Below, in pieces: positions 1 through 64,000 of a stretch of 64,000 nt of DNA. The DNA is from Bacteroidales bacterium. Lineage in GTDB: Bacteria > Bacteroidota > Bacteroidia > Bacteroidales > Tenuifilaceae. The stretch is taken from NCBI GenBank assembly GCA_013141385.1, contig JABFRB010000018.1, forward strand, positions 62,001 through 126,000. Reading direction: 5' to 3'. The position numbers were made by a program, and so were the translations under genes. Numbering within the stretch: position 1 is the stretch's first letter; each line of letters opens with the position of its first letter. The notes beneath the pieces are model-generated. The model saw only the letters and a program-made list of their open reading frames with translations, did no database searches and had not been told where the DNA came from.

Positions 1-1001
1 TTGCTTTTAGGCGAAGTTGCAAGGTAAATGGCTGTTTGCGATAAAATAATTCTTGATTCGGGCATTCCAATTAACGATACTGCTTGAAAACAACTAGTGG
101 CAAGAAGCAAAGCATTTGGATTAGCTAAACCAATATCCTCTGATGCTAATATCACCAATCTACGTGCAATAAACTTGGGTTCTTCACCACCCTCAATCAT
201 CCTAGCAAGCCAATATACAGCTGCATTTGGATCGCTCCCCCTGATAGATTTGATAAATGCAGAGATAATATCATAATGTTGTTCTCCACTTTTATCATAT
301 AAGGCTATATTTTCTTGAAGTATTTCGATGATAATCTTATTGTTAATTGAAATAACTTGATTCTGCATTTGCGAATTAAATGCTAACTCAAGGATGTTAA
401 GTAGTTTTCTTGCATCTCCTCCCGAAAAGCGAAAAATAGCATCCGTTTCCTCAATATTGAATTGATACTTTTTAAGCACAATATCATTTTCAATTGCTCT
501 CTTAAGTAACTCTTGAAGTTCTACCTCCTCTAAATTTCTAAGAATATACACTTGACATCTGGATAGAAGGGGAGAGATAACCTCAAATGAAGGATTCTCT
601 GTTGTTGCACCAATTAGTACAACAACACCCTGCTCTACAGCACCAAGCAATGAATCTTGTTGTGATTTGCTAAAACGATGTATTTCATCAATAAACAGGA
701 TAGGGGCTGGTGAATCAAAGAATTTTTGTGATTTAGACTTATCAATAACCTCTCTAATATCTTTTACCCCTGAATTTATAGCACTTAGAATATGAAACGG
801 TCTTTTTAGATGATTGGCAACTATTTTTGCAAGTGTTGTTTTCCCAACACCCGGTGGTCCCCAAAGTATAAATGATGATAGATTTCCAGATCTTATCATC
901 TCCCTAAGTATGCTTTTTTCGCCAACAAGGTGTTTTTGTCCAATATAATCGTCAAGAGTTTTTGGGCGAATACGTTCAGCAAGAGGAACATTGGTCATCA
1001 T
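1..1001 (-). CDS. rarA: Replication-associated recombination protein A (RarA/MgsA), C-terminus cut by window edge
   Basis: AAA+ ATPase of the RarA/MgsA/WRNIP1 family, which acts at stalled replication forks and is related to the clamp loader. Seen in the translation: N-terminal PLAERIRPKTLDDYIGQ signature, Walker A GPPGVGKTT at residues 48-56, Walker B ILFIDE at about 101-106, sensor 1 region GATTENPSF at about 131-139, and downstream a helical clamp-loader-like part with the typical SDPNAAVYWLARM stretch. The gene reads leftward and leaves the window, so 333 residues are visible of a family length near 420-450. Two adjacent ATG codons (1001 and 998) fit as start. It is divergent from the gene at 1154. 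No frameshift seen. Confidence 0.93.
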   Translation of the reverse strand, partial: MMTNVPLAERIRPKTLDDYIGQKHLVGEKSILREMIRSGNLSSFILWGPPGVGKTTLAKIVANHLKRPFHILSAINSGVKDIREVIDKSKSQKFFDSPAPILFIDEIHRFSKSQQDSLLGAVEQGVVVLIGATTENPSFEVISPLLSRCQVYILRNLEEVELQELLKRAIENDIVLKKYQFNIEETDAIFRFSGGDARKLLNILELAFNSQMQNQVISINNKIIIEILQENIALYDKSGEQHYDIISAFIKSIRGSDPNAAVYWLARMIEGGEEPKFIARRLVILASEDIGLANPNALLLATSCFQAVSLIGMPESRIILSQTAIYLATSPKS

Positions 1002-1153
1002 TCATTTTTTTGGTAAAAATATGCACTTTTTATTAAAGGTATTTGGTATTTTTGTAGAAGATACAAACAAACAACATTTTTTAATATCGATTGTTTAACA
1101 ATTAAATTATATTCGCTTATTCAAAAACTAAAATAAACCTAAATCTTAGTACT

Positions 1154-2152
1154 ATGAAAATAAATAAACATTTTCTATTCTTCCTAGCCATCCTTTTGTT
1201 TAGTTCAATTACTCTTAAAGCGCAGGAGAATATAATCAATTTTTTATCGGGTAGTGTTAGTGATGCTACAAAATTAAGTAAAGCCTATATTGATCCATTT
1301 GCAAATGGGTTTGGAAGTGCTTTAAATCATGGATGGTATAATTCAGCAAAACCTCATAAACTTGGAGGTTTCGATATCACCTTTTCTGTTGCAACAGCAA
1401 TTCCGCCATCAAGTTCAAAAACTTTCGATGTTTCAAAACTTGGCTTAACGGCTTGGACGCTGCAAAACCCTGCAAACGTGTTGTCGCCAACAGTTACTGG
1501 CAATAAATCAAATGGACCAGTTTTAATTCCAACCGGAGTTATTCCTGGACAACCAGCCTCAATGACTCTTCCACAAGGTGCAAACTTGAAGTTTATTCCA
1601 TCACCAATGATTCAGATTGGGATTGGACTTCCTTTAAATACCGAACTTATTGTGAGGTATTTACCTAAAATAGATGTTCCTGATGTTGGTAATTTTAGCA
1701 TGTTTGGTTTTGGAATTAAGAACGAGTTCAAGGAGTTTATACCAGGATTTAAAGCGTTACCTTTTAATGTTTCCGCATTACTTGGATATACAAAATTTAC
1801 TTCAAATTTTGACTTAAGTGCACCCCAAACTGGAAATTCAAAACAAACACTTGATTTTAGTGCCACAGGATATACTGGGAAATTATTAATAAGTAAATCT
1901 ATCCCTGTTTTAACAGTTTATGCGGGTGTTGGTATTAATAAATCAAAAACAAATGTTGATTTAAAAGGAAAGTACAATATTCCAGGCGTAGGTGTCGATA
2001 TATCAAACCCTTTTTCTTTAGAGTTTAAAAATAGTGGTGTAAATGCAAATATTGGGTTAAGAATCAAATTAACTGTTATTGCCTTCCACTTTGATTATAC
2101 TGTAGGAAAGTATAAACTATATAATGCAGGTGTTGGAATCAATTTTAGATAA
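1154..2152 (+). CDS. DUF6588-type outer-membrane beta-barrel-like protein
   Basis: The 332-residue product begins with a clear signal peptide (lysines, then a hydrophobic run ending KAQ at about residue 24), so it is exported. The mature part is rich in alternating hydrophobic and polar residues and glycines, and ends in a short beta strand terminating in Arg after Phe, which fits a small outer-membrane barrel. The overall pattern is that of the Bacteroidota family DUF6588, which has no known function. It is a single gene, divergent from rarA and closed by the terminator that follows. The family assignment is from recognition of pattern, not from a search. Confidence 0.72.
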   Translation: MKINKHFLFFLAILLFSSITLKAQENIINFLSGSVSDATKLSKAYIDPFANGFGSALNHGWYNSAKPHKLGGFDITFSVATAIPPSSSKTFDVSKLGLTAWTLQNPANVLSPTVTGNKSNGPVLIPTGVIPGQPASMTLPQGANLKFIPSPMIQIGIGLPLNTELIVRYLPKIDVPDVGNFSMFGFGIKNEFKEFIPGFKALPFNVSALLGYTKFTSNFDLSAPQTGNSKQTLDFSATGYTGKLLISKSIPVLTVYAGVGINKSKTNVDLKGKYNIPGVGVDISNPFSLEFKNSGVNANIGLRIKLTVIAFHFDYTVGKYKLYNAGVGINFR

Positions 2153-2172
2153 ATTTTCCTATAATAAGATGA

Positions 2173-2210
2173 AAAGAGCCCGGAATGATTTGGGCTCTTT
2201 TTTTATTTTT
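2173..2210. terminator. Bidirectional terminator between convergent genes
   Basis: Perfect 9-bp stem AAAGAGCCC (2173-2181) with GGGCTCTTT (2192-2200), followed by a run of seven T. It lies between the convergent gene at 1154 and the sensor gene, whose stop codon overlaps the T-run, so it probably serves mainly the plus-strand gene. Confidence 0.85.
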
Positions 2211-4536
2211 CTATTTCTCTTTTATCAGCTATAAAATCAGTAATGTCGTGTGCTATCTTTAATATTTTTGTTACTTCATGATTTTCATTAAAAATTGGTG
2301 AATAGGTTTCAATGAAGGTGTATGTTTTATCAGAAAGAGTAACCTTATTTGTTTCTTTACGAATTGCCCCATTCTTAAGGTCTCTCCAGAAATTTTGATA
2401 GTTATGCTTCTGTTTTTCGGTCATCAGCAAGTTATCGCTATGATGCGTACCTATTATCTCTTTTGCTTTTTGACCTGTTAAATCGAGATATGCATCATTA
2501 ACAGAAATGACTCTTCCATTGATATCATACTCAATTACATAACTAGAGGCATTAAGGGCATTAACCAAACTTTCGGCTTCTATTGATTTCCGCTCTGATT
2601 CTTCCTGTGTAGCCTGAAGTTCCTCCATGTTTTGGCGCATTTCCTCTTCTTGTGAAGCCAATTCTTCAGATTTCACCTTAGATTCCTCTAAAAGTTTTAC
2701 GGTTCTTATATTTATTTTCACATTTGAAACTGTGGCGGCTATGCTTTCTCCTATTTTTTCGATAAAATCGATAATATATTTTTCAATTACTTCAAAAGAA
2801 GCAATTTCAATAACTCCGTATACTTCATCATTAAGTTTAAGTGGAACAATAAGTAAACTTGATGGTTTCTCATCGCCTAAACCAGAAACAATATGAATAT
2901 AGTCTTTAGGAATATCAGTTAAATAGATGGTTTCACCTTCTTTTGCACATCTCCCAACTAATCCTTCACCAAGATTAATTCTTTTTTGTAAATATTTACG
3001 TCTAGTATAAGCATAGCAAGATGCCAATTCAAAGAAGATATCACTCTTAGCATCATTATTAATTAAGAAAAGTCCTCCAACATTTGCATCCACATATTTA
3101 ACTAGGTTACTAATTATTTGATATGAAAACTCATTCATGTCATCAGTATTCTGGCGAAGTATTTCTGCAAATTTTGCAATACCTAGTGTTGCCCAATTCA
3201 TTTTTTCATCATCAACTTTTCTCTTATCTTCTTGTATTTTTGCTTGTTCTATACTTTTACGCATGTTTAAAAGTGATTCACCAAGCAAATCTCTATCACT
3301 AAGTTTAGTGTAAGATACATTGAGGTTTCCTTTGCCAATTTCATTGGCAAAATTTACTGTTTTGGCTAACCCATCAATTAGAGTGTTAACTGAGTTAGCA
3401 ATATCTTCTATTTCATCACCAGATTTTACATTCAACTTGCTATTGGTATCAATATTGCCTTGAGCGAGTTTTCCAAGTATTTGTGTTGTTCTCACCAATG
3501 GGTTGGTAATACTGAAGGCAATTACCCAAATAACAATTATTAGAACAAACAATCCAACAAGAATAACCACGAAAGAGGTTTTAGAAACAGCATTGGCTTC
3601 TTTCATTAAAACCTTTGTTGGAACAAAAAGAGCCAATGTCCATGGGTTCTCTGATTTTTCAATTGCAAAACTGGCAAAAGTGGCATAGTACTCAATGTTT
3701 GTTTTTGAGTCGATGAAAGTGGCTGAAAAACTTTTACCACTATTTATATTTTTAGCTACTTCAAATATTTTATTTTCTTTGGGATAGATACTATCAAATG
3801 AAAGACCAATCAATTTTTCATTTGAATGGGCTACTATTGAAGCATTTTGAGAAAGAAGCATTGCAATACTACCTTCAAATGGTTTTATTTTATCTATTAA
3901 AACTTGATGGTGAGACAAGGAGAAGTCGAATCCAAATACTCCAGCGAATCTTTCCCCCTCTACAAGAGGAACACAAACGCTTGTTTCAAGTATAGTGATA
4001 TTTGAACCCTTATATGTATATCGATAAGGATCGAAGACAGCCTCTTTTTTATGTGTTTTCAAATAATAATAACTACCTGTTAGTAAATCTCCGTCAAGTC
4101 TCTCACGTCCTGAAGTGAAAATCAATTTTCCATTTTCCCTAAAGTAAGTTAAAGATAATCTTCCGTAAGGTTTATTCCAGTTTGCATCTACTGAGTTTAA
4201 TTCCCATATACACCACACTGATAGAAAATCGGGATTTTGAGTTGCAACATTCTTTAATATCTGTTTAGTATATTCAACTCGTTTTGCATCTGGGTGCTCC
4301 CTAAAATCAGCTAAACTATTAGCCATAGTTCTCGCCATTCCCATCTCTGCAGTTAAAGATGATTTTATCAGATTTGCATTCTTGGCAGCAATAGCATCGG
4401 CAAGGCTAGATGATTCTTTTAGAGAAATGGATTTCAACTTATTTGTAAGGTATCCAATGGATGATAAAAATACCATCGATGCAATTATTACAACAGATAG
4501 AAGCATTTTACTTCTAATTTTCATCCTGATTTTCAT
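2203..4536 (-). CDS. Membrane sensor protein: Cache - HAMP - GAF - PAS, no output domain
   Basis: A 777-residue signal sensor. Order seen: a first membrane segment at about 11-30; a periplasmic double-Cache-like region at about 40-315 containing GVFGFDFSL and a terminal GxxSFSATF-like part; a second membrane segment at about 321-342; a HAMP domain at about 343-395 followed by a second HAMP-like stretch; a GAF domain at about 455-600; a glutamate-rich coiled coil at about 610-650; and a PAS domain at about 652-765 ending in AHDIT. It stops a few residues after the PAS domain. No H-box, ATP-binding, GGDEF, EAL or methyl-accepting domain follows, and no partner kinase is adjacent. A second ATG four codons in is an alternative start. 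It may pass a signal through protein contacts; that is inference. Confidence 0.8.
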   Translation of the reverse strand: MKIRMKIRSKMLLSVVIIASMVFLSSIGYLTNKLKSISLKESSSLADAIAAKNANLIKSSLTAEMGMARTMANSLADFREHPDAKRVEYTKQILKNVATQNPDFLSVWCIWELNSVDANWNKPYGRLSLTYFRENGKLIFTSGRERLDGDLLTGSYYYLKTHKKEAVFDPYRYTYKGSNITILETSVCVPLVEGERFAGVFGFDFSLSHHQVLIDKIKPFEGSIAMLLSQNASIVAHSNEKLIGLSFDSIYPKENKIFEVAKNINSGKSFSATFIDSKTNIEYYATFASFAIEKSENPWTLALFVPTKVLMKEANAVSKTSFVVILVGLFVLIIVIWVIAFSITNPLVRTTQILGKLAQGNIDTNSKLNVKSGDEIEDIANSVNTLIDGLAKTVNFANEIGKGNLNVSYTKLSDRDLLGESLLNMRKSIEQAKIQEDKRKVDDEKMNWATLGIAKFAEILRQNTDDMNEFSYQIISNLVKYVDANVGGLFLINNDAKSDIFFELASCYAYTRRKYLQKRINLGEGLVGRCAKEGETIYLTDIPKDYIHIVSGLGDEKPSSLLIVPLKLNDEVYGVIEIASFEVIEKYIIDFIEKIGESIAATVSNVKINIRTVKLLEESKVKSEELASQEEEMRQNMEELQATQEESERKSIEAESLVNALNASSYVIEYDINGRVISVNDAYLDLTGQKAKEIIGTHHSDNLLMTEKQKHNYQNFWRDLKNGAIRKETNKVTLSDKTYTFIETYSPIFNENHEVTKILKIAHDITDFIADKREIEK

Positions 4537-4700
4537 TGCCTTGTGCTTATTGAATATGATTAAGTTCTGGTATTAGTATGAATAGGTGAAAATAAGCTAT
4601 ATTTTGTGTAATACAAAAATTATAGAGATCATTTTAAGAAAGTAGTACTTAAGATTAAAGAACCTTAACCAGTTATGATTTCAATAAATAATACGGGTGT

Positions 4701-4729
4701 TTTGTTTTCTATAGTTTTTCTTACTTTTG
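4701..4729 (+). promoter_or_regulatory. Bacteroidota-type promoter for fabG
   Basis: A TTTG at 4701-4704 and a TACTTTTG (consensus TAnnTTTG) at 4722-4729 lie 17 bp apart. The fabG ATG is 25 bp downstream of the -7 box. The spacing is a little shorter than the usual 19-21 bp. Confidence 0.5.
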
Positions 4730-4754
4730 CATCAAAATCATCAAATAATAAACT

Positions 4755-5501
4755 ATGAAATTACTTGAAGGAAAAACTGGGCTTATTACTGGTGCTGCCC
4801 GAGGAATTGGTAGAGCAATAGCTCTTGCTTATGCAAAGGAGGGAGCAAATGTTGCATTTACTGACATTGCCGCTGATGATAATTTTAAGAATTTGGAAAA
4901 AGAGCTTTTAGTATTCGGTGTTAAAGCTAAGGGGTATGTTTCTGATGCTAGCAATTTTGAATCATCACAGAAAATGGTTGATGATATTATTGCTGACTTT
5001 GGAAGGATTGATATACTTGTAAATAATGCTGGAATTACTCGCGATAATCTGATAATGAGAATGACGGAAGAGCAGTGGGATCTAGTAATAAGAGTTAATT
5101 TAAAATCTGTTTTTAATCTCACTAAGGCAGTACAGAAATATATGTTAAAGCAGAAGAATGGCTCGATTATTAATATGAGCTCAGTTGTAGGTGTTTCTGG
5201 AAATGCTGGACAATCAAATTATTCTGCATCGAAAGCTGGCATTATTGGATTTACTAAATCAATTGCTAAAGAATTAGGTTCAAGAAATATTCGTAGTAAT
5301 GCGATTGCACCAGGTTTCATTATCACTGAAATGACACATCAATTGCCAGATGATGTTCGCAATGAATGGGTTAAAAAAATTCCTCTTCAACGCGGGGGTA
5401 CTCCTGAAGATGTCGCAAACGCTTGTATTTTTTTAGGATCAGACCTTTCATCTTATGTTAGCGGGCAGGTGCTTAATGTATGTGGAGCAATGAATACCTA
5501 A
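4755..5501 (+). CDS. fabG: 3-oxoacyl-[acyl-carrier-protein] reductase FabG
   Basis: Short-chain dehydrogenase that reduces 3-oxoacyl-ACP to 3-hydroxyacyl-ACP with NADPH in cytosolic fatty acid elongation. Seen: the Rossmann nucleotide motif GAARGIG at 13-19, NNAG at 90-93, and the catalytic Ser143, Tyr156 and Lys160, spaced as in E. coli FabG (S138, Y151, K155). Length 248 matches the family. It stands alone between its own promoter and a strong terminator, not in a fab operon. Other SDR reductases share these motifs, but FabG is the closest pattern. Confidence 0.88.
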   Translation: MKLLEGKTGLITGAARGIGRAIALAYAKEGANVAFTDIAADDNFKNLEKELLVFGVKAKGYVSDASNFESSQKMVDDIIADFGRIDILVNNAGITRDNLIMRMTEEQWDLVIRVNLKSVFNLTKAVQKYMLKQKNGSIINMSSVVGVSGNAGQSNYSASKAGIIGFTKSIAKELGSRNIRSNAIAPGFIITEMTHQLPDDVRNEWVKKIPLQRGGTPEDVANACIFLGSDLSSYVSGQVLNVCGAMNT

Positions 5502-5527
5502 AAAATTTTATATTTAATAAACAATAA

Positions 5528-5552
5528 ACCATCCGAATGGATGGTTTTTGTT
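5528..5552 (+). terminator. Rho-independent terminator after fabG
   Basis: Perfect hairpin AACCATCC-GAAT-GGATGGTT followed by TTTGTTTT, 27 bp after the fabG stop and just before the next gene. Confidence 0.85.
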
Positions 5553-5570
5553 TTAACTAACCATCAGTAA

Positions 5571-6542
5571 ATGAAAATAAATAAAAACTTGATTTACATT
5601 CTTACATTAGGATTTACTTCGTGTATTCCATATAAAGAAATTGATATACAATATATTAAAGAACCTGAAATTAAAATATCATCCGATTTCAACAAACCGT
5701 TAATTCTAATTAATTTTTATCAAAATAAGAGAAATAGTAAAAAGGATAGATTTGATTATGCAATAGATAGTTTAGCTTCGGAAGAAGCTGTCATATCATT
5801 AAAAGAAAATCTCCAAAAATCTCCATTATATGAAGATTTAGATATCTCAATTCAAAGACATCAACGTATAGATAGTTCTAGATATATTAAACCCTTAACA
5901 TGGAGCGCTGTAAATATTATTGCTAATAAAGATAGTGCAGATCTAGTTATTTCGTTAGAATACATTAAAATCATTGAATTAACGGATTCCTATAAAACTA
6001 TAGAGAATCAAATTGAATGCTATTATGGATATTTAAAAGTTCCATTATACTGCTATTGGAGAGTTTATGATATCCACAAAAAGCAGATTTTGAATGGATT
6101 TCTTTACCGCGATACTCTAATGTGGGATACTACAGATTGGACTCCAGTTACTGTGGGGAATCAACTTCCAGGATTCTTTAATGCTTCTGCTTATGCTGGA
6201 AGTGATTGTGGGGAGAAATATGCTCAAAAAATTGCTCCAGTATGGTCAGATGATAAAAGAAAATTTTTTCATACTGGATCTAAAGAAATGGAAAAAGCAA
6301 GCGAATATGTAGTCAAAGAACAATGGATGGAAGCAGCCTTAGAATGGCAGAAGGTTTTTGCTCTAAACAATAGAAAACTTAATGCTAAGGCCGCATTTAA
6401 TCTCGCACTTGCAAGCGAAATGCTTGGAAAATTCGATCTTTCATTGGAATGGCTATTTAAAGCCAAAAAATTCTATCCCTTATCCGAAATTGAAAACTAT
6501 CAACGTGCTGTTAACGAAAGAATTGCTAACAAAGTAAAGTAG
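5571..6542 (+). CDS. DUF6340 family lipoprotein with C-terminal TPR
   Basis: The 323-residue product starts with a lipoprotein-type signal peptide (LGFTSC, Cys18 as probable lipidated residue), so it is expected to sit in the membrane facing the periplasm. The middle part (about 25-220) carries the pattern of the Bacteroidota family DUF6340: an opening INFYQNK strand, then DLVISLEYIK and a conserved YWRVYD segment. The last 90 residues form about two TPR-like helix pairs (WMEAALEWQKVFAL, AAFNLALASEMLGKFDLSLEWLFKA). Function is unknown. It precedes the M48 protease with a 22-bp gap, so the two may be cotranscribed. Confidence 0.7.
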   Translation: MKINKNLIYILTLGFTSCIPYKEIDIQYIKEPEIKISSDFNKPLILINFYQNKRNSKKDRFDYAIDSLASEEAVISLKENLQKSPLYEDLDISIQRHQRIDSSRYIKPLTWSAVNIIANKDSADLVISLEYIKIIELTDSYKTIENQIECYYGYLKVPLYCYWRVYDIHKKQILNGFLYRDTLMWDTTDWTPVTVGNQLPGFFNASAYAGSDCGEKYAQKIAPVWSDDKRKFFHTGSKEMEKASEYVVKEQWMEAALEWQKVFALNNRKLNAKAAFNLALASEMLGKFDLSLEWLFKAKKFYPLSEIENYQRAVNERIANKVK

Positions 6543-6564
6543 AAAAAATATAACATTTAAAACC

Positions 6565-7824
6565 ATGGTAAATACCCTTTATTTCATTATTATCGCTATT
6601 CTAGTTTTTAATCTTCTTTTTTCAATAATACTTGAACAGATAAACCTGACAGGAAGATCTATAAAGTTACCAGATTTAATTTCAGACGTTTATGATTCAG
6701 ATAATTATCTGAAACAACAAGAATATGAAAGAGAAAAGGTTAGATTTTCTCAGATTGAAACAATCTTTGGCTCTATATTGATTATTGTTTTCTTTTCAAT
6801 TAAAGGTTTTGGTCATTTACAATTATTTGTATCAAATTATAGTAATAGTATTGTTGTTCAAACATTGCTTTTTTTCGGTATTCTTGGGTTTGTTTCATTT
6901 CTAATTTCAATCCCTTTTAGCTATTACGACAATTTTGTAATAGAAGAAAAGTTTGGATTCAATAAATCATCAAAAAAACTTTTTTTTATCGATGGCATCA
7001 AAACCCTTTTACTTTCGGCAATAATTGGTGGCGTTTTAATCGGATTTTTAACATGGTTATATACTAAAAATCCGCATTTATTCTGGCTTATGGCGTTAGG
7101 GGTAGTATTAGTATTTTCATTTTTAATGAACATGCTTTACTCTTCGGTTATTTTACCACTTTTTAATAGAAAGACCCCACTTGAAGAAGGTGAGTTAAAA
7201 CAAAAAGTACTTTCATTTGCCGAATCAATAGGATTTTCAATTAATGATATATACCTAATTGATGGTTCAAAAAGATCTTCAAAAGCAAACGCTTTTTTTA
7301 CTGGATTTGGTAAAAAGAAAAAGATTTTTTTATACGATACTCTTATTCATAATCTTAATAATGAAGAGATTATTGCTGTATTAGCCCATGAACTTGGTCA
7401 TTATAAAAAACATCATATATGGATAAACCTTTTCATTGGAATCATTCAATCCTCAGTTTTTCTATACTTTTTTAATTTGATCTCTCAAAGCACTATTTTT
7501 ACACAAGTAATGGGAGGTTCTTCCAATGTACCTGTATTTTACCTCAATATCATCTGTTTTATATTACTCATTAACCCAATTGAGACTATTCTTGGTATAC
7601 TACTAAATGTAGTTAGCAGGAAAATGGAGTATTCGGCTGATAGTTTTGCAAATAAATATGGTTTAGGTCATAATTTAGCTACTGCTTTAAAAAAGACATC
7701 CTCTTTGAACTACTCAAATTTAACCCCTCATCCTTTATATGTAATCATAAACTATTCACACCCTCCACTTTACGATAGACTAAAAGCATTAAATTTCATT
7801 TATGAGACACAAAAAACTAATTAG
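6565..7824 (+). CDS. M48 family zinc metalloprotease (Ste24/CAAX protease type)
   Basis: Integral membrane protease of 419 residues. Seen: several hydrophobic segments in the N-terminal half (about 3-24, 66-80, 95-118, 145-165, 172-200), the zinc motif HELGH at 275-279 (His275, Glu276, His279), and the third ligand Glu355 in MEYSAD. The N-terminal half with a conserved NPHLFW-like loop and the overall length fit the Ste24 (CAAX prenyl protease 1) branch rather than short HtpX. Bacterial members probably act in membrane protein quality control. It lies directly behind the DUF6340 lipoprotein gene. Confidence 0.87.
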   Translation: MVNTLYFIIIAILVFNLLFSIILEQINLTGRSIKLPDLISDVYDSDNYLKQQEYEREKVRFSQIETIFGSILIIVFFSIKGFGHLQLFVSNYSNSIVVQTLLFFGILGFVSFLISIPFSYYDNFVIEEKFGFNKSSKKLFFIDGIKTLLLSAIIGGVLIGFLTWLYTKNPHLFWLMALGVVLVFSFLMNMLYSSVILPLFNRKTPLEEGELKQKVLSFAESIGFSINDIYLIDGSKRSSKANAFFTGFGKKKKIFLYDTLIHNLNNEEIIAVLAHELGHYKKHHIWINLFIGIIQSSVFLYFFNLISQSTIFTQVMGGSSNVPVFYLNIICFILLINPIETILGILLNVVSRKMEYSADSFANKYGLGHNLATALKKTSSLNYSNLTPHPLYVIINYSHPPLYDRLKALNFIYETQKTN

Positions 7825-7842
7825 AGTTTTTTTGTTTACTCA

Positions 7843-7873
7843 TTGGAAAACGTTGATTAAATAGCTACTTTTG
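7843..7873 (+). promoter_or_regulatory. Bacteroidota-type promoter for tRNA-Thr
   Basis: TTG at 7843-7845, a 20-bp spacer, then TACTTTTG (TAnnTTTG) at 7866-7873. The mature tRNA starts 12 bp after the -7 box, as expected for a short tRNA leader. Confidence 0.7.
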
Positions 7874-7884
7874 CGCCTCAAATT

Positions 7885-7957
7885 GCCTCTTTAGCTCAGC
7901 TGGTAGAGCAGCGGTTTCGTAAACCGCAGGTCGGGGGTTCAAGTCCCCTGAGAGGCT
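7885..7957 (+). tRNA. tRNA-Thr (anticodon CGT)
   Basis: Full cloverleaf by eye. The acceptor stem GCCTCTT pairs with GAGAGGC (one G-T). The D arm is GCTC/GAGC, and the anticodon arm GCGGT/ACCGC carries loop TTCGTAA and anticodon CGT. The T arm has the TTCAAGT loop. The 73-nt gene ends at the discriminator T, and CCA is not encoded. It has its own promoter and is followed by a hairpin terminator. Confidence 0.95.
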
Positions 7958-7961
7958 CAAT

Positions 7962-7992
7962 AAGAGTAGCTATCAAAAGCTACTCTTTCTAT
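7962..7992 (+). terminator. Terminator after tRNA-Thr
   Basis: Perfect 10-bp stem AAGAGTAGCT (7962-7971) with AGCTACTCTT (7978-7987), then TCTATT. It lies between the tRNA and cinA. Confidence 0.75.
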
Positions 7993-8002
7993 TACTACTA
8001 TA

Positions 8003-9250
8003 ATGAATGCAATATTCATAACGATTGGCGATGAAATACTGATAGGTCAAATTGTTGATACGAACTCAGCTTGGATTGCCGAAAATCTAAATTTGATAGG
8101 GATAAAAGTAAATAGAATACTTTCAATATCAGATACAAAGGAGGCAATTAAAGCATCTATAGATGAGTCGTTTGTGAATTCTGATCTTATTATTATGACT
8201 GGGGGACTTGGTCCCACAAATGATGATATCACAAAATCAACACTAAATGAGTATTTTAATGGAAGTCTTATAATTCATCAACCTTCTCTAAATAACATAT
8301 CCTCTTTTTTCAGCAAAAGAGGTTTGCCACTTACCGAATTAAATCGAAAACAGGCCGAAGTACCTAATTGTTGCATTGCCCTTAATAATCAATTAGGAAC
8401 AGCACCGGGTATGTGGTTTGAAAAAAAGGGCAAAATTTTAATCTCTCTGCCGGGCGTACCTTTTGAGATGATTGGTTTAATGGAAAATGAGGTAATACCT
8501 AGATTGTCAAAATTAACTACAAACCAAGTTATTACTCATAGAACCATTCAAACCTTTGGCTTACCAGAATCATTCTTAGCGGAAAAATTATCAGAATGGG
8601 AAGGCCAATTGCCACAAAATTTGAAACTAGCATATTTGCCTAGCCCCACATCAATTCGTTTAAGATTATCGGCTTATGGTGATATAAATATGAATCTTAA
8701 AGAATTGATAGATGTTGAAGTAAAAAAGTTATATCAAATTATACCAAAAAATATTTTTGGAGAAGGAGACGACACTTTACAAAGTGAACTTGGACGAATG
8801 CTTAAAATAAGAGGTGCAACTGTATCTACAGCAGAAAGTTGTACTGGTGGAACAATTGCTCATCTGATCACGCAAACTCCTGGTTCATCATCGTATTATA
8901 AGGGTAGTATTGTTGCATATTCTAATCAAGTTAAGGAGGAGATTCTAGGCGTTGATGCTGAGTTAATAAAGAAATTTGGTGCTGTAAGTATACCTGTTGC
9001 TGAGGCAATGGCAATTTCAGTTAAAGAAAAACTTAAAACAGATTATTCGATTGCTGTTTCTGGAATTGCAGGACCAGATGGAGGAACTTTAGAAAAGCCA
9101 GTAGGTACCGTGTGTTTTGCTATTTATTCGGATAAATCATTAATTAGCAAAGAATTAGTATTTACTTCTGATCGCCAAAGGAACATTCTTAGAACATCCG
9201 TTACTGCACTGAATATGTTAAGGTTGATGCTAATTGATGAAAATCTTTGA
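8003..9250 (+). CDS. cinA: CinA family protein: nicotinamide-nucleotide amidase / competence-damage protein
   Basis: Two-domain CinA of 415 residues. The N-terminal MoCF-biosynthesis-like domain (about 1-170) opens with AIFITIGDEILIGQIVDTNS and has TGGLGPTNDD near 70, linked in the family to ADP-ribose pyrophosphatase activity. The C-terminal domain (about 255-410) has VSTAESCTGG and AVSGIAGPDGG, the signature of PncC-type NMN deamidase, which recycles NMN to nicotinate mononucleotide in NAD salvage. Length is the usual one for full-length CinA. It starts 45 bp after tRNA-Thr, behind the tRNA terminator. Confidence 0.92.
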   Translation: MNAIFITIGDEILIGQIVDTNSAWIAENLNLIGIKVNRILSISDTKEAIKASIDESFVNSDLIIMTGGLGPTNDDITKSTLNEYFNGSLIIHQPSLNNISSFFSKRGLPLTELNRKQAEVPNCCIALNNQLGTAPGMWFEKKGKILISLPGVPFEMIGLMENEVIPRLSKLTTNQVITHRTIQTFGLPESFLAEKLSEWEGQLPQNLKLAYLPSPTSIRLRLSAYGDINMNLKELIDVEVKKLYQIIPKNIFGEGDDTLQSELGRMLKIRGATVSTAESCTGGTIAHLITQTPGSSSYYKGSIVAYSNQVKEEILGVDAELIKKFGAVSIPVAEAMAISVKEKLKTDYSIAVSGIAGPDGGTLEKPVGTVCFAIYSDKSLISKELVFTSDRQRNILRTSVTALNMLRLMLIDENL

Positions 9251-9349
9251 TTTAATGGAAATATTTTTCAATAAAAATTTGAATATTTAAATATTTATAA
9301 CGTATTTTGCGTCCTGTTTTGAAAAACCTGTTTGAAAAACATTATAAAG

Positions 9350-9592
9350 ATGTCAAGAATTTGTCAGATTACCGGGAAAAAAATGATGGTTGGGAATAAT
9401 GTTTCCCATTCAAAGAGGAGAACCAAAAGAAGGTTTTATCCTAATCTTCTAACAAAAAGATTCTTTTTAGAAGAAGAAAACCGCTGGGTTACTCTTAAAG
9501 TTACCGCAGCTGGTGTACGTAACATCAACAAAAAAGGGCTGAAAGCAGTTCTTAAAGAATCACAAGAAAAAGGGTTGATTAACATTTACTAA
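9350..9592 (+). CDS. rpmB: 50S ribosomal protein L28
   Basis: Eighty-residue L28, starting [11 protein letters not shown] and ending in a basic tail. The start at 9350 gives the normal family length; an upstream TTG in frame at 9332 would add six unsupported residues. Residues [21 protein letters not shown] and [18 protein letters not shown] are family hallmarks. It is the first gene of the compact rpmB-rpmG-DUF4295 unit that precedes ftsY in most Bacteroidota. Confidence 0.97.
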
Positions 9593-9603
9593 AGAGTTTA
9601 CAA

Positions 9604-9786
9604 ATGGCTAAGAAAGGTAACAGGGTGCAGGTTATTATGGAATGTACAGAGCATAAAGAAAGTGGTATGCCCGGTACATCAAGATATATAACTACAAAAA
9701 ATAAAAAAAACACCCCAGAAAGACTTGAGTTCCGTAAGTACAACCCTGTATTAAAAAGGGTTACCCTTCATCGTGAAACTAAATAA
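9604..9786 (+). CDS. rpmG: 50S ribosomal protein L33
   Basis: Sixty-residue basic protein beginning [18 protein letters not shown] with [23 protein letters not shown], the standard L33 pattern. It lacks the CxxC zinc pairs of the zinc-binding version and has a single Cys at position 14. It starts 11 bp after rpmB and is surely cotranscribed with it. Confidence 0.96.
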
Positions 9787-9796
9787 TATTTAAATC

Positions 9797-9952
9797 ATGG
9801 CAAAGAAAGTAGTTGCTACAATGCAGAAAGGTACCGGAAGGGTACGTACAAAATGCATAAAAATGGTAAGATCTCCTAAAACAGGTGCTTACATGTTTAA
9901 AGAGGAAATGGTTAACAACGCTGAGATTCAGGATTTTTTTAAAGCAAAATAA
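9797..9952 (+). CDS. DUF4295 family small basic protein
   Basis: A 51-residue product starting MAKKVVATMQKGTGR with KMVRSPKTGAYMFKEEMV and ending DFFKAK. It is the DUF4295 protein found after rpmG in Bacteroidota and is thought to be ribosome-associated by context only. It begins 10 bp after the rpmG stop and is followed by a terminator, so it closes the three-gene unit. Confidence 0.9.
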   Translation: MAKKVVATMQKGTGRVRTKCIKMVRSPKTGAYMFKEEMVNNAEIQDFFKAK

Positions 9953-9988
9953 TTTGTTTTGTTTTCTTGGCTTGAGACATATTTGATA

Positions 9989-10020
9989 AAGCTTTCTTGA
10001 TCAGAAAGCTTTTCTTTTTT
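9989..10020 (+). terminator. Terminator of the rpmB-rpmG-DUF4295 unit
   Basis: Stem AAGCTTTCT (9989-9997) with AGAAAGCTT (10003-10011), then TTCTTTTTT. It lies between DUF4295 and ftsY. Confidence 0.85.
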
Positions 10021-10050
10021 GTATATTAGTGTCTATTTATTTAAGTATTT

Positions 10051-11001
10051 ATGGGTGTTTTAGATTTCTTTTCAAAGGAGAACAAAGATTCTCTGAATAA
10101 GGGTCTTGAAAAAACTAAGGAGAGTCTACTTAAGAAGATATCCAAGGCTGTTATTGGTAAATCTCATGTGGATGATGAAGTGCTAGACAACCTTGAAGAG
10201 ATATTAATATCTTCAGATGTGGGCGTAGAGACAACGCTTAGGATTATTGAAAGGATTCAGAAAAGAGCTGCTAGTGATAAATATTTGAATACTAATGAGC
10301 TAAATCAAATATTAAAGTCTGAAATTGTTAACCTCCTTGCTGAGAATGAATCAGTTGAATCTGAATTGTTTCCAGCGAAAAATAGTGGAAATCCATATGT
10401 TATAATGGTTGTTGGAGTTAATGGTGTTGGTAAAACCACTACCATTGGAAAACTTGCCTACCTTTTTAAAAGTAGTGGAAAATCCGTATTAATTGGTGCC
10501 GCAGATACTTTTAGAGCTGCTGCAGTTGATCAAATAACCATTTGGGCGGATAGGGTTGGAGTTCCCATTGTAAAACAGCAAATGGGTGCAGATCCTGCCT
10601 CAGTTGCTTTTGATACCTTAACATCTGCAAAGGCTAGCAATATGGATGTTGTGATAATAGATACAGCAGGGAGACTTCACAATAAAATTAACCTGATGAA
10701 TGAATTATCGAAGATCAAAAAGGTTATGCAGAAAGTCATTCCTGATGCGCCCCATGAGGTTTTATTGGTCTTAGATGGTTCGGTAGGGCAAAATGCCTTT
10801 GAACAGGCGAAACAATTTACTAAATCAACGGAGGTTACTGCTTTAGCTCTTACAAAACTCGATGGCACAGCAAAAGGTGGTGTAGTGATTGGAATCTCTG
10901 ATCAGTTTAAAATCCCTGTAAAATTTATAGGAGTTGGTGAGAAAATAACTGATCTTCAGATATTTAATCGAGTTGAATTTGTTGATTCGCTATTTAACTA
11001 A
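10051..11001 (+). CDS. ftsY: Signal recognition particle receptor FtsY
   Basis: SRP-receptor GTPase of 316 residues that docks SRP-ribosome complexes at the inner membrane for cotranslational insertion. Seen: an N domain of helices (about 10-100), the G1 loop GVNGVGKTT at 122-130, DTFRAAAVDQ, the G3 loop DTAGRLHNK, and G4 TKLDGTAKGG, ending in the GEKITDLQIF stretch. The acidic A domain of enterobacterial FtsY is missing, as is usual in Bacteroidota, so membrane contact is through the amphipathic N-terminus. It follows the ribosomal unit but is separated from it by a terminator. Confidence 0.96.
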   Translation: MGVLDFFSKENKDSLNKGLEKTKESLLKKISKAVIGKSHVDDEVLDNLEEILISSDVGVETTLRIIERIQKRAASDKYLNTNELNQILKSEIVNLLAENESVESELFPAKNSGNPYVIMVVGVNGVGKTTTIGKLAYLFKSSGKSVLIGAADTFRAAAVDQITIWADRVGVPIVKQQMGADPASVAFDTLTSAKASNMDVVIIDTAGRLHNKINLMNELSKIKKVMQKVIPDAPHEVLLVLDGSVGQNAFEQAKQFTKSTEVTALALTKLDGTAKGGVVIGISDQFKIPVKFIGVGEKITDLQIFNRVEFVDSLFN

Positions 11002-11022
11002 TCTAAATTTATCAATATAATT

Positions 11023-11049
11023 AACCCGGGTATAACTCCCGGGTTTTTC
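11023..11049 (+). terminator. Terminator after ftsY
   Basis: Perfect stem AACCCGGG (11023-11030) with CCCGGGTT, then TTTCC. It lies in the 54-bp gap before rimO, so some read-through into rimO is likely. Confidence 0.75.
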
Positions 11050-11055
11050 CATAAT

Positions 11056-12357
11056 ATGAAGAAAAGCAAAAGAAAAATAAACGTTGTGACCTTGGGTTGT
11101 TCTAAGAATATCGTTGATTCGGAATTCTTAATGAAACAGTTGGATTTTGATGGATGGGAGGTTGTTCACGATTCTAATGATACTTCAGCAAAAGTAGTAG
11201 TTATTAACACCTGTGGTTTCATTGCCGATGCAAAGGAGGAATCAACTGACACTATTATTCGTTTTGTAAATGCTAAAAATCAAGGAGTTATCGATAGAGT
11301 TTATGTTATGGGGTGTCTATCCCAAAGATACAAAGATGATCTATCTAAAGAGATCCCTGAGGTTGATGGGTTTTATGGGGTAACAGATCTTCCTGAGATT
11401 CTTAAAGATTTAAAATCAAAGTATAGCAATGAGGTCGCAAATGATCGGATGCTACTTACCCCAAATCATTACGCTTACCTTAAAATATCAGAGGGTTGTA
11501 ATTGGGGCTGTGGCTATTGCGCTATACCTTTAATTAGAGGTAAACACATTTCTAGAAGTATTGAATCGCTTGTTGATGAGGCAACTAAAATAGCCCAAAA
11601 TGGTATAAAAGAGCTTCTTATTATTGCTCAGGATTCCACATACTATGGACTTGATCTTTATGGTAAGAGAATGTTGGCTGAACTTATTGAAAAGCTTAGT
11701 GAAATTAAGGGTATTGAGTGGATAAGGATTCATTATGCGTATCCAAGTAATTTTCCAATATCACTAATTGATGTAATAAAGAATAATCCTAAAGTTTGTA
11801 AATATATAGATATACCTTTTCAGCATATTAGCGATAACATGCTAAAGATAATGCGTAGAGGCTTGACTAAAGATGAGACAATTAAATTAGTGGATAATCT
11901 TAGAAAAAGCATACCTGACATTGCCATACGTACTACTTTCTTAGTAGGTCATCCAGGGGAAACAGAGCAGGATTTTAGAGAATTAGTTGATTTTGTTAAG
12001 GAATCAAAGTTTGATAGAATAGGAGTTTTCACATATTCTGAGGAGGAGGGTACCTATTCTGCGAATAACTATCCCGATAAAATATCCAGCTCTGTGAAAA
12101 ATCGTCGCTTTAATAAAATAATGGAGATTCAGCGTGAGATATCTTTAAGCAATAATTCAAAGAGAGTAGGAAAGGTTTATAAAGTTATTATTGATCGAAT
12201 TGAAGATGAGAATTTTATAGGAAGAACAGAATACGATTCACCCGAAGTTGATCAAGAGGTTATAATAAAATCGGATAAAAAAATAGCTGTAGGAGATTTT
12301 ATAAACGTGAAAATCACGTCATGCGATGACTATGATTTAATGGGAGAGATGATATAA
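11056..12357 (+). CDS. rimO: Ribosomal protein S12 methylthiotransferase RimO
   Basis: Radical SAM enzyme that places a methylthio group on an Asp of ribosomal protein S12. Seen: an N-terminal UPF0004 domain with the three cluster cysteines Cys15, Cys53 and Cys87; the radical SAM motif CxxxCxxC at Cys148, Cys152 and Cys155 followed by IPLIRGKHISR, which is typical of RimO; and a C-terminal TRAM domain (about 365-433). The 433-residue length and the GCSKNIVDSE opening distinguish it from the tRNA enzyme MiaB. It lies behind ftsY. Confidence 0.95.
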   Translation: MKKSKRKINVVTLGCSKNIVDSEFLMKQLDFDGWEVVHDSNDTSAKVVVINTCGFIADAKEESTDTIIRFVNAKNQGVIDRVYVMGCLSQRYKDDLSKEIPEVDGFYGVTDLPEILKDLKSKYSNEVANDRMLLTPNHYAYLKISEGCNWGCGYCAIPLIRGKHISRSIESLVDEATKIAQNGIKELLIIAQDSTYYGLDLYGKRMLAELIEKLSEIKGIEWIRIHYAYPSNFPISLIDVIKNNPKVCKYIDIPFQHISDNMLKIMRRGLTKDETIKLVDNLRKSIPDIAIRTTFLVGHPGETEQDFRELVDFVKESKFDRIGVFTYSEEEGTYSANNYPDKISSSVKNRRFNKIMEIQREISLSNNSKRVGKVYKVIIDRIEDENFIGRTEYDSPEVDQEVIIKSDKKIAVGDFINVKITSCDDYDLMGEMI

Positions 12358-12394
12358 AACTAAGGGCTGCAAAATTTCGCAGTCCTTAGTTTTT
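12358..12394. terminator. Bidirectional terminator between rimO and tpx
   Basis: A 13-bp stem (12358-12370 with 12379-12391, one G-T) containing AACTAAGG and CCTTAGTT, with T-rich flanks on both strands. The rimO stop precedes it and the tpx stop overlaps its far end. Confidence 0.85.
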
Positions 12395-12902
12395 AGATTA
12401 ATGCTTTCAAGACCTTTAAGGCGGCATCATAGTTTGGTTCTTTTCCTATTTCTTGCAAAACTTCAACGTATTGTATTTTATCATCTTTATCAATAATTAC
12501 AACCCCTCTAGCAAGTAATCGTAAATCCTTGATAAGAAATCCGTACTTATTACCAAAATCAGCATCCCGATGATCTGAGAGGGTTTTAAGATTGTTAATG
12601 CCTTCTGCTCCACAAAACCTTTTTAATGCAAAGGGTAAATCCATTGAAATGGCAAGAAAGGCAACATTTTCGCCATATGATCCTGCTTCGCTATTGAATT
12701 TATGGTTTTGAATAGAGCAAACACTTGTATCAATAGAAGGGAAAACAGAGATAAGTTTTACTTTGCCTTTAAAATCTGATAGTTTTACTGGCTTTAGGCC
12801 AATGTCAAGTACATTAAATTCAGGTGCTTTCGAACCAATTTTCAATTCATTTCCTGCAAGTTCTAGAGGATTACCACCAAATTTAACTTTTCGATTACTC
12901 AT
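12393..12902 (-). CDS. tpx: Thiol peroxidase (atypical 2-Cys peroxiredoxin)
   Basis: Periplasm- or cytosol-type Tpx that reduces lipid and hydrogen peroxides with thioredoxin. Seen: opening MSNRKVKFGGNPLEL, peroxidatic Cys62 in PSIDTSVCSIQ, and resolving Cys97 in KRFCGAEG; both positions match the family (61 and 95 in E. coli). Length is 169 with the ATG at 12902; an in-frame TTG three codons upstream is less likely. No signal peptide is seen. Single gene, convergent with rimO. Confidence 0.94.
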   Translation of the reverse strand: MSNRKVKFGGNPLELAGNELKIGSKAPEFNVLDIGLKPVKLSDFKGKVKLISVFPSIDTSVCSIQNHKFNSEAGSYGENVAFLAISMDLPFALKRFCGAEGINNLKTLSDHRDADFGNKYGFLIKDLRLLARGVVIIDKDDKIQYVEVLQEIGKEPNYDAALKVLKALI

Positions 12903-12929
12903 AGTTTTCAAGGTTTAGTTTATATGATA

Positions 12930-12964
12930 AACGCTGAACGTTAATAAATTGTTCAGCGTTTTAT
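12930..12964 (-). terminator. Probable terminator downstream of clpC
   Basis: Perfect 10-bp stem AACGCTGAAC (12930-12939) with GTTCAGCGTT (12951-12960) in the gap between the clpC stop and the tpx start. The T-tail on the minus strand is weak. Confidence 0.6.
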
Positions 12965-12993
12965 TAAAAAAAAATAATTTTAAATTAAAACAT

Positions 12994-15531
12994 CTATTCT
13001 TCATCTAAAACAATTTCTGTAGACACTTCCTCTTTAGTGATGATTTTGATTATAATTTCTTCTTTCTTCTTATTAAAACCAACAGAAATAACATCACCCG
13101 CTTTCATAGTACTTTTTATAATTACTTCCGCCATAGGATCTTCAAGGTATTTCTGAATGGCTCTTTTTAATGGTCTAGCACCATACTGGATATCAAAGCC
13201 TTTTTCAGTAATAAAATCTTTCGCTGCTGGAGATATTTTAATCAAATAACCAAGGCTTAATATCCTATCATAGAGACCTTTTAATTCGATATCAATAATT
13301 TTGTGAATTTCAGGTCTTGACAGGGTATTAAATATCACTATATCGTCAATACGATTTAAGAACTCAGGGGCAAAAGCCTTTTTCAATGCCTTTTGAAGTA
13401 CATTTTTAGAGTAATCGTTTGCTGTCGCCTCTTTAGCGGCAGTATTAAAACCAACACCCCGTCCGAAATCTTTGAGTTCTCTAGATCCAATGTTGGAAGT
13501 CATTATAACAATAGTGTTTTTAAAATCAACTCTTCTGCCTAAACTATCTGTAAGAAGACCTTCATCCAATACCTGAAGTAATATATGAAAAACATCGGGG
13601 TGAGCTTTTTCAACTTCATCCAATAATACGACTGAATATGGCTTACGACGCACTTTCTCAGTTAATTGACCTCCTTCTTCGTATCCAATGTAACCTGGAG
13701 GAGCTCCAACAAGTCTTGATACTGAAAATTTCTCCATATACTCACTCATATCAATACGAATGAGGTTTTCGTATGAATCAAAAAGATATCTGGCAAGTAC
13801 TTTGGCTAGCTGTGTTTTACCAACTCCAGTAGGTCCAAGAAAAATGAAGGTACCAATAGGTTTATTTGGATCTTTCAATCCAGCCCTATTCCTCTGAATT
13901 GCTTTAACAACCTTTCCTATAGCATCATCTTGACCAATAATAGAACCTTTAAGTTCATCGGCCATTTTAACAAGCCTTGCACCTTCAGCTTGTGCAATCC
14001 TTTGAACTGGAACACCAGTCATCATAGCAACAACTTCAGCCACCTTATCTTCACTTACTATCTCACGATGCTTAGTAAGTTCACGCTCCCAGCGTTTTTG
14101 CTCTTGATCTAAGAGATCTATAAACTGTTTTTCTTTGTCCCTAAAACTAGCAGCAGATTCAAAATCCTGATTTTTTACCGATTTAATTTTTTCTTTTTTA
14201 GCTTCTTCAACTTGCTTTTCAAGCATAATCATTTTCTCAGGAACTTTGATATTAGAGATATGAACCCTAGATCCTGATTCATCTAACGCATCAATAGCTT
14301 TATCTGGTAAATGTCGGTCAGAAATATAACGCATAGTTAATTTAACGCAAGCATTAATGGCTTCAGGAGTGTAGGTAACATTATGGTGTTCTTCATAACG
14401 TTCTTTAATATTATTTAAAATTTCAACAGTTTCTTCGGGTGATGTAGGATCAACCATTACTTTTTGGAATCTACGCTCTAAAGCACCATCTTTCTCAATA
14501 TGTTCGCGGTATTCATCAAGAGTTGTTGCGCCAATACACTGAAGTTCTCCTCGAGCCAAAGAGGGTTTTAGCATATTTGCAGCATCCAATGAACCCGTTG
14601 CACCTCCAGCACCAACAATGGTATGAATCTCGTCTATGAACAGAATTACATCATTGGTTTTAGCTAATTCGTTGAGAATAGCTTTCATCCTTTCCTCAAA
14701 TTGCCCTCTATATTTAGTTCCAGCAACAATAGATGCTAAATCAAGGGTTACAACTCTTTTATTGAAAAGAACTCTAGATACTTTCTTTTTTATTATTCGT
14801 AGGGCCAATCCCTCTGCAATTGCTGACTTCCCAACTCCGGGTTCACCAATAAGTATAGGATTATTTTTCTTTCTTCTGCTTAAAATTTGGGCAATACGTT
14901 CAATCTCTCTTTCTCTACCAATTATCGGATCTAAGCGTCCTTCTTCTGCTGCTTTGGTTAAATCAATTCCAAAGTTGTCAAGTACAGGTGTGTCTGATGC
15001 AGGTTTGCCTGGTGTTTGCTGAGAGCCTCCTCGAGGAACTCCGAATTGGCTACGTTCATCATCCTCATCGGAGAAATCACCTTGAGATTTAATCTCTCCC
15101 ATTTCAAGTTCAGCTCTAACCGATAGGTAATTAACCTTTCTCTCTGCTAGAATTTGTGTAATATAATTGTTCTCATCTTTTAGTATAGCCAATAGAAGAT
15201 GTGCAGGATTTACTACGTCTGTCTTTAGGGATCTTGCTTCCAAAAAGACAAGTTTTAGAGCCCTTTCAGAGGATTTATAAAGGTTAAGTTCATCTGGCTC
15301 ACTCACATTCAATATATCTTTACTGTTTAAAAGTTTGTTTTCTAGTAATTTTTTAATCTCAGCCAGATCTAATCCCAACGAGTTTAATACATCAATGGCA
15401 ATACTTTCTCCATCGCGCAGAATACCGAGGAACAAGTGCTCAGGGCTAATGGAACTATTACCTAGCCTAATCGCTTCTTCGCGACTATAGGTAAGTATAT
15501 CTTTTATTTTTTGAGAAAATTTGGAGTCCAT
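12994..15531 (-). CDS. clpC: ATP-dependent Clp protease ATP-binding subunit ClpC
   Basis: Hsp100 unfoldase that feeds substrates to ClpP. Order seen: two N-terminal Clp repeats (about 1-145), a linker, the first AAA+ domain with GEPGVGKSA and FIDEIHT, a UVR-like segment (SVKNQDFESAASFRDKEKQ), the second AAA+ domain with GPTGVGKTQLA and LLDEVEKAH, and the C-terminal D2-small domain with GARPLKRAIQ. The UVR segment and the length of 845 separate ClpC from ClpB and ClpA. The start MDSKFSQ at 15531 matches the family opening; an in-frame ATG four codons upstream is possible. Its gene is divergent from gyrA. Confidence 0.95.
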   Translation of the reverse strand: MDSKFSQKIKDILTYSREEAIRLGNSSISPEHLFLGILRDGESIAIDVLNSLGLDLAEIKKLLENKLLNSKDILNVSEPDELNLYKSSERALKLVFLEARSLKTDVVNPAHLLLAILKDENNYITQILAERKVNYLSVRAELEMGEIKSQGDFSDEDDERSQFGVPRGGSQQTPGKPASDTPVLDNFGIDLTKAAEEGRLDPIIGREREIERIAQILSRRKKNNPILIGEPGVGKSAIAEGLALRIIKKKVSRVLFNKRVVTLDLASIVAGTKYRGQFEERMKAILNELAKTNDVILFIDEIHTIVGAGGATGSLDAANMLKPSLARGELQCIGATTLDEYREHIEKDGALERRFQKVMVDPTSPEETVEILNNIKERYEEHHNVTYTPEAINACVKLTMRYISDRHLPDKAIDALDESGSRVHISNIKVPEKMIMLEKQVEEAKKEKIKSVKNQDFESAASFRDKEKQFIDLLDQEQKRWERELTKHREIVSEDKVAEVVAMMTGVPVQRIAQAEGARLVKMADELKGSIIGQDDAIGKVVKAIQRNRAGLKDPNKPIGTFIFLGPTGVGKTQLAKVLARYLFDSYENLIRIDMSEYMEKFSVSRLVGAPPGYIGYEEGGQLTEKVRRKPYSVVLLDEVEKAHPDVFHILLQVLDEGLLTDSLGRRVDFKNTIVIMTSNIGSRELKDFGRGVGFNTAAKEATANDYSKNVLQKALKKAFAPEFLNRIDDIVIFNTLSRPEIHKIIDIELKGLYDRILSLGYLIKISPAAKDFITEKGFDIQYGARPLKRAIQKYLEDPMAEVIIKSTMKAGDVISVGFNKKKEEIIIKIITKEEVSTEIVLDEE

Positions 15532-15760
15532 AATACACAACATTGATATTAGAATTCGAATACTAAAGTAATATAGAATAACGTAAATACAAGCATAAAG
15601 TTTAATATACTTTTTATGATTAAGATCACTTAGTAAATATGATGATTAATGTTAATAATTCATTGAGAAAAGATGGTTTATTATTGATGATAATTGAGTA
15701 CTTTAGCGGGTTCATAAAAAAGTATTTATTAATAATAATTTCGATTCTTTAATTAATAAT

Positions 15761-18262
15761 ATGGCTGAAGGAGAAAGAATTATTCAGATCAACATCGAAG
15801 AGGAGATGAAATCTGCCTACATTGACTACTCAATGTCGGTAATTGTTTCAAGAGCTCTACCCGATGTGAGGGATGGGTTAAAACCAGTACACAGAAGGGT
15901 ACTTTTCGGTATGTCTGAGCTTGGAGTTTTATCAGGTAAACCCTTTAAAAAATCGGCTCGTATAGTAGGTGAGGTTTTAGGAAAATATCACCCCCATGGT
16001 GATACTTCTGTGTATGATGCCATGGTTAGAATGGCTCAGGAATGGTCATTAAGATACCCTTTTGTTGATGGACAGGGTAACTTTGGTTCTGTTGACGGGG
16101 ATAGCCCTGCAGCCATGCGTTATACTGAAGCTCGGTTAACTAAGATTGCAGAAGAAACTCTAGCAGATCTTGAAAAAAATACAGTCGATTTCAGATTGAA
16201 CTTTGATGATTCACTCGAAGAACCAACTGTTTTACCAACTAAAATCCCAACCCTTTTAGTAAATGGTTCATCTGGAATAGCAGTTGGTATGGCAACAAAC
16301 ATGGCTCCTCACAATTTAAGGGAGGTTGTTGATGCAATTTGTGCAACCATCGATAATCCCGAAATAACCATTGATGAACTATTGAAGTACGTCAAAGGTC
16401 CTGATTTTCCAACAGGAGCTATTATCTATGGTTATCAAGGTGTTAAGGAATCATACCATACTGGTAAGGGTAGAGTGGTAATCAGATCTAAAACTGAAAT
16501 TGAACAAACCGAATCTGGTAGATCAAAGATTATTGTAACCGAAATACCCTATATGGTTAACAAATCTGAGATGATACGCAGGATTGCTGACTTGATTAAC
16601 GAAAAGAAACTTGAGGGTATTAGCTATATAAACGATGAATCGGATCGTCAGGGTACTCGAGTTGTAATGATTCTTAAAAAAGAGGCTGTTGCAAATGTAG
16701 TTTTAAATAACCTTTATAAACATTCTCAACTACAATCCTCTTTCGCTATTAATAATATTGCCCTTGTTGATGGACGACCAAAAGTGTTGAACCTTAAGGA
16801 TCTAATCGTTCTTTTTATTAAACATCGTCACAATGTTATTATTAGGAGAACACAATTCGAATTAGATCAAGCTGAAAAAAGAGCTCATATCCTCGAGGGT
16901 TTACTCATAGCTATCGATCATATAGATGAGGTTATAGCATTAATTCGTGCAGCTGAAACTCCAGATATAGCTCGCGAGAGTTTAATGACTCGTTTCGGAC
17001 TCTCTGATATTCAGTCACGTGCAATTATAGATATGCGTTTGCGAAGCTTAACCGGCCTAGAACGCGACAAGGTAAAAGAAGAATATAATGAATTGCTAAA
17101 TCAGATTGCTTTTTTAAAGAATATTCTTAGTGATACTGCTTTACAAATGAAGATTATTAAGGACGAAATGCTCTATATTAAAGAAAAATATGGAGATGAT
17201 CGTAGAACCGAAATAATTCCAAATGCTGAAGAGTTCAATCCAGAAGATTTTTATGCTGATGAAGAGGTTGTAATTACGATATCTAGATTAGGTTACATAA
17301 AAAGAACACCATTAACTGAATATAGAACTCAGGCTAGGGGAGGAGTAGGTACTAAAGGAAGCAATACTAGAGATGAAGATTTTATTGAACATCTTTATAC
17401 CGCTAGTATGCATAATACTATGCTTTTCTTTACTGAAAAGGGAAAGTGTTTTTGGCTTAAAGTCTACGATATCCCAGAAGGAAGTAAAACATCTAAAGGA
17501 AGAGCTATTCAGAATATGCTGAATATTGAGAGTGACGATAATGTGAAAGCATACCTGAATGTTAAAAAACTAACTGATACTGAGTATATTCAAAATAATT
17601 ATATCATTCTTTGTACAAAAAAAGGTATAATTAAAAAGACTTCATTAGAGGCATATAGTAGACCAAGACAGAATGGAGTAAATGCTATTACTATTAAGGA
17701 CGGTGATCAATTACTTGAGGCTTGTTTAACGAATGGCACTTGTCACGTTTTAATTGCAGCAAAAGATGGAAAAGCAATTAGATTCCCTGAAAAACTTGTG
17801 CGACCAATAGGAAGGACAGGAAGTGGAGTAAGAGCTATTTCCATTAAACAAACAGATGAAGTAATTGGTATGGTTTGTGTTACTGATACTGAACAAAAAG
17901 ATATACTCGTTGTATCAGAAATGGGCTATGGTAAACGTTCTAAGCTAGATGACTATCGGATTACAAATAGGGGTGGGAAAGGAGTAAAAACCTTAAATAT
18001 TACCCCCAAAACAGGTAATCTAATAGCAATTAAGGGTGTTACGGATAATAATGATTTGATGATTATCAATAGAAGCGGTATAACTATTAGACTTTCAGTA
18101 ACTAAGATGAGAATTACAGGAAGAGCTACTCAAGGGGTTCGATTAATAAATCTCAAGAATAATGATGCAATTGCTGCAGTAGCAAATGTAGAATCATCTG
18201 ATGAAAAAATTGGTGATGAGTTTGATAATGTATCTGAAAATATCATTTCAGAGCTTGAATAA
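15761..18262 (+). CDS. gyrA: DNA gyrase subunit A
   Basis: Breakage-reunion subunit of gyrase, which introduces negative supercoils. Seen: opening [21 protein letters not shown], the winged-helix part with [12 protein letters not shown] at 77-88 (the quinolone-resistance region), active-site Tyr121 in AMRYTEARL, the coiled coil near 350-500, and the C-terminal beta-pinwheel repeats with the GyrA-box-like RGGKGVKTL at about 738-746. The 833-residue length and GyrA box favour GyrA over ParC. A 229-bp divergent spacer separates it from clpC, with no other gene in it. Confidence 0.95.
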
Positions 18263-18285
18263 TAAATTAATTATCAATATTTTTG
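18255..18285 (+). promoter_or_regulatory. Bacteroidota-type promoter for the TPR protein gene
   Basis: TTG at 18255-18257, a 20-bp spacer, and TATTTTTG (TAnnTTTG) at 18278-18285. The -33 element lies in the last codons of gyrA and the next gene starts 37 bp downstream, so this gene can be transcribed on its own. Confidence 0.6.
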
Positions 18286-18321
18286 CAAAAAATTAAACTA
18301 GAACTTAAATTTCACAACACA

Positions 18322-19635
18322 ATGAAAAAATTTTCAATCATCTTATTATTGATCTTCGGTTTGAATATTGTACATGCACAAGTCGGAGTTCAAGTTAACT
18401 TTGATCAACTTAAGAAAAAAGTTGAGAAGAGTAATGCTGATATAGAAAACCCTAAGAAAAACATCAAAGAAGGAGTTTGGATTGATAGAGCTGAATTAAT
18501 GATGGAGATTTACGAATCACATCTTTATAAATCTGCGATAGGTGCAGATTTGGCAACTTTCAAACTTTTGTTAGGTGGACAGTTAAAGAATAGTGTTCAA
18601 GAGGAGCAAGATGGAAGTCTTGTTGATAAATTGATTACTGACCGTGCAATTTTTTATTTTGCTAACAATAAACTTGAAAAATGGGAAATACTTAATCCTG
18701 TAATTGAGAACCCTCTCGCTATTGCTATGGAAAGTCTTAATAAAGCAAGAGAAATTGATGTTAATGGAAAAAAGGTTAAACCTCTCAAAGAAAACTACAT
18801 TAGATTAAAAGAATTGCTTATTTCAGAAGGCTCAAATTGCTATAGTTTTAAAAAATATGCATGTGCCTACAATAGTTTTAATACAGTTATTAACATTGGA
18901 ATGATACCACAGTTAAATCAAAAAGATACTGCAATTTATTACTATTCAGCTCTTTCTGCACAATTAGATGGTAAGAACAAAGAAGCTGTTGATTTATATA
19001 AAAAAGCTATTGAATTAGGATATACCTCAGAAGGTAATGCATATTCGTACTTAGAGCAAGCATACAGATCGTTAGGTGATAATGAATCAGGATTACCTTA
19101 TCTTGAACAAGGGTTTATTAAATATCCAAAGAATCAAAATGTTCTTATTGCTCTAATTAACTACTATATTAATAAAAATGAGGATCCCAATAAGGTGTTA
19201 ACTTATATTGATAAGGCTATTCAAGATGATCCAAAAAATGCTTCATTATATTTTAATAAGGCCGCAATTTATGATAAGTTAAGTGATTTTGAAAAAGCTG
19301 CAGAGATATATCAAAAATCTATAGAGTGTGATCCTACCTTCTTTGATGCCTATTTTAATCTTGGTGCTATAATTTATAATAAGGGTGTAAAATATTTGGA
19401 AGATGCAAACAAAGTACCTGCCAAGGAACTTGAAAGGTATGACGCTTTAATTGCAAAAGCAAATGTAGAATTTAAAAATGCTTTACCATACATTCTTAAA
19501 GCCAATGAAATTAAGCCCACCGATAAATCTACTGTTGAAACATTAAAAAACATTTATTTTCGATATAGAACCGAAAGTGATGAGATGAATAAGAAATATT
19601 TAGAATTTAAAGATAAGTCGGAGCAGTTGAAGTAA
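18322..19635 (+). CDS. Exported tetratricopeptide repeat protein
   Basis: A 437-residue protein with a signal peptide (MKKFSIILLLIFGLNIVHAQ, cleavage near residue 20), so it is periplasmic or surface-located. From about residue 195 to 430 it forms repeated helix pairs of TPR type, for example ALSAQLDGKNKEAVDLYKKA, AYRSLGDNESGLPYLEQG and AAIYDKLSDFEKAAEIYQKS. The ATG at 18322 was chosen because it begins the signal peptide and follows a good promoter; an upstream ATG at 18283 would add 13 unlikely residues. Function is unknown. Confidence 0.82.
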   Translation: MKKFSIILLLIFGLNIVHAQVGVQVNFDQLKKKVEKSNADIENPKKNIKEGVWIDRAELMMEIYESHLYKSAIGADLATFKLLLGGQLKNSVQEEQDGSLVDKLITDRAIFYFANNKLEKWEILNPVIENPLAIAMESLNKAREIDVNGKKVKPLKENYIRLKELLISEGSNCYSFKKYACAYNSFNTVINIGMIPQLNQKDTAIYYYSALSAQLDGKNKEAVDLYKKAIELGYTSEGNAYSYLEQAYRSLGDNESGLPYLEQGFIKYPKNQNVLIALINYYINKNEDPNKVLTYIDKAIQDDPKNASLYFNKAAIYDKLSDFEKAAEIYQKSIECDPTFFDAYFNLGAIIYNKGVKYLEDANKVPAKELERYDALIAKANVEFKNALPYILKANEIKPTDKSTVETLKNIYFRYRTESDEMNKKYLEFKDKSEQLK

Positions 19636-19649
19636 AAATTAAATATTTA

Positions 19650-19680
19650 AACCTCAGTTTATAATTACTGAGGTTTATTT
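19650..19680 (+). terminator. Terminator after the TPR gene
   Basis: Perfect 9-bp stem AACCTCAGT (19650-19658) with ACTGAGGTT (19666-19674) and tail TATTTC. Confidence 0.8.
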
Positions 19681-19837
19681 CATTATGTTATATTTAACAT
19701 AATATTAATTATAAGACATTTATTGTTATTATTAATGAATTTATAATTAAGTTAAAAAATAGAAATAAAAAATCTTTATGTCATCTATGAAATTTCAATT
19801 TTTAATGTATTATTGCAAAAAAAATTAAAGGGAATAT

Positions 19838-20155
19838 ATGGAAAAGAAAAGACTGGTTATCAGTTATAACAACTTATCCCCAGAAGTGTTGGAGCTAGTC
19901 AAGAAAAAGTACCCTTATGGTTACTTAAACAGCGTTATAAAAGTTACTAAACCAAATAATGATTTCTTTTACGCTATCACATTAGATACTGACGATACAA
20001 GTTACTTAATCAAAGTAAATGTTAAGATAGACAGCAAGCCTAAGGATGAGGACGAAGAAAAAGACTTCTTTTCGGAAAGTGATGATATTGGAACTGATGG
20101 AGATTCGTTCCCAGAAGAAAGTGAAGAACCTGCTGAGGAATATGGTGAAGATTAA
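19838..20155 (+). CDS. Small acidic conserved protein of unknown function
   Basis: A 105-residue protein. Residues 1-68 look folded (MEKKRLVISYNNLSPEVLEL, YPYGYLNSVIKV, FFYAITLDTDDTSYLIKVNV), and the last third is a nearly pure run of Asp, Glu, Ser and Pro that should be disordered. A GGGAATATATG stretch gives a reasonable ribosome site. The pattern resembles small proteins seen in many Bacteroidales genomes, but I know no function. It is convergent with the selenium operon. Confidence 0.7.
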   Translation: MEKKRLVISYNNLSPEVLELVKKKYPYGYLNSVIKVTKPNNDFFYAITLDTDDTSYLIKVNVKIDSKPKDEDEEKDFFSESDDIGTDGDSFPEESEEPAEEYGED

Positions 20156-20180
20156 GCTTTAATCGCTCTTATATTTCTTA

Positions 20181-21071
20181 CTAAAGGTCGATTTCTAGCT
20201 GAGGTCGACCTTTTCTAAATCCTACCACTTTACAACTGATAGTTTTCATGCTCTGAATTTGATCTAAATAGCTATTAGCTATTGGAACACCACATTTATT
20301 CCCACCATTGTCAAAAACAACTGCTATGTTTGAAATATTGCCCTCTAAGTCGATAAACTCTTCAATTCTAACTTTATCGAATTTATAAACTTCACCAACT
20401 GTGTACCATGGATTCTTTGGCTCAATAACTAGCTGGTTTGTAGATTCTTTGCCAATTATTTCGCATAAAATTTCATCGCCAATACCAAAGCCGTACTTCT
20501 TGAAATGCTTTAATTTTAATTTCGAGAAGTTTTTACCATCTGTAAGGATAAAATAATCATCGGAATTGTACCGTTTTATTGACTTTACAGTAAATTTTAC
20601 TTCGCGTTTCGGTTCAGGTTCAACAAACTCATCCGTTTTTGCAGTTATTTCAGAAAGTATTGGAATGCCTTTTCGTACCTGATTTACTTTAAGTGGAAAA
20701 GTTTGTTTAACCTTTACAACCTCAAGGTTACTCACCCAAACATCAATATTTTTCCCATATAAATCAGTAACTGTAACATTGAAAGGAGAATCCTCTTCCA
20801 CAAAAGTCTTTACAATTTCAAATTGATACACCTCTCCATCGTTGTAAAAAGGATGTTTTGGCTCCAAGAATACTTGCCCTGTGCAGTTTACTTTATCAAC
20901 GTGACATTCAATGATTTGGCCTAAAGCAAAATTGTATTTAACATAATAATCAGTTCGTAGGAGCATTTTTCGACCTGATTCATGCAAAAGTATAAAATGT
21001 TCTCCCTTGTCAGGAACGTCTACAATCCCTGAAATGGAAAACGAATACCATATACCCTCATCAAATTTCAT
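20181..21071 (-). CDS. Unknown protein with two repeated beta-rich modules
   Basis: A 296-residue cytosolic protein without signal peptide. It contains an internal duplication. Residues about 8-85 and about 158-232 share the same order of motifs: I-V-x-x-D-F-I-L, then Y-x-K-Y-x-F-x-x-G-x-x-I/L-x-C, then LEPKHPFYNDGEVYQF in the first and IEPKNPWYTVGEVYKF in the second. The short beta-rich modules with GQIIECHV and GDEILCEI segments look like S1/OB-type nucleic-acid-binding folds; this is inference. Its gene starts 10 bp after selD ends, on the same strand, so it is the last gene of the selenium operon. I do not recognise its family. Confidence 0.6.
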   Translation of the reverse strand: MKFDEGIWYSFSISGIVDVPDKGEHFILLHESGRKMLLRTDYYVKYNFALGQIIECHVDKVNCTGQVFLEPKHPFYNDGEVYQFEIVKTFVEEDSPFNVTVTDLYGKNIDVWVSNLEVVKVKQTFPLKVNQVRKGIPILSEITAKTDEFVEPEPKREVKFTVKSIKRYNSDDYFILTDGKNFSKLKLKHFKKYGFGIGDEILCEIIGKESTNQLVIEPKNPWYTVGEVYKFDKVRIEEFIDLEGNISNIAVVFDNGGNKCGVPIANSYLDQIQSMKTISCKVVGFRKGRPQLEIDL

Positions 21072-21080
21072 CGAAAAACT

Positions 21081-22115
21081 TCAATTTAAGACTATATTCC
21101 CCTCTCCTGCCCCAATAACCTTACCAATAACCTTTGAGTAGGAAAAACCACTTTTAATCAATGAATTAAGCACGCTATTAACCTTATTGGGTTGAACACC
21201 CATTAATAGACCACCAGAAGTTTGAGCATCGGTAAGCATCATCTTTAAGTTATAGTCACACTTACCAAAAGTAACCGAATTCTTAATATACTCAAGATTC
21301 TTAAAGGCGGCACATGGAATACATCCATTATCAACTAGTTGATAGGATTCTTGAATAACAGGAACATCATTTGCATTTATTTGGATATCAACTTTACTGG
21401 CTCTGGCCATCTTTAATGCATGGCCAAGGAGTCCAAACCCAGTTATATCGGTTGCTCCAGTCACATTATTCTCCTGCATTATTGTGGCACCCTCTTTATT
21501 TAAGGTTTTCATCCACATTAAAGCCTCATTATAAGCATTTTGACTGGCTATATTCAGTTTCTTACCAGCAATGATAATGCCAGTACCTAAAGGTTTTGTG
21601 AGGATCAACTTATCACCAGATCTTAGTCCTGCATTGGTAATCACCTTCTTAGGATGAACTCTACCAATTACAGCTAATCCAAATTTTGGTGGGTTATCAT
21701 CAATGGTATGACCACCAATAACAATCGTATTTGCCTTGGCTACCATGCTTGCAGCACCTTCGAGAATCTGGACATATGCCTCAATTGGGATAATTGCTGC
21801 AGGAAACATGGCAATATTTAAGGCTAAGAACGGTTCGCCGCCCATAGCATAAACATCACTTAAGGAGTTCGCAGCAGCAATCTCGCCAAACTCGTAAGGA
21901 TCAGAACATATCGGTGGAAAAAAATCGGTGGTGAATATTAGGGCCAACTCATCGTTAATCCGATATACTCCAGCATCATCGTGGGTATCGATATCTACCA
22001 AAATATTTGGATCCTTCACCCTTACTAGGTTTAGCAATGTTTTTTCAAGAATTGCAGCAGGTATTTTTGCAGAACATCCTCCGTTTTCAACGGTTGTAAG
22101 CAGATCAAATGACAT
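21081..22115 (-). CDS. selD: Selenide, water dikinase (selenophosphate synthase), Cys form
   Basis: Makes selenophosphate, the activated selenium donor, from selenide and ATP. Seen: the active-site loop GGCSAKI at 12-18 (Cys14 where many homologues have selenocysteine; Lys17 catalytic), the DDAGVY loop near residue 45, TTDFFPP, and the AIRS C-terminal domain with GATDITGFGLLGHA. Length 344 is normal. No in-frame TGA is needed. It lies in a tight minus-strand row behind yedF, a cysteine desulfurase and a DUF3343 gene, which points to selenium use for tRNA or a selenium cofactor rather than to selenoprotein genes in this window. Confidence 0.95.
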   Translation of the reverse strand: MSFDLLTTVENGGCSAKIPAAILEKTLLNLVRVKDPNILVDIDTHDDAGVYRINDELALIFTTDFFPPICSDPYEFGEIAAANSLSDVYAMGGEPFLALNIAMFPAAIIPIEAYVQILEGAASMVAKANTIVIGGHTIDDNPPKFGLAVIGRVHPKKVITNAGLRSGDKLILTKPLGTGIIIAGKKLNIASQNAYNEALMWMKTLNKEGATIMQENNVTGATDITGFGLLGHALKMARASKVDIQINANDVPVIQESYQLVDNGCIPCAAFKNLEYIKNSVTFGKCDYNLKMMLTDAQTSGGLLMGVQPNKVNSVLNSLIKSGFSYSKVIGKVIGAGEGNIVLN

Positions 22116-22118
22116 ATA

Positions 22119-22337
22119 CTATTTTGTGTAAAGATGATAGTTAATTTGTTTTGAATCAAGTAGTAAGCAAATCTCATTTGAATTGATTGTGCTTATCTCA
22201 ATGCACATTCCACACTCAGAGCTAATGTTTGATGGCACAGGAATAATTTGATATTCAAACCCTTTGCTTTTAATTAGTTGTTCGGATTTAATCACAACGT
22301 GAACGTTTTGGAACAGTATCAAGCAGCGATCATCCAT
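22119..22337 (-). CDS. DUF3343 family protein (putative Se/S carrier)
   Basis: A 72-residue protein ([20 protein letters not shown]...) matching the DUF3343 family by its opening [14 protein letters not shown], the central [16 protein letters not shown] with a CGMC pair of cysteines, and its operon position. The family is proposed to carry persulfide-type sulfur or selenium, and the paired Cys support this. The ATG at 22337 overlaps the stop of the upstream desulfurase gene by 8 bp, indicating translational coupling. selD follows after 3 bp. Confidence 0.82.
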
Positions 22338-23460
22338 TGCAGGTCTTATCAATAATATCTGTAATACAATTATATAGGTGGTTTAGTTCACTGTCGGTAT
22401 GATAATTTGAGAGTGATACCCTAACTGCTCCCTGAGGATACTCTCCCAATGTTTGATATGCAATAGGTGAACAGTGTAAACCTCCACGAACCTCAATTTC
22501 ATGGGTATCGTAGAGTAACTTCGTAAAATTCGATACTGATGTTTTGAGCGGAACTATCGAAAAAACATCGGATTGACTATCTATCTTGTTGGCAATTAAC
22601 AGTTTGATTGCTTTATTTGTTTTTAAGCGATCAATTATATCCCTGAAGACAGCATGACTATAAATTGCACTAGACTGATTTTTTAATGCTCCACAAAGAC
22701 CGTATATGCCTAAAACATTCATGGTTCCTGCTTCAAAACGATCTGGATAAAATTTAGGCATCTCAAGTTTATCAGAATTAGAACCTGTTCCACCATAGAT
22801 CAAAGGCTTTACGAGTTCTGGGTTCTTGATAAATAGTCCACCAATACCTGTTGGTCCTAATAAACCCTTATGACCAGTGAATGCAAGCATATCAATGCCC
22901 CAATCATCGACCTTTACTGGCACTTTGCCTAGCGATTGGCTAGCATCTACAAGCAGAGGAACATCACCAATAGTTTGTTTTATCTCTTTAATGGGCTGGA
23001 TAAGCCCATTTACATTACTTACATGGTTGATAATTACCAAATCGATTTTCGAAAAATCAATTGTTTTCAGTTTTTCAATATCAACTAGACCATCTGAAAA
23101 ATGGGGTATTATAACATAGTCGATACCAAATTCTTGCATTAGATGCTCAATAGGTCTACCAACTGCGTTATGCTCTAGAGGCGAGATTAGAATCTTCCTG
23201 TGTTTATAGGTAAATCCTAGGATAATAGTATTTAAAGCGTATGTTGAGTTGTATGTAAATAACACGTTCGAAATCAAAGATGTACATATAACCGATGCAA
23301 CAAGTTCACGGGTCTCTTCGACCAATTGAGAGGCATTGAAAACTCGTGGGTAGGCGGCCCTACCATAGGTTCCTCCTTCACTCAAATATCTAGCAATATA
23401 TTCTCCAACCTCATGAGGTTTAGGAAAACTAGTGCTAGCGTTATCGAAGTAAAGGTTCAT
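22330..23460 (-). CDS. Cysteine desulfurase family PLP enzyme of the selenium cluster
   Basis: Class V aminotransferase fold, 376 residues. Seen: opening [23 protein letters not shown] near 172-179, PLP-binding Lys198 in [11 protein letters not shown], and catalytic Cys330 in [12 protein letters not shown]. The Arg-Gly-Gly-x-His-Cys loop is of group II (SufS/CsdA) type. Members located next to yedF, DUF3343 and selD are believed to mobilise selenium from selenocysteine, or sulfur, for selenophosphate synthesis. It starts 16 bp after yedF and overlaps the DUF3343 gene. Confidence 0.88.
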
Positions 23461-23476
23461 TTTATCTATCTGACAG

Positions 23477-24082
23477 TTATGGCTTTACAATTATACTATT
23501 ACTAGCAAGTTTACCAGCAATATAGAGCATATTAGTAATGGTTCCAACCTCAAGGTTATCCTTTAAGCCAAAGAAATCGACACAAGTTCCACAAACTGAA
23601 ATCTTAACTCCCAGTCCTTCAATCTTTTTAAGTGATTGACCTGTATCTGAACCTTTAGTTGCAAGTGTTACACCGCTATTATAACAGATAATCTCCTGAG
23701 GTAGAGTTTCAAGTTGATCAATGGTGTTTATATAGCCTTTAAATAGTAATTTTCCCAGATCATCATCACCAGAACCCATGGAATTGGAGCTAAATACTAT
23801 TATGTAGTTACCATGATTAGTCAATGGTTTAACTTCAACTTTATTCTCCTGAATTTTTGTTTGTAACTCTTTAACAATGAATTTAATTCGATAAACAATT
23901 CCTTTCTTCGAATGCTCAAAAGTCAAACCGTTATCGTTTAGAAAGTGAGAGAGGTTATTAAAGGATGTTTCGTTATCAACCTCTACCAAGAGTTCATCCC
24001 CAATCTTACTCTCACGAATAACTTTTTTGGTCTCAATTAAAGGCATTGGACAGATAAGTCCTTTACAATCAACAATCCTCAT
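23477..24082 (-). CDS. yedF: Selenium metabolism protein YedF (TusA-like + DsrE-like)
   Basis: Two domains in 201 residues. The N-terminal TusA/SirA domain (about 1-75) has the CPMP motif with Cys11, the family's sulfur/selenium carrier residue. The C-terminal DsrE-like domain (about 88-201) has [18 protein letters not shown] and the cysteine pair in [10 protein letters not shown]. This fusion is the YedF protein found with selD in genomes that use selenium. The gene starts 18 bp after the end of pyrD and 16 bp before the desulfurase gene, so it is likely cotranscribed with both. Confidence 0.9.
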
Positions 24083-24100
24083 AACTATTTGATTTATATA

Positions 24101-25138
24101 TTATTTTGTAGTTTTTATTAATGCTTTATTTATCCTTTTCACAAACATTGGACCGAAGTAGATAAATCCAGTATATATCTGGATTAGAGATGCACCAGCA
24201 TTAAGTTTTTCAATAGCATCTTCAGTTGTCATAATACCTCCTACACCAATAATAGGTAGTTTGCCTAATGTTTTTTGAGATATGTAACGAATTACCTCGG
24301 TTGAACGCTTGGTAATTGGCGCACCGCTTAGGCCGCCATTGCCAATTGCAACTACCTTATCTTTATTTGTGATTAGGTTATCGCGCGATGTAGTTGTATT
24401 AGTTGCTATAAATCCATCGATACCTGAAGCAACAGCAGTTGTAATTATCTCATCGAGTTGATCTATAGTAAGATCAGGTGAAACCTTAAGTAGAATTGGT
24501 TTGTACTTGCTACGCAGTTTGCGCTCAGTCATCAACACATCGAGAATCTGCCCTAGATGTTCACCATCCTGCAGGTGTCGAAGGTTTGCAACATTTGGAC
24601 AGCTTATATTGACTACAAGGTAGTCGACATGGTCGTATAACTCTTTGAAACAGAATAGATAGTCGTCAATGGCTTGTTCGTTAGGTGTTGCAGTGTTTTT
24701 CCCAATATTGCCACCCACTATTATATTATTCTTACGATTTTGAAGTCTCTCCTTTGCATATAGAACCCCTTTATTATTAAAGCCCATCCTATTTATAAGG
24801 GCTTTATCAGCTTTAAGTCTGAATGAACGTGGTTTGGGGTTACCTGGTTGTGGTTTAGGCGTAACGGTGCCTATTTCGATAAACGAGAAACCAAAGGCTT
24901 CAAAATTCTGGTAAACCTCTGCGTTTTTATCGAATCCTGCCGCAAAACCCACTGGGTTTTTGAATTCAAATCCAAGAACACTCCTACGAAGCAATGGATG
25001 CTCAACATTGGTGACTTTACGAATAATCCATTTGATTCCTGGTATCCGAAATCCAATTTTTATGAAAACAACTACAAGTGAATGAATTTTTTCGGGGGAG
25101 AATAGAAATAGGATTGGTCGAAGTAGTTTTTCGTACAT
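24101..25138 (-). CDS. pyrD: Dihydroorotate dehydrogenase (quinone), class 2
   Basis: Membrane-associated flavoenzyme that oxidises dihydroorotate to orotate with quinone in pyrimidine synthesis. Seen: an N-terminal amphipathic helix (MYEKLLRPILFLFSPEKIHS) characteristic of class 2, NPVGFAAGFDKNAE, the FMN-binding GGNIGKN, VNISCPNV with the catalytic Ser, and the C-terminal GVGGI and AGASLIQIYTG. With the ATG at 25138 the length is 345; an upstream ATG five codons earlier is also in frame. It lies upstream of yedF on the same strand. Confidence 0.94.
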   Translation of the reverse strand: MYEKLLRPILFLFSPEKIHSLVVVFIKIGFRIPGIKWIIRKVTNVEHPLLRRSVLGFEFKNPVGFAAGFDKNAEVYQNFEAFGFSFIEIGTVTPKPQPGNPKPRSFRLKADKALINRMGFNNKGVLYAKERLQNRKNNIIVGGNIGKNTATPNEQAIDDYLFCFKELYDHVDYLVVNISCPNVANLRHLQDGEHLGQILDVLMTERKLRSKYKPILLKVSPDLTIDQLDEIITTAVASGIDGFIATNTTTSRDNLITNKDKVVAIGNGGLSGAPITKRSTEVIRYISQKTLGKLPIIGVGGIMTTEDAIEKLNAGASLIQIYTGFIYFGPMFVKRINKALIKTTK

Positions 25139-25188
25139 AAAGAATTTTTGCAAAACTACTATAATCTAAAAAATTTACCAAACAAAAA

Positions 25189-25605
25189 TTACTTGCCCGG
25201 TACGTACTCTTTAAAGCTTTTATCCTTATAAAATATAATGATACGCTCAATGCTGCTGTCGTTTACGCTATTCTCAGCCTCTTTATGAATCGAAATATTT
25301 GGTGTATTTTCTTGAATTACAGGTGGTTTAACCTCAATTTTGATATCATTAGTTTTTTGGTCAACATCGAATAACCGTTGTTGCACCATAGTTTTATACA
25401 TTTCGCCTCTTCCCATAAGCAACCATTCAGAGCTAATCCTAGGGAATTTGTTTAGAATTTTCTGTATTAAGTCGAAACTTGGCTTATTTCTACCTGAGAG
25501 TATATGGGAAATAGCACTTCGTTGCACTCCTATTATATCAGCAAACTTAGTAGGCGTAAGGTTTTCATAGCTAATTAACTTCTGAATTCGTGCCTCCATA
25601 AACAT
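25189..25605 (-). CDS. XRE-family transcriptional regulator
   Basis: A 138-residue regulator. Residues about 8-60 are a Cro/C1-type helix-turn-helix (LTPTKFADIIGVQRSAISHILSG followed by RNKPS), with the common Bacteroidota follow-on SSEWLLMGRGEMYK. The C-terminal half is charged, low in hydrophobics and probably a flexible linker ending in a short FYKDKSFKEYVPGK segment. Start options are the ATG at 25605 or two codons later. A TACATTTG box ends only 8 bp before 25605. Two TGATACATrTGTAA repeats lie upstream and may be its operators. It precedes pyrD by 50 bp on the same strand. Confidence 0.83.
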   Translation of the reverse strand: MFMEARIQKLISYENLTPTKFADIIGVQRSAISHILSGRNKPSFDLIQKILNKFPRISSEWLLMGRGEMYKTMVQQRLFDVDQKTNDIKIEVKPPVIQENTPNISIHKEAENSVNDSSIERIIIFYKDKSFKEYVPGK

Positions 25606-25631
25606 ATTTTTTACAAATGTAATGAAAATAA

Positions 25632-25690
25632 TGATACATGTGTAATCCAAACATATTTCAATTGTAAACACATACGTGATACATATGTAA
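25632..25690 (-). promoter_or_regulatory. Operator-like repeats upstream of the XRE regulator
   Basis: Two near-identical 14-mers, TGATACATGTGTAA at 25632-25645 and TGATACATATGTAA at 25677-25690, start 45 bp apart. The second contains the perfect palindrome TACATATGTA. A third, fully palindromic copy TTACATATGTAA is at 26509-26520. The first overlaps the region just upstream of a TACATTTG box (25614-25621), consistent with autoregulation by the XRE protein; binding is inferred. Confidence 0.5.
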
Positions 25691-25699
25691 CTTAAGTGC

Positions 25700-26680
25700 T
25701 TTATGTAACCATACTGTATGAGATGTGGTTCAAGCTAAATGTATATAGGAGTTGTAATGAACCATAAATTACATAATGCATTGATATTAAAGTTTATATG
25801 TAGAATATTTCAGATTTTATGAGGATAATATCAGCATTCTTTGATTGTGATATAGTGTCTATCGTCCAATACATCTTAGGTAAGCGAACAGATTGGTCAT
25901 TTAAGGCTTAAATAAGCAATTATAAGACTCAAAATCTGATATTCTGGGTAAAAATCATTGAGATACTGATTTAAACAATGTAACATTGGAGGTTCCTGTA
26001 AAATCTAGACTAAACCTATCTGTTAAAGGAATGCTAATTGCAAGTTTAATATGGGAAAGACGAATGTTTGAAATAAGATTATATTCGTAAAAGAGTATAG
26101 GTATATGATAAAAGTTAAATTAGTACAATCCTTATTAATTACGTTATATATGGTACATCATTACCAATGGCTAATAAGGCTAAAATAGCATGGTTTCTAG
26201 GTTATAAATAACCTAGTTCTTTGCTATAGGTGCAAAATAATGGACATTTATTTTAAATAAGATATTGTGTTAAACTGTATATATCGCTGGTTATCTATTA
26301 AGTAAGTTATTAAAAACAGCATTTTGCATCTTATAAATGATAAAAAACACCTAAAACATTGAATAATAGAATCAATTAAAATATATAAATATTTGATATA
26401 TAGTATATTAAAATATATATTCAAGAATTATTGATGCATCAACTATCTTGATATGACCATTGATACAAACGTAAACTTTACGTATTAATAATAACCGAAT
26501 TAAATAGTTTACATATGTAATCGTAAGATAATTTGTATGTATCTAAATGTAAAATTGACTAATAGTTAGCCAAAATCTTATTTAGTCGTCCCTTAAGAAG
26601 TATTTATAATGTTGATAAATATTCGAATTTACCCTCAAGCTATTGCAAGAAAAGTTGCATATCCGTAATAAAACTTACAA
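25700..26680. other. Gene-poor AT-rich intergenic region
   Basis: About one kilobase without a convincing coding frame on either strand. It holds one palindromic TTACATATGTAA (26509-26520) like the sites upstream of the XRE gene, a short ACGTAAA-C-TTTACGT palindrome near 26469-26483, and long A/T runs. I see no RNA gene. It ends where the IS5-type transposase remnant begins. Confidence 0.6.
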
Positions 26681-26681
26681 A

Positions 26682-27255
26682 ATAGTCGGAAAGATTAAAA
26701 GTAACCCTCAACTCAATATTTTTGAAACACCGCTGCTATCATTCATCAACACCCGGCATGAGGTTGCGTGCTAGCCTCAGAAATAGACAGAGAATCAGTT
26801 GAGAATTATTTTTCGGGGTACTACGCCGATTTCGGTCGGCAATCAATTCCGATTCGGAAGATGGTCGGGACTGGTGCTGCTGAAGCAAATATTCAACCTT
26901 AGCGATGAGGCTCTGATCGATTGTTGGGTCGAAAACCCTTACTGGGCAGTACTTCTGCGGCGAGCATAACTATCAGAAGAGCAAGCCCATGGATCCAAGT
27001 GGGTTTGTTCACTTCCGCAAGAGAATCGACTCCGAGGGGGCTGAAAAGCTGCTGAGACTTTCCGTGAGGCTGTTCGGCACGGAAGCCTGTGAGCGAGAGG
27101 TTTTGATCGACAGCACGGTTCAGGAGAAGAACATCACCTACCCCCATGGATTCCAAACTGCACAGCAGGATTATTAAGAAAGCGGTCAGGATTGCGCAGG
27201 AATTAGGCGTAGAGCTGCGGCAGACGTACCCCGGTCTCCAAGCAGACCCTAAATA
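26682..27255 (+). pseudogene. Decayed IS5-type DDE transposase (N-terminal half, several frameshifts)
   Basis: Translating in changing frames gives a continuous IS5-type transposase N-terminus. KSNPQLNIFETPLLSFINTR and HEVA come first, then after a shift LASEIDRESVENYFSGYYADF and GRQSIPIRKMVG, then LLKQIFNLSDEALIDCWVEN with PYW. Another frame gives DPSGFVHFRKRI and EREVLIDSTVQEKNITYP, and a last one gives KLHSRIIKKAVRIAQELG with LRQTYPG. At least three frameshifts and a missing C-terminal half mean it is dead. The 400 bp from about 26,800 are clearly richer in G and C than the flanks. No terminal inverted repeats were found. It sits in the gap before the efflux operon. Confidence 0.82.
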
Positions 27256-27284
27256 ATGATGTAAACATAATTATTATAAAAGAC

Positions 27285-27316
27285 AAAGAACCTATCAATT
27301 GGATAGGCTCTTTATA
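27285..27316 (-). terminator. Terminator of the efflux operon
   Basis: A 12-bp stem, AAAGAACCTATC (27285-27296) with GATAGGCTCTTT (27302-27313), with one mismatch. On the minus strand it is followed by a T-rich stretch. It lies 23 bp after the stop of the last permease gene. Confidence 0.8.
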
Positions 27317-27338
27317 TTTAGGGTGATGAATAATAAGT

Positions 27339-28454
27339 TTATGTAGTTTTTCGGTATCTGCGTATAGCAAATGTAAGTACAATTACCGCAAGAATAGAAG
27401 TTGATATAAAGCTTTCACTTATATCGGATAGCCTAGCACCCTTGAGTAAGACCATTCGATTAACCTTCATAAAATAGTATAATGGATTGATATGGTTAAA
27501 TATTTTCGCCCAGTTTGGCATACTCTCAGTTGGTGTGAAAATACCACTCATAAGAATAAAAATAATCATGAAGAAGAAAGCAACAAACATCACCTGCTGC
27601 TGAGACGATGAGCTTGAAGATATAAGCAATCCTCCCCCTAAAGCAAGTACAAGGAAAATTCCAGCAAAGCTGAAAAGGAGCAATAGACTTCCATTAATTG
27701 GTATGTTGAAAAGGATTTTACCTACCAATAAGCCAAACGCAAGTTCAAACATGGCAATAATCCAAAATGGTATAAGTTTTCCGATAATAAACTGATAACG
27801 TTTTATAGGGGTTACATTGATTTGTTCAATTGTACCTATCTCCTTCTCTCTTACTAGATTTAAAGCGGTTAAAAACATACCTATAATGGTAACCAGTATA
27901 ACCAAGATTCCCGGAACCATAAAGTGCGAGTATTTTAATTCTGGGTTGTACCAATAACTTGTTTGGGTTGATATTGATGATGGTTTAATGAGATTCGATC
28001 CAGTTTTTTCCAACATTATATTTTGGGAATAGCTAATTAGGATTGAAGAAGTATATGCATTGGCTAAAGCAGCAGATGTTCCATTAATTGCATTCAATAG
28101 TAGTTGAACTTTAGGCCTATAAGCATTATCAAGATCTTTCTCAAATCCTTTTGGAATTACAAGTACAGCATCCGTTTTATTAGAATGAACCAACTCAACG
28201 GCTTTCTCAACTGATCGTTCTGTTGGAACAATTGAATAAAAAGGGGACGCATCGAAACGACGAATTATCTCCCGAGATCTTAAGGAATTGTCAAAATCAA
28301 CCACTGAAAGGTTGATGTTTTTCATCTCAAATGTAGCCGCATTAGCAAGGATAAGGAGTTGAACTATAGGTACCATGAATATAACAGGTAGCATAGTTTT
28401 GTTCCTAAATATTTGTAGAAACTCCTTTTGAATTATGTACAGTATTATTCTCAT
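27339..28454 (-). CDS. ABC-2 type permease (YbhR-like), efflux operon
   Basis: Integral membrane half of an ABC exporter, 371 residues. Seen: one N-terminal membrane segment (about 20-40), a large periplasmic loop (about 45-180), then five hydrophobic segments between about 180 and 365, with the ABC-2 signature region LVREKEIGTIEQINVTPIKR at about 201-220. This is the YbhS/YbhR arrangement. It is last in a row of TetR, TolC, HlyD, two ATPases and two permeases, and starts 2 bp after its paralogue ends. The two permeases probably form a heterodimer. Confidence 0.88.
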   Translation of the reverse strand: MRIILYIIQKEFLQIFRNKTMLPVIFMVPIVQLLILANAATFEMKNINLSVVDFDNSLRSREIIRRFDASPFYSIVPTERSVEKAVELVHSNKTDAVLVIPKGFEKDLDNAYRPKVQLLLNAINGTSAALANAYTSSILISYSQNIMLEKTGSNLIKPSSISTQTSYWYNPELKYSHFMVPGILVILVTIIGMFLTALNLVREKEIGTIEQINVTPIKRYQFIIGKLIPFWIIAMFELAFGLLVGKILFNIPINGSLLLLFSFAGIFLVLALGGGLLISSSSSSQQQVMFVAFFFMIIFILMSGIFTPTESMPNWAKIFNHINPLYYFMKVNRMVLLKGARLSDISESFISTSILAVIVLTFAIRRYRKTT

Positions 28455-28456
28455 AG

Positions 28457-29578
28457 CTAGCTAAGTCTAACTTTAAATTTTTTAATGCTTAAGGTCAAAA
28501 AGAATACTATCATACCCAGCATAATTAGTATCTCCTTCCATACATAAAGAATACCCTCACCCTTAATCATAATGGTTTTAAGAGCAGAAATAAACCACCG
28601 TGGAGGCATAATTAGGCTAAGCCATTGAAGGATTACTGGCATATTCTCTATAGGAAAGATAAATCCCGATAGTAGTATGGTTGGGAGCATCAAGCCAATC
28701 ATTGAAAAAAACATAGCAACCTGCTGAGTTTTACTAACCGTAGAAATCAATATACCTAGCGAAAGTGCTAGAATAATGAAAATGAAGTTTACAAGAAGTA
28801 ATAGTAAGAGACTACCCCTCATGGGCAGGCTAAAAACTGTATATCCAAGAAATAATATTACTAAGGCATTTGTGAAAGCTAATCCTACGTACGGAAGTAC
28901 CTTGCCTATTATAATTTGTGATGGTTTAAGCGGAGATACTAGCAGAATTTCCATTGTACCTAACTCTTTTTCTCTTGCTATTGAGATTGATGTCATCATA
29001 GCAGTTATAAGCATTAGTATTAAAGCCATGGTACCGGGCACAAACATAAAAACTGCCTTTAATTCAGGGTTATATAGCATTCTTAGTCTGATATCAATTG
29101 AGGAGGAGGAAAATTCCTTTACCCCATTTTCGATTGCAAAACTGTTGATTATAGCCCATGCATAATTTGATAAAAGGCTTGCTGTATTGGGTTCTGAGGC
29201 ATCAGTTATTATTTGAATTGAAGATTTTCCTTCTTTATAAAACTTTTGTGCAAAGTTGGGCTCATATACCAATACCATTTTAGCCTTTCCTGAACGCAGA
29301 ACAGGCTCAATTTCAGTTTCAGAATGAATGAATGTTGTTGGTATAAAATATCCAGATGAGCCTAATTTGGATGTTAACTTTTGAGAAAGGTAATCTCCTG
29401 ATTTATCAAATATTGCAATATTTGCATCTTTAATCTCATTGGTTACAACATACCCGAAGATAAGCAATTGAGCAATAGGCATTCCAAATATAATCAGTAG
29501 TGTACGCTTATCCCTAAAGATATGCCTGAACTCTTTTTTGGCAAAACCCCAGAATTTATTTGTTTTCTTATTTGGCAT
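28457..29578 (-). CDS. ABC-2 type permease (YbhS-like), efflux operon
   Basis: A 373-residue paralogue of the next gene. It has the same topology: N-terminal segment near 24-44, periplasmic loop to about 175, then a bundle of five or six segments. The signature IAREKELGTMEILLVSPLKP lies near 201-220. LLSGFIFPIENMP near 305 is typical of ABC-2 drug and antibiotic exporters. It lies 18 bp after the second ATPase gene. The pair with two ATPase genes matches the E. coli ybhFSR exporter. Confidence 0.88.
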   Translation of the reverse strand: MPNKKTNKFWGFAKKEFRHIFRDKRTLLIIFGMPIAQLLIFGYVVTNEIKDANIAIFDKSGDYLSQKLTSKLGSSGYFIPTTFIHSETEIEPVLRSGKAKMVLVYEPNFAQKFYKEGKSSIQIITDASEPNTASLLSNYAWAIINSFAIENGVKEFSSSSIDIRLRMLYNPELKAVFMFVPGTMALILMLITAMMTSISIAREKELGTMEILLVSPLKPSQIIIGKVLPYVGLAFTNALVILFLGYTVFSLPMRGSLLLLLLVNFIFIILALSLGILISTVSKTQQVAMFFSMIGLMLPTILLSGFIFPIENMPVILQWLSLIMPPRWFISALKTIMIKGEGILYVWKEILIMLGMIVFFLTLSIKKFKVRLS

Positions 29579-29596
29579 TTTAATCCTTTTATTTAA

Positions 29597-30343
29597 TTAG
29601 GCAACACTTTTTCCATTACGGGCGAGCATGACAAATACCTCATCCATACTGCTGGCATTATATTTTTTCTTCAGGTTTGATGGCGAATCTAATGCTTCAA
29701 TTCTTCCATCGACCATGATTGAAAGCCTATCACAGTATTCAGCTTCATCCATATAATGTGTTGTAACAAATACTGTAGTTCCTTGGCTAGTAACACTATA
29801 AATCATCTCCCAGAAACTTCTTCTTGTAATTGGGTCGACACCGCCTGTTGGTTCATCGAGAAAAACAATAATTGGGTTATGAATCATAGCAATGGAAAAG
29901 GCCAAACGTTGTTTCCATCCTAAGGGAAGTGATGAAATCAACTCATCTTTAAATTCAACCATCTTTAGACTCGAAAGCAGTTCTTCAATCCTCGCTTTTA
30001 ACACTTTACTGCTTAGCCCGTAAATACCACCAAAAAACCTAATATTCTCTCTTACTGTTAAGTCATCGTACAGAGAAAATTTTTGGCTCATATAACCAAT
30101 GTTTGCTTTAATTAAATCGCGTTGAGTATAAGCGTTAAATCCAGCCACATTTATTTTACCCGATGTGGGTTCAAGCAAACCACTCATTATCCTTATGGCA
30201 GTTGTTTTTCCGGCACCATTTGCACCCAAAAAACCGAATATTTCACCTTTGTAAACCTTAAAAGTTAGGTTATCGTTGGCAACAAACTGACCAAACTTCT
30301 TAACAAGGCCCTGAACATCAATTACTATCTCGTTAGAATTCAT
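29597..30343 (-). CDS. ABC transporter ATP-binding protein (corresponds to C-terminal half of YbhF)
   Basis: A 248-residue cytosolic ATPase. Seen: Walker A GANGAGKT, Q-loop in MSQKFSLYDDLTVREN, a divergent signature SLPLGWKQRLA in place of LSGGQ, Walker B IIVFLDEPTGG, and the H-loop FVTTHYMDEAEYCD. The LPLGWKQR variant is typical of the second half of YbhF-type fused ATPases, so this gene and the preceding one together represent a split YbhF. It starts 7 bp after the other ATPase gene. Confidence 0.9.
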   Translation of the reverse strand: MNSNEIVIDVQGLVKKFGQFVANDNLTFKVYKGEIFGFLGANGAGKTTAIRIMSGLLEPTSGKINVAGFNAYTQRDLIKANIGYMSQKFSLYDDLTVRENIRFFGGIYGLSSKVLKARIEELLSSLKMVEFKDELISSLPLGWKQRLAFSIAMIHNPIIVFLDEPTGGVDPITRRSFWEMIYSVTSQGTTVFVTTHYMDEAEYCDRLSIMVDGRIEALDSPSNLKKKYNASSMDEVFVMLARNGKSVA

Positions 30344-30350
30344 ATTGAAA

Positions 30351-31265
30351 CTATTCGTTATTTCCCATTAGCTGCATAAAACAGTCTTCTACGGATGGTT
30401 CAATCTGTTTTACTGTTGTATTTTCAAAACCAGCATTAATAATACTATCCTGTAATTCTTTACAGGTCAAATCCTTATTATCCGTTGCAAAATGAATATC
30501 CTGCCCAAAAAGGAATGCCCCTTTACACATTGGAAAAGATCGAAGGTTTTTTAAAAGTTTGAAAGAATTAGGTGTATTCACTCCCAGCAACTTATATGGG
30601 AATAAATCAACCACTCCTTTAGGTGTATTGATACTTAAAATCTGCCCCTTATCAATTAATGCAATTCGATCGCACTGCGATGCCTCATCCATATATGGGG
30701 TTGATACAAGTATTGTAATTCCTTCATCTTTCAATTTGCGAAGCATTACCCAAAACTCTTTCCTTGAAACTGCATCTACCCCTGTTGTAGGCTCATCGAG
30801 TAGAAGGATTTCGGGTTTATGAATAAGAGCGCATGAAAGCGCTAATTTTTGCTTCATACCACCCGACAATTTACCAGCAAGCCTATTTTTAAAGGGCTCT
30901 AGCATGTGGTAGATATCTTTAATAAGATAATAGTTTTCCTCTATAGTAGTGCCAAAAACACCTGCAAAGAACTCTAGGTTTTCCAATACCGTTAAATCAG
31001 CATAAAGAGAAAAACGACCGGGCATATAGCCGACAATTTTTCTAATCTCATGAAAATCTTTTACTACATCATTCCCTGAAAGAGAAGCTTTACCTGAATC
31101 GGGAATAATTAGCGATGTTAGTATTCGAATGAGAGTTGTTTTACCTGCGCCGTCGGGCCCTATTAGACCAAATAGTTCGCCCCTTTCAACTTCAAAGGAG
31201 ACATCCTTTAAAGCATCAACCTTCTCATACGATTTTGAAATATTATTAGCTAAAATGGGATTCAT
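30351..31265 (-). CDS. ABC transporter ATP-binding protein (corresponds to N-terminal half of YbhF)
   Basis: A 304-residue ATPase with Walker A GPDGAGKTT, Q-loop in MPGRFSLYADLTVLEN, canonical signature LSGGMKQKL, Walker B ILLLDEPTTG and switch segment VSTPYMDEASQCD. The usual His of the H-loop is replaced by Pro (STPYMDEA), which is common in the first half of YbhF-type proteins and suggests one degenerate ATP site in the heterodimer. A C-terminal regulatory extension follows residue 220. It begins one base after the membrane fusion gene ends. Confidence 0.9.
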   Translation of the reverse strand: MNPILANNISKSYEKVDALKDVSFEVERGELFGLIGPDGAGKTTLIRILTSLIIPDSGKASLSGNDVVKDFHEIRKIVGYMPGRFSLYADLTVLENLEFFAGVFGTTIEENYYLIKDIYHMLEPFKNRLAGKLSGGMKQKLALSCALIHKPEILLLDEPTTGVDAVSRKEFWVMLRKLKDEGITILVSTPYMDEASQCDRIALIDKGQILSINTPKGVVDLFPYKLLGVNTPNSFKLLKNLRSFPMCKGAFLFGQDIHFATDNKDLTCKELQDSIINAGFENTTVKQIEPSVEDCFMQLMGNNE

Positions 31266-31266
31266 A

Positions 31267-32172
31267 CTATTTGTTGCTAATTAGCCTAACTTCTGCTGGC
31301 ATACCTATTCTGAAACTTCCATCGTTTTTAACCTTAACTTTAATAGGATACACAAGTTTAACTCTCTCCTCGCGGGTTTGAATTATTTTGGGAGTAAATT
31401 CAGCCTCAGACGATACCCATGATATTGTTCCTTCTGATTCAATAAGTTGACCACTTTCATTATCAATAAAGACTTTAACCTTACTACCGGGTTGAAAACT
31501 GTGTAGTTGATTTCCAGATATATAAGCTCGTAGATACATAAAATCCATATTTGCAACTTTATAGAGCGCTTTCCCCTGAATAACACTCTCGAACTGATTA
31601 ACATAGGTAACTAGCACTTTTCCATCAGCAGGATTTACAATTTTACAACGACGAAGTTGATCTTTAACCTGTTCTACCTGAGCAGTAAGTGCTGGTATTT
31701 CAGCAAATGTTGAAGTTTTTTGGACATCAATTGCATCCTTCTGTTTCTTAGCAAGGCTAATCCTACCCTCAATATCATCAATCTGTTTTTGGGTGGCAGA
31801 ACCATCAGCGAACATCTTCTTAATTCTATTGTATTCAATATTTAGAACATTTAACTGTTCTGCTTGAACTTCGGATTGAGCATTAATGTTGGGTATTCTT
31901 GATTTTACAGCCTCTATTTGGCTATTTAGTTGCTTACACTTTAGATAGAGCTGGATACTATCAATAACACCAACAACTTGCCCTGTTTTAACCTGATCTC
32001 CCTCATCAATACTGAAAGTTAATAATTTGCCAGAGGCTTCGGCAGAAATGGTCGTTTCATCGGTTTCAAATGTACCATAGGCATCGGCTTTATCACCATT
32101 TCTGTTGCATGATGATAATGAAGTAGTTAAAGCGCTAGTAACTAATGTAAATATTATCAGTTTGATTTTCAT
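31267..32172 (-). CDS. HlyD-family membrane fusion protein (YbhG-like)
   Basis: Periplasmic adaptor of 301 residues linking the ABC exporter to the outer membrane channel. Seen: a lipoprotein-like signal peptide (SALTTSLSSC, Cys22 as probable lipid anchor), a first lipoyl half (ISAEASGKLLTFSIDEGDQVKTGQVVG), a long coiled coil (about 75-165) with VEQVKDQLRRC, then the second lipoyl half (IVNPADGKVLVTYV) and a beta-barrel domain to the end. It is placed between tolC and the ATPases in one operon. Confidence 0.9.
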   Translation of the reverse strand: MKIKLIIFTLVTSALTTSLSSCNRNGDKADAYGTFETDETTISAEASGKLLTFSIDEGDQVKTGQVVGVIDSIQLYLKCKQLNSQIEAVKSRIPNINAQSEVQAEQLNVLNIEYNRIKKMFADGSATQKQIDDIEGRISLAKKQKDAIDVQKTSTFAEIPALTAQVEQVKDQLRRCKIVNPADGKVLVTYVNQFESVIQGKALYKVANMDFMYLRAYISGNQLHSFQPGSKVKVFIDNESGQLIESEGTISWVSSEAEFTPKIIQTREERVKLVYPIKVKVKNDGSFRIGMPAEVRLISNK

Positions 32173-32190
32173 ATCATTATGATTTAATTA

Positions 32191-33474
32191 TTATTTAATA
32201 TCGTTGCCTGTTAGGTTATAAAGCGTTACGATTTGGAGTGACAGCATAATTTTTCTTGTCTCCATATCGAGTCGAGCTCTGGATTCTGCATTAAAGTCGG
32301 ATATATAATTGGCTGATGTAATTGTTCCGTTTTTAAGCGATGATGAGCTTCGCTCAGTTACACCATGAAGTAGGTTAATTATTTCATTATCCTTTTCAAG
32401 TTGATTTCTTAACTTACTTATTTCAGCCTTAATACTTTCTATTTGAGCATTATAACCATTAAGATATACATCCTTACGACGATCTATCATATCCTGCTGG
32501 ATTTTAAACTGTTGTTTTTCCTTACTTGCTAAATTCCAGTCCCATATATTCCATGAAAGTTTAGCACCGAGTAGGTAAAAGGTATCCCAATTGTTGCTGA
32601 GCATGTTTAGTCCTGGCTTGCCATAGCCTCCTTGTGCAAATCCCGCAAGAATTGGATAGCGTTTGCGGGATACTAGATTTGATGAGGCATTCATTAAATC
32701 TTTTTGGAATCCAAAACCCGATAATTCAGGTCTAAGGCATGAAAAATCACTTAATTCGATGGGACTTGGCAGTAAATACTTATCGCTTTCGTTGATTACA
32801 ATCCCTGTAATCGCTCTAATAGATGATATTAGAGAGTTTTTCTGAGCCGGAATAGCATCTAAATTTTGTAATAGTTTTAACTGTTCCGCTTTTATGGCAT
32901 CAACAGTCGAACTGAGAACCATTCCCGCTCTTACCCCAGATTCTAACTCAAATACCCTTCTAGCTAAATCCTTTTGCATCAATTCAAACTGATTTTTGGT
33001 AACATCCAGCAAAACAAGGTTGAAGTAAAGGTTTGTCAATCTTTCCTTGAGTCCATACATCTCAACATCAATCCTATTTCGTTCGAGGATTCTATTCCTC
33101 TCCTCAAGTTCAATTCTTGATTTTGTGGAACCTCCATCCCATATCAATTGAGAAATGTCAAGTGTTACCTTATATTGATCATGATTCGGTTTAGGTACTG
33201 AAAATCCGGGGATTGGAAGGCTTATATTCAGAGCAGTAACATCCGATTGCCATGTGGCAGAGCCATTAATATCCAATTTTGGAAGATAATTCACCTTTAA
33301 GTTACTCTGTTTTAATTGATAAACAGAATCGATAGATGAAGGAATCTTAGATATTGGATTTGAGGAGTTTAATGCTTTAAATAAATCGGCTAACCTGATT
33401 GTATCCTGCCCATTGGAATACAACGGATTAAAGCCAATTAATAAGGATGAAATAGTAATAATTATCGATTTCAT
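32191..33474 (-). CDS. TolC-family outer membrane efflux protein
   Basis: A 427-residue outer membrane channel component. Seen: a signal peptide (to about residue 20), two OEP repeats of long helices with beta segments (DISQLIWDGGSTKSRIELEE at about 108-127 and LSWNIWDWNLASKEKQQFK at about 310-328), and the NGTITSANYISDFN stretch near the end, as in TolC-like proteins. It follows tetR by 11 bp and precedes the membrane fusion gene by 18 bp, completing a self-contained tripartite exporter. Confidence 0.9.
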   Translation of the reverse strand: MKSIIITISSLLIGFNPLYSNGQDTIRLADLFKALNSSNPISKIPSSIDSVYQLKQSNLKVNYLPKLDINGSATWQSDVTALNISLPIPGFSVPKPNHDQYKVTLDISQLIWDGGSTKSRIELEERNRILERNRIDVEMYGLKERLTNLYFNLVLLDVTKNQFELMQKDLARRVFELESGVRAGMVLSSTVDAIKAEQLKLLQNLDAIPAQKNSLISSIRAITGIVINESDKYLLPSPIELSDFSCLRPELSGFGFQKDLMNASSNLVSRKRYPILAGFAQGGYGKPGLNMLSNNWDTFYLLGAKLSWNIWDWNLASKEKQQFKIQQDMIDRRKDVYLNGYNAQIESIKAEISKLRNQLEKDNEIINLLHGVTERSSSSLKNGTITSANYISDFNAESRARLDMETRKIMLSLQIVTLYNLTGNDIK

Positions 33475-33485
33475 ATAGTAAGTTG

Positions 33486-34103
33486 TTATTGCCTATTCTT
33501 TAGTGTACTTATTATATAATCAGCAACAACCGTTTTTCTTTCTTCTAGAAACTTGTTGTATTCTGATTTGTCCTCAGAAAATAAAATTTTTTCAATGAGA
33601 GGTCGTCCTGCAAAAGGGAAAATACATAGGCTAATCATATTAATCATAAAATGCCTTGTTTCCTCAAAACTCATATTTAATTGCTTAGCAAGATTTGTAA
33701 TTACAAGTTTTATCATATTTACATCAAGTCCCGATTTAACAAAGAAAGATTTAAGGTTGTCAGGATCACGATGAACCTCCTTAATAATAAAAGATGGAAG
33801 GAATGGATTTGAAATAAAGGTTGAAATATAATTACTTACAAAAGTCCGTATCTTATCTTCAAGGCTAATATCTTCGGAGGACATTAACGTAACCATTTTT
33901 GGAAAGAATTTACCTAACTCCTCTTGAAAAATCATTTCAAATAGTTTATCCTTGCTCCTAAAATAGTAATGAAGTAAAGCTTTGTTAATACCCGCTTCAT
34001 CTGCTATCTCCTGCATACGGGCACCATCTAAACCCTTTTCGATGAATACTTTACGAGCGGCTTTTAATATTTGCTGTTCAGTATCTTTTTGTTGTTCTGT
34101 CAT
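33486..34103 (-). CDS. TetR-family regulator of the efflux operon
   Basis: A 205-residue repressor. Residues about 8-55 are the TetR helix-turn-helix (ILKAARKVFIEKG, MQEIADEAGINKALLHYYF, SKDKLFE). The helical C-terminal part forms the ligand and dimer domain. It is the first gene of its own operon. Two inverted repeats with TTAAC/GTTAA arms bracket the promoter just upstream, so autoregulation together with the exporter genes is likely, as with CecR and the E. coli ybh operon. The inducer is unknown. Confidence 0.9.
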   Translation of the reverse strand: MTEQQKDTEQQILKAARKVFIEKGLDGARMQEIADEAGINKALLHYYFRSKDKLFEMIFQEELGKFFPKMVTLMSSEDISLEDKIRTFVSNYISTFISNPFLPSFIIKEVHRDPDNLKSFFVKSGLDVNMIKLVITNLAKQLNMSFEETRHFMINMISLCIFPFAGRPLIEKILFSEDKSEYNKFLEERKTVVADYIISTLKNRQ

Positions 34104-34120
34104 AATTAATAACTATTTAA

Positions 34121-34214
34121 TTTAACTAAAAGGTTAAACCATACGGCAAATATATTTCAGCATTTATTATTATCCAAATATTTTAACCATTTTATTTAAC
34201 TGTTTGGTTAAATA
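34121..34214 (-). promoter_or_regulatory. Promoter and two TetR operators of the efflux operon
   Basis: The minus strand shows TTTG (34175-34178), a 20-bp spacer and TATATTTG (34147-34154), a near-perfect Bacteroidota promoter. One inverted repeat, TTTAAC-TAAAAG-GTTAAA (34121-34138 with flanks), lies just downstream of the -7 box. A second, TATTTAAC-TGTTTG-GTTAAATA (34193-34214), lies just upstream of the -33 box with perfect 8-bp arms. Both have a 6-bp centre. A further half-like TTTTAACC lies at 34181-34188. Confidence 0.75.
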
Positions 34215-34284
34215 AGTATTAAAATAATATTATCAAGATTATAATATTCAATAAATGAAGGATTTTTAGTGGAAAATATTATTT

Positions 34285-35187
34285 CTAAATTTCTATAATA
34301 GTCTTAAATACTTTAACAGCATTGCCCTTAAGTTGAATTAAGGATATTTTATCATTAATTAAAGTAACCTTAACGCCTATAGTTCCAAGCCTACCCATTG
34401 CTTCCCCTTGCCTTCCTTTGAATTCAAAATTATTGCCTTTTGCTTCAATTATCCTATTTTGCAGTAAATAACCTCCTAGGGGACCATTGGCATTGCCTGT
34501 TACGGGATCTTCATTTACTCCGCTTATGGGAGCAAACATTCTACCATAAATCAATATTTCTTTATCATCGGAATCGAATGTAAAAACAAAGTACCCATTG
34601 CACTTGATCTGCTTGCTTAAATCTATTAGTTCTTGAAAATTAGGAGTTAAACTGTTAAGTTCTATCCTACTTTTAATTCCAATCATTACTTTGGAATGCC
34701 CTGTAGAAGCAATCTGTATTGGGCATCGTTCATCTAAATCTGATTTTGTAATACCCAAGGCATCTATTAGTCTTTGCGAAGTTTTATTGTCAAGAGGAGG
34801 GTTTAGCTCAAATTTTCCTTGACTCATAATTACTTGATAATCATCATCTAATTTGATTATCTCAAAGGATAATATACCTATCCGTGTTTTAATCCTAAGT
34901 ACACAAGATTCTAAATTTTCCTCAAGAGCTTTTGCATACATGGCCGCTATTGTGGCATGACCACATGCTGGGACCTCAACTTTTGGCGTAAAATATCTTA
35001 TTACTCCATCGCAGTTATCCTCATCAGGGGAAAATAGAAAAGCAGTTTCCGAATTGTTTAATTCCCTTGCAATCATCAGCATTTGTTCATCTGATAGTTC
35101 ATCGGCGTTAACAACAACACCCGCAGGGTTTCCTTTAAAGCGCTCTTTGGTAAAAGAATCAATTTGGTATACTATTAATTTAAGCAT
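34285..35187 (-). CDS. PhzF family isomerase/epimerase-like protein
   Basis: A 300-residue protein of the PhzF fold. Seen: YQIDSFTKERFKGNPAGVVV opening, NNSETAFLF with the conserved Glu proposed as catalytic residue, ACGHATIAA near 76-84, and the second-lobe MFAPISGVNEDPVTGNANGPLG. Members act on varied small molecules, and only the phenazine enzyme and a few others have known substrates, so the role here is open. Single gene behind the efflux promoter region, read in the same direction as its own unit. Confidence 0.9.
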   Translation of the reverse strand: MLKLIVYQIDSFTKERFKGNPAGVVVNADELSDEQMLMIARELNNSETAFLFSPDEDNCDGVIRYFTPKVEVPACGHATIAAMYAKALEENLESCVLRIKTRIGILSFEIIKLDDDYQVIMSQGKFELNPPLDNKTSQRLIDALGITKSDLDERCPIQIASTGHSKVMIGIKSRIELNSLTPNFQELIDLSKQIKCNGYFVFTFDSDDKEILIYGRMFAPISGVNEDPVTGNANGPLGGYLLQNRIIEAKGNNFEFKGRQGEAMGRLGTIGVKVTLINDKISLIQLKGNAVKVFKTIIEI

Positions 35188-35216
35188 AAGGCATTTAAAT
35201 AAATTAATGGATACAG

Positions 35217-35903
35217 TTATTCCAAAATATTAACGGTGGCTCCTATACCAGTTTTTATTTTATTCTGTTTTGGTGCACCAGAATATATTAGTGTACCTCC
35301 AGTTCTAACATTAGCATCCAGTAATTGAGTTACATTCACTTTAGCGGTACCGCCACTACCTACTCGAATGTATGTGCTATCAGATTGGACATCAAGAGCT
35401 GAAAGAATTCCCCCAGTAGAAACTTTAGCATCCATAGATCCCGTTTTACCGCTTAATCTCATGGTAGCACCTTGTCCAACCTTAATATCTACTGTTTTTA
35501 AACTTAATTCTGCCTGAAGTTGCCCATTGGTGTTTGCATTAAGCACAACTTTGTCACCAGTTAAAGGGTTCTGAAGGCTAACTAATCCCGATGCTCCAAC
35601 ATTAATTTCCCTAATCTCCTTGTAAGTAATGTATAACTCTACACTTGCATCAATGTGAATTCCGCGAGAAAGTTCAATCTGTAATGTTTTTCCATTCACT
35701 GTTGTTTCAATATCAGATAGTTCTATACCAGAAGCAATAATTTTCACCTTTTCCTCATTACCCTTAGTTAGAAAAACCCTAACCTCACTCCCAACCTTAA
35801 GTTTGTCGAAGGCTGAAAGGTTTCTTTCTTCAGTTGTTTGACAATATGAATTGGCTGAGTTCACAATCATAAATACAAATAGTACTAAGGTCTTTTTCAT
35901 CAC
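35217..35903 (-). CDS. Exported DUF2807 (GIN-domain) protein
   Basis: A 228-residue protein with a signal peptide (cleaved near residue 21). The mature part begins RNLSAFDKLKVGSEVRVFLTKG and continues in short repeating beta strands (KVVLNANTNGQLQAELSLKTVDIKVGQ and similar), the pattern of the DUF2807 auto-transporter-adhesin-like head GIN domain, a beta-helix. These are common exported proteins in Bacteroidota with no established function. It is divergent from msrB. Confidence 0.83.
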   Translation of the reverse strand: MMKKTLVLFVFMIVNSANSYCQTTEERNLSAFDKLKVGSEVRVFLTKGNEEKVKIIASGIELSDIETTVNGKTLQIELSRGIHIDASVELYITYKEIREINVGASGLVSLQNPLTGDKVVLNANTNGQLQAELSLKTVDIKVGQGATMRLSGKTGSMDAKVSTGGILSALDVQSDSTYIRVGSGGTAKVNVTQLLDANVRTGGTLIYSGAPKQNKIKTGIGATVNILE

Positions 35904-36047
35904 TTAATCTTTTAGAAGTTTTACAATAGAATTCTGTTACAAATTTGATATAAAATCTATTATATCATTAAAAAAAATGAACTTTTTAGAGAGTTTAACG
36001 TTTTTCAACCAATTAATAATAATGCACATAAAATATTAATGAATTGA

Positions 36048-36503
36048 ATGAAAAGATTTTTACTCTTTATAATTATTGCTATAACTCAATATAATGTTAT
36101 GAGTCAGGACTTAGATTCAATCAAGCAAAGTGAGTATTGGAAGAAAAAATTAACGAAAATACAATACTTTGTAACGCGCGAAAAAGGAACTGAACCTCCG
36201 TTTACCGGGGAGTATTGGAATTTTTTTGAAAAAGGAACCTATTCATGCGTTTGTTGCGGAGCGAAACTTTTTGAATCTGACTCCAAGTTTGAGTCCAGCT
36301 GTGGTTGGCCAAGTTTCTTTGATACGAATTATAAGGATAATGTTGTGTTTCATCAGGATAATAGCCATGGAATGATAAGAACTGAGGTGCTTTGTAAAGT
36401 TTGTGGTGCTCATCTTGGTCATATATTTGATGATGGACCAAAGCCTACGGGTAAAAGGTTTTGTATAAATTCGGCATCAATAAAATTTACTCCTAATAAA
36501 TAG
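36048..36503 (+). CDS. msrB: Exported peptide-methionine (R)-S-oxide reductase
   Basis: Repairs oxidised methionine (R form) in proteins. Seen: a signal peptide (about 1-20), so it should act outside the cytosol; zinc cysteines Cys67/Cys70 and Cys116/Cys119; CGWPSF at 85-90; and catalytic Cys139 in RFCINS. Length 151 fits a single-domain MsrB with leader. The next gene starts 6 bp after its stop, suggesting cotranscription. Confidence 0.94.
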
Positions 36504-36509
36504 GTTAAG

Positions 36510-37112
36510 ATGGAATTGGGTGAAAATAGATTAGCGATGTTTCCTTTAAGAACATTTCTTCTACCGGGAGATGAGGTTCCTTTGAAAGTATTTGAACCAC
36601 GTTATATTCAGCTAATTAATGAGTGTAAGGAGAATGGAAAGAAATTCGGTATACCGTATGTAAACGACGATGAAATATCAATTTATGGAAGTGAGGTGGA
36701 ACTTCTTAGTATTGTCGCTAAAAATAGTTTAAATGAGATGGTTATTCTAATAAAATGTGTTAGGAATTTTCATCTACTTGACTTCTTTGAAGAATTGCCT
36801 GATAAACTTTACGGCGGGGGAATTATTGAATATATTAATGACAATTACGAAACAACAAATCCTGAAATAATTGTTTTAGTAAAACAGTTAAAGTTAACTA
36901 TAGATCCCATTCTTGGTTCAATTACTACTAAAGATTCCTTCAATCTTTTTGATATAGCCAAATCGCTTCTACTTAAATCAGAGGATAAGTACAAATTTTA
37001 TTCGCTTAGAAATCAGAAGAGAATGGAGCATTTTCTGTTTAAACAGCTTAAATTTTATGAGTTGATTAAGAAGAACGAGGATGTGCTACAAAAAAATTTC
37101 TCTCTTAATTAA
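36510..37112 (+). CDS. Stand-alone Lon N-terminal (LON substrate-binding) domain protein
   Basis: A 200-residue protein opening MFPLRTFLLPGDEVPLKVFEPRYIQLI, the signature of the Lon protease N-terminal substrate-binding domain, with no ATPase or protease part. The rest forms a helical bundle as in Lon-N proteins. Stand-alone copies occur widely, and their function is unproven. It lies right behind msrB with a 6-bp gap. Confidence 0.85.
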   Translation: MELGENRLAMFPLRTFLLPGDEVPLKVFEPRYIQLINECKENGKKFGIPYVNDDEISIYGSEVELLSIVAKNSLNEMVILIKCVRNFHLLDFFEELPDKLYGGGIIEYINDNYETTNPEIIVLVKQLKLTIDPILGSITTKDSFNLFDIAKSLLLKSEDKYKFYSLRNQKRMEHFLFKQLKFYELIKKNEDVLQKNFSLN

Positions 37113-37147
37113 AAGAATGATTGTGCTCTAATTTAAATATCTGATTG

Positions 37148-38470
37148 TTACCTAACTAATTTTTCTGGCTGATAGAAAAGATTTATATCAGGCCAAGTTT
37201 CAATCTGCTTAATGTTACGAGTCATTAGGCGGTCAATTTCGTATGGAAATTTGGCTCCAGGCCAAGGGCTTGTATTGGTTAAGAAAACATAAGTAAACCC
37301 ATCTTCTCTAACTACAGCAAGAGCTGATGTTCCTGGGAAAGATCCAGATCGCCACCATTTACCGTTTGAAAAAATAGCCTTCCAGCCTAACGGTTGAAAC
37401 TCACCTTCGCGTTCAACTAATCTCAAAATTGATTTATGAGTAAGAATATCTGGAAAACTGCTATTCCCATCGATAGCCAATAAAAATTTAAGAAGGCTTA
37501 CTGATGAAATAACCCAACCACCAGCAGCACCTAATGTTCTAAAATCGTCACCCCCACGACATTTTAGTATAGATTCCTTTGAGCCATCAAATGCTTTTAT
37601 TTTTTGTGCTTCGGGTATCTCATAATATCTTGCTTCGTTAGAATACCTGAGACTATCGAAGTTATAGGCGATATTGGCATCGCGGATATTTAAAGGGTAA
37701 AAGATGGTCTCTTTCACATAAGTTTCATAAGGTATTCCGGATGCATTTTCAATTACAAGTTGAAGGATTGAGAAACCAAGGTTACAATAAGAACTGTATG
37801 TTCCAGGTGAAAAGTGGAGTCTTTTAGATAAAGAAAATACAATTATATCCTGAAGAGAGATTGGGAGTTCTTTCTTTAAGGATTTTGCAATAACTTCGTG
37901 AATAAACATATGATCGCCCCAATAGCTTGTCCATCCAGCGGAGTGGTTAAGAAGATTCTTAACTGTAATATCTTCAACCCTTTTATCGACATAATGTGAA
38001 TACACGGAATCGTTAAGGATGCCCTGTTTACCAAAGATTTTAGAATCAAGAGATAACTTGTTATCTTCAATTAGTTTCATAATAGCAGCAGCAGTTATCA
38101 GTTTGGAAACGCTGGCTATCCTGTACATACTATAGGGTTCAGCCTTTATACTATCTTCCTTATTGGCAAACCCAAACCCCTTTGCGTATAGCAATTTCCC
38201 ATCTTTAGCAATTGCAACCGATGCGCTTGCTAAGTTCCATTTTTTAATAAAATAGTTAAATGACTGATCTAAATTACTATAGAGTGGTAAGTCTGATATC
38301 TCATTGGTGAGGTTAATGCTTTTAGGATAAATCGAGGTTGGTGCTTTGGGTTCAGAACTCCTATCCTTTAAAGAATATCCTAATGACAGATCAATTAGCA
38401 ATAAAAGGCAAAAGAATGATAATATGATTAATACCTTGGAGTATCTCTGTTTAGCTGTTTTTTGTGACAT
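37148..38470 (-). CDS. Beta-lactamase-fold serine hydrolase (class C-like / PBP-related)
   Basis: A 440-residue protein with an N-terminal membrane anchor (about 13-30). Seen: catalytic SxxK motif SVSK at 120-123, the YxN motif YCN at 228-230, GSFPGTSAL near 375-383 in the place of the KTG/HxG motif, and LLNHSAGWTSYW in between. Such proteins include esterases, D-aminopeptidases and peptidoglycan-recycling enzymes; nothing here shows true beta-lactamase activity. Single gene. Confidence 0.85.
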   Translation of the reverse strand: MSQKTAKQRYSKVLIILSFFCLLLLIDLSLGYSLKDRSSEPKAPTSIYPKSINLTNEISDLPLYSNLDQSFNYFIKKWNLASASVAIAKDGKLLYAKGFGFANKEDSIKAEPYSMYRIASVSKLITAAAIMKLIEDNKLSLDSKIFGKQGILNDSVYSHYVDKRVEDITVKNLLNHSAGWTSYWGDHMFIHEVIAKSLKKELPISLQDIIVFSLSKRLHFSPGTYSSYCNLGFSILQLVIENASGIPYETYVKETIFYPLNIRDANIAYNFDSLRYSNEARYYEIPEAQKIKAFDGSKESILKCRGGDDFRTLGAAGGWVISSVSLLKFLLAIDGNSSFPDILTHKSILRLVEREGEFQPLGWKAIFSNGKWWRSGSFPGTSALAVVREDGFTYVFLTNTSPWPGAKFPYEIDRLMTRNIKQIETWPDINLFYQPEKLVR

Positions 38471-38618
38471 AATATGCTTTAGAAGTGGTTGGCAAATCTA
38501 TAAACTTAAGATTTTAGTTCCCAATATTAATTGAAATATTTGACTAAAGTAAAAACGCATCATTATATATAAATTACTTATATACAATGACATGTTATGA
38601 TTTATGTAAATGATATAT

Positions 38619-39653
38619 TTAGATAAGTTCTTTAAGTCTTTTTGTGAAATTTGTTATGTCTTCTTCTGTAGTATCCCATGAAGTCATCCATCTAACCTCT
38701 GATTTGTCCTCATCCCATTCATAGAAAAAATATTCATTCTGAAGGGCTTGAATCACTTTACGTGGAATAATAGCAAATACGCCATTTGCTTCTACTTTTT
38801 GGGTTATTGTAACGCCAGATATATCTTTAACCTTATTGGCAAGTATTTGAGCCATTCTGTTTGAATGACTTGCTGTTTCGTGCCATTGGTTATTAGAAAG
38901 GTAAGCATTAAATTGTGCGGCAATATAGCGCATTTTAGAGGCTAGTTGTAGACTTTGTTTACGGGTGTACATGAAGTCTTTTGAGAATTCTGTGTTAAAA
39001 AAAATAACTGCCTCTCCATACATCATACCGTTTTTGGTACCACCAAAGGAAAGAATATCAACACCAACATCGTTTGTGAATTTTCTAAAATCAAGATCTA
39101 AGGCAACGGCGGCGTTGGCTAATCGTGCGCCGTCCATGTGGAGTAACAAACCGTTTTCATGTGCGTAATCTGCAATTACTTTGATTTCATGAGGTTTGTA
39201 TAGTGTTCCAAGTTCGGTTGTTTGAGATATTGAGATTACTTTAGGTTGTGCATGATGCTGAAAACCAAAACCATGCATGTGTTTCTTTATAAGATCAACT
39301 GTTAGTTTGCCATCTGGTGTTGAGACTGTAAGGAGTTTACATCCAGTAAATCGTTCGGGAGCACCACATTCATCAACATTTATATGGGCTGTATCTGAGC
39401 AGATAATAGCATTATATTGCTCTGTAACAGCTTTTAATCCAAGGACATTTGCTGCAGATCCTATGAAAACAAAGAATACATCGATATTATTGCCAAAAAT
39501 TTGTTTAAACTTTGATGTTGCTTGGGCTGTGTAGGGATCATCACCATACGCGATAGCATGTCCATTGTTTGCATCTATTATGGCGTTCAGTATATTAGGG
39601 TGAACACCTGAGTTGTTATCGCTTGCAAATCCTCTTTTGTTTGTAATATCCAT
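38619..39653 (-). CDS. ltaE: Low-specificity L-threonine aldolase
   Basis: PLP enzyme that splits threonine or allo-threonine to glycine and acetaldehyde. Seen: opening RGFASDNNSGVHPNIL, YGDDPYT, SDTAHINVDECGAPE, HMDGARLANA, and PLP Lys207 in SFGGTKNGMMYGEA. Length 344 is normal. Single gene, divergent from the GreAB-like gene. Confidence 0.92.
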   Translation of the reverse strand: MDITNKRGFASDNNSGVHPNILNAIIDANNGHAIAYGDDPYTAQATSKFKQIFGNNIDVFFVFIGSAANVLGLKAVTEQYNAIICSDTAHINVDECGAPERFTGCKLLTVSTPDGKLTVDLIKKHMHGFGFQHHAQPKVISISQTTELGTLYKPHEIKVIADYAHENGLLLHMDGARLANAAVALDLDFRKFTNDVGVDILSFGGTKNGMMYGEAVIFFNTEFSKDFMYTRKQSLQLASKMRYIAAQFNAYLSNNQWHETASHSNRMAQILANKVKDISGVTITQKVEANGVFAIIPRKVIQALQNEYFFYEWDEDKSEVRWMTSWDTTEEDITNFTKRLKELI

Positions 39654-39721
39654 ACGAATTAAAATTTTAATAATATTGCTGTAAATTTACCAATCATACT
39701 TTGAAATCACCACCTATTGCT

Positions 39722-40174
39722 ATGGAATTAATTGAAATTAAGAAAAAGGTTTACGATAAATGTGTTGAGAAGCAAAAAGAGATCCTTGAAAATGCTAAGG
39801 CTGCAATGGATGATGCACAAAAAGCGGCTAATGAGTATGGACCACCTCGCGATAGGTATGATTCGTTTAGGGCTCAACTTTTAAGAAAAAGAGATCTTCA
39901 TGCTGAACAGTACGAAAAGGCGATTAAGGAGATGGATTTTTTGCTAAATCTCAAGCCTGAAAATCAAAATAAAGAGTTAATTATAAATACGTTAGTTGTA
40001 ACTAATAAACAAAAATTTTATGTGTCCATTGGTTTAGGGAAAATTACTGTACCAGAGGGTGAGTTTTATGCTATTTCGCCACAAGCACCTATATATCAAT
40101 CGTTAAAAGAGAAAATCAAAGGAGATTCTGTGGTTTTTAATGGACAAAAAATAACTATTTTGGAGTTAGTCTAA
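39722..40174 (+). CDS. GreA/GreB-like C-terminal domain protein
   Basis: A 150-residue protein. Residues about 1-80 are a charged helical coiled coil with the conserved GPPRDRYDSFRAQLLRKRDLHA. Residues about 95-150 resemble the GreA/B C-terminal FKBP-like domain (FYVSIGLGKITVPEGEFYAISPQAPI, GDSVVFNGQKITILEL). It differs from true GreA, because the acidic tip of the coiled coil is not obvious. Such proteins are frequent in Bacteroidota and may bind RNA polymerase. The ATG at 39722 was chosen over an upstream in-frame TTG. Confidence 0.75.
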   Translation: MELIEIKKKVYDKCVEKQKEILENAKAAMDDAQKAANEYGPPRDRYDSFRAQLLRKRDLHAEQYEKAIKEMDFLLNLKPENQNKELIINTLVVTNKQKFYVSIGLGKITVPEGEFYAISPQAPIYQSLKEKIKGDSVVFNGQKITILELV

Positions 40175-40178
40175 TTCT

Positions 40179-42608
40179 TTACCTCTTCTTTTTTAGCATT
40201 TGATAGTCAATGTAGTAAAGTAGCTTAAAGGAAAAACTATTGATTTGAGGTGAATTCCATGTGTTGTCGATGTTTCTAAAGTACCTATAATCAATAGCAT
40301 TCTTATCAAGGGCAATTGAGTTTTTCCAAACAAATGATAGTACACTGCCCGGAGCAAAGTTCCATTGATAAACCAAATCGATATTAAAATAGTTTGTGTT
40401 ATTATTACCAGCAGAAACAACTGTTGTAGGTGTTAATGTACCGTCTGTATTTAGCATGTAAAATTTATCGAATTTGTAGTAACGCCAGTAATGACGAAAT
40501 TTAAAATTGATAAAAGTTTTGCTGTTTATACCATACTGGGTGTTGATGGAGTTTATCACCGTAGAAATATCTCTTTTTCCCATGAAAATGTCTGAGTTTA
40601 CTTTATCAACATACCCGATGTTATTATATTCAAGTTCTTGGGATAATTGATATATTATGAAGAGTTTATCGCTAAACCTTATACGAGGCGATACCATAAA
40701 TGAAAATCCTTTCTGACCGTATCCACCCGATGCCCAATATTCAAAGCGATGATCTATTGCAATAGTTTTTCGATAGTCTGGTGATCCAAAATAGCTTAAG
40801 GTTGCTCGCTTTGGGAGGACTACTTTTCTTCCTGAAACTCTTGGTTCATAATAGTCATTTATGTTAGTAGGGAGGATTTCCAGATTAAAAAACATTGTAT
40901 AGTTCTTTAAAGTAGTTGTTCGAACAGAGGATGTTATGTTGGATAAATAGTAAACTCTTGGACTAAAAAGATACTCATTAGTGTAGGATAATGTTGAATA
41001 CATGTTTAGAAATTTCCCAAAGGGTTTAAATATATTATATTCTAATTCAGCACCGTAAGAGAATTCATTTGGACTCTGAAGGTAACCCATATCATTAGGG
41101 TTATAGTTTTTACTTTCTACATTATGCCAAAGCTCAAACAGGAAATTACCTCTTGTTTTCTCAAAGCGTGCATTATAGTTGTACCCACGAGTTGTTGAAT
41201 CGTTAAGAATTTGGCTAATGCCACCGTTTCCACTTAAAGAATAGCTGTTTGCTTTGTTTCGGAATGAAAATTCCGATGCGGTAACATTTGCAGTATATTT
41301 ACCATCAGGCCGATAAAGATTTGAGTTAGCCAAACTCATATAGGAGTTATTTGGCAACGTTTGATCTAAAACTACCATATTGTAGTTCGTAAATCCTTGA
41401 GTTAGAATCTTTCTTTTGGCTCCTGTAATTGTATCAACAACCTCGGCATAGGTGTTCTCAGTCATTGCATTAAAAAAGCCAATGCCCAATCCACCTGAAG
41501 TTCTTCCAGAGATTTTTGTAGCATTAATCATCTTTGTTTCGGGAGGATTCTCTAGTATTTTTTCTGATGCGCTGATTTTATCCTTTACTTTATCGTATTC
41601 AAAAGGTTTAGATCCAACTCTTCGCGAATAAAAAATTTCACCTTTATTAAATAATTCGGTTCCCTCAGTAAAAAATGGTCGTTGCTCGCTATACTGCACT
41701 TCGAATGGGGTAAGGTTAAGGATTCGATCATCCGATTTTACCTGACCAAAATCAGGTATTAATGTCATATCCAGTGTAAAACTTTCGCTCAAGCCGTATT
41801 TTAGATCCAAACCTCCGCTAAGTCTATACTCCATTGATTTTGAAGCAGGAAACTTTTCGGCATAAGCAGAAACGTATGGACTCAGTGATAGCCTAATAGG
41901 AGGTTTAATATTATTTATTCCTATTAACTCACCCGATTGATTGACAGCACCTGAAACTGCTTTATCGATAAAATTCCATGAACTCCACTCATTGTAGCGT
42001 TTTATCAATCTAGCAAAATTGATTCCCCAATTCTGTATGTTATTCTGCGAGAACCTCAGTGCCGAGAAAGGTATTTTCATCTCTACAACCCATCCTTTTT
42101 CATCAAAGCTAACTTCGCTCATCCATACTGCATCCCAACTACTTTCTTCGTCTTCTCCTGTGGCTTTTGCATCAGTTTGCACTCCCGATGCAGCAACAAT
42201 AAACTCTAAGTAATTTATACCATCATTGTAAGGGCTAATGAAAAGGGCAAAAACATCAGATTTAAGATCGCTATTATCACGCTGACCCAATTCTCTATAA
42301 ATTTTATTTGGATTGGAGTCGAACATTCTTGCTCCAATATAAATGGCATCGTTATCAAATAATACTTTTACAACTGTTTGTTCAGATGGTTTTGCCCCAT
42401 TGTAAGGTTCGTGCTGAATAAAATTATTAGCATCGGGAGCTTTTACCCATTCAGATTCATCCAATTTACCATCAATTTTTATTGATGTATTGATACGATA
42501 AGCTTCTATACTCTTTTTAATAGCTAATGAATCATTGCTGTTTTTAGCAATTAAATTAACTGATAATGAAATAAATAAAGTGAATATCAAATAAAAAACA
42601 TTTCTCAT
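40179..42608 (-). CDS. DUF5916 family outer-membrane protein with N-terminal CBM9-like domain
   Basis: An 809-residue exported protein. Seen: a signal peptide (about 1-21), a CBM9/DOMON-like beta sandwich (about 38-225; [54 protein letters not shown]-like part), then a long region (about 245-809) with many amphipathic beta strands typical of a beta-barrel, with [15 protein letters not shown] at the start. This is the Bacteroidota DUF5916 pattern. Substrate unknown. It is convergent with the GreAB-like gene (4-bp gap). Confidence 0.85.
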
Positions 42609-42684
42609 TACAATACAGTTTTAATGATCTGGACTTACATAAGAGTTTAAAATGAAGATACGGTTTAATTTATAAAAATAAAAA

Positions 42685-42708
42685 AAGGGCGAATTAATTC
42701 ACCCTTTT
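42685..42708 (-). terminator. Terminator after prfC
   Basis: An 11-bp imperfect stem AAGGGCGAATT with AATTCACCCTT (one mismatch), followed on the minus strand by TTTTTTATTTTT. It lies 23 bp after the prfC stop. Confidence 0.85.
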
Positions 42709-42730
42709 ATAATATCCTCAAATTGAAATC

Positions 42731-44311
42731 TTAGAATTCGGAAGTAAAATAGAATTTAATGTCGGGGAATTTTTCTTGTGCCATTTGCAGAGAATATGGT
42801 GAATCGGCTAGAAAGACCTCTCTCCCACGCTTATCCTCAGCAAGGTTATTGTATTTGCGTTTTCTAAAGTCATCGATTTGTGCCTTATTATCGCTTTCAA
42901 TCCAGCATGCTTTATGAAGATTTACAGGCTCGTATCTACAGGTTGCGCTATACTCATGCTCAAGACGATGTTGAATTACCTCAAATTGAAGGGCTCCAAC
43001 GGTTCCAATAATTTTTCGACCATTATGCTTTTGAATAAATAGCTGTGCAACACCTTCATCCATCAGCTGATCGATTCCCTTTGCCAGCTGTTTGGATTTC
43101 ATAGGATCGGCATTCTCAATATACCTAAATAGTTCGGGCGAGAAGTTTGGTATGCCCTTAAAGCTGAGTATTTCGCCCTCTGTAAGGGTATCGCCAATTC
43201 TAAAACTTCCAGTATCGTGCAACCCAATGATATCGCCAGGGTATGCAAAATCGACAATCGATTTTTTATCGGCCATAAAGGCGTTGGGGCTTGAGAACTT
43301 AAAATTCTTTTTAAGTCGAACATGGTGGAAAAACTTATTCCTCTCGAATGTACCTGAACAAATCTTTAGGAAAGCCAAACGATCCCTATGGTTTGGATCC
43401 ATGTTTGCGAATATCTTGAAAACAAAGCCAGTTAACTTGTCCTCGAACGGAGAAATCTCCCTAACATCAGTAATAGTTGGCCTTGGATGTGGTGCAATTT
43501 GAATAAAACAATCTAAGAGTTCGCGAACCCCAAAGTTATTCAATGCGCTACCAAAGAATACCGGTGCAAGTTCGCCACTTAAATATCTATCAACTTCAAA
43601 ATCGTGGTAAACGCCATTAACTAGCGTTAGTTCCTCTCTAAATTTATCGGTGAAAGGTTTAATGTATTTATCCAATTCTGGGCTGTCCACATCATCTATT
43701 TGGATTACATCATTGGAAAGGGTTTGCTTATCTTCAGAGAAGAATAGACAAAGTTTCTGCTCATATAGGTTATAAACCCCTTTAAAAGTAGGGCCAGCGC
43801 TAATAGGCCAGCTAAGTGGTCGTACCTTTATCTTTAGCTCACTCTCAATTTCATCTAACAATTCGAATGGATCTTTTCCGTTGCGATCCATCTTATTTAT
43901 AAAGACGATTACCGGGGTGTTACGCATCCGGCAAACGTTCATCAGCTTGCGGGTTTGGGTCTCTACCCCTTTTGCTTGGTCAATAACAATGATTACGCTA
44001 TCAACAGCGGTTAATGTTCTATAGGTATCCTCTGCAAAGTCCTCGTGACCAGGGGTGTCAAGAATGTTTATCTTAACATCTTTATACTCAAAACCCATAA
44101 CAGCAGTTGATACCGAAATACCACGCTGACGTTCAATCTCCATGAAGTCGGAGGTTGCAGTTTTCTTAATTTTATTGCTTTTTACAGCACCAGCCACATG
44201 GATAGCACCTCCAAATAGCAGTAGCTTTTCGGTTAGGGTTGTTTTACCAGCATCGGGATGGCTAATAATGGCAAAGGTTCTACGCCTTTTTATCTCTTTT
44301 TCTAAGCTCAT
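42731..44311 (-). CDS. prfC: Peptide chain release factor 3
   Basis: Translational GTPase that recycles RF1/RF2 from the ribosome. Seen: G1 SHPDAGKTT at 17-25, [15 protein letters not shown] switch region, G3 [17 protein letters not shown]4 NKMDR, the domain II part starting near 300, and the C-terminal [29 protein letters not shown] typical of RF3. Length 526 matches the family. Single gene with its own terminator. Confidence 0.96.
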
Positions 44312-44390
44312 TTTTCAAATCTCTATCGGGGCGCAAAGATAGGAAAGATTGTGGGAAAGTGTTTTATTGTGATGCTGTTTTGCGGTGGAA

Positions 44391-44440
44391 GACAGAAGTT
44401 GGAAGACCGAAGACAGAGGAAGGGAGACAGAAGTTGGAAG
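44391..44440. repeat. Short direct repeat of GACAGAAGTTGGAAG
   Basis: The 15-mer occurs at 44391-44405 and 44426-44440, with GAAGAC-type units between. It fills the gap between prfC and the permease gene on the minus strand and makes a spurious reading frame there. Low-complexity repeat of unknown role. Confidence 0.7.
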
Positions 44441-44525
44441 TTCTAAAATGAAGGAATATGGAGGGTTAAAGCCCTGTATTGTTTTGAATATAATTACCCC
44501 GACCTGAAGATCGGGGCAATTTATT

Positions 44526-45794
44526 TTAAACAATCAGAAATAGAATACACAAAAGTGTAATTATCAAAAGGGTAATGTTTAGTTCGTTGAATCTTAGTTT
44601 GATCAACTTAAGTAGGGTATATGAGATGAAACCAAGTGCAAGGCCAGTGCTGATGCTGAAGCTAAAGGCAATCATCAATATGGTAATGAATGCAGGAAAT
44701 CCTTCTTCGAGGTTGGTGAAGTCAATATTTACAATTTCCCGGGTCATAAATAGACCAACAATAATTAATGCTGGAGCGGTGGCGTAAGGGGGTACAATCC
44801 CAATTACTGGGATGAATAGTAAGCCTGATAAAAATAGTAACCCTGTAACAATGGCGGTTTTTCCAGTCCTCCCTCCTGCTTCAATCCCAGTGGCACTTTC
44901 GATGTATGCAGTGGTTGTTGATGTACCCATTAAAGCTCCAAACATGCTACCAAAAGCATCTAAAGCAAGTATTCTGTTGATGCCAGATGTTCCAGATTTA
45001 TCGTCCATTTTGCCCATTTTGTTGTAGCAGCCAACCAGAGTGCCAATGCCATCGAACATGGCAATGAACATTAAGCTAAATATTGGGCCTATCAAACTCC
45101 ATTTCAGGGCAGAAATAATATCGAGTTTAAAGGCAATGGGAAGAAGGTCAATGTTTGTGCTGATAATTTTTTCGGGCAGCGGTGTATACCCAAATACTAA
45201 AGCAACTATGGTTGATGTAACAATTGATATTAGCAATGCTCCTTTGATTCTAAACGCCTCCAAGGAAATGGCAAGTATCAAGCCTCCAATTCCTATAAGG
45301 ACTGTGGGGTTGAATTTTCCAAGGCTAACAATGGTTGCTTCGTTGCTAACAACCAGCCCTAGATTTTTTAATCCAATAAAGGAGATGAATATCCCAATAC
45401 CAACTGTAATTGCATAGATCATTGATTTTGGAAGGGCTTCGATTAACTTTTTTCTTAGTCCTACTATTGTAAGTATGAAAAACAGAAAGCCCGATAGGAA
45501 AACTATACCCAATGCGGTTTGCCACGGTATTTTTTGCCCCAGAACCAGCGTGTAGGTGAAAAACGAATTTAATCCCAACCCAGGAGCCATGGCAATGGGG
45601 ACTTTACCTATTATTCCTACAAAAATTGTAATAATACCCGAAACAAGGCAGGTTACTGCAATAAGTGCCTTTTTATCCATCCCAGTAAGAGCGAGCATAT
45701 CGGGTTGAATAAAAATTATGTAGGCCATTGTGAAGAAAGTTGTAAAACCGGCAATTATTTCGGTTTTAGTGCTGAGATGATTGTAGGTAGCCAT
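44526..45794 (-). CDS. NCS2-family purine permease (AzgA/PbuG type)
   Basis: A 422-residue inner membrane transporter with about 12-14 hydrophobic segments. Seen: KTEIIAGFTTFFTMAYIIFIQPDML opening, GLGLNSFFTY (substrate-site motif of the AzgA branch), and SATGIEAGGRTGKTAIVTGLLFL with VPPYATAPALIIVGLFM. These mark the adenine/guanine/hypoxanthine proton symporter branch of NCS2, rather than the uracil/xanthine branch. No purine riboswitch was recognised upstream. Confidence 0.88.
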   Translation of the reverse strand: MATYNHLSTKTEIIAGFTTFFTMAYIIFIQPDMLALTGMDKKALIAVTCLVSGIITIFVGIIGKVPIAMAPGLGLNSFFTYTLVLGQKIPWQTALGIVFLSGFLFFILTIVGLRKKLIEALPKSMIYAITVGIGIFISFIGLKNLGLVVSNEATIVSLGKFNPTVLIGIGGLILAISLEAFRIKGALLISIVTSTIVALVFGYTPLPEKIISTNIDLLPIAFKLDIISALKWSLIGPIFSLMFIAMFDGIGTLVGCYNKMGKMDDKSGTSGINRILALDAFGSMFGALMGTSTTTAYIESATGIEAGGRTGKTAIVTGLLFLSGLLFIPVIGIVPPYATAPALIIVGLFMTREIVNIDFTNLEEGFPAFITILMIAFSFSISTGLALGFISYTLLKLIKLRFNELNITLLIITLLCILFLIV

Positions 45795-45945
45795 TATTAT
45801 GATTGATATTTATTAATCCTGTTTTTTTCTATCGGCTAGCGCAAGTTTGCAAACCCCCGCTGGCGGGTGCGATATTTCAAACATACAAATTAGTTTTTGC
45901 ATTTCACAGACCTGCTTTTTCTTTTATATGCTTTAATCTTTTTTA

Positions 45946-46132
45946 TACTTTTCCCTTGATGGAAAAGTACCAAAAGATCAAGAACCGAGCGTTATTTGCG
46001 AGTTCGATGAAGTCAATATATGATGCTTCGGCCTACAAGGCCAGCTCTGGCTCGCCATATCTTCAGGCCGCCCGCTGACAAAACAATGGTGGTATGTGAT
46101 AAAAAACAACCACGAGGTGTTTGAATATTATT
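45946..46132 (+). repeat. Dispersed repeat, copy A (left of the toxin-antitoxin pair)
   Basis: About 185 bp that recur at 47392-47640: CTTGATGGAAAAGTACC, then AAGGCCAGCTCTGGCTCGCC, then CCGCCCGCTGACAAAACAAT and GTGATAAAAAACAACC with CACGAGGTG. Copy A has a different 35-bp inner part (GAACCGAGCGTTATTTGCG). The element holds the palindrome GGCCAGCTCTGGC-like core and makes a spurious reading frame. The surrounding 45,795-46,277 holds no gene. Confidence 0.8.
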
Positions 46133-46277
46133 GGTATAATGAATTTTATGAAAGGATGGTTTTTGTTTGCTTTGAATTAATGCGATCAAAGACCACTGTT
46201 TATTTTCGATGAGTTTATAGATACAACGTAGATTTGCAGAGCGAAAGTAATATTCTTTCTATTTTTTACCACATTGC

Positions 46278-46745
46278 CTATTTTTTTAATCTCGGGTCAA
46301 AATTCAGTGATACTTTTCTAATCACTTTAATTTTCTTTGCATCTGGATGATTTGGGTTGATTAAGTAATTATATTCTTGTGGAACAATGCTACTTGGAAC
46401 TTTTAATACAGCTGATTCATTTTGAGTTACAAAATCGTCACCAATTGTTTGAGTGGTTAAAGTAGGCGGTTTAGAATTCCAATCTTCTGGAAGATCCTCA
46501 ATTTTTACTTCTTGAATTACTATTTTGTCGGGAATTTCAATTTCAACAAAATATCTGTCTGTTGGTAAATCTTCGCTTAAATCGAGGTGTACAGAAACTT
46601 CTAGCATTGCTAATGCTCTGCTTTCAGAGGTATATACTAATTTTGTGTTAATGCTATTCCATCTAAACCCTTTAGATATAGATGCACCCGTCCCCGATAA
46701 AGTAGTTTTTAAATATTTTTCTCTTTCAATTCTGTATACTATCAT
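46278..46745 (-). CDS. RES-domain toxin
   Basis: A 155-residue toxin of the RES/Xre type II systems; characterised members deplete NAD+ in the cell. Seen: opening MIVYRIER with Arg5, KGFRWNS near 25-31, YTSESRALAMLE with the conserved Glu near 41, and near the end ESAVLKVPSSIVPQEYNYLINP with the conserved Ser/Pro/Asn-Pro positions and HPD. Its start follows the antitoxin stop directly (46746), which is the usual coupled arrangement. Active-site residues look complete. Confidence 0.9.
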   Translation of the reverse strand: MIVYRIEREKYLKTTLSGTGASISKGFRWNSINTKLVYTSESRALAMLEVSVHLDLSEDLPTDRYFVEIEIPDKIVIQEVKIEDLPEDWNSKPPTLTTQTIGDDFVTQNESAVLKVPSSIVPQEYNYLINPNHPDAKKIKVIRKVSLNFDPRLKK

Positions 46746-47246
46746 TTAAGCCAAATTTCCATATTCAATCCTATTGAGACAGAATCTTACCTCATCTATT
46801 CCTGTAACTGTGTCCAATAAACTCTCGGGAGAATTTCCGCCTAGAGATTGATTTGTTTTTCTTAACCACCTTTGAAACTTATCTTCTTCATTATTAAACA
46901 CTTCTTTACCGTAATCAATCAGCTCAGTGATTAATACTATCAACTCACTATTCCTGATATCTAGCAAAGAGTGCTCACTTTTTTTCTTATTATAGGTAGT
47001 TTGAGGCATACCTACAATAGATAGCACGGATTTAACAGGTCGATTTAATTTTTGACTAATTACCTCAATTGAATTGTAAGGAATTCCTTGCCTAATAATT
47101 TCCATGCGCTCCATTCTATTTGACCAGCCATAAGTTTTGCCGTCGGAATCTATGGTCCATATTTTAGGTTTTGTTTTAGCTATGGATGCTTTTTCAACAC
47201 TTTTTTTTGTGTTAAATGGCGTTATTTTAATTGTCTCGTGCCTCAT
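46746..47246 (-). CDS. Xre/MbcA/ParS-type antitoxin (DUF2384)
   Basis: A 166-residue antitoxin. The N-terminal half has an Xre-like helix-turn-helix (RQGIPYNSIEVISQKLNRPVKSVLSIVG, PQTTYNKKK), and the C-terminal half is the ParS/DUF2384 domain (VFNNEEDKFQRWLRKTNQSLGGNSPESLLDT, then VRFCLNRIEYG), which in the family blocks the RES active site. The ATG at 47246 (MRHETIK) is preferred; an ATG seven codons upstream overlaps the promoter repeats. The toxin gene follows with no gap. Confidence 0.9.
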   Translation of the reverse strand: MRHETIKITPFNTKKSVEKASIAKTKPKIWTIDSDGKTYGWSNRMERMEIIRQGIPYNSIEVISQKLNRPVKSVLSIVGMPQTTYNKKKSEHSLLDIRNSELIVLITELIDYGKEVFNNEEDKFQRWLRKTNQSLGGNSPESLLDTVTGIDEVRFCLNRIEYGNLA

Positions 47247-47253
47247 ATTGCAG

Positions 47254-47295
47254 CATATTTGTTGCAAATGTAAAACATATTTGTTGCTTACGCAA
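47254..47295 (-). promoter_or_regulatory. Promoter and direct-repeat operators of the RES/Xre operon
   Basis: On the minus strand a TTG (47293-47295), a 20-bp spacer and TACATTTG (47265-47272) form a Bacteroidota promoter. Two identical 12-mers, GCAACAAATATG on the minus strand, at 47254-47265 and 47276-47287, flank the -7 box. This fits autorepression by the Xre antitoxin; binding is inferred. Confidence 0.7.
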
Positions 47296-47391
47296 GTTTG
47301 TGTGGTAAATGTTTGCTAAAGTTTTCATTTACGACGTAGATATGCTTCGTTTATCTTCTACGAACGGAGGGGGATGTAAGGAGTTTTATTG

Positions 47392-47640
47392 TACTTTTCC
47401 CTTGATGGAAAAGTACCAAAAGATCAAGAAGATATGATGCTCCAGCCCACAAGGCCAGCTCTGGCTCGCCATATCTTCCGGCCGCCCGCTGACAAAACAA
47501 TGGTGGTTGAAAGTTCCTTTCTTTTTAAGATATTGGAACTCTTAGTACTTAATCCCGAAGGGATTGAAGGTGAATAACCCGGTATGCAATGCGGGGTGTG
47601 GTATGTGATAAAAAACAACCACGAGGTGGTTGAATATTAT
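47392..47640 (+). repeat. Dispersed repeat, copy B (right of the toxin-antitoxin pair)
   Basis: Second copy of the element at 45946-46132, in the same orientation. It is extended by an internal insertion of about 85 bp containing a TCCCGAAGGGATTGAAGG palindromic unit and GGTATGCAATGCGGGG. The whole gap 47,296-47,782 holds no convincing gene. Confidence 0.8.
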
Positions 47641-47782
47641 TAATGAATTCTGCAAAGACAAGGTTGCAGGCATAGCCTAGAAGAATTGATGTACGACGAC
47701 GCAGCCAATCTCCCAATCTTGTCATTTTTAATTCTTATAGTCACCGTTGAACGGGGATTTTAAATAAAATTGGCACTAGCTG

Positions 47783-48631
47783 CTAAGGGTTGTTATTTTC
47801 TTCAAACTGTCTAACATATTCTTTAAATGTAATTTTATCTTCTTTTTTACAAAGGTTTTTACAAGTAAGATTTCTAAGAGTTTCAAGAAATTCCCAATTT
47901 GTAATGTTTTGAAATCCTAATCCAAAATTTCCTGTTATTTTCTTAAACTCCAAAAAACCACCTAGATTATTTAATAACTGAGGAGGCATAATGAAATGTT
48001 GTTCTCCAATAGCATTGTAAATCAAGTTTTCTTCCTCCAAAAATTCAACTTCTTCAACTATCGTTGCTGTCCACAAAAAATAACACTTAGCCTTATTAAT
48101 TGTTTTTCCAAGAATTAAGAAAATCGCATCACCTTTTGAATAAAGAATACTTCGTTTTCTAGATGAAATATAATGAGTACTATCAATTAGAAGTTCATTT
48201 TCAAAACTTTCAAGTATTCCTTGTGATGGGTAACCTTTTTCTGCATCATAATTGTGATATTGTATCCAATACTTTTCTTCTTTTTCTAAATAATTTCCTT
48301 TATAGAATTCTGGTGAAGTGAAAATTGAACAATTATAGTGAGGTTTTAAGTTTAAGATATATTCTGATTCTTTTCTATACAATTCAAATTCTTCGCAAAG
48401 TTCAATAATTTCAAACTTGAAATTACCATATACTCCTTCTTTATGAACAATTTGGCCTAAACCATATTTTTTAAATGCTGTACGAATTCTACTTGTTGGA
48501 TACTTTTCTGGCAAATTTGATGTATGTTGTTTCCATCTTTGATAAATGTTTCTTGATTGACCGATGTAAAATTTGTCATTAGTCAAGTTTACAATTTTGT
48601 AAATTCCAGTTAACCCTTTCTGTCTATCCAT
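47783..48631 (-). CDS. GIY-YIG nuclease-domain protein with uncharacterised C-terminal domain
   Basis: A 282-residue protein. Residues about 7-100 are a GIY-YIG nuclease: GIY at 9-11, YIG at 22-24, Arg27 in SRN, and Glu88 in the LYRKESEYI helix as probable metal ligand. Residues about 140-265 form a second, unrecognised domain, rich in beta strands, with GDAIFLILGK, KCYFLWTATIVEEVEFLEE, IGEQHFIMPPQLLN and FKKITGNFGLGFQNI. The latter looks like a ligand- or DNA-reading beta domain; I cannot name it. A small open frame overlaps its start (48624-48809). Codon use is AT-rich, as in the accessory genes around it. Confidence 0.78.
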   Translation of the reverse strand: MDRQKGLTGIYKIVNLTNDKFYIGQSRNIYQRWKQHTSNLPEKYPTSRIRTAFKKYGLGQIVHKEGVYGNFKFEIIELCEEFELYRKESEYILNLKPHYNCSIFTSPEFYKGNYLEKEEKYWIQYHNYDAEKGYPSQGILESFENELLIDSTHYISSRKRSILYSKGDAIFLILGKTINKAKCYFLWTATIVEEVEFLEEENLIYNAIGEQHFIMPPQLLNNLGGFLEFKKITGNFGLGFQNITNWEFLETLRNLTCKNLCKKEDKITFKEYVRQFEENNNP

Positions 48632-48809
48632 AGTGCTTTATAATACCTAACTCATTTATGTGTATGATAAGATCATACTTTAACACCCCTTTTTGCATGT
48701 ATTGTATGATAAAACCATATAATATTTTCGGTTGGGTTATCTTTTCAATCTCCCTTTTCGTTAACCCTTTTAAATCAATATCTTCAATCAAATATTGAAA
48801 ATCATAAAT
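48624..48809 (-). CDS. Cryptic small ORF overlapping the GIY-YIG gene start; start codon unclear
   Basis: An open frame runs from 48824 to the TAG at 48624 and overlaps the ATG of the GIY-YIG gene by 8 bp. Its sense sequence looks protein-like: YDFQYLIEDIDLKGLTKREI, then EKITQPKILYGFIIQYMQKG and VLKYDLIIHINELGIIKHYG. No in-frame ATG lies at its head. An AAGGAG ribosome site at 48815-48820 (minus strand) precedes an in-frame ATT by 5 bp (48809), and an out-of-frame ATG at 48805 begins a five-residue frame that a single added T would join to the ORF. So it is either a small coupled gene with a rare ATT/TTG start or a frameshifted gene. No family recognised. Confidence 0.45.
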   Translation of the reverse strand: MYDFQYLIEDIDLKGLTKREIEKITQPKILYGFIIQYMQKGVLKYDLIIHINELGIIKHYG

Positions 48810-48844
48810 CGTTGCTCCTTGTTCTTAAATCAAAATAATGGTTT

Positions 48845-48877
48845 AGATTTCCGAACTCTTCAAGAGTTCGGAAATCT
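48845..48877. terminator. Strong hairpin between the glycyl radical enzyme gene and the GIY-YIG unit
   Basis: An almost perfect palindrome with 14- to 16-bp arms (AGATTTCCGAACTCTT and its complement). It lies 19 bp after the stop of the glycyl radical enzyme gene on the minus strand, where it likely stabilises or ends the transcript; the T-tail is weak. Confidence 0.7.
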
Positions 48878-48895
48878 TTGTCTTTGGTAAAATCC

Positions 48896-51748
48896 TTAAC
48901 CCACAGGAGGCATTGGCCTATCGATATAACTTTTCTGCATTGCTGGGGGTAAGGTGACGTAAGGCATCTGGAATCCGCCTACCCGAACGCTTACATGTTC
49001 GTATTTCTTTAGCTCCTTTTTGGCTTCTGGGTCACCATTCCTGTTTTTTTCGCATAAATCGTAGATTAGGCCTAATAATTTCTTATCAGAAATGGTAATG
49101 GTCATCATATTACCTTCGTTAAGCATAAAGTTCTGGATAACGGATTTAATGATTTCAGGGCCATTCTTCTCTAAGTCCCTTTCTTCGAGACATAGGTCGG
49201 TGATTACCCCTCCAGCAAATCGATTAAGTCCTATTGTTTTAAATGATGATAGAAGATGTCCAATACTAAACTTTGTAGTACCCACCATTGGCGCAAAATT
49301 TCGGGCAATTGGATCGCCAGCTTTGTTGCGGTCGGCAGAGGCGGCATTTCCACCACCGAAAATGTCGAACAGCTCAAATGTCCCCATTCCAGCGGTAATG
49401 TGTATCATAAATTTATCTCCGAATTCTTCTTTTAACGATTTTCCGGCATAACCAGCCAAGGCTCTTAGCGATTTAATTCTCTCCTCATCCCCTTCCTTGG
49501 GAGGATATAAAAATACTTCTTGAGCTAATTTTTGCGATTCCTTAACACATTCGTAAAATGTGTTTAGCATCCATTGCATCATCTCTACCGATTCTTTATC
49601 GTTGTTACCAAATTTGGGAGAATCGGTTTGGAATTTGAGTTTTATCCTGTTGAACTTTTCTTGCTGGACTTTATCAGTAGAAGTGTAACTACATCTGAAG
49701 GCATCCAAAACATCTGCCAATTCAAATTCCTTTTTATCGTACACCCATTTCTTTATCGCTGTTAATGTGTTTACTGTATCGGGAACTGCTGCAGGAATAA
49801 TTCCAGCAAGTTTATAATCGGCTCCACCCCAGGTTTTATCTCTCCCTGTCTTCATACAACCCTTTAGTAAAGCGGAATAGAGCGGATCTGGATTAACTGC
49901 CTGATCGATTAGGTACAACATGTGAATGCTTAATGCCGAATTATCGGTAAAAAATTTGATATGCTTTCTAAAGATTTTCTTAAACCCTTCAAAGTCTATG
50001 CTCGTGTCCACTGCTGGCAAAGGGGTTTCGTAGGTTAGCTTCTGCCCTCTTAGCAATATTGGATTTGAACTGAGCGTAGCACCCCCGTTTAAAGCACATT
50101 CCAGCGCAGTAAGCATATTGAACATCCTAAAGGTCCAGTCGCATGAGCCATTGAGTAGTGGTTCCCAGCAACCATCAATTACATAATCCCTTGCCTCTTC
50201 CAATGGGATATCAGAGAATTTACTCAAGGCTGGAACAAGTACTTCATCATTCCCAATAACCGGCATTCCATTTTTTGTTTCGTACAAGCACTCAGCAATT
50301 GCATTCAAATATTTGTTGGACTCTTTACTACCATCCATTTGCTCTTTATAAATCCTTGCATTCAAGGTTGGAGTATAAAGTTTGGTTTTCTGGAATGCTT
50401 TAAGGATAAGGTAGGTGCAATCGTTAACCGCGTTTTTACCATCACGGGTTTGTCCTCCTATAATGATATTTTGTAGGAATTCGTTTGATTCCGACCACTG
50501 ATCGAGTGCTACTGGTATGGTAAGTAGGTTTGAGCCAAAATCAAGGTGATCTTGCTTTACAAAAGTGGTTGAATCGAGGATTAGTCGCTCGGCACATTTG
50601 ATCAAAAAGCATTCGAAGAGCTCCTTCTGTTTTTCATGCTCTTCCTTTTTATAGTAGGGTTGCAAAACCTGATCGAGCCGCCCTAATGATAGCTGGCTCA
50701 TGCTGCTGTGCAGGGCAAGGTGAAAGAAATAGATGGATTGAAGAGCTTCGTAGAATGTGCTTGCGGGTTTTGCAGGAACTTTACTGCAAATTCTACTTAT
50801 TTCTATCAATTCGGATTTACGAATAGGGTCTTTTTCAATAATGCTTAACTCTCTGGCTAATTTTGAGAATTGACCTGCATAATCAATAACAGCCTGACAG
50901 CTAATTTTTACGGCAGTGTAAAAATCTTGCCTGTTATGTAGAATATTTCTGTTTTCAGCTATTATTCCTCTAATCTGCTTTAAATGTGGAAAACTAGCCG
51001 TTTTTTGCTTATTCTTGCGTGTTTTGGAAATATCACTGAAATTGGCGTGAATATGTGTTTCTAAAATTTCAAACAGATCTTTCAGATTTGAATCATAAGC
51101 TTTGGTTCTATTGCCTTTGCTTTCATCATGCTCTTCGAAAATCTCCTTTAAGCTTTCAATAGTTTCGGTTGCTTTGCCACTTGATTTGAGGTGGTGTATT
51201 TCTTTTAAAAATGTATCATCGCCTTCAACTTTACTACAATAGTTTAAGAGATTATTGTAGTGATTAATTTTATGCTCGGTTGCGCTAAGCTCCTTATTAC
51301 AATCTGCGATAATACCATCGAGGCCTTTCTCAAGCATTACATCGTAGTTTACCGAATCGTGCCCAAATAAACCCATTTCGGATTTAGTAGATACGGAGGT
51401 AATATCCAATTCGCTAGGGGTAAGATAAATAGGGAAAGATTTTCCCAAACCCAACGATCCTAGGGTTATAACACCAACTATCAACTCACCATCTCGAATT
51501 TGGTAGTGAGGATTATTGCCTTTAAATAGATGCTTATTTGTCATGGCTTTGAGGATCTCTTCTATAGCCAATGCTCGGCGAACAATTACTGGCTTATTGG
51601 GGTGATCAATGCCAATTTTTTTAAACATGTCCTTGGTAAACCATTCCGATGAACGATCAGCCCAAGCACGTTTTTCCATAGCCTTGATCAATTCTGTAAT
51701 CCTGTAGGTTGATCCAATAATGATTTCTTCCTTAATTAATTCTGCCAT
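48896..51748 (-). CDS. Glycyl radical enzyme of the PFL/dehydratase/decarboxylase superfamily, subtype unassigned
   Basis: A 950-residue enzyme that carries a stable glycyl radical made by the neighbouring activase. Seen: catalytic Cys527 in DGCWEPLL (Cys-Trp-Glu, where diol dehydratase-type and decarboxylase-type relatives have Cys-x-Glu), and radical Gly925 in RVGGFQ, 25 residues from the C-terminus. An unusual charged helical stretch at about 155-260 makes it longer than typical members (about 780-900). The Cys-x-Glu motif excludes pyruvate formate-lyase (Cys-Cys). Glycerol dehydratase, choline lyase and isethionate lyase usually have GCVE, and arylacetate decarboxylases also have Cys-x-Glu, so the substrate is open. 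The ATG at 51748 has an AGGAG site 8 bp upstream and is preferred over an ATG 11 codons earlier. Confidence 0.85.
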   Translation of the reverse strand: MAELIKEEIIIGSTYRITELIKAMEKRAWADRSSEWFTKDMFKKIGIDHPNKPVIVRRALAIEEILKAMTNKHLFKGNNPHYQIRDGELIVGVITLGSLGLGKSFPIYLTPSELDITSVSTKSEMGLFGHDSVNYDVMLEKGLDGIIADCNKELSATEHKINHYNNLLNYCSKVEGDDTFLKEIHHLKSSGKATETIESLKEIFEEHDESKGNRTKAYDSNLKDLFEILETHIHANFSDISKTRKNKQKTASFPHLKQIRGIIAENRNILHNRQDFYTAVKISCQAVIDYAGQFSKLARELSIIEKDPIRKSELIEISRICSKVPAKPASTFYEALQSIYFFHLALHSSMSQLSLGRLDQVLQPYYKKEEHEKQKELFECFLIKCAERLILDSTTFVKQDHLDFGSNLLTIPVALDQWSESNEFLQNIIIGGQTRDGKNAVNDCTYLILKAFQKTKLYTPTLNARIYKEQMDGSKESNKYLNAIAECLYETKNGMPVIGNDEVLVPALSKFSDIPLEEARDYVIDGCWEPLLNGSCDWTFRMFNMLTALECALNGGATLSSNPILLRGQKLTYETPLPAVDTSIDFEGFKKIFRKHIKFFTDNSALSIHMLYLIDQAVNPDPLYSALLKGCMKTGRDKTWGGADYKLAGIIPAAVPDTVNTLTAIKKWVYDKKEFELADVLDAFRCSYTSTDKVQQEKFNRIKLKFQTDSPKFGNNDKESVEMMQWMLNTFYECVKESQKLAQEVFLYPPKEGDEERIKSLRALAGYAGKSLKEEFGDKFMIHITAGMGTFELFDIFGGGNAASADRNKAGDPIARNFAPMVGTTKFSIGHLLSSFKTIGLNRFAGGVITDLCLEERDLEKNGPEIIKSVIQNFMLNEGNMMTITISDKKLLGLIYDLCEKNRNGDPEAKKELKKYEHVSVRVGGFQMPYVTLPPAMQKSYIDRPMPPVG

Positions 51749-51848
51749 AATGATGTCTCCTATTTTTGGTTTATATTTCAATATCGTTTAGTTAATAGTC
51801 CAAAATGATTATCTGTAATAATACCTAATGAAGAATAAATAATCCAAA

Positions 51849-51916
51849 TTGTCATTGCTGCAAATGCAGGAATCTATCTCTTTTTAGGGATTCCGGGACT
51901 TCGCCCGGAATGACAA
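51849..51916. repeat. MITE- or REP-like palindromic element between activase and glycyl radical enzyme genes
   Basis: A 68-bp element bounded by inverted ends TTGTCATT (51849-51856) and AATGACAA (51909-51916), with an inner hairpin ATTCCGGG-ACTTCG-CCCGGAAT. It is of the kind often scattered through bacterial genomes. It lies inside the gap of the two-gene unit and could end or process the transcript. Confidence 0.7.
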
Positions 51917-51974
51917 TGGATTGAGGTTTGCTTATAGGCATAATAAAGTAAGTGCATATTTTATTTTTATCGTT

Positions 51975-52886
51975 TTAAGCAACAATTTTCGCTTTGATTC
52001 CTGCTGAGGTAAAATTATCTTTAACCCCAATTAACTCCTCTTTACTTGGCACTTGAGTACCTTTCAAGGGGTATTCTATGCCCATTGCTTTGTAATAGTT
52101 TTCGGAATAGGGATTGTACGGGAGAATTTCAATTGATTTTATTCTATTCGAACGCATCACCTCAATTATCATATCATAAGCAATTTGGGTATTAGTATAT
52201 CCGGGAATTATAGGTGTTCTAATGGTAATTTGATCGGGATTATGTGCGGCTAATAGCTCAATATTCGATAGAAGTTGCTTCCAATCTTCTACTTTATCGG
52301 TGCGAGAAGGACGTAACCCAATTAGCCAATGGTTGACATAAGGCATCAACTCCTCAATATGCTTTTTATTTAGGGTTGCAGATGTTTCAACGGTAGTGTG
52401 AATACCATCTGCTGAGCAAATTTTCAGCAATTCCACCAAGGCTTTGGATTGTACCAGCGGATCGCCCCCGGATACTGTTAAGCCCCCAATGCCTTTTAGT
52501 AAATCCAGCTGAGGTTTTAGTAGTTGATATAGCTCGCTTACCTCTATATCTTTACCAGCAAACCCCAAAGCGCTAGTGTTCCACTTGTTAATATCGGATG
52601 ATGGGCAAATTTCAATACATGCACCACACTGATTACATTGGCTATGATTAACAAGATGAATTCCATTTGATACTTCGTGTACCCCATTGGGGCAAATATC
52701 CACACAACAGCCGCATTTTGTACAACGGCTTTCGAAGTAGAGTAAAGGCGATGATGTTTCCCATGAATGGGGAGAATGACACCAAGGACATCTTAAATTG
52801 CATCCTAACAGGTATAATACAACTCTTGTTCCGGGGCCATCAACCGATGAGAACCATGAAATATCGAAATACTTTAATATATTCAT
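51975..52886 (-). CDS. Glycyl radical enzyme activase (radical SAM, two ferredoxin-type clusters)
   Basis: A 303-residue radical SAM enzyme that abstracts a hydrogen from the glycine of its partner. Seen: SVDGPGTRVVLYLLGCNLRC with the CxxxCxxC cysteines Cys29, Cys33 and Cys36, then two ferredoxin-like 4Cys motifs (Cys55/58/61/65 and Cys84/87/90/94), and the SAM-binding LTVSGGDPLVQ. The two added clusters are typical of activases of non-PFL glycyl radical enzymes. It precedes the enzyme gene on the same strand, 226 bp upstream, and both are probably transcribed together across the palindromic element. Confidence 0.92.
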   Translation of the reverse strand: MNILKYFDISWFSSVDGPGTRVVLYLLGCNLRCPWCHSPHSWETSSPLLYFESRCTKCGCCVDICPNGVHEVSNGIHLVNHSQCNQCGACIEICPSSDINKWNTSALGFAGKDIEVSELYQLLKPQLDLLKGIGGLTVSGGDPLVQSKALVELLKICSADGIHTTVETSATLNKKHIEELMPYVNHWLIGLRPSRTDKVEDWKQLLSNIELLAAHNPDQITIRTPIIPGYTNTQIAYDMIIEVMRSNRIKSIEILPYNPYSENYYKAMGIEYPLKGTQVPSKEELIGVKDNFTSAGIKAKIVA

Positions 52887-53380
52887 TACACTTACACTTT
52901 ATTCTCGAACCAATATTTTATGAAGCTACTTCAAAGTTAAACAAATTAGCAAATCATCAAATGGCTGTTTGGTGATTTTGGGGAATGTGGATATAATCTT
53001 TTATTTAACTCGGAGTAACCATTCAACGGTAATCGAAATAAACAAAAACCACGGAGACACAGAGGGCATAGAGAATATATGAGAACAAATGTTAAGGATT
53101 TTTTTTGGTCTTGATTATTGCCTGAAATATATTTTTTAATTGTTGCATGTTCTCTTGTGTGTTTTGAGGAATAGCTTATTAGACAGAGTTACACGAAGAA
53201 GTCACAAAAGGCACAAAGCAAATAACCATAAACCCCACTGGTAATTACCCCTTTATCACCCTGTTATAGCCATTTTTCAAGTGGTTGGGGTTTGTTCCTC
53301 TTAACAATCATGCCACCCATTTGCTATTATATCGCATTTTGCGATAGGGGCTGACACTTTTTGTGGAATTGCTATTATAC
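52887..53380. other. Repeat-rich intergenic region before the RiPP locus
   Basis: No gene seen. Contains scattered genome-repeat scraps: an ACCACGGAGACACAGAGG unit near 53050, ACACGAAGAAGTCACAAAAG near 53190, and a hairpin TATCGCATTTTGCGATA at 53330-53346, related to the palindromes at 57985 and 58374. Parts (GTTGCATGTTCTCTTGTGTG near 53143) recur as GTTGCATATTCCTTTGTGTG near 53973 upstream of the second precursor. Confidence 0.6.
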
Positions 53381-53474
53381 GAAGATTTTTCCCCAGCACC
53401 CCAAAAAAAAATTACCCGACCGCTAGGGTTTTTAGACTCGAAAGTATCTGATGTAGGTAAAAGGTAGCTAAACG

Positions 53475-53511
53475 CTGCTAGGTTCTTCGACCGCTAGCAG
53501 GTTTTCTTATA
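53475..53511 (+). promoter_or_regulatory. Hairpin in the leader of precursor gene 1
   Basis: CTGCTAG (53475-53481) pairs with CTAGCAG (53494-53500), with an inner GGT/ACC and followed by GTTTTCTT. The same element precedes precursor 2 at 54164-54193, where the inner pairs differ (GTCC/GGAC) but still pair, which supports a real RNA structure. It may be a terminator or attenuator. Confidence 0.55.
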
Positions 53512-53612
53512 AAATATCTATATATCTAAAACCTATAAACTATGTAACAAAGCTAATATGGAGTATGCCGAAAATCCTAAATAGAGTAGGCAACAATTTA
53601 ATTTCTATAATT

Positions 53613-53750
53613 ATGCGTACTAAAAAATTTATTAAAATTTCGAAGGTGAAGAAACTTAAAGATTCTGACCTTAAGAATATTAAAGGTGGTGTAGTAGTGT
53701 ATTCAATAAATCCAATATATACAATTGATCCTACAGAATTAGCCAACTAA
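53613..53750 (+). CDS. RiPP precursor peptide 1, GG-leader Bacteroidota type
   Basis: A 45-residue peptide. The leader (1-26) is MRTKKFIKISKVKKLKDSDL followed by KNIKGG, the Lys-rich KL-x-x-x-x-L-K-x-I-x-GG type leader of Bacteroidota natural product precursors. Cleavage after Gly26 would give a 19-residue core VVVYSINPIYTIDPTELAN. The core holds a six-residue repeat, YSINPI then YTIDPT. It has no Cys and no Ser-rich stretch, so lanthipeptide chemistry is unlikely. A radical SAM/SPASM enzyme is encoded 850 bp downstream. An ATG 16 codons upstream is in frame, but the leader pattern and the paralogue fix the start at 53613. Confidence 0.82.
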   Translation: MRTKKFIKISKVKKLKDSDLKNIKGGVVVYSINPIYTIDPTELAN

Positions 53751-53761
53751 TTGACATTCGG

Positions 53762-53825
53762 CAGGTGTTTACCTAATAAGATGTAAAAACCTATCTATTG
53801 GATAGCACCTGTCATTTCTATTCAA
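53762..53825 (+). terminator. Hairpin after precursor gene 1
   Basis: Outer arms CAGGTG (53762-53767) and CACCTG (53806-53811), with an inner CTATC-TATTG-GATAG stem, followed by TCATTTCTATTC. The same GCAGGTG/CACCTGC structure follows precursor 2. It could end most transcripts after the precursor. Confidence 0.6.
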
Positions 53826-54365
53826 AAATCTATACACCACATCTAGCAGCAATAACCCTCCTAAAAGAGTAGTAACCTTAACTGGGTTAACCAATCCAAA
53901 ACCTTCTAATTTCAATTATGTTAACACTTGTGCTGTATGAACAAGTGTTAGAAAATTCATTCTCAATTAGTTGTTGCATATTCCTTTGTGTGTTTTGTGA
54001 CTACTTTGTGTTTTTTGTGGAATAACAATTACACGAAGGTTCACAAAGCATTACACAAAGTTACACGAAGATTTTTTTCCAGCACCTCAAAAAAAAGAAT
54101 TACCCGACCTTCTAGGGTTTTTAGATTCAGAAGCGTCTGAACTAGGAAAAAGATAGATAAACGCTACTAGGTCCTACGGACGCTAGCAGGTTTCCCCCTC
54201 AGTATACTTTTATAGAATATCTATATATTTAAAACAAAACGCCATGGACATAAGCTAAAAACCTGTTTTTTTATAAATTTAAAGTCTAGCAAACATGGAA
54301 TAAACTTACTATGGAGTAAGCCGAAAATCCCAAATAGAGTAGGCAACAATTTAATTTTTACCGTT

Positions 54366-54506
54366 ATGAAAACTAAAAAATTTATTAAAATTTCGAAGGT
54401 GAAGAAACTTAAAGATTCTGACCTTAAAAACATTAAAGGTGGTGTATTCTTATTGTATTCGATACATCCATTGTATGGAATTGATCCTACTGAATTAACC
54501 GAGTAA
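54366..54506 (+). CDS. RiPP precursor peptide 2, GG-leader Bacteroidota type
   Basis: A 46-residue paralogue of precursor 1. The leader MKTKKFIKISKVKKLKDSDL + KNIKGG differs from precursor 1 at one residue only (Lys2 for Arg2). The 20-residue core VFLLYSIHPLYGIDPTELTE keeps YSI-x-P-x-Y-x-IDPTEL and varies elsewhere, again giving a repeat YSIHPL/YGIDPT. The stop at 54504 is followed by a strong hairpin and then, 95 bp on, by the radical SAM gene. Leader conservation with core drift is what one expects of natural product precursors. Confidence 0.82.
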   Translation: MKTKKFIKISKVKKLKDSDLKNIKGGVFLLYSIHPLYGIDPTELTE

Positions 54507-54516
54507 TTAACATTCG

Positions 54517-54580
54517 GCAGGTGTCTAGCTAATAATGTGTTATACACTATTTATTAGGTAGCACCTGCTACTTCTATTCA
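54517..54580 (+). promoter_or_regulatory. Long hairpin between precursor 2 and the radical SAM gene
   Basis: GCAGGTG (54517-54523) pairs with CACCTGC (54562-54568). Inside, CTAGCTAATAA pairs with TTATTAGGTAG. The tail is TACTTCTATTC. It lies 34 bp before the SAM enzyme start and is a good candidate for partial termination that keeps precursor above enzyme levels. Confidence 0.6.
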
Positions 54581-54601
54581 AAAACCTAAAAATTTGTGAT
54601 G

Positions 54602-56137
54602 ATGGAATATCAACCAACAGCTGCTGTTTGGGAAATCACGTTTGCATGTAATATGCGCTGCAAGCATTGCGGTTCGAGCTGTACCACAACCAAACCCGAT
54701 GAGCTAACTACCGATGAAGGTCTAAAACTATGCGATCAGATAGGTGCGCTAAAACTCGAATACATTACGCTATCAGGCGGGGAGCCGCTGCTACGCAAGG
54801 ATTGGCATATCCTTGCAAAAAGGATACGCGAAAATGGCGTTATACCGAATATGATTACCAATGGCTGGCTTTTGACTGAAACTGATGTTAAGAATGCAAA
54901 GGAAGCGGGTATATCAAATATTGCAATCAGTTTGGATGGGGTAAAAGAGACGCATGATTTCATGAGGATGCAAGGATCCTATGACAGGATTATTTCAGGT
55001 TTGCAGCTTCTAAAGAAAGGTAAAGTTCCATCGTCAATTATTACAACTGTTAATAAAAAAAATCTTCACGAATTACCCAAGATATACGAAGTTATAAAGG
55101 CTAATGGCGTTAGGAATTGGCAGCTACAGTATGCCATGCCAATGGGAAATCTTATAGAAAACGCCGATTTGGTAATTGATCCATCGGAAATAGAAATAAT
55201 GTTGGACTACCTTCTTAAATTCTCAAAAGAAAATATAATTAGAATAGACCTTGCGGATTGTGTTGGATATTATAACGACAAAGAGCTGGAGATAAGGTCA
55301 CATAATCAGGGAAATCCCGAAGATCATTTTTGGACAGGCTGCCTCGCGGGTAAAAGAGTATTTGGCATTAGGTATAACGGGGATGTTGTGGGCTGCACAT
55401 CACTAAGGGATAACGATTTTATTGAAGATAATATTCGCAATCGCTCGCTTATAGATATATGGAACGATCCTAAATCGTTCGCTTGGAACAGGGGGCTTAC
55501 AAGGAAAGACCTAACAGGGTTTTGCGCTACGTGTCAGTATGGAAATTACTGCCTTGCCGGTTGCTCAGTTCTAAAATTTACTACAGGAAAGAAATTAAAG
55601 GAAAATCAATATTGTACTTATAGGGTTGCTGCAGAGAATGATTGTAATGAGATTAAGAATATCAAGGATAATAAGAAGTTACTGGAGCTTTCGGCAGAAG
55701 CTATTTCAGAAGAAAACTACCAATTTGCTGATGCTTGCTTAAACGCTATTTATGAGTGCGATCAAAAAAATATCGATATTTTAAACCAATTAGGCTTTGT
55801 TAACTATAAGCTCGAAAACTACGAGAAATCGTTAATGTTCAACGAACGGGTATTAAGTATTGACCCAAAGAATGCGTACGCATTGAAAGGGAAAGGGATT
55901 TGTCTGGCAAGCACGGATATGGTTCAGGAGGGAATTAGCTGCCTTGAGAGGTCAATCGAACTTGCTGATGAGAATTTTCTCGATCCTTACTTCGACCTCT
56001 CCTTAGTGTATTATAATTGCAAAGATTATAAAAAGGCGAAAGAGGTGTTAATGGAAGGACGAAAAAAATCTAAAGAGTTTAAGGATAGTTCCGATGAGCT
56101 ATACCAATTGATCGAGGAGGAACTTGGTAATTCTTGA
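54602..56137 (+). CDS. Radical SAM/SPASM peptide-modifying enzyme with C-terminal TPR domain
   Basis: A 511-residue enzyme. Seen: radical SAM motif CNMRCKHC (Cys16, Cys20, Cys23), SAM-binding SGGEPLLR at 58-65, and a SPASM/twitch region with Cys247, Cys265, Cys308, Cys311, Cys317, Cys321 and Cys338, enough for two extra Fe-S clusters. Residues about 355-495 are TPR-like helix pairs (NQLGFVNYKLENYEKSLMFNERVL, ALKGKGICLASTDMVQEGI, FDLSLVYYNCKDYKKAKEVL). TPR could hold the substrate or a partner, as no separate PqqD-type leader-binding domain is seen. GTG at 54596 and ATG at 54599 are alternative starts. It follows two precursor genes, so its role is core modification; the bond made is unknown. 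Confidence 0.87.
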   Translation: MEYQPTAAVWEITFACNMRCKHCGSSCTTTKPDELTTDEGLKLCDQIGALKLEYITLSGGEPLLRKDWHILAKRIRENGVIPNMITNGWLLTETDVKNAKEAGISNIAISLDGVKETHDFMRMQGSYDRIISGLQLLKKGKVPSSIITTVNKKNLHELPKIYEVIKANGVRNWQLQYAMPMGNLIENADLVIDPSEIEIMLDYLLKFSKENIIRIDLADCVGYYNDKELEIRSHNQGNPEDHFWTGCLAGKRVFGIRYNGDVVGCTSLRDNDFIEDNIRNRSLIDIWNDPKSFAWNRGLTRKDLTGFCATCQYGNYCLAGCSVLKFTTGKKLKENQYCTYRVAAENDCNEIKNIKDNKKLLELSAEAISEENYQFADACLNAIYECDQKNIDILNQLGFVNYKLENYEKSLMFNERVLSIDPKNAYALKGKGICLASTDMVQEGISCLERSIELADENFLDPYFDLSLVYYNCKDYKKAKEVLMEGRKKSKEFKDSSDELYQLIEEELGNS

Positions 56138-56220
56138 TTTAAAAAACGCTTTTGAAAAAATTCAAAATGTATTGCTTGTAAGTAAGCATTATATAAAAAA
56201 GGATTCAAATCCCAATTAGT

Positions 56221-56256
56221 AAAGAGCCGAATCACAGATTTGGCTCTTTGCTTGAT
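56221..56256 (+). terminator. Terminator after the radical SAM gene
   Basis: Perfect 8-bp stem AAAGAGCC (56221-56228) with GGCTCTTT (56242-56249), extended by AATC/GATT, then GCTTGATTT. Confidence 0.75.
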
Positions 56257-56315
56257 TTATGTGTTTCCGATTTGACAATTAAATCAGCAATTGTACCTAA
56301 CCCGCCGTTTGCTTT

Positions 56316-56678
56316 TTATAAAAAAAATTCAACAGCAATACTTTCTCTTTGAACTTCAAATTCCTCAACAGCTAATTCATCCTCATAAAAAAAAGTTTGC
56401 TTATTACTTATATCTCCACCTATATCTCCATCCGTATCATCAACGGACCACTTATCTTTTTCCGTAATTTTATTATTTAGATCTTCCCGTTGAACTTGTG
56501 CTAGCTCCCTGCTACTGTCAATGTTGAATCTTTCATCTGGTTCAGCATCTATTCTATCAGTATAATAATCTTGAAGAAAATGAAAAGCATCGCTTTCATA
56601 ATCTTCATACTCCTTTAATTCTAATTCTTTTCTGGTTTGATTAGAATTTGGCATTTGTAAAACGGCAATTGCTTCCAT
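56316..56678 (-). CDS. Small acidic protein of unknown function
   Basis: A 120-residue product with strong excess of Asp and Glu, no signal peptide and no membrane segment. The N-terminal third looks helical (TRKELELKEYEDYESDAFHF), followed by a DDTDGDIGGDIS stretch and a C-terminal EDELAVEEFEVQRESIAVEF. I recognise no family. It is convergent with the radical SAM gene and not part of its transcript. Acidic composition is not what a random antisense frame would give, so it is probably real. Confidence 0.5.
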   Translation of the reverse strand: MEAIAVLQMPNSNQTRKELELKEYEDYESDAFHFLQDYYTDRIDAEPDERFNIDSSRELAQVQREDLNNKITEKDKWSVDDTDGDIGGDISNKQTFFYEDELAVEEFEVQRESIAVEFFL

Positions 56679-57104
56679 AGTATAATTTTTTAGAGGTTAG
56701 AGTTCTATTCTATACTAATTACCATTTATAAAAAACATGAATTTTAGAATTATCGACGTTCAAAGGACAAATGACTATTTTCAGAATTCCCGTTGCTACG
56801 CCTTCAATTTTAGGAATGTAACAACGGTTTTTTATATCACTATATATGCAATTTAACCAAAAACAAATCACCAGAAGATTATATTACCATAGAATTGTAA
56901 ATTATAGAACATTCCTTTAGTCTTTTTTATAATGTATTTAATACAGTGGCTATTATGTTTTATTATTATACAAACAAAGTTTTAACGGAGGGGGTTTGAA
57001 ACCGAATTAGGCAGATCAAATTTAAGGGGGTTAAAAATCCAACTCAACGTTTGGCCTTTATATATGCTATTTGATGGGAATTATCTTCAATTTTGAAATG
57101 AAAA
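56679..57104. other. Intergenic region without recognised gene
   Basis: AT-rich, no coding frame of substance. Near 57000-57055 a GGGGGTTTGAAACCGAATT and GGGGGTTAAAAATCC pattern resembles TTTTGAAACCGAGTTTAGC and GGGTTAAAAATTCG near 58767-58812, so it carries a fragment of a dispersed repeat. Confidence 0.5.
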
Positions 57105-57743
57105 CTATTCTAATTTATAAACCTTCTGTACCTCTTTAAGGGTTTTCTTAAAATCTACATTCATATCAACTAATTCACCGCTTTTGGTTTTATATATCCA
57201 ACCGTGAACGGTTGGAAATCCCTTTTGCAAATAGCTTTTCTGAACATATGATGTCTTAATAATGTTTTTGCACTGCTCAATTACGTTCAGTTCCACAAGT
57301 CTATCTATTTTTTTTTCAAATGGAGTAATCAATTCTAGCTCTTTGTAGTAAATACGGTATATATCCCTAATATTTCGTAGCCAATTATCTAGCAATCCGA
57401 ACGATTCCTGCTTAAGAGCGGCTTTAATACCGCCACAGCCATAATGGCCGCAAACAACAATATGTTTGACTTCCAGATACTCAACAGCAAATTGAATTAC
57501 GGATTGTACATTTAAATCGTTATTTGAAACAATGTTAGCCACGTTTCTATGTACAAACAAATCGCCTACCTCAATACCTGTAATGGTATTTGCTGGTACT
57601 CTACTATCTGAGCATCCGATATATAAAAAATCAGGCGATTGCGATTCGCCAAACTGAGTAAAATAGGTCTTATCATTCTTACTTTTGCTTTCAACCCACT
57701 GTCGGTTAAATTCAAAAATCTTGTTATACTTTTCTGATTTCAT
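57105..57743 (-). CDS. can: Beta-class carbonic anhydrase
   Basis: Zinc enzyme interconverting CO2 and bicarbonate, 212 residues. Seen: zinc ligands Cys44 (IGCSDSRVPA, with the Asp46-Arg48 dyad), His100 and Cys103 (VVCGHYGCGGIKAAL), HRNVANIV, and the C-terminal VHGWIYKTKSGEL. Length and motifs fit the E. coli Can type. Single gene on the minus strand within a repeat-rich area. Confidence 0.94.
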   Translation of the reverse strand: MKSEKYNKIFEFNRQWVESKSKNDKTYFTQFGESQSPDFLYIGCSDSRVPANTITGIEVGDLFVHRNVANIVSNNDLNVQSVIQFAVEYLEVKHIVVCGHYGCGGIKAALKQESFGLLDNWLRNIRDIYRIYYKELELITPFEKKIDRLVELNVIEQCKNIIKTSYVQKSYLQKGFPTVHGWIYKTKSGELVDMNVDFKKTLKEVQKVYKLE

Positions 57744-57973
57744 AAAAGTAATTATTAATTGTGCAAGAGATCGAACTATTCTTTATAGGCATTTTATCAG
57801 GCCAAAGCACCCGAATAGCATGAACTTGATGATTGATATCACTATATTCAAATATAAGGATATTCGTAAGCCCAATGGATTATAAAGCTGTAGAATAATA
57901 AATTATAGAATACCCCTTTAACCTACTCAATAATTCAGTTTGATATGATTTGAACACGTTTGTGCAGGGAAGT

Positions 57974-58038
57974 TTCCAATTAGGCTATCGCAAATTGCGA
58001 TAGCTGAGATGCAATGGTATTTGGTTGTAATGCAATTA
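57974..58038 (+). repeat. Palindromic dispersed repeat, copy 1
   Basis: TTCCAATT, then palindrome CTATCGCAAATTGCGATAG (57985-58003), then CTGAGATGCAATGGT and TTGGTTGTAATGCAATT. A close copy lies at 58350-58412, and the inner hairpin also appears at 53330-53346 in another form. No gene overlaps it. Confidence 0.8.
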
Positions 58039-58125
58039 ACGGTATAGGTAGCAAAGAGCCGGGCTTTTAATAGGGTTTTACGTTTGGATGCGGGTTATGG
58101 ATTTACGATTTAATATCGTTTGGTT

Positions 58126-58318
58126 AAGCCCAAAGGGCTTGAATATGAATAGCCTCCGATAGCATCGAAGGTATTGAGTTTGTTGGTTACCAACCCTGAA
58201 ATGGGTTAAATTTTTAAACATAGAGCCACATTCAACCCTTCTCAGGGTTGGGTTGTTACCCTTTATCATCTCCCCCAATTTCATTGGGGGCTATTCGAAT
58301 TCAAGTCCTATCGGACTT
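58126..58318 (+). repeat. Cluster of short unlike palindromes (REP-like)
   Basis: Five small hairpins in 200 bp: AAGCCC-AAA-GGGCTT (58126-58140), AACCC-TGAAAT-GGGTT (58192-58207), AACCC-TTCTCA-GGGTT (58233-58249), CCCCCAATTTCATTGGGGG (58272-58290) and AAGTCC-TATC-GGACTT (58303-58318). A unit TTGAATATGAATAGCC follows the first. They are of the short intergenic-repeat type seen in Bacteroidota. No gene here. Confidence 0.7.
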
Positions 58319-58349
58319 GTAGTTTAGCTAAACGATTTTGACTTACAGT

Positions 58350-58412
58350 TCCCAATTCGGCTATCGCAAATTGCGATAGCTGAGATGCAGTGGTGTTTTG
58401 TTGTAACGCAAT
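58350..58412 (+). repeat. Palindromic dispersed repeat, copy 2
   Basis: Same order as copy 1 (CCCAATT, CTATCGCAAATTGCGATAG, CTGAGATGCAGTGGT, TTGTTGTAACGCAATT) with a few base changes. The region on to 58,863 holds more scraps, including GGATTTGTAA and its inverse GGATTACAAATCCGCGCTAGC near 58450 and 58592, and a CCCCTACG repeat near 58660-58715, but no convincing gene. Confidence 0.8.
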
Positions 58413-58828
58413 TCACAATTGAGGCCTCGCAGTAGGGTTTTGCCTTCGCTAGCGCGGATTTGTAACCGACCAAAGGGAGTTCAGCAAAGCTAATCCGTGC
58501 TCTTTAAAAAATCAACTAAAAAAATAGAAAGATTCATTCTCTTCCTTTAACTTTATTACGATTTACTTTATTTAGCGTGTTTAACTCTAGCACGGATTAC
58601 AAATCCGCGCTAGCTGGTGCAACCCCCATGCGGATTGATATATAAGAAGTTTTTTAGCTTTCCCGTACGCCTACGGATGAACAAAAAAAAGTTTTCGACC
58701 ATCCGTACCCCTACGCCTAGGCAAAAAATTTTCTTTTTGCTCTCACGAACCCCTTCGTGGAAGCAAAATTTTGAAACCGAGTTTAGCAGGTTAAGTTTAA
58801 ATGGGTTAAAAATTCGAATATTAGCAAA

Positions 58829-58856
58829 AAGCCGGATTTTTATTCCGGCTTGAGGT
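58829..58856. terminator. Hairpin downstream of the toxin-antitoxin remnant
   Basis: Perfect stem AAGCCGGA (58829-58836) with TCCGGCTT (58844-58851). It would lie behind the minus-strand remnant genes that end at 58864; T-tail present on the minus strand as TTTTTGC. Confidence 0.55.
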
Positions 58857-58863
58857 TTGGGTT

Positions 58864-58905
58864 TTATATATTTGATTTGAAGGAAATCCTAATTTCTCTT
58901 TTCAT
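58864..58905 (-). pseudogene. Truncated toxin gene remnant (13 codons)
   Basis: A short frame MKREIRISFKSNI starts with an ATG that overlaps the antitoxin stop codon (TAATG), the usual coupling in antitoxin-toxin pairs. It ends after 13 residues at a TAA. The opening resembles the start of small RelE/ParE-type toxins, but the body is missing; what follows is a hairpin and repeat DNA. Confidence 0.45.
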
Positions 58906-59125
58906 TAACGATGTTTCTTAATGAACTCCTCGTAGTCTACCGTTTCTCCATTTTCAACCTCTCCAATTCCTTTGAGGATTTCCTCTTTTTGAGATTTAGA
59001 TAGACTATCCAAGAAATCAACCTTTTTGGAAGTTGTGAATAACCGCTTAATGGAGGCAAGAATACGAGGATTATCAGTATCTAGTATCATCCTAACGAGT
59101 CCAATTTTTCTGCTTGAATATTCAT
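58905..59125 (-). pseudogene. Antitoxin-like gene with probable frameshift near its start
   Basis: The main frame reads IGLVRMILDTDNPRILASIK, a loop, then FLDSLSKSQKEEILKGIGEV and YEEFIKKHR. This is the pattern of small antitoxins that precede RelE/ParE-type toxins. Such proteins usually begin MNIQAEKLxLIRxIL. Here an ATG at 59125 gives MNIQAEKL in a different frame, and one added base would join it to the LVRMILDT frame. In the main frame the ATG at 59090 (MILDTDNP) could still give a 61-residue protein. I infer a one-base deletion; a sequencing error is possible. Confidence 0.55.
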
Positions 59126-59312
59126 AGCCTATCTTTTCTGCAAAGTAAAGAATATTCAATAAAAAGGCAATTATTGTTATCAACCTTTGTAGCTAGCGCA
59201 ACTTGACATTTGGCTTTTATAAATGTGACTTGACGGGGGAAAACTAAAGTACGAAAAACTTTGGTTTCTGCAACTCTGCCCAAATGGGATTTAGCAATTG
59301 TTATGGCTGGGC

Positions 59313-60107
59313 TTATAAAATCAAATATCTTAATCCAGAAATAATATTCTGAACTAATACAATTGAAAACAAAAAAGCACTAATACTTAAAAGAATAAGA
59401 ATTATTAGTCTAATAATAGGAAATGAAGCAGAATATCTACCAAAAACTTCCCAAAATAATTCTTTTTCTACCAAATCAGTCTTTTCTTTATCTTCACTAT
59501 TTTGATTTAGAATTGGTAATCCAAGTCCAAAAGCTTTGGAATCATGAATAAAGTATAATTTTGTTTGTTTTTCCTCTATTATAACTCCGTAATCTTTAAA
59601 TTCCTCTGATTCTTTTTTTCTTTTTAAATTAAAATCTGTTTTTATTTGATCAAACTTATCTAATGGAATTTCTTCAACATATTTTTTTGTAAGAATACGC
59701 TCAATAAACTTTTCTTTATCCATATTCTTAACAAAGATGTTTCTAGATTCCCATATTATCCACCTTGGTGAATGCATCATGGATAAATAGTCACTAAAGG
59801 AGTTATATTTCTTAACAAAACTTGGACAAATTATTGTATACAGACCAAAAGCAATAACAAAACAAAGAGATGAAAACCATAGCAATTGCCAATTAAAAGG
59901 TAAACTTAAATTAAAACTATATTCGATATTAGTATGCAATATATCAATTTTAAATGAAGTTGGTATGTCAAAGAACAATCTGGCCAAGAAAGGAACAATT
60001 GCAAACCAAGTTACGAGGTATCTAAACACTGTAATTTGGAAAAAGCCCTTATACCACTGCCAATGAGTCGGAGGACTTTTGAGGAATTTTATTAACTTTA
60101 GTATCAT
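59313..60107 (-). CDS. Membrane protein of unknown function paired with a radical SAM protein
   Basis: A 264-residue protein. Hydrophobic segments at about 28-46 and 73-96, a soluble charged middle (about 100-225) with an LSMMHSPRWIIWESRNIFVKN segment, and hydrophobic segments at about 230-258. Topology is thus two N-terminal and one or two C-terminal membrane passes around a cytosolic domain. No family recognised. Its start overlaps the end of the radical SAM gene by 4 bp, so the two form one translationally coupled unit. AT content is high and gene flanks are repeat-rich, which suggests acquisition. Confidence 0.7.
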   Translation of the reverse strand: MILKLIKFLKSPPTHWQWYKGFFQITVFRYLVTWFAIVPFLARLFFDIPTSFKIDILHTNIEYSFNLSLPFNWQLLWFSSLCFVIAFGLYTIICPSFVKKYNSFSDYLSMMHSPRWIIWESRNIFVKNMDKEKFIERILTKKYVEEIPLDKFDQIKTDFNLKRKKESEEFKDYGVIIEEKQTKLYFIHDSKAFGLGLPILNQNSEDKEKTDLVEKELFWEVFGRYSASFPIIRLIILILLSISAFLFSIVLVQNIISGLRYLIL

Positions 60108-61324
60108 GGCTTTGTTTTTGATTTTCTAAACTCAAATATACGAAATTCTTTTTCATCCATTAATCCTGAATCCTCTACTTCAAAATATTTTGATGGATTA
60201 AAATCAGAACTTAAATTATTCCATCTATCTATAATATAGTCAGATACTCTATTAAAATCTTTATTTTTTTCAATTCGACTTTCAGAGTTTAAAAACTTAT
60301 CAATCGAACCTGTTGGACTCCATTGTTTCTCAATTGTTGAAAATTTGATTTGATTGTTAATTGACTTAATAATGGCGTAACTTATTTGAAATTTATTCCA
60401 GTTTTCAAAACCCTTATACTTATCAACTCCACAGCAGCATTCTGTATCAGAAAGATATTGTAACTCATTGTCGCCAACTCCAAGCGTTATGTTATATTTT
60501 TTTAATTCATTTTTAAGGATTCGTATTGTTTCAACTTTTTCTTTTGGAGGGAGTATTAATTCTCTTCCAATAACAATACTATTTTTTTTATTATAATAGT
60601 CTCTTACTTTATTAAGGGGCTTTAAACTAGTTTCCCAAGCAAGATTGTTGTCTGCTGGAAGTTTTAAAAATTCAATAATCAAATGCTTGGTTCCTGAATT
60701 TTTTATTTTGCTTACAAATTCAAGCGGATTTTCACTTAGCCCTACAATATATGGCTGCCACCTTATTATTGTATTTATATTGTGCTTTGAAAGTACCTTT
60801 AACGAATTAATTTTTTCTGTAGAAGTTGGACTATTAGGCTCTATGATTTTTGATAAATCATCGTTTAGGATTGAAAATGAATACTGAATAATTAGATTAG
60901 GATTTGATTTTAATGTTTCTAGATATTCTTTATTGATTAATAAATTTGATTTGGTGCTTATTACAACAGGATAATTAATTGAACAAAGAAATTTTAGAAC
61001 TTTCAATGATACTTGAGCTTTCTTTTCGATATTTTGAAAAGGGTCGCTCATTCCGCCAAAATGAATGGGCATTCTTCTTCTAATATATTGAGAAATCAAT
61101 CCAGTATTAATTTTTGGTTTTTCTAATGAATTTCGAAATTTATTAATTATTAAGTCAGGGTCAGCTATTTTAATATTTTTGTAGTTGGAGTTACCTCCCC
61201 TTTTATGGGAAAAACAATAGATACATAAGAAATCACAACCAGAATATGTATCAAGTCTAAATGGCATACCACAAAAACTAAATTGACTTGTAATACTTAG
61301 GGGATTTTTATATTCAAAAACCAT
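60104..61324 (-). CDS. Radical SAM protein (SplB/COG1533-like) of a two-gene unit
   Basis: A 406-residue protein. Seen: GCDFLCIYCFSHKRG with cluster cysteines Cys30, Cys34 and Cys37 (CxxxCxxC), an HFGGMSDPFQNIEKK segment near 92-106 where this branch has SxxDPxQPxE, VISTKSNLL near 142-150, and IIRWQPYIVGLSEN near 200-213. The last 120 residues have a CCCGVD cysteine cluster (Cys323-325) that may bind a further Fe-S cluster. The DPFQ and VISTKS motifs place it near the spore photoproduct lyase-like COG1533 group, but the substrate is unknown. The membrane protein gene follows with a 4-bp overlap. Confidence 0.82.
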   Translation of the reverse strand: MVFEYKNPLSITSQFSFCGMPFRLDTYSGCDFLCIYCFSHKRGGNSNYKNIKIADPDLIINKFRNSLEKPKINTGLISQYIRRRMPIHFGGMSDPFQNIEKKAQVSLKVLKFLCSINYPVVISTKSNLLINKEYLETLKSNPNLIIQYSFSILNDDLSKIIEPNSPTSTEKINSLKVLSKHNINTIIRWQPYIVGLSENPLEFVSKIKNSGTKHLIIEFLKLPADNNLAWETSLKPLNKVRDYYNKKNSIVIGRELILPPKEKVETIRILKNELKKYNITLGVGDNELQYLSDTECCCGVDKYKGFENWNKFQISYAIIKSINNQIKFSTIEKQWSPTGSIDKFLNSESRIEKNKDFNRVSDYIIDRWNNLSSDFNPSKYFEVEDSGLMDEKEFRIFEFRKSKTKP

Positions 61325-61894
61325 CTTTATAGAATTTAGTATTTGGCAATCCTAATTTTACAGTAATAATCTGATTTGGTAGCCTTGCCCATAACTCATT
61401 TATTTATATCACCTAATGGTACATTATATACTGTACCATTTTTATAGTATAATATTTCTATACCAAAAATAAGTTAAATTACCAGAATATCAAATAGTAA
61501 TCACATTTTTCCAATACTCTTTTCTATCATTGTAGTTTTAAATTCTCCGTTCATTTTTATCAATCTTTTTAGATTGGTCGAGTAAAAGTTTTATAGATTT
61601 ACTCCCACTCCATTACTTAATTTTAACCCCCTAAACCATAATCCAATACGCTAAGCCATCAACAAAAAAAGGGTAAAAACATTTTTATCATTCATATTTA
61701 AATTAATTTTGGTACTCTTTTTTGGAAAAAAACTAGTTACTGGTTGGCTAGTTACTAGATACTGGTTATTAGTTACTAGTTATTTATCAACCAGCAACTA
61801 GCATCAAGTAACTAGGATCAGTTGCATATCAGATTCGTTCTACGTTTGAGATAATTTAAAAACCTGAAGTTGTTCCTTAAGATTCGACTTTTTT
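61325..61894. other. Intergenic region with CTAGTTACT-type direct repeats
   Basis: No gene seen. At about 61730-61815 the unit ACTAGTTACT/CTGGTTA recurs at least six times as a low-complexity tract. A TTG (61822-61824) and a TACGTTTG (61841-61848), 16 bp apart, could form a promoter for the HyfB-like gene 47 bp further on. Near 61415-61445 a TACATTATATACTGTACCATT stretch is partly palindromic. Confidence 0.55.
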
Positions 61895-63892
61895 ATGGAT
61901 TATAATAGTAGCTGTATAGAATCAACAATATTTGTTTTAATTGCAGGAATAGCAGGATTAATGCTATCCCCACAAAAGTATAAGCCCTACGTTGCATTTT
62001 TTGTTGTTATACTAAACTCAATACTTTCCTCGTTACCATCGGTATTCGCGTTAACGCATCAGCCTATAATTGATTCGTACCACCTTACAGGGATTATGGG
62101 GAATGTAAATGTTCGGTTGGATTCCCTTTCGGCTTGGTTTATCCTTATAATTAACCTTACTGTTATTAACGGAACCCTTTTTGGGATTGGCTACCTAAAG
62201 GCGTATCAGAATCTGCAAACAAACAAATCTATCCATTGGGTTTTCTTTATCCTATTCCATTTCTCAATGCTTTGGGTTTGCTTGCTGGAGAACGGTTTTG
62301 CTTTCCTTGTGGCATGGGAAATAATGTCTATATCGTCGTTAATGCTGGTTATTTTTGAGTATCAGAAAAAGGATACGCTTAAGGCTGGCGTAAACTATAT
62401 GATTCAGATGCACATCAGCGTTGCGCTGCTCACAATAGGGTTTATATGGCTTTACTTCCAAACCGGGTCATTCGATTTTTCGGCATTAGGCGATTTCCTG
62501 AACAATAGCGGAAGTATTTGGGTATTTATACTGCTGCTTGCGGGTTTTGCAATAAAAGCGGGCTTTATTCCTTTTCATACATGGCTACCACACGCCCACC
62601 CGGCTGCGCCATCGCATGTTTCGGGGATAATGTCGGGGGTAATTGTTAAGCTTGGCATTTACGGTATTTTCCGTGTTATATCTAACCTACACTCTGATTT
62701 TACGCTTATTGGGGAGATAATCCTTATCCTGTCCGTTGTTACCGCAATATACGGCATTGCAAATGCTGCCATAAAGTTCGATTTTAAAAAGATGCTGGCC
62801 TACTGCACCATCGAGAATATAGGTATTATTGGTATTGGTATTGGTGTTGGATTAATGGGAATGGGATCGGGGAATAGCATGTTGATGATACTTGGGTTTA
62901 GCGGGGCGTTGCTTCATACTCTGAATCACTCGCTATTTAAATCCTTGCTGTTCTTTTCGGCTGGAAGTATTTACCAGCAAACGCATACACGGAATATAGA
63001 GAAGCTGGGCGGATTAATTAAGAAGATGCCACAAACAGCCCTTTTTTTCCTAATTGGGGCATTAGCCATTGGCGGATTGCCCCCATTTAATGGGTTTATT
63101 TCGGAGTTTGTTATATATACGGGATTGGTTAAGAGTTTGGCTCAGGGTAATATATCTCAGCTAGTTCTTATTGTTCTATCAATAGCAGGTTTGGCAATTG
63201 TTGGAGGGATGTCATTGCTAACCTTTACCAAAAACTTTGGTGTAATTTTTACTGGCAATCCAAGGCATCAGTTTGAGTATGAGCCTAAGGAGGTTAGCTT
63301 TATAATGAGATTACCGCAGTATATTGCAATAGTTGTTATGCTTTCGGTGGCGTTGATTCCAGCCTACTATCTTTACTACGCCTCTAAAGTGGTTATTCTG
63401 AGCTTCCATATGAATGTTGATAATCTGGCTACAACCTCTATGTTTCATACTGTAAGCGTTGTTGGATGGGCTAACCTTGTGTTTTTAGCCTTAATCGCAT
63501 CAGTTTTTGGTTTGAGATGGTTGGCAACTCGAAATAGAACTACCGAGATTCAACCTACTTGGGGTTGTGGATACGAATCGCCAGTACCCAAGGCACAATA
63601 TACAAGTAAATCCTTTACTAGGAGTTTTGCCGAATTGTTTAGCTTCCTTGCAATTGAGAAGAAGAAATACACCAAAATTGAGAAGACGGATATATTCCCG
63701 AAGAAAAGGGCTTTTTCATCGTTTTACGTTGATATTTTTGAGAATTACATAATAAATCCTATTACTAATCGACTTCGTTTTGCTACAAACTATTTCCAGT
63801 TTATCCAGAACGGGAAAATTCAGTCGTATGTGCTTTATGGTATTCTCTTTATTGTTTTGGTTTTTGTAGGTACTTTATTTGGTTTGATATGA
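61895..63892 (+). CDS. HyfB-like proton-conducting membrane subunit (hydrogenase-4 / complex I type)
   Basis: A 665-residue integral membrane protein with about 16 segments, of the NuoL/NuoM/HyfB antiporter-like family. Seen: an N-terminal part, then the Proton_antipo_M core with WEIMSISSLMLVIFEY near 142-157 (the family Glu), AIKAGFIPFHTWLPHAHPAAPS near 219-240 (Lys and His of the proton path), and HALFKSLLFF-like HSLFKSLLFFSAGSI near 345-359, then GGLPPFNGFISEFV. A long C-terminal part has a CGYESP segment, as in HyfB/HycC. The next gene overlaps its stop by 4 bp, so it opens a multi-gene operon that continues outside the window. Confidence 0.85.
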   Translation: MDYNSSCIESTIFVLIAGIAGLMLSPQKYKPYVAFFVVILNSILSSLPSVFALTHQPIIDSYHLTGIMGNVNVRLDSLSAWFILIINLTVINGTLFGIGYLKAYQNLQTNKSIHWVFFILFHFSMLWVCLLENGFAFLVAWEIMSISSLMLVIFEYQKKDTLKAGVNYMIQMHISVALLTIGFIWLYFQTGSFDFSALGDFLNNSGSIWVFILLLAGFAIKAGFIPFHTWLPHAHPAAPSHVSGIMSGVIVKLGIYGIFRVISNLHSDFTLIGEIILILSVVTAIYGIANAAIKFDFKKMLAYCTIENIGIIGIGIGVGLMGMGSGNSMLMILGFSGALLHTLNHSLFKSLLFFSAGSIYQQTHTRNIEKLGGLIKKMPQTALFFLIGALAIGGLPPFNGFISEFVIYTGLVKSLAQGNISQLVLIVLSIAGLAIVGGMSLLTFTKNFGVIFTGNPRHQFEYEPKEVSFIMRLPQYIAIVVMLSVALIPAYYLYYASKVVILSFHMNVDNLATTSMFHTVSVVGWANLVFLALIASVFGLRWLATRNRTTEIQPTWGCGYESPVPKAQYTSKSFTRSFAELFSFLAIEKKKYTKIEKTDIFPKKRAFSSFYVDIFENYIINPITNRLRFATNYFQFIQNGKIQSYVLYGILFIVLVFVGTLFGLI

Positions 63893-64000
63893 GATTATTG
63901 ATCGAACTATTCAATCTAGTAGCAGTTGTTTCCATTGTTGCGTTACCTTTCCTAAAGGTTAGGAGGAAAGGAATCTTGACTTTGGTAACAATTTGCCTAC
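63889..64000 (+). CDS. Start of next membrane subunit of the HyfB-type operon, cut by window edge
   Basis: An ATG at 63889 overlaps the stop of the HyfB-like gene (ATGA). The visible 37 residues begin MRLLIELFNLVAVVSIVALP and continue FLKVRRKGILTLVTICL, two hydrophobic segments split by a basic loop. This fits another proton-pump or membrane-arm subunit, but too little is visible for a family call. Confidence 0.65.
   Translation, partial: MRLLIELFNLVAVVSIVALPFLKVRRKGILTLVTICL

What the first reader, a model, noticed from the sequence alone, without database searches (positions are those of the whole stretch)
53381..56137. RiPP locus with two tandem GG-leader precursors, a Y-x-I-x-P repeat core, and a SPASM radical SAM enzyme with TPR tail
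Seen: two precursors with leaders identical but for one residue and cores that differ but keep YSIxPxYxIDPTEL, followed by a radical SAM/SPASM protein. Each core carries a six-residue repeat (YSINPI/YTIDPT; YSIHPL/YGIDPT). Established: KL-x-x-x-x-L-K-x-I-x-GG leaders mark Bacteroidota natural product precursors that are cut by C39-type peptidases, and SPASM enzymes modify peptide cores. Inference: the repeated Tyr or Ile next to Pro are the modified positions. Neither a cyclophane nor an epimerisation motif that I know fits this core exactly, and the TPR tail in place of a PqqD-type leader-binding domain is unusual. No transporter/peptidase is adjacent, so export must be encoded elsewhere or shared.
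Basis: partly seen in the sequence, partly recalled or inferred. Interest (0 to 1): 0.86.

Follow-up and report, generated by a model that had tools for sequence, protein, structure and literature searches.

The report
Likely spliceotide locus with TPR enzyme
Two tiny peptide genes of a Bacteroidales-type bacterium sit beside an enzyme that probably cuts a piece of a tyrosine out of the peptide backbone and rejoins the ends, a known but unusual chemistry, here with an extra repeat domain on the enzyme and mostly non-standard cutting sites.

Summary
In detail: two tandem GG-leader precursors (53613-53750, 54366-54506) precede a radical SAM/SPASM enzyme with a TPR tail (54596-56137). The likely chemistry can be named. 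The enzyme's best NCBIfam model is TIGR04103 (the group I recall as PlpX's), though far below cut-off, and it is 34% identical to a Nostoc enzyme annotated as such. Relatives that keep the TPR tail occur in Clostridia, Spirochaetales, Desulfobacterales and others; 25 of 36 loci have a small ORF with Y-G-[IVLM]...P on the enzyme's strand, 0 of 36 on the other. [quoted passage not shown] The window's Y-x-I-x-P repeat is this motif with Ser or Thr for Gly at 3 of 4 sites. Ten of 21 relatives' loci inspected carry a C39 peptidase-ABC exporter; this genome has three strong C39 matches in transporter-sized frames elsewhere. No PlpY-like partner was found; the TPR tail may replace it. Splicing is inferred, not shown. 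The main genome survey (Scott et al. 2022) was not readable, so earlier description cannot be excluded. In passing: both precursor genes, and another GG-peptide gene beside a related enzyme, carry the orphan regulatory RNA DUF805b.

The parts
53558..53592 (+). DUF805b RNA (RF02914), orphan cis-regulatory element, 5' UTR of precursor 1
   Evidence: cmscan 47.8 bits, gathering 35.6
53613..53750 (+). precursor 1: GG leader (53613-53690) and core VVVYSINPIYTIDPTELAN (sites VYSINP, IYTIDP)
   Evidence: weak TIGR04149 leader match E 0.016, below cut-off
53760..53813 (+). predicted stem-loop after the precursor 1 stop codon, no T-run
   Evidence: single-sequence fold of 53751-53845, -21.4 kcal/mol
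54311..54345 (+). DUF805b RNA, 5' UTR of precursor 2
   Evidence: cmscan 45.8 bits
54366..54506 (+). precursor 2: GG leader (54366-54443) and core VFLLYSIHPLYGIDPTELTE (sites LYSIHP, LYGIDP)
54516..54569 (+). predicted stem-loop between precursor 2 and the enzyme gene
   Evidence: single-sequence fold of 54507-54601, -27.2 kcal/mol
54596..56137 (+). radical SAM/SPASM enzyme with C-terminal TPR tail, splicease-like
   Evidence: Pfam; NCBIfam best TIGR04103, 241 bits; AlphaFold2 pLDDT 91.3, pTM 0.85; blastp to a Nostoc TIGR04103 enzyme 34%, E 5e-69

Best explanation
It is a spliceotide-like RiPP locus. The precursors are made with a GG leader (shown as sequence). [quoted passage not shown] most likely at LYG of P2, less certain at YS and YT). 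A C39 peptidase-ABC transporter encoded elsewhere in the genome then cuts after GG and exports the product (inferred). Protease inhibition is the likeliest activity, since papers report it for other spliceotides.
For: NCBIfam: TIGR04103 is the enzyme's best model, TIGR03913 second; both match 36 of 36 TPR-type members at E <= 1e-20. Blastp to the Nostoc plasmid enzyme annotated as TIGR04103: 34% over 348 aa, E 5e-69, 220 bits, against 55-74 bits for six other SPASM-type enzymes of the same genome (a seventh, the C2 paralogue, scores 300). That Nostoc locus has a Nif11-leader precursor ending RGSIALYGLPPELF and a 71-aa ORF after the enzyme. PlpX is placed in IPR026482 and with PlpY acts on Xaa-Tyr-Gly (passages of PMC11002830); its natural sites are MYG and LYG (passages of PMC10533398). 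YG[IVLM].{1,3}P in small ORFs: 25 of 36 loci on the enzyme's strand, 0 of 36 on the other, 1.44 expected from shuffled ORFs. Curated precursors: 81 of 92 Tyr sites are Y-G. C39-ABC exporters in 10 of 21 loci looked at, C39, ABC membrane and ATPase domains confirmed in 10 of 10; three strong C39 matches in frames of 718-733 aa in this genome. SPASM-like Cys set 247, 265, 308, 311, 317, 321, 338.
Against: Only 1 of the window's 4 sites is Y-G. The enzyme scores 241 bits on TIGR04103, cut-off 725, and other families are not far behind (TIGR04133 191, heme b synthase AhbD 186 bits). No PlpY homologue: tblastn of the Nostoc 71-aa protein found, besides itself, nothing better than E 0.089, a weak test. 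In 11 of 36 loci the strict pattern found no precursor: L021 and L030 have looser candidates, L056's overlaps the enzyme frame and was missed by the rule, L010 is cut by its contig end, and in L012, L017, L022, L029, L033, L036 and L037 I recognised none. The table was picked by a Tyr motif, so its percentages lean to it. TPR-tailed rows are not one clade: the label needs 4 changes on the tree. No mass data exist.
Confidence: 0.73

Rival explanations
1. The enzyme splices, but only at the Y-G site of P2; the YS and YT sites are not processed, so P1 is an unspliced or decaying paralogue. (A narrower form of the best explanation, so the two odds overlap.)
For: Y-G is 81 of 92 curated sites and is the motif that papers name for PlpXY (passages).
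Against: P1 keeps an intact frame, leader and UTR RNA. Sites without Gly make up 7 of 80 outside the four Bacteroidales loci, and in L016, L023 and L027 they stand in a precursor that also has Y-G. Both P1 sites keep I-x-P.
Confidence: 0.4
2. A different radical modification at Tyr (epimerisation, a cross-link, dehydrogenation), the enzyme being only a distant relative of spliceases.
For: Identity to the Nostoc TIGR04103 enzyme is only 34%; fold matches are general (PqqE, SkfB, SuiB, anSME).
Against: The Nostoc TIGR04103 locus, the first of two Azospirillum TIGR03913-linked peptides and the peptides of non-TPR relatives also carry Y-G (Aureibacter: two Y-A, one Y-G); most cores keep Y-G and no constant second partner residue.
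Confidence: 0.19
3. Not a RiPP: the small ORFs are chance or regulatory peptides and the enzyme acts on something else.
For: The ORFs are short and no exporter is adjacent.
Against: Tandem duplicate with conserved leader, congeners with the same leader and other cores, strand-specific motif in 25 of 36 loci, C39 exporters beside relatives.
Confidence: 0.04

Closest known systems
Spliceotides: PlpX/PlpY of Pleurocapsa sp. PCC 7319
   Same: radical SAM/SPASM enzyme of the same broad group (by way of TIGR04103; PlpX itself was not compared); L-Y-G site; several sites per precursor
   Different: no PlpY-type partner found, TPR tail instead; short GG leader instead of nitrile-hydratase- or Nif11-like leader; 3 of 4 sites with Ser or Thr for Gly; chemistry untested
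NCBIfam TIGR03913, GDL-motif peptide-associated maturase
   Same: second-best model; of two small peptides beside the Azospirillum enzyme one carries R-P-Y-G
   Different: the other Azospirillum peptide has no Y-G; no GG leader seen; enzyme without TPR match in the alignment
TIGR04149 rSAM-modified GG peptides of Bacteroidota
   Same: leader style and GG site, E 0.014-0.016
   Different: 15 bits against a cut-off of 25; the five over-cut-off TIGR04149 peptides of this genome have Cys-rich cores, none here
TPR-tailed relatives in Clostridia and other phyla (no family name found)
   Same: 39-48% identity over the aligned length, tail included
   Different: many have several repeats (PLYGIxP, up to six in one precursor), TDEELMEMTGG-like or NHLP leaders, and in ten of 21 an exporter nearby

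Membership tests
Spliceotides (class) | alpha-keto-beta-amino acid formed by tyramine excision | not testable with these tools
   needs mass spectrometry; definition from passages of PMC10533398 and PMC11002830
Spliceotides (class) | X-Y-G motif in the precursor core | tested here: met
   LYG in P2; the other three sites are Y-S, Y-T, Y-S
PlpXY-type splicease | NCBIfam TIGR04103 equivalog score at or above its cut-off | tested here: not met
   241 bits, cut-off 725, though the best model. That TIGR04103 and PlpX's IPR026482 are the same entry is recalled; a paper search for both found only PMC11002830, which names IPR026482 alone
PlpXY-type splicease | PlpY (truncated RRE) partner gene | tested here: inconclusive
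   none seen beside the enzyme; tblastn with a putative Nostoc PlpY found no match at E <= 0.05 other than itself; a 71-aa query is a weak probe
Radical SAM/SPASM peptide maturases | CxxxCxxC motif and SPASM cysteines | tested here: met
   Cys 16, 20, 23 and 247, 265, 308, 311, 317, 321, 338; PF04055 and PF13186 over cut-off
TIGR04149 rSAM-modified RiPP | score at or above 25 bits | tested here: not met
   15.1 and 15.3 bits
C39-processed GG peptides | C39 peptidase in the genome | tested here: met
   six C39 matches over cut-off, three strong ones in frames of 718-733 aa; ABC domains of these were not scanned, none is adjacent, so the pairing is inferred

The most novel reading that the evidence does not exclude
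TPR-tailed spliceases work without PlpY: the TPR tail recognises the short L-x-D-x-x-L-x-x-[I/M/V]-x-GG end of otherwise different leaders, and in this Bacteroidales lineage the enzyme has moved beyond Y-G to splice at Y-S and Y-T, giving one-protein backbone splicing at non-Gly sites, with the precursors under the orphan RNA DUF805b.
Probability: 0.3. Interest if true: 0.78.

Novelty: new variant of a known kind. Interest (0 to 1): 0.56.

Why it matters
If right, a one-protein splicease would be a handier tool than PlpXY for placing ketoamide handles in proteins, and sites at Y-S and Y-T would widen what can be spliced. It also gives a checkable product hypothesis (a loss of 135.07 Da per site) for an otherwise nameless locus, and ties an orphan regulatory RNA to RiPP precursor genes in this genus.

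Tried and rejected
Viral contigs: 2 stretches matched a pattern, none confirmed. Plasmid records: 471 with a match, none covering 80% of the query. Solved structures: no hit is named as a splicease; by sequence, besides engineered TPR proteins, SkfB, cytosylglucuronate decarboxylase and PqqE; by fold PqqE, SkfB, SuiB and anSME. The idea that DUF805b RNA marks RiPP genes in general was tested and weakened: 13 of 21 elements over the cut-off in three congeneric genomes precede a GG-leader peptide (read by eye), but among 29 high-scoring elements from 29 other genomes of the phylum only about five next ORFs look like GG- or NHLP-leader peptides (L162, L172, L173, L183, L185), and of 25 TIGR04149-type hits checked in the three genomes (of 35 listed) 2 carry it, both already among the 13; three of the 25 gave no readable ORF. 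The C2 paralogue was considered as part of the same pathway and set aside: its neighbouring peptides have no Y-G. Searches for more cores of the window's lineage found hardly any; G297 has an enzyme but no precursor that I recognised in the 1.4 kb on either side held.

Full report
What is there. The window holds two tandem genes for 45- and 46-residue peptides with nearly identical GG leaders and different cores, followed by a radical SAM/SPASM enzyme. The peptide units are a duplication that includes flanking DNA. In the leader 73 of 78 bases agree and one residue differs; of the 94 bases before the start 75 agree. The enzyme models well as a radical SAM barrel and SPASM region followed by helices from about residue 357 to 510 (pLDDT 91.3, pTM 0.85); the first strand is residues 7-11, so there is no room for an N-terminal RRE.

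What the enzyme is. NCBIfam's best model is TIGR04103, nif11-class maturase 3 (241 bits, cut-off 725), then TIGR03913 (232), TIGR04133 (191) and heme b synthase (186). The first two match 36 of 36 aligned members at E <= 1e-20. These 36 are the window and 35 of the 79 loci, chosen because the match runs through most of the tail; the rest, being shorter, cut off or weak, were dropped, so the tail in this set is by choice. A Nostoc plasmid carries an enzyme annotated as TIGR04103, with a Nif11-leader precursor whose core is RGSIALYGLPPELF and a 71-aa ORF after it. The window enzyme is 34% identical to it (220 bits, E 5e-69), against 55-74 bits for six other SPASM-type enzymes of its own genome; the paralogue on contig C2 scores 300 bits. 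In a 68-row tree the window and three Bacteroidales relatives form a clade (100/99) apart from the Clostridia rows. The TPR-tailed rows as a whole are not one clade (4 changes), and the TIGR04103/TIGR03913 rows fall among them; deep branches are long and the root is a midpoint, so deep order is unsure.

What the peptides are. Beside relatives of the enzyme, small ORFs repeat L-Y-G-I-x-P or K-Y-G-V-x-P, up to six times in one precursor. With one strict pattern, YG[IVLM].{1,3}P, 25 of 36 loci (the window by P2 included) have it in a small ORF on the enzyme's strand, none of 36 on the opposite strand, and shuffled ORFs predict 1.44 loci. A hand-curated set of 38 precursors from 29 loci (the script's 30 counts the window twice) has 92 sites: 81 Y-G, 6 Y-A, 3 Y-S, 1 Y-T, 1 Y-D; Leu precedes Tyr in 46, and by a rough count Pro follows nearby in 83. 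That set was picked by a Tyr motif and two of its loci (L039 cut off, L041 shortened) lack a full tail, so it describes; one search tests. The window has Y-S, Y-T, Y-S, Y-G. Outside the four Bacteroidales loci 7 of 80 sites lack Gly, so the window is extreme but not alone. Some relatives without the tail have Y-G peptides too: FGPVMYGTG beside the Agathobacter enzyme, PIYGV/PLYGV or PLYGI/PLYGV beside two Methanosarcina enzymes; beside others I recognised none.

What it probably does. Passages of two papers say that PlpX with PlpY removes tyramine from Xaa-Tyr-Gly and leaves an alpha-ketoamide, naturally at MYG and LYG, with loss of C8H9NO (PMC10533398; PMC11002830). In the first, tags with PIRP-[L/G]-Y-G-LPI were tried in FtsZ: two GYG variants were accepted, the other tags, both LYG ones included, were not, so context matters. 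Passages of PMC10373908 say that the reaction is widespread in bacteria and gives protease inhibitors, citing Scott et al. 2022; a passage of PMC11117315 says the latter too. Kinship plus motif make splicing the best reading; it is not shown for this clade. The leaders differ (short Bacteroidota GG leader; TDEELMEMTGG; an NHLP leader, 66.9 bits) but share L-x-D-x-x-L-x-x-[I/M/V]-x-GG by eye, a candidate for what the tail binds; conserved tail residues include Q374, N406, N414, Y426, K429 and D465. That is inference.

Export. Of 21 loci inspected (chosen mainly because a precursor had been seen), 10 have a C39 peptidase-ABC transporter: in seven its frame begins within about 120 bases of the end of the enzyme frame, in two it lies upstream, in one downstream on the other strand; Pfam confirms the three domains in 10 of 10. 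The window's genome has six C39 matches over the cut-off, three strong ones in frames of 718-733 aa on other contigs.

Distribution. Among 60 near relatives (the window's own genome counted) 3 match at E <= 1e-60: G000, G002 and G004; G001 (67% complete) and G003 of the same genus do not. In larger draws 2 of 393 genomes of the order and 2 of 395 of the class match at E <= 1e-90, the same two, one being the window's own. TIGR04103 itself at E <= 1e-55: 9 of 296 genomes of the phylum, 0 over its cut-off. Further Bacteroidota rows are Saccharicrinis (L037) and a Bacteroidales assembly with two copies (L010, L039). Patchy presence suggests horizontal gain; this was not tested.

Regulation, seen in passing. 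Each precursor gene carries a DUF805b RNA (RF02914) ending about 20 bases before the start codon. Three congeneric genomes hold 21 elements over the cut-off; in 13 the next ORF is a GG-leader peptide, among them all five Y-x-I/V-type precursors of these genomes and those beside the C2-type paralogues of G000 and G002. Across the phylum the next genes are diverse. In 43 elements a complement of the three bases after GAAAA occurs in the nine bases before the second helix in 43, with nine different triplets, and the variable pair of the second helix is standard in 38 of 43, with five pair types: a pseudoknot, by a simple count. Ligand and action are unknown. A search for DUF805 listed 8 papers, none with a title on the RNA; the paper that I recall as its source is not held.

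Novelty. Paper searches on splicease, spliceotide, tyramine, TPR, tetratricopeptide, TIGR04103 and IPR026482 gave no title, abstract start or passage that I saw describing a TPR-tailed splicease or Y-S/Y-T sites. A mining study of Bacteroidales RiPP loci mentions tetratricopeptide-like genes and has no word beginning with 'splice' (PMC10352776). The key survey, Scott et al. 2022, is not held and may list this clade. NCBIfam has no model over its cut-off for the enzyme or for the peptides' cores. I therefore rate it a new variant of a known kind, with the chemistry inferred.

Noticed in passing
window 53558-53592 and 54311-54345; L150, L145, L131, L133, L137: DUF805b orphan cis-regulatory RNA directly before both precursor genes and before other GG-leader peptide genes of the genus; 13 of 21 elements in three genomes.
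   Followed up: partly
window 53760-53813 and 54516-54569; L011 5290-5384 and 5907-6001; L009 808-902: Predicted stem-loop with a GCAGGTG/CACCTGC-type stem after each of five precursor stop codons in three genomes, inner stem varying.
   Followed up: partly
L118 about 5000-6473 (G000:C2) and L119 4571-6044 (G002:C24): A second RiPP-like pair: GG peptides with cores GFIYPPLSGIIAMDLPE and IFVPPGHTIGIIATDLPE beside a 39-40% paralogue of the enzyme with a shorter tail, under DUF805b; no Y-G, so the chemistry may differ.
   Followed up: partly
G000:C1:40976-42408: Five neighbouring Cys-rich TIGR04149 GG peptides, without a DUF805b match by pattern.
   Followed up: no
L102 5639-7460: Nostoc plasmid spliceotide-type locus: Nif11 precursor, TIGR04103 enzyme and a 71-aa possible PlpY.
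   Followed up: partly
L055, L059: Two Methanosarcina assemblies have a Y-G peptide (PIYGVVRPLYGVPLE; PLYGIVRPLYGVPLK) near a related enzyme without TPR tail.
   Followed up: no
window 48896-52886: Pyruvate-formate-lyase-like enzyme of 961 aa and a radical SAM protein with 4Fe-4S motifs, probably its activase, upstream on the other strand.
   Followed up: no
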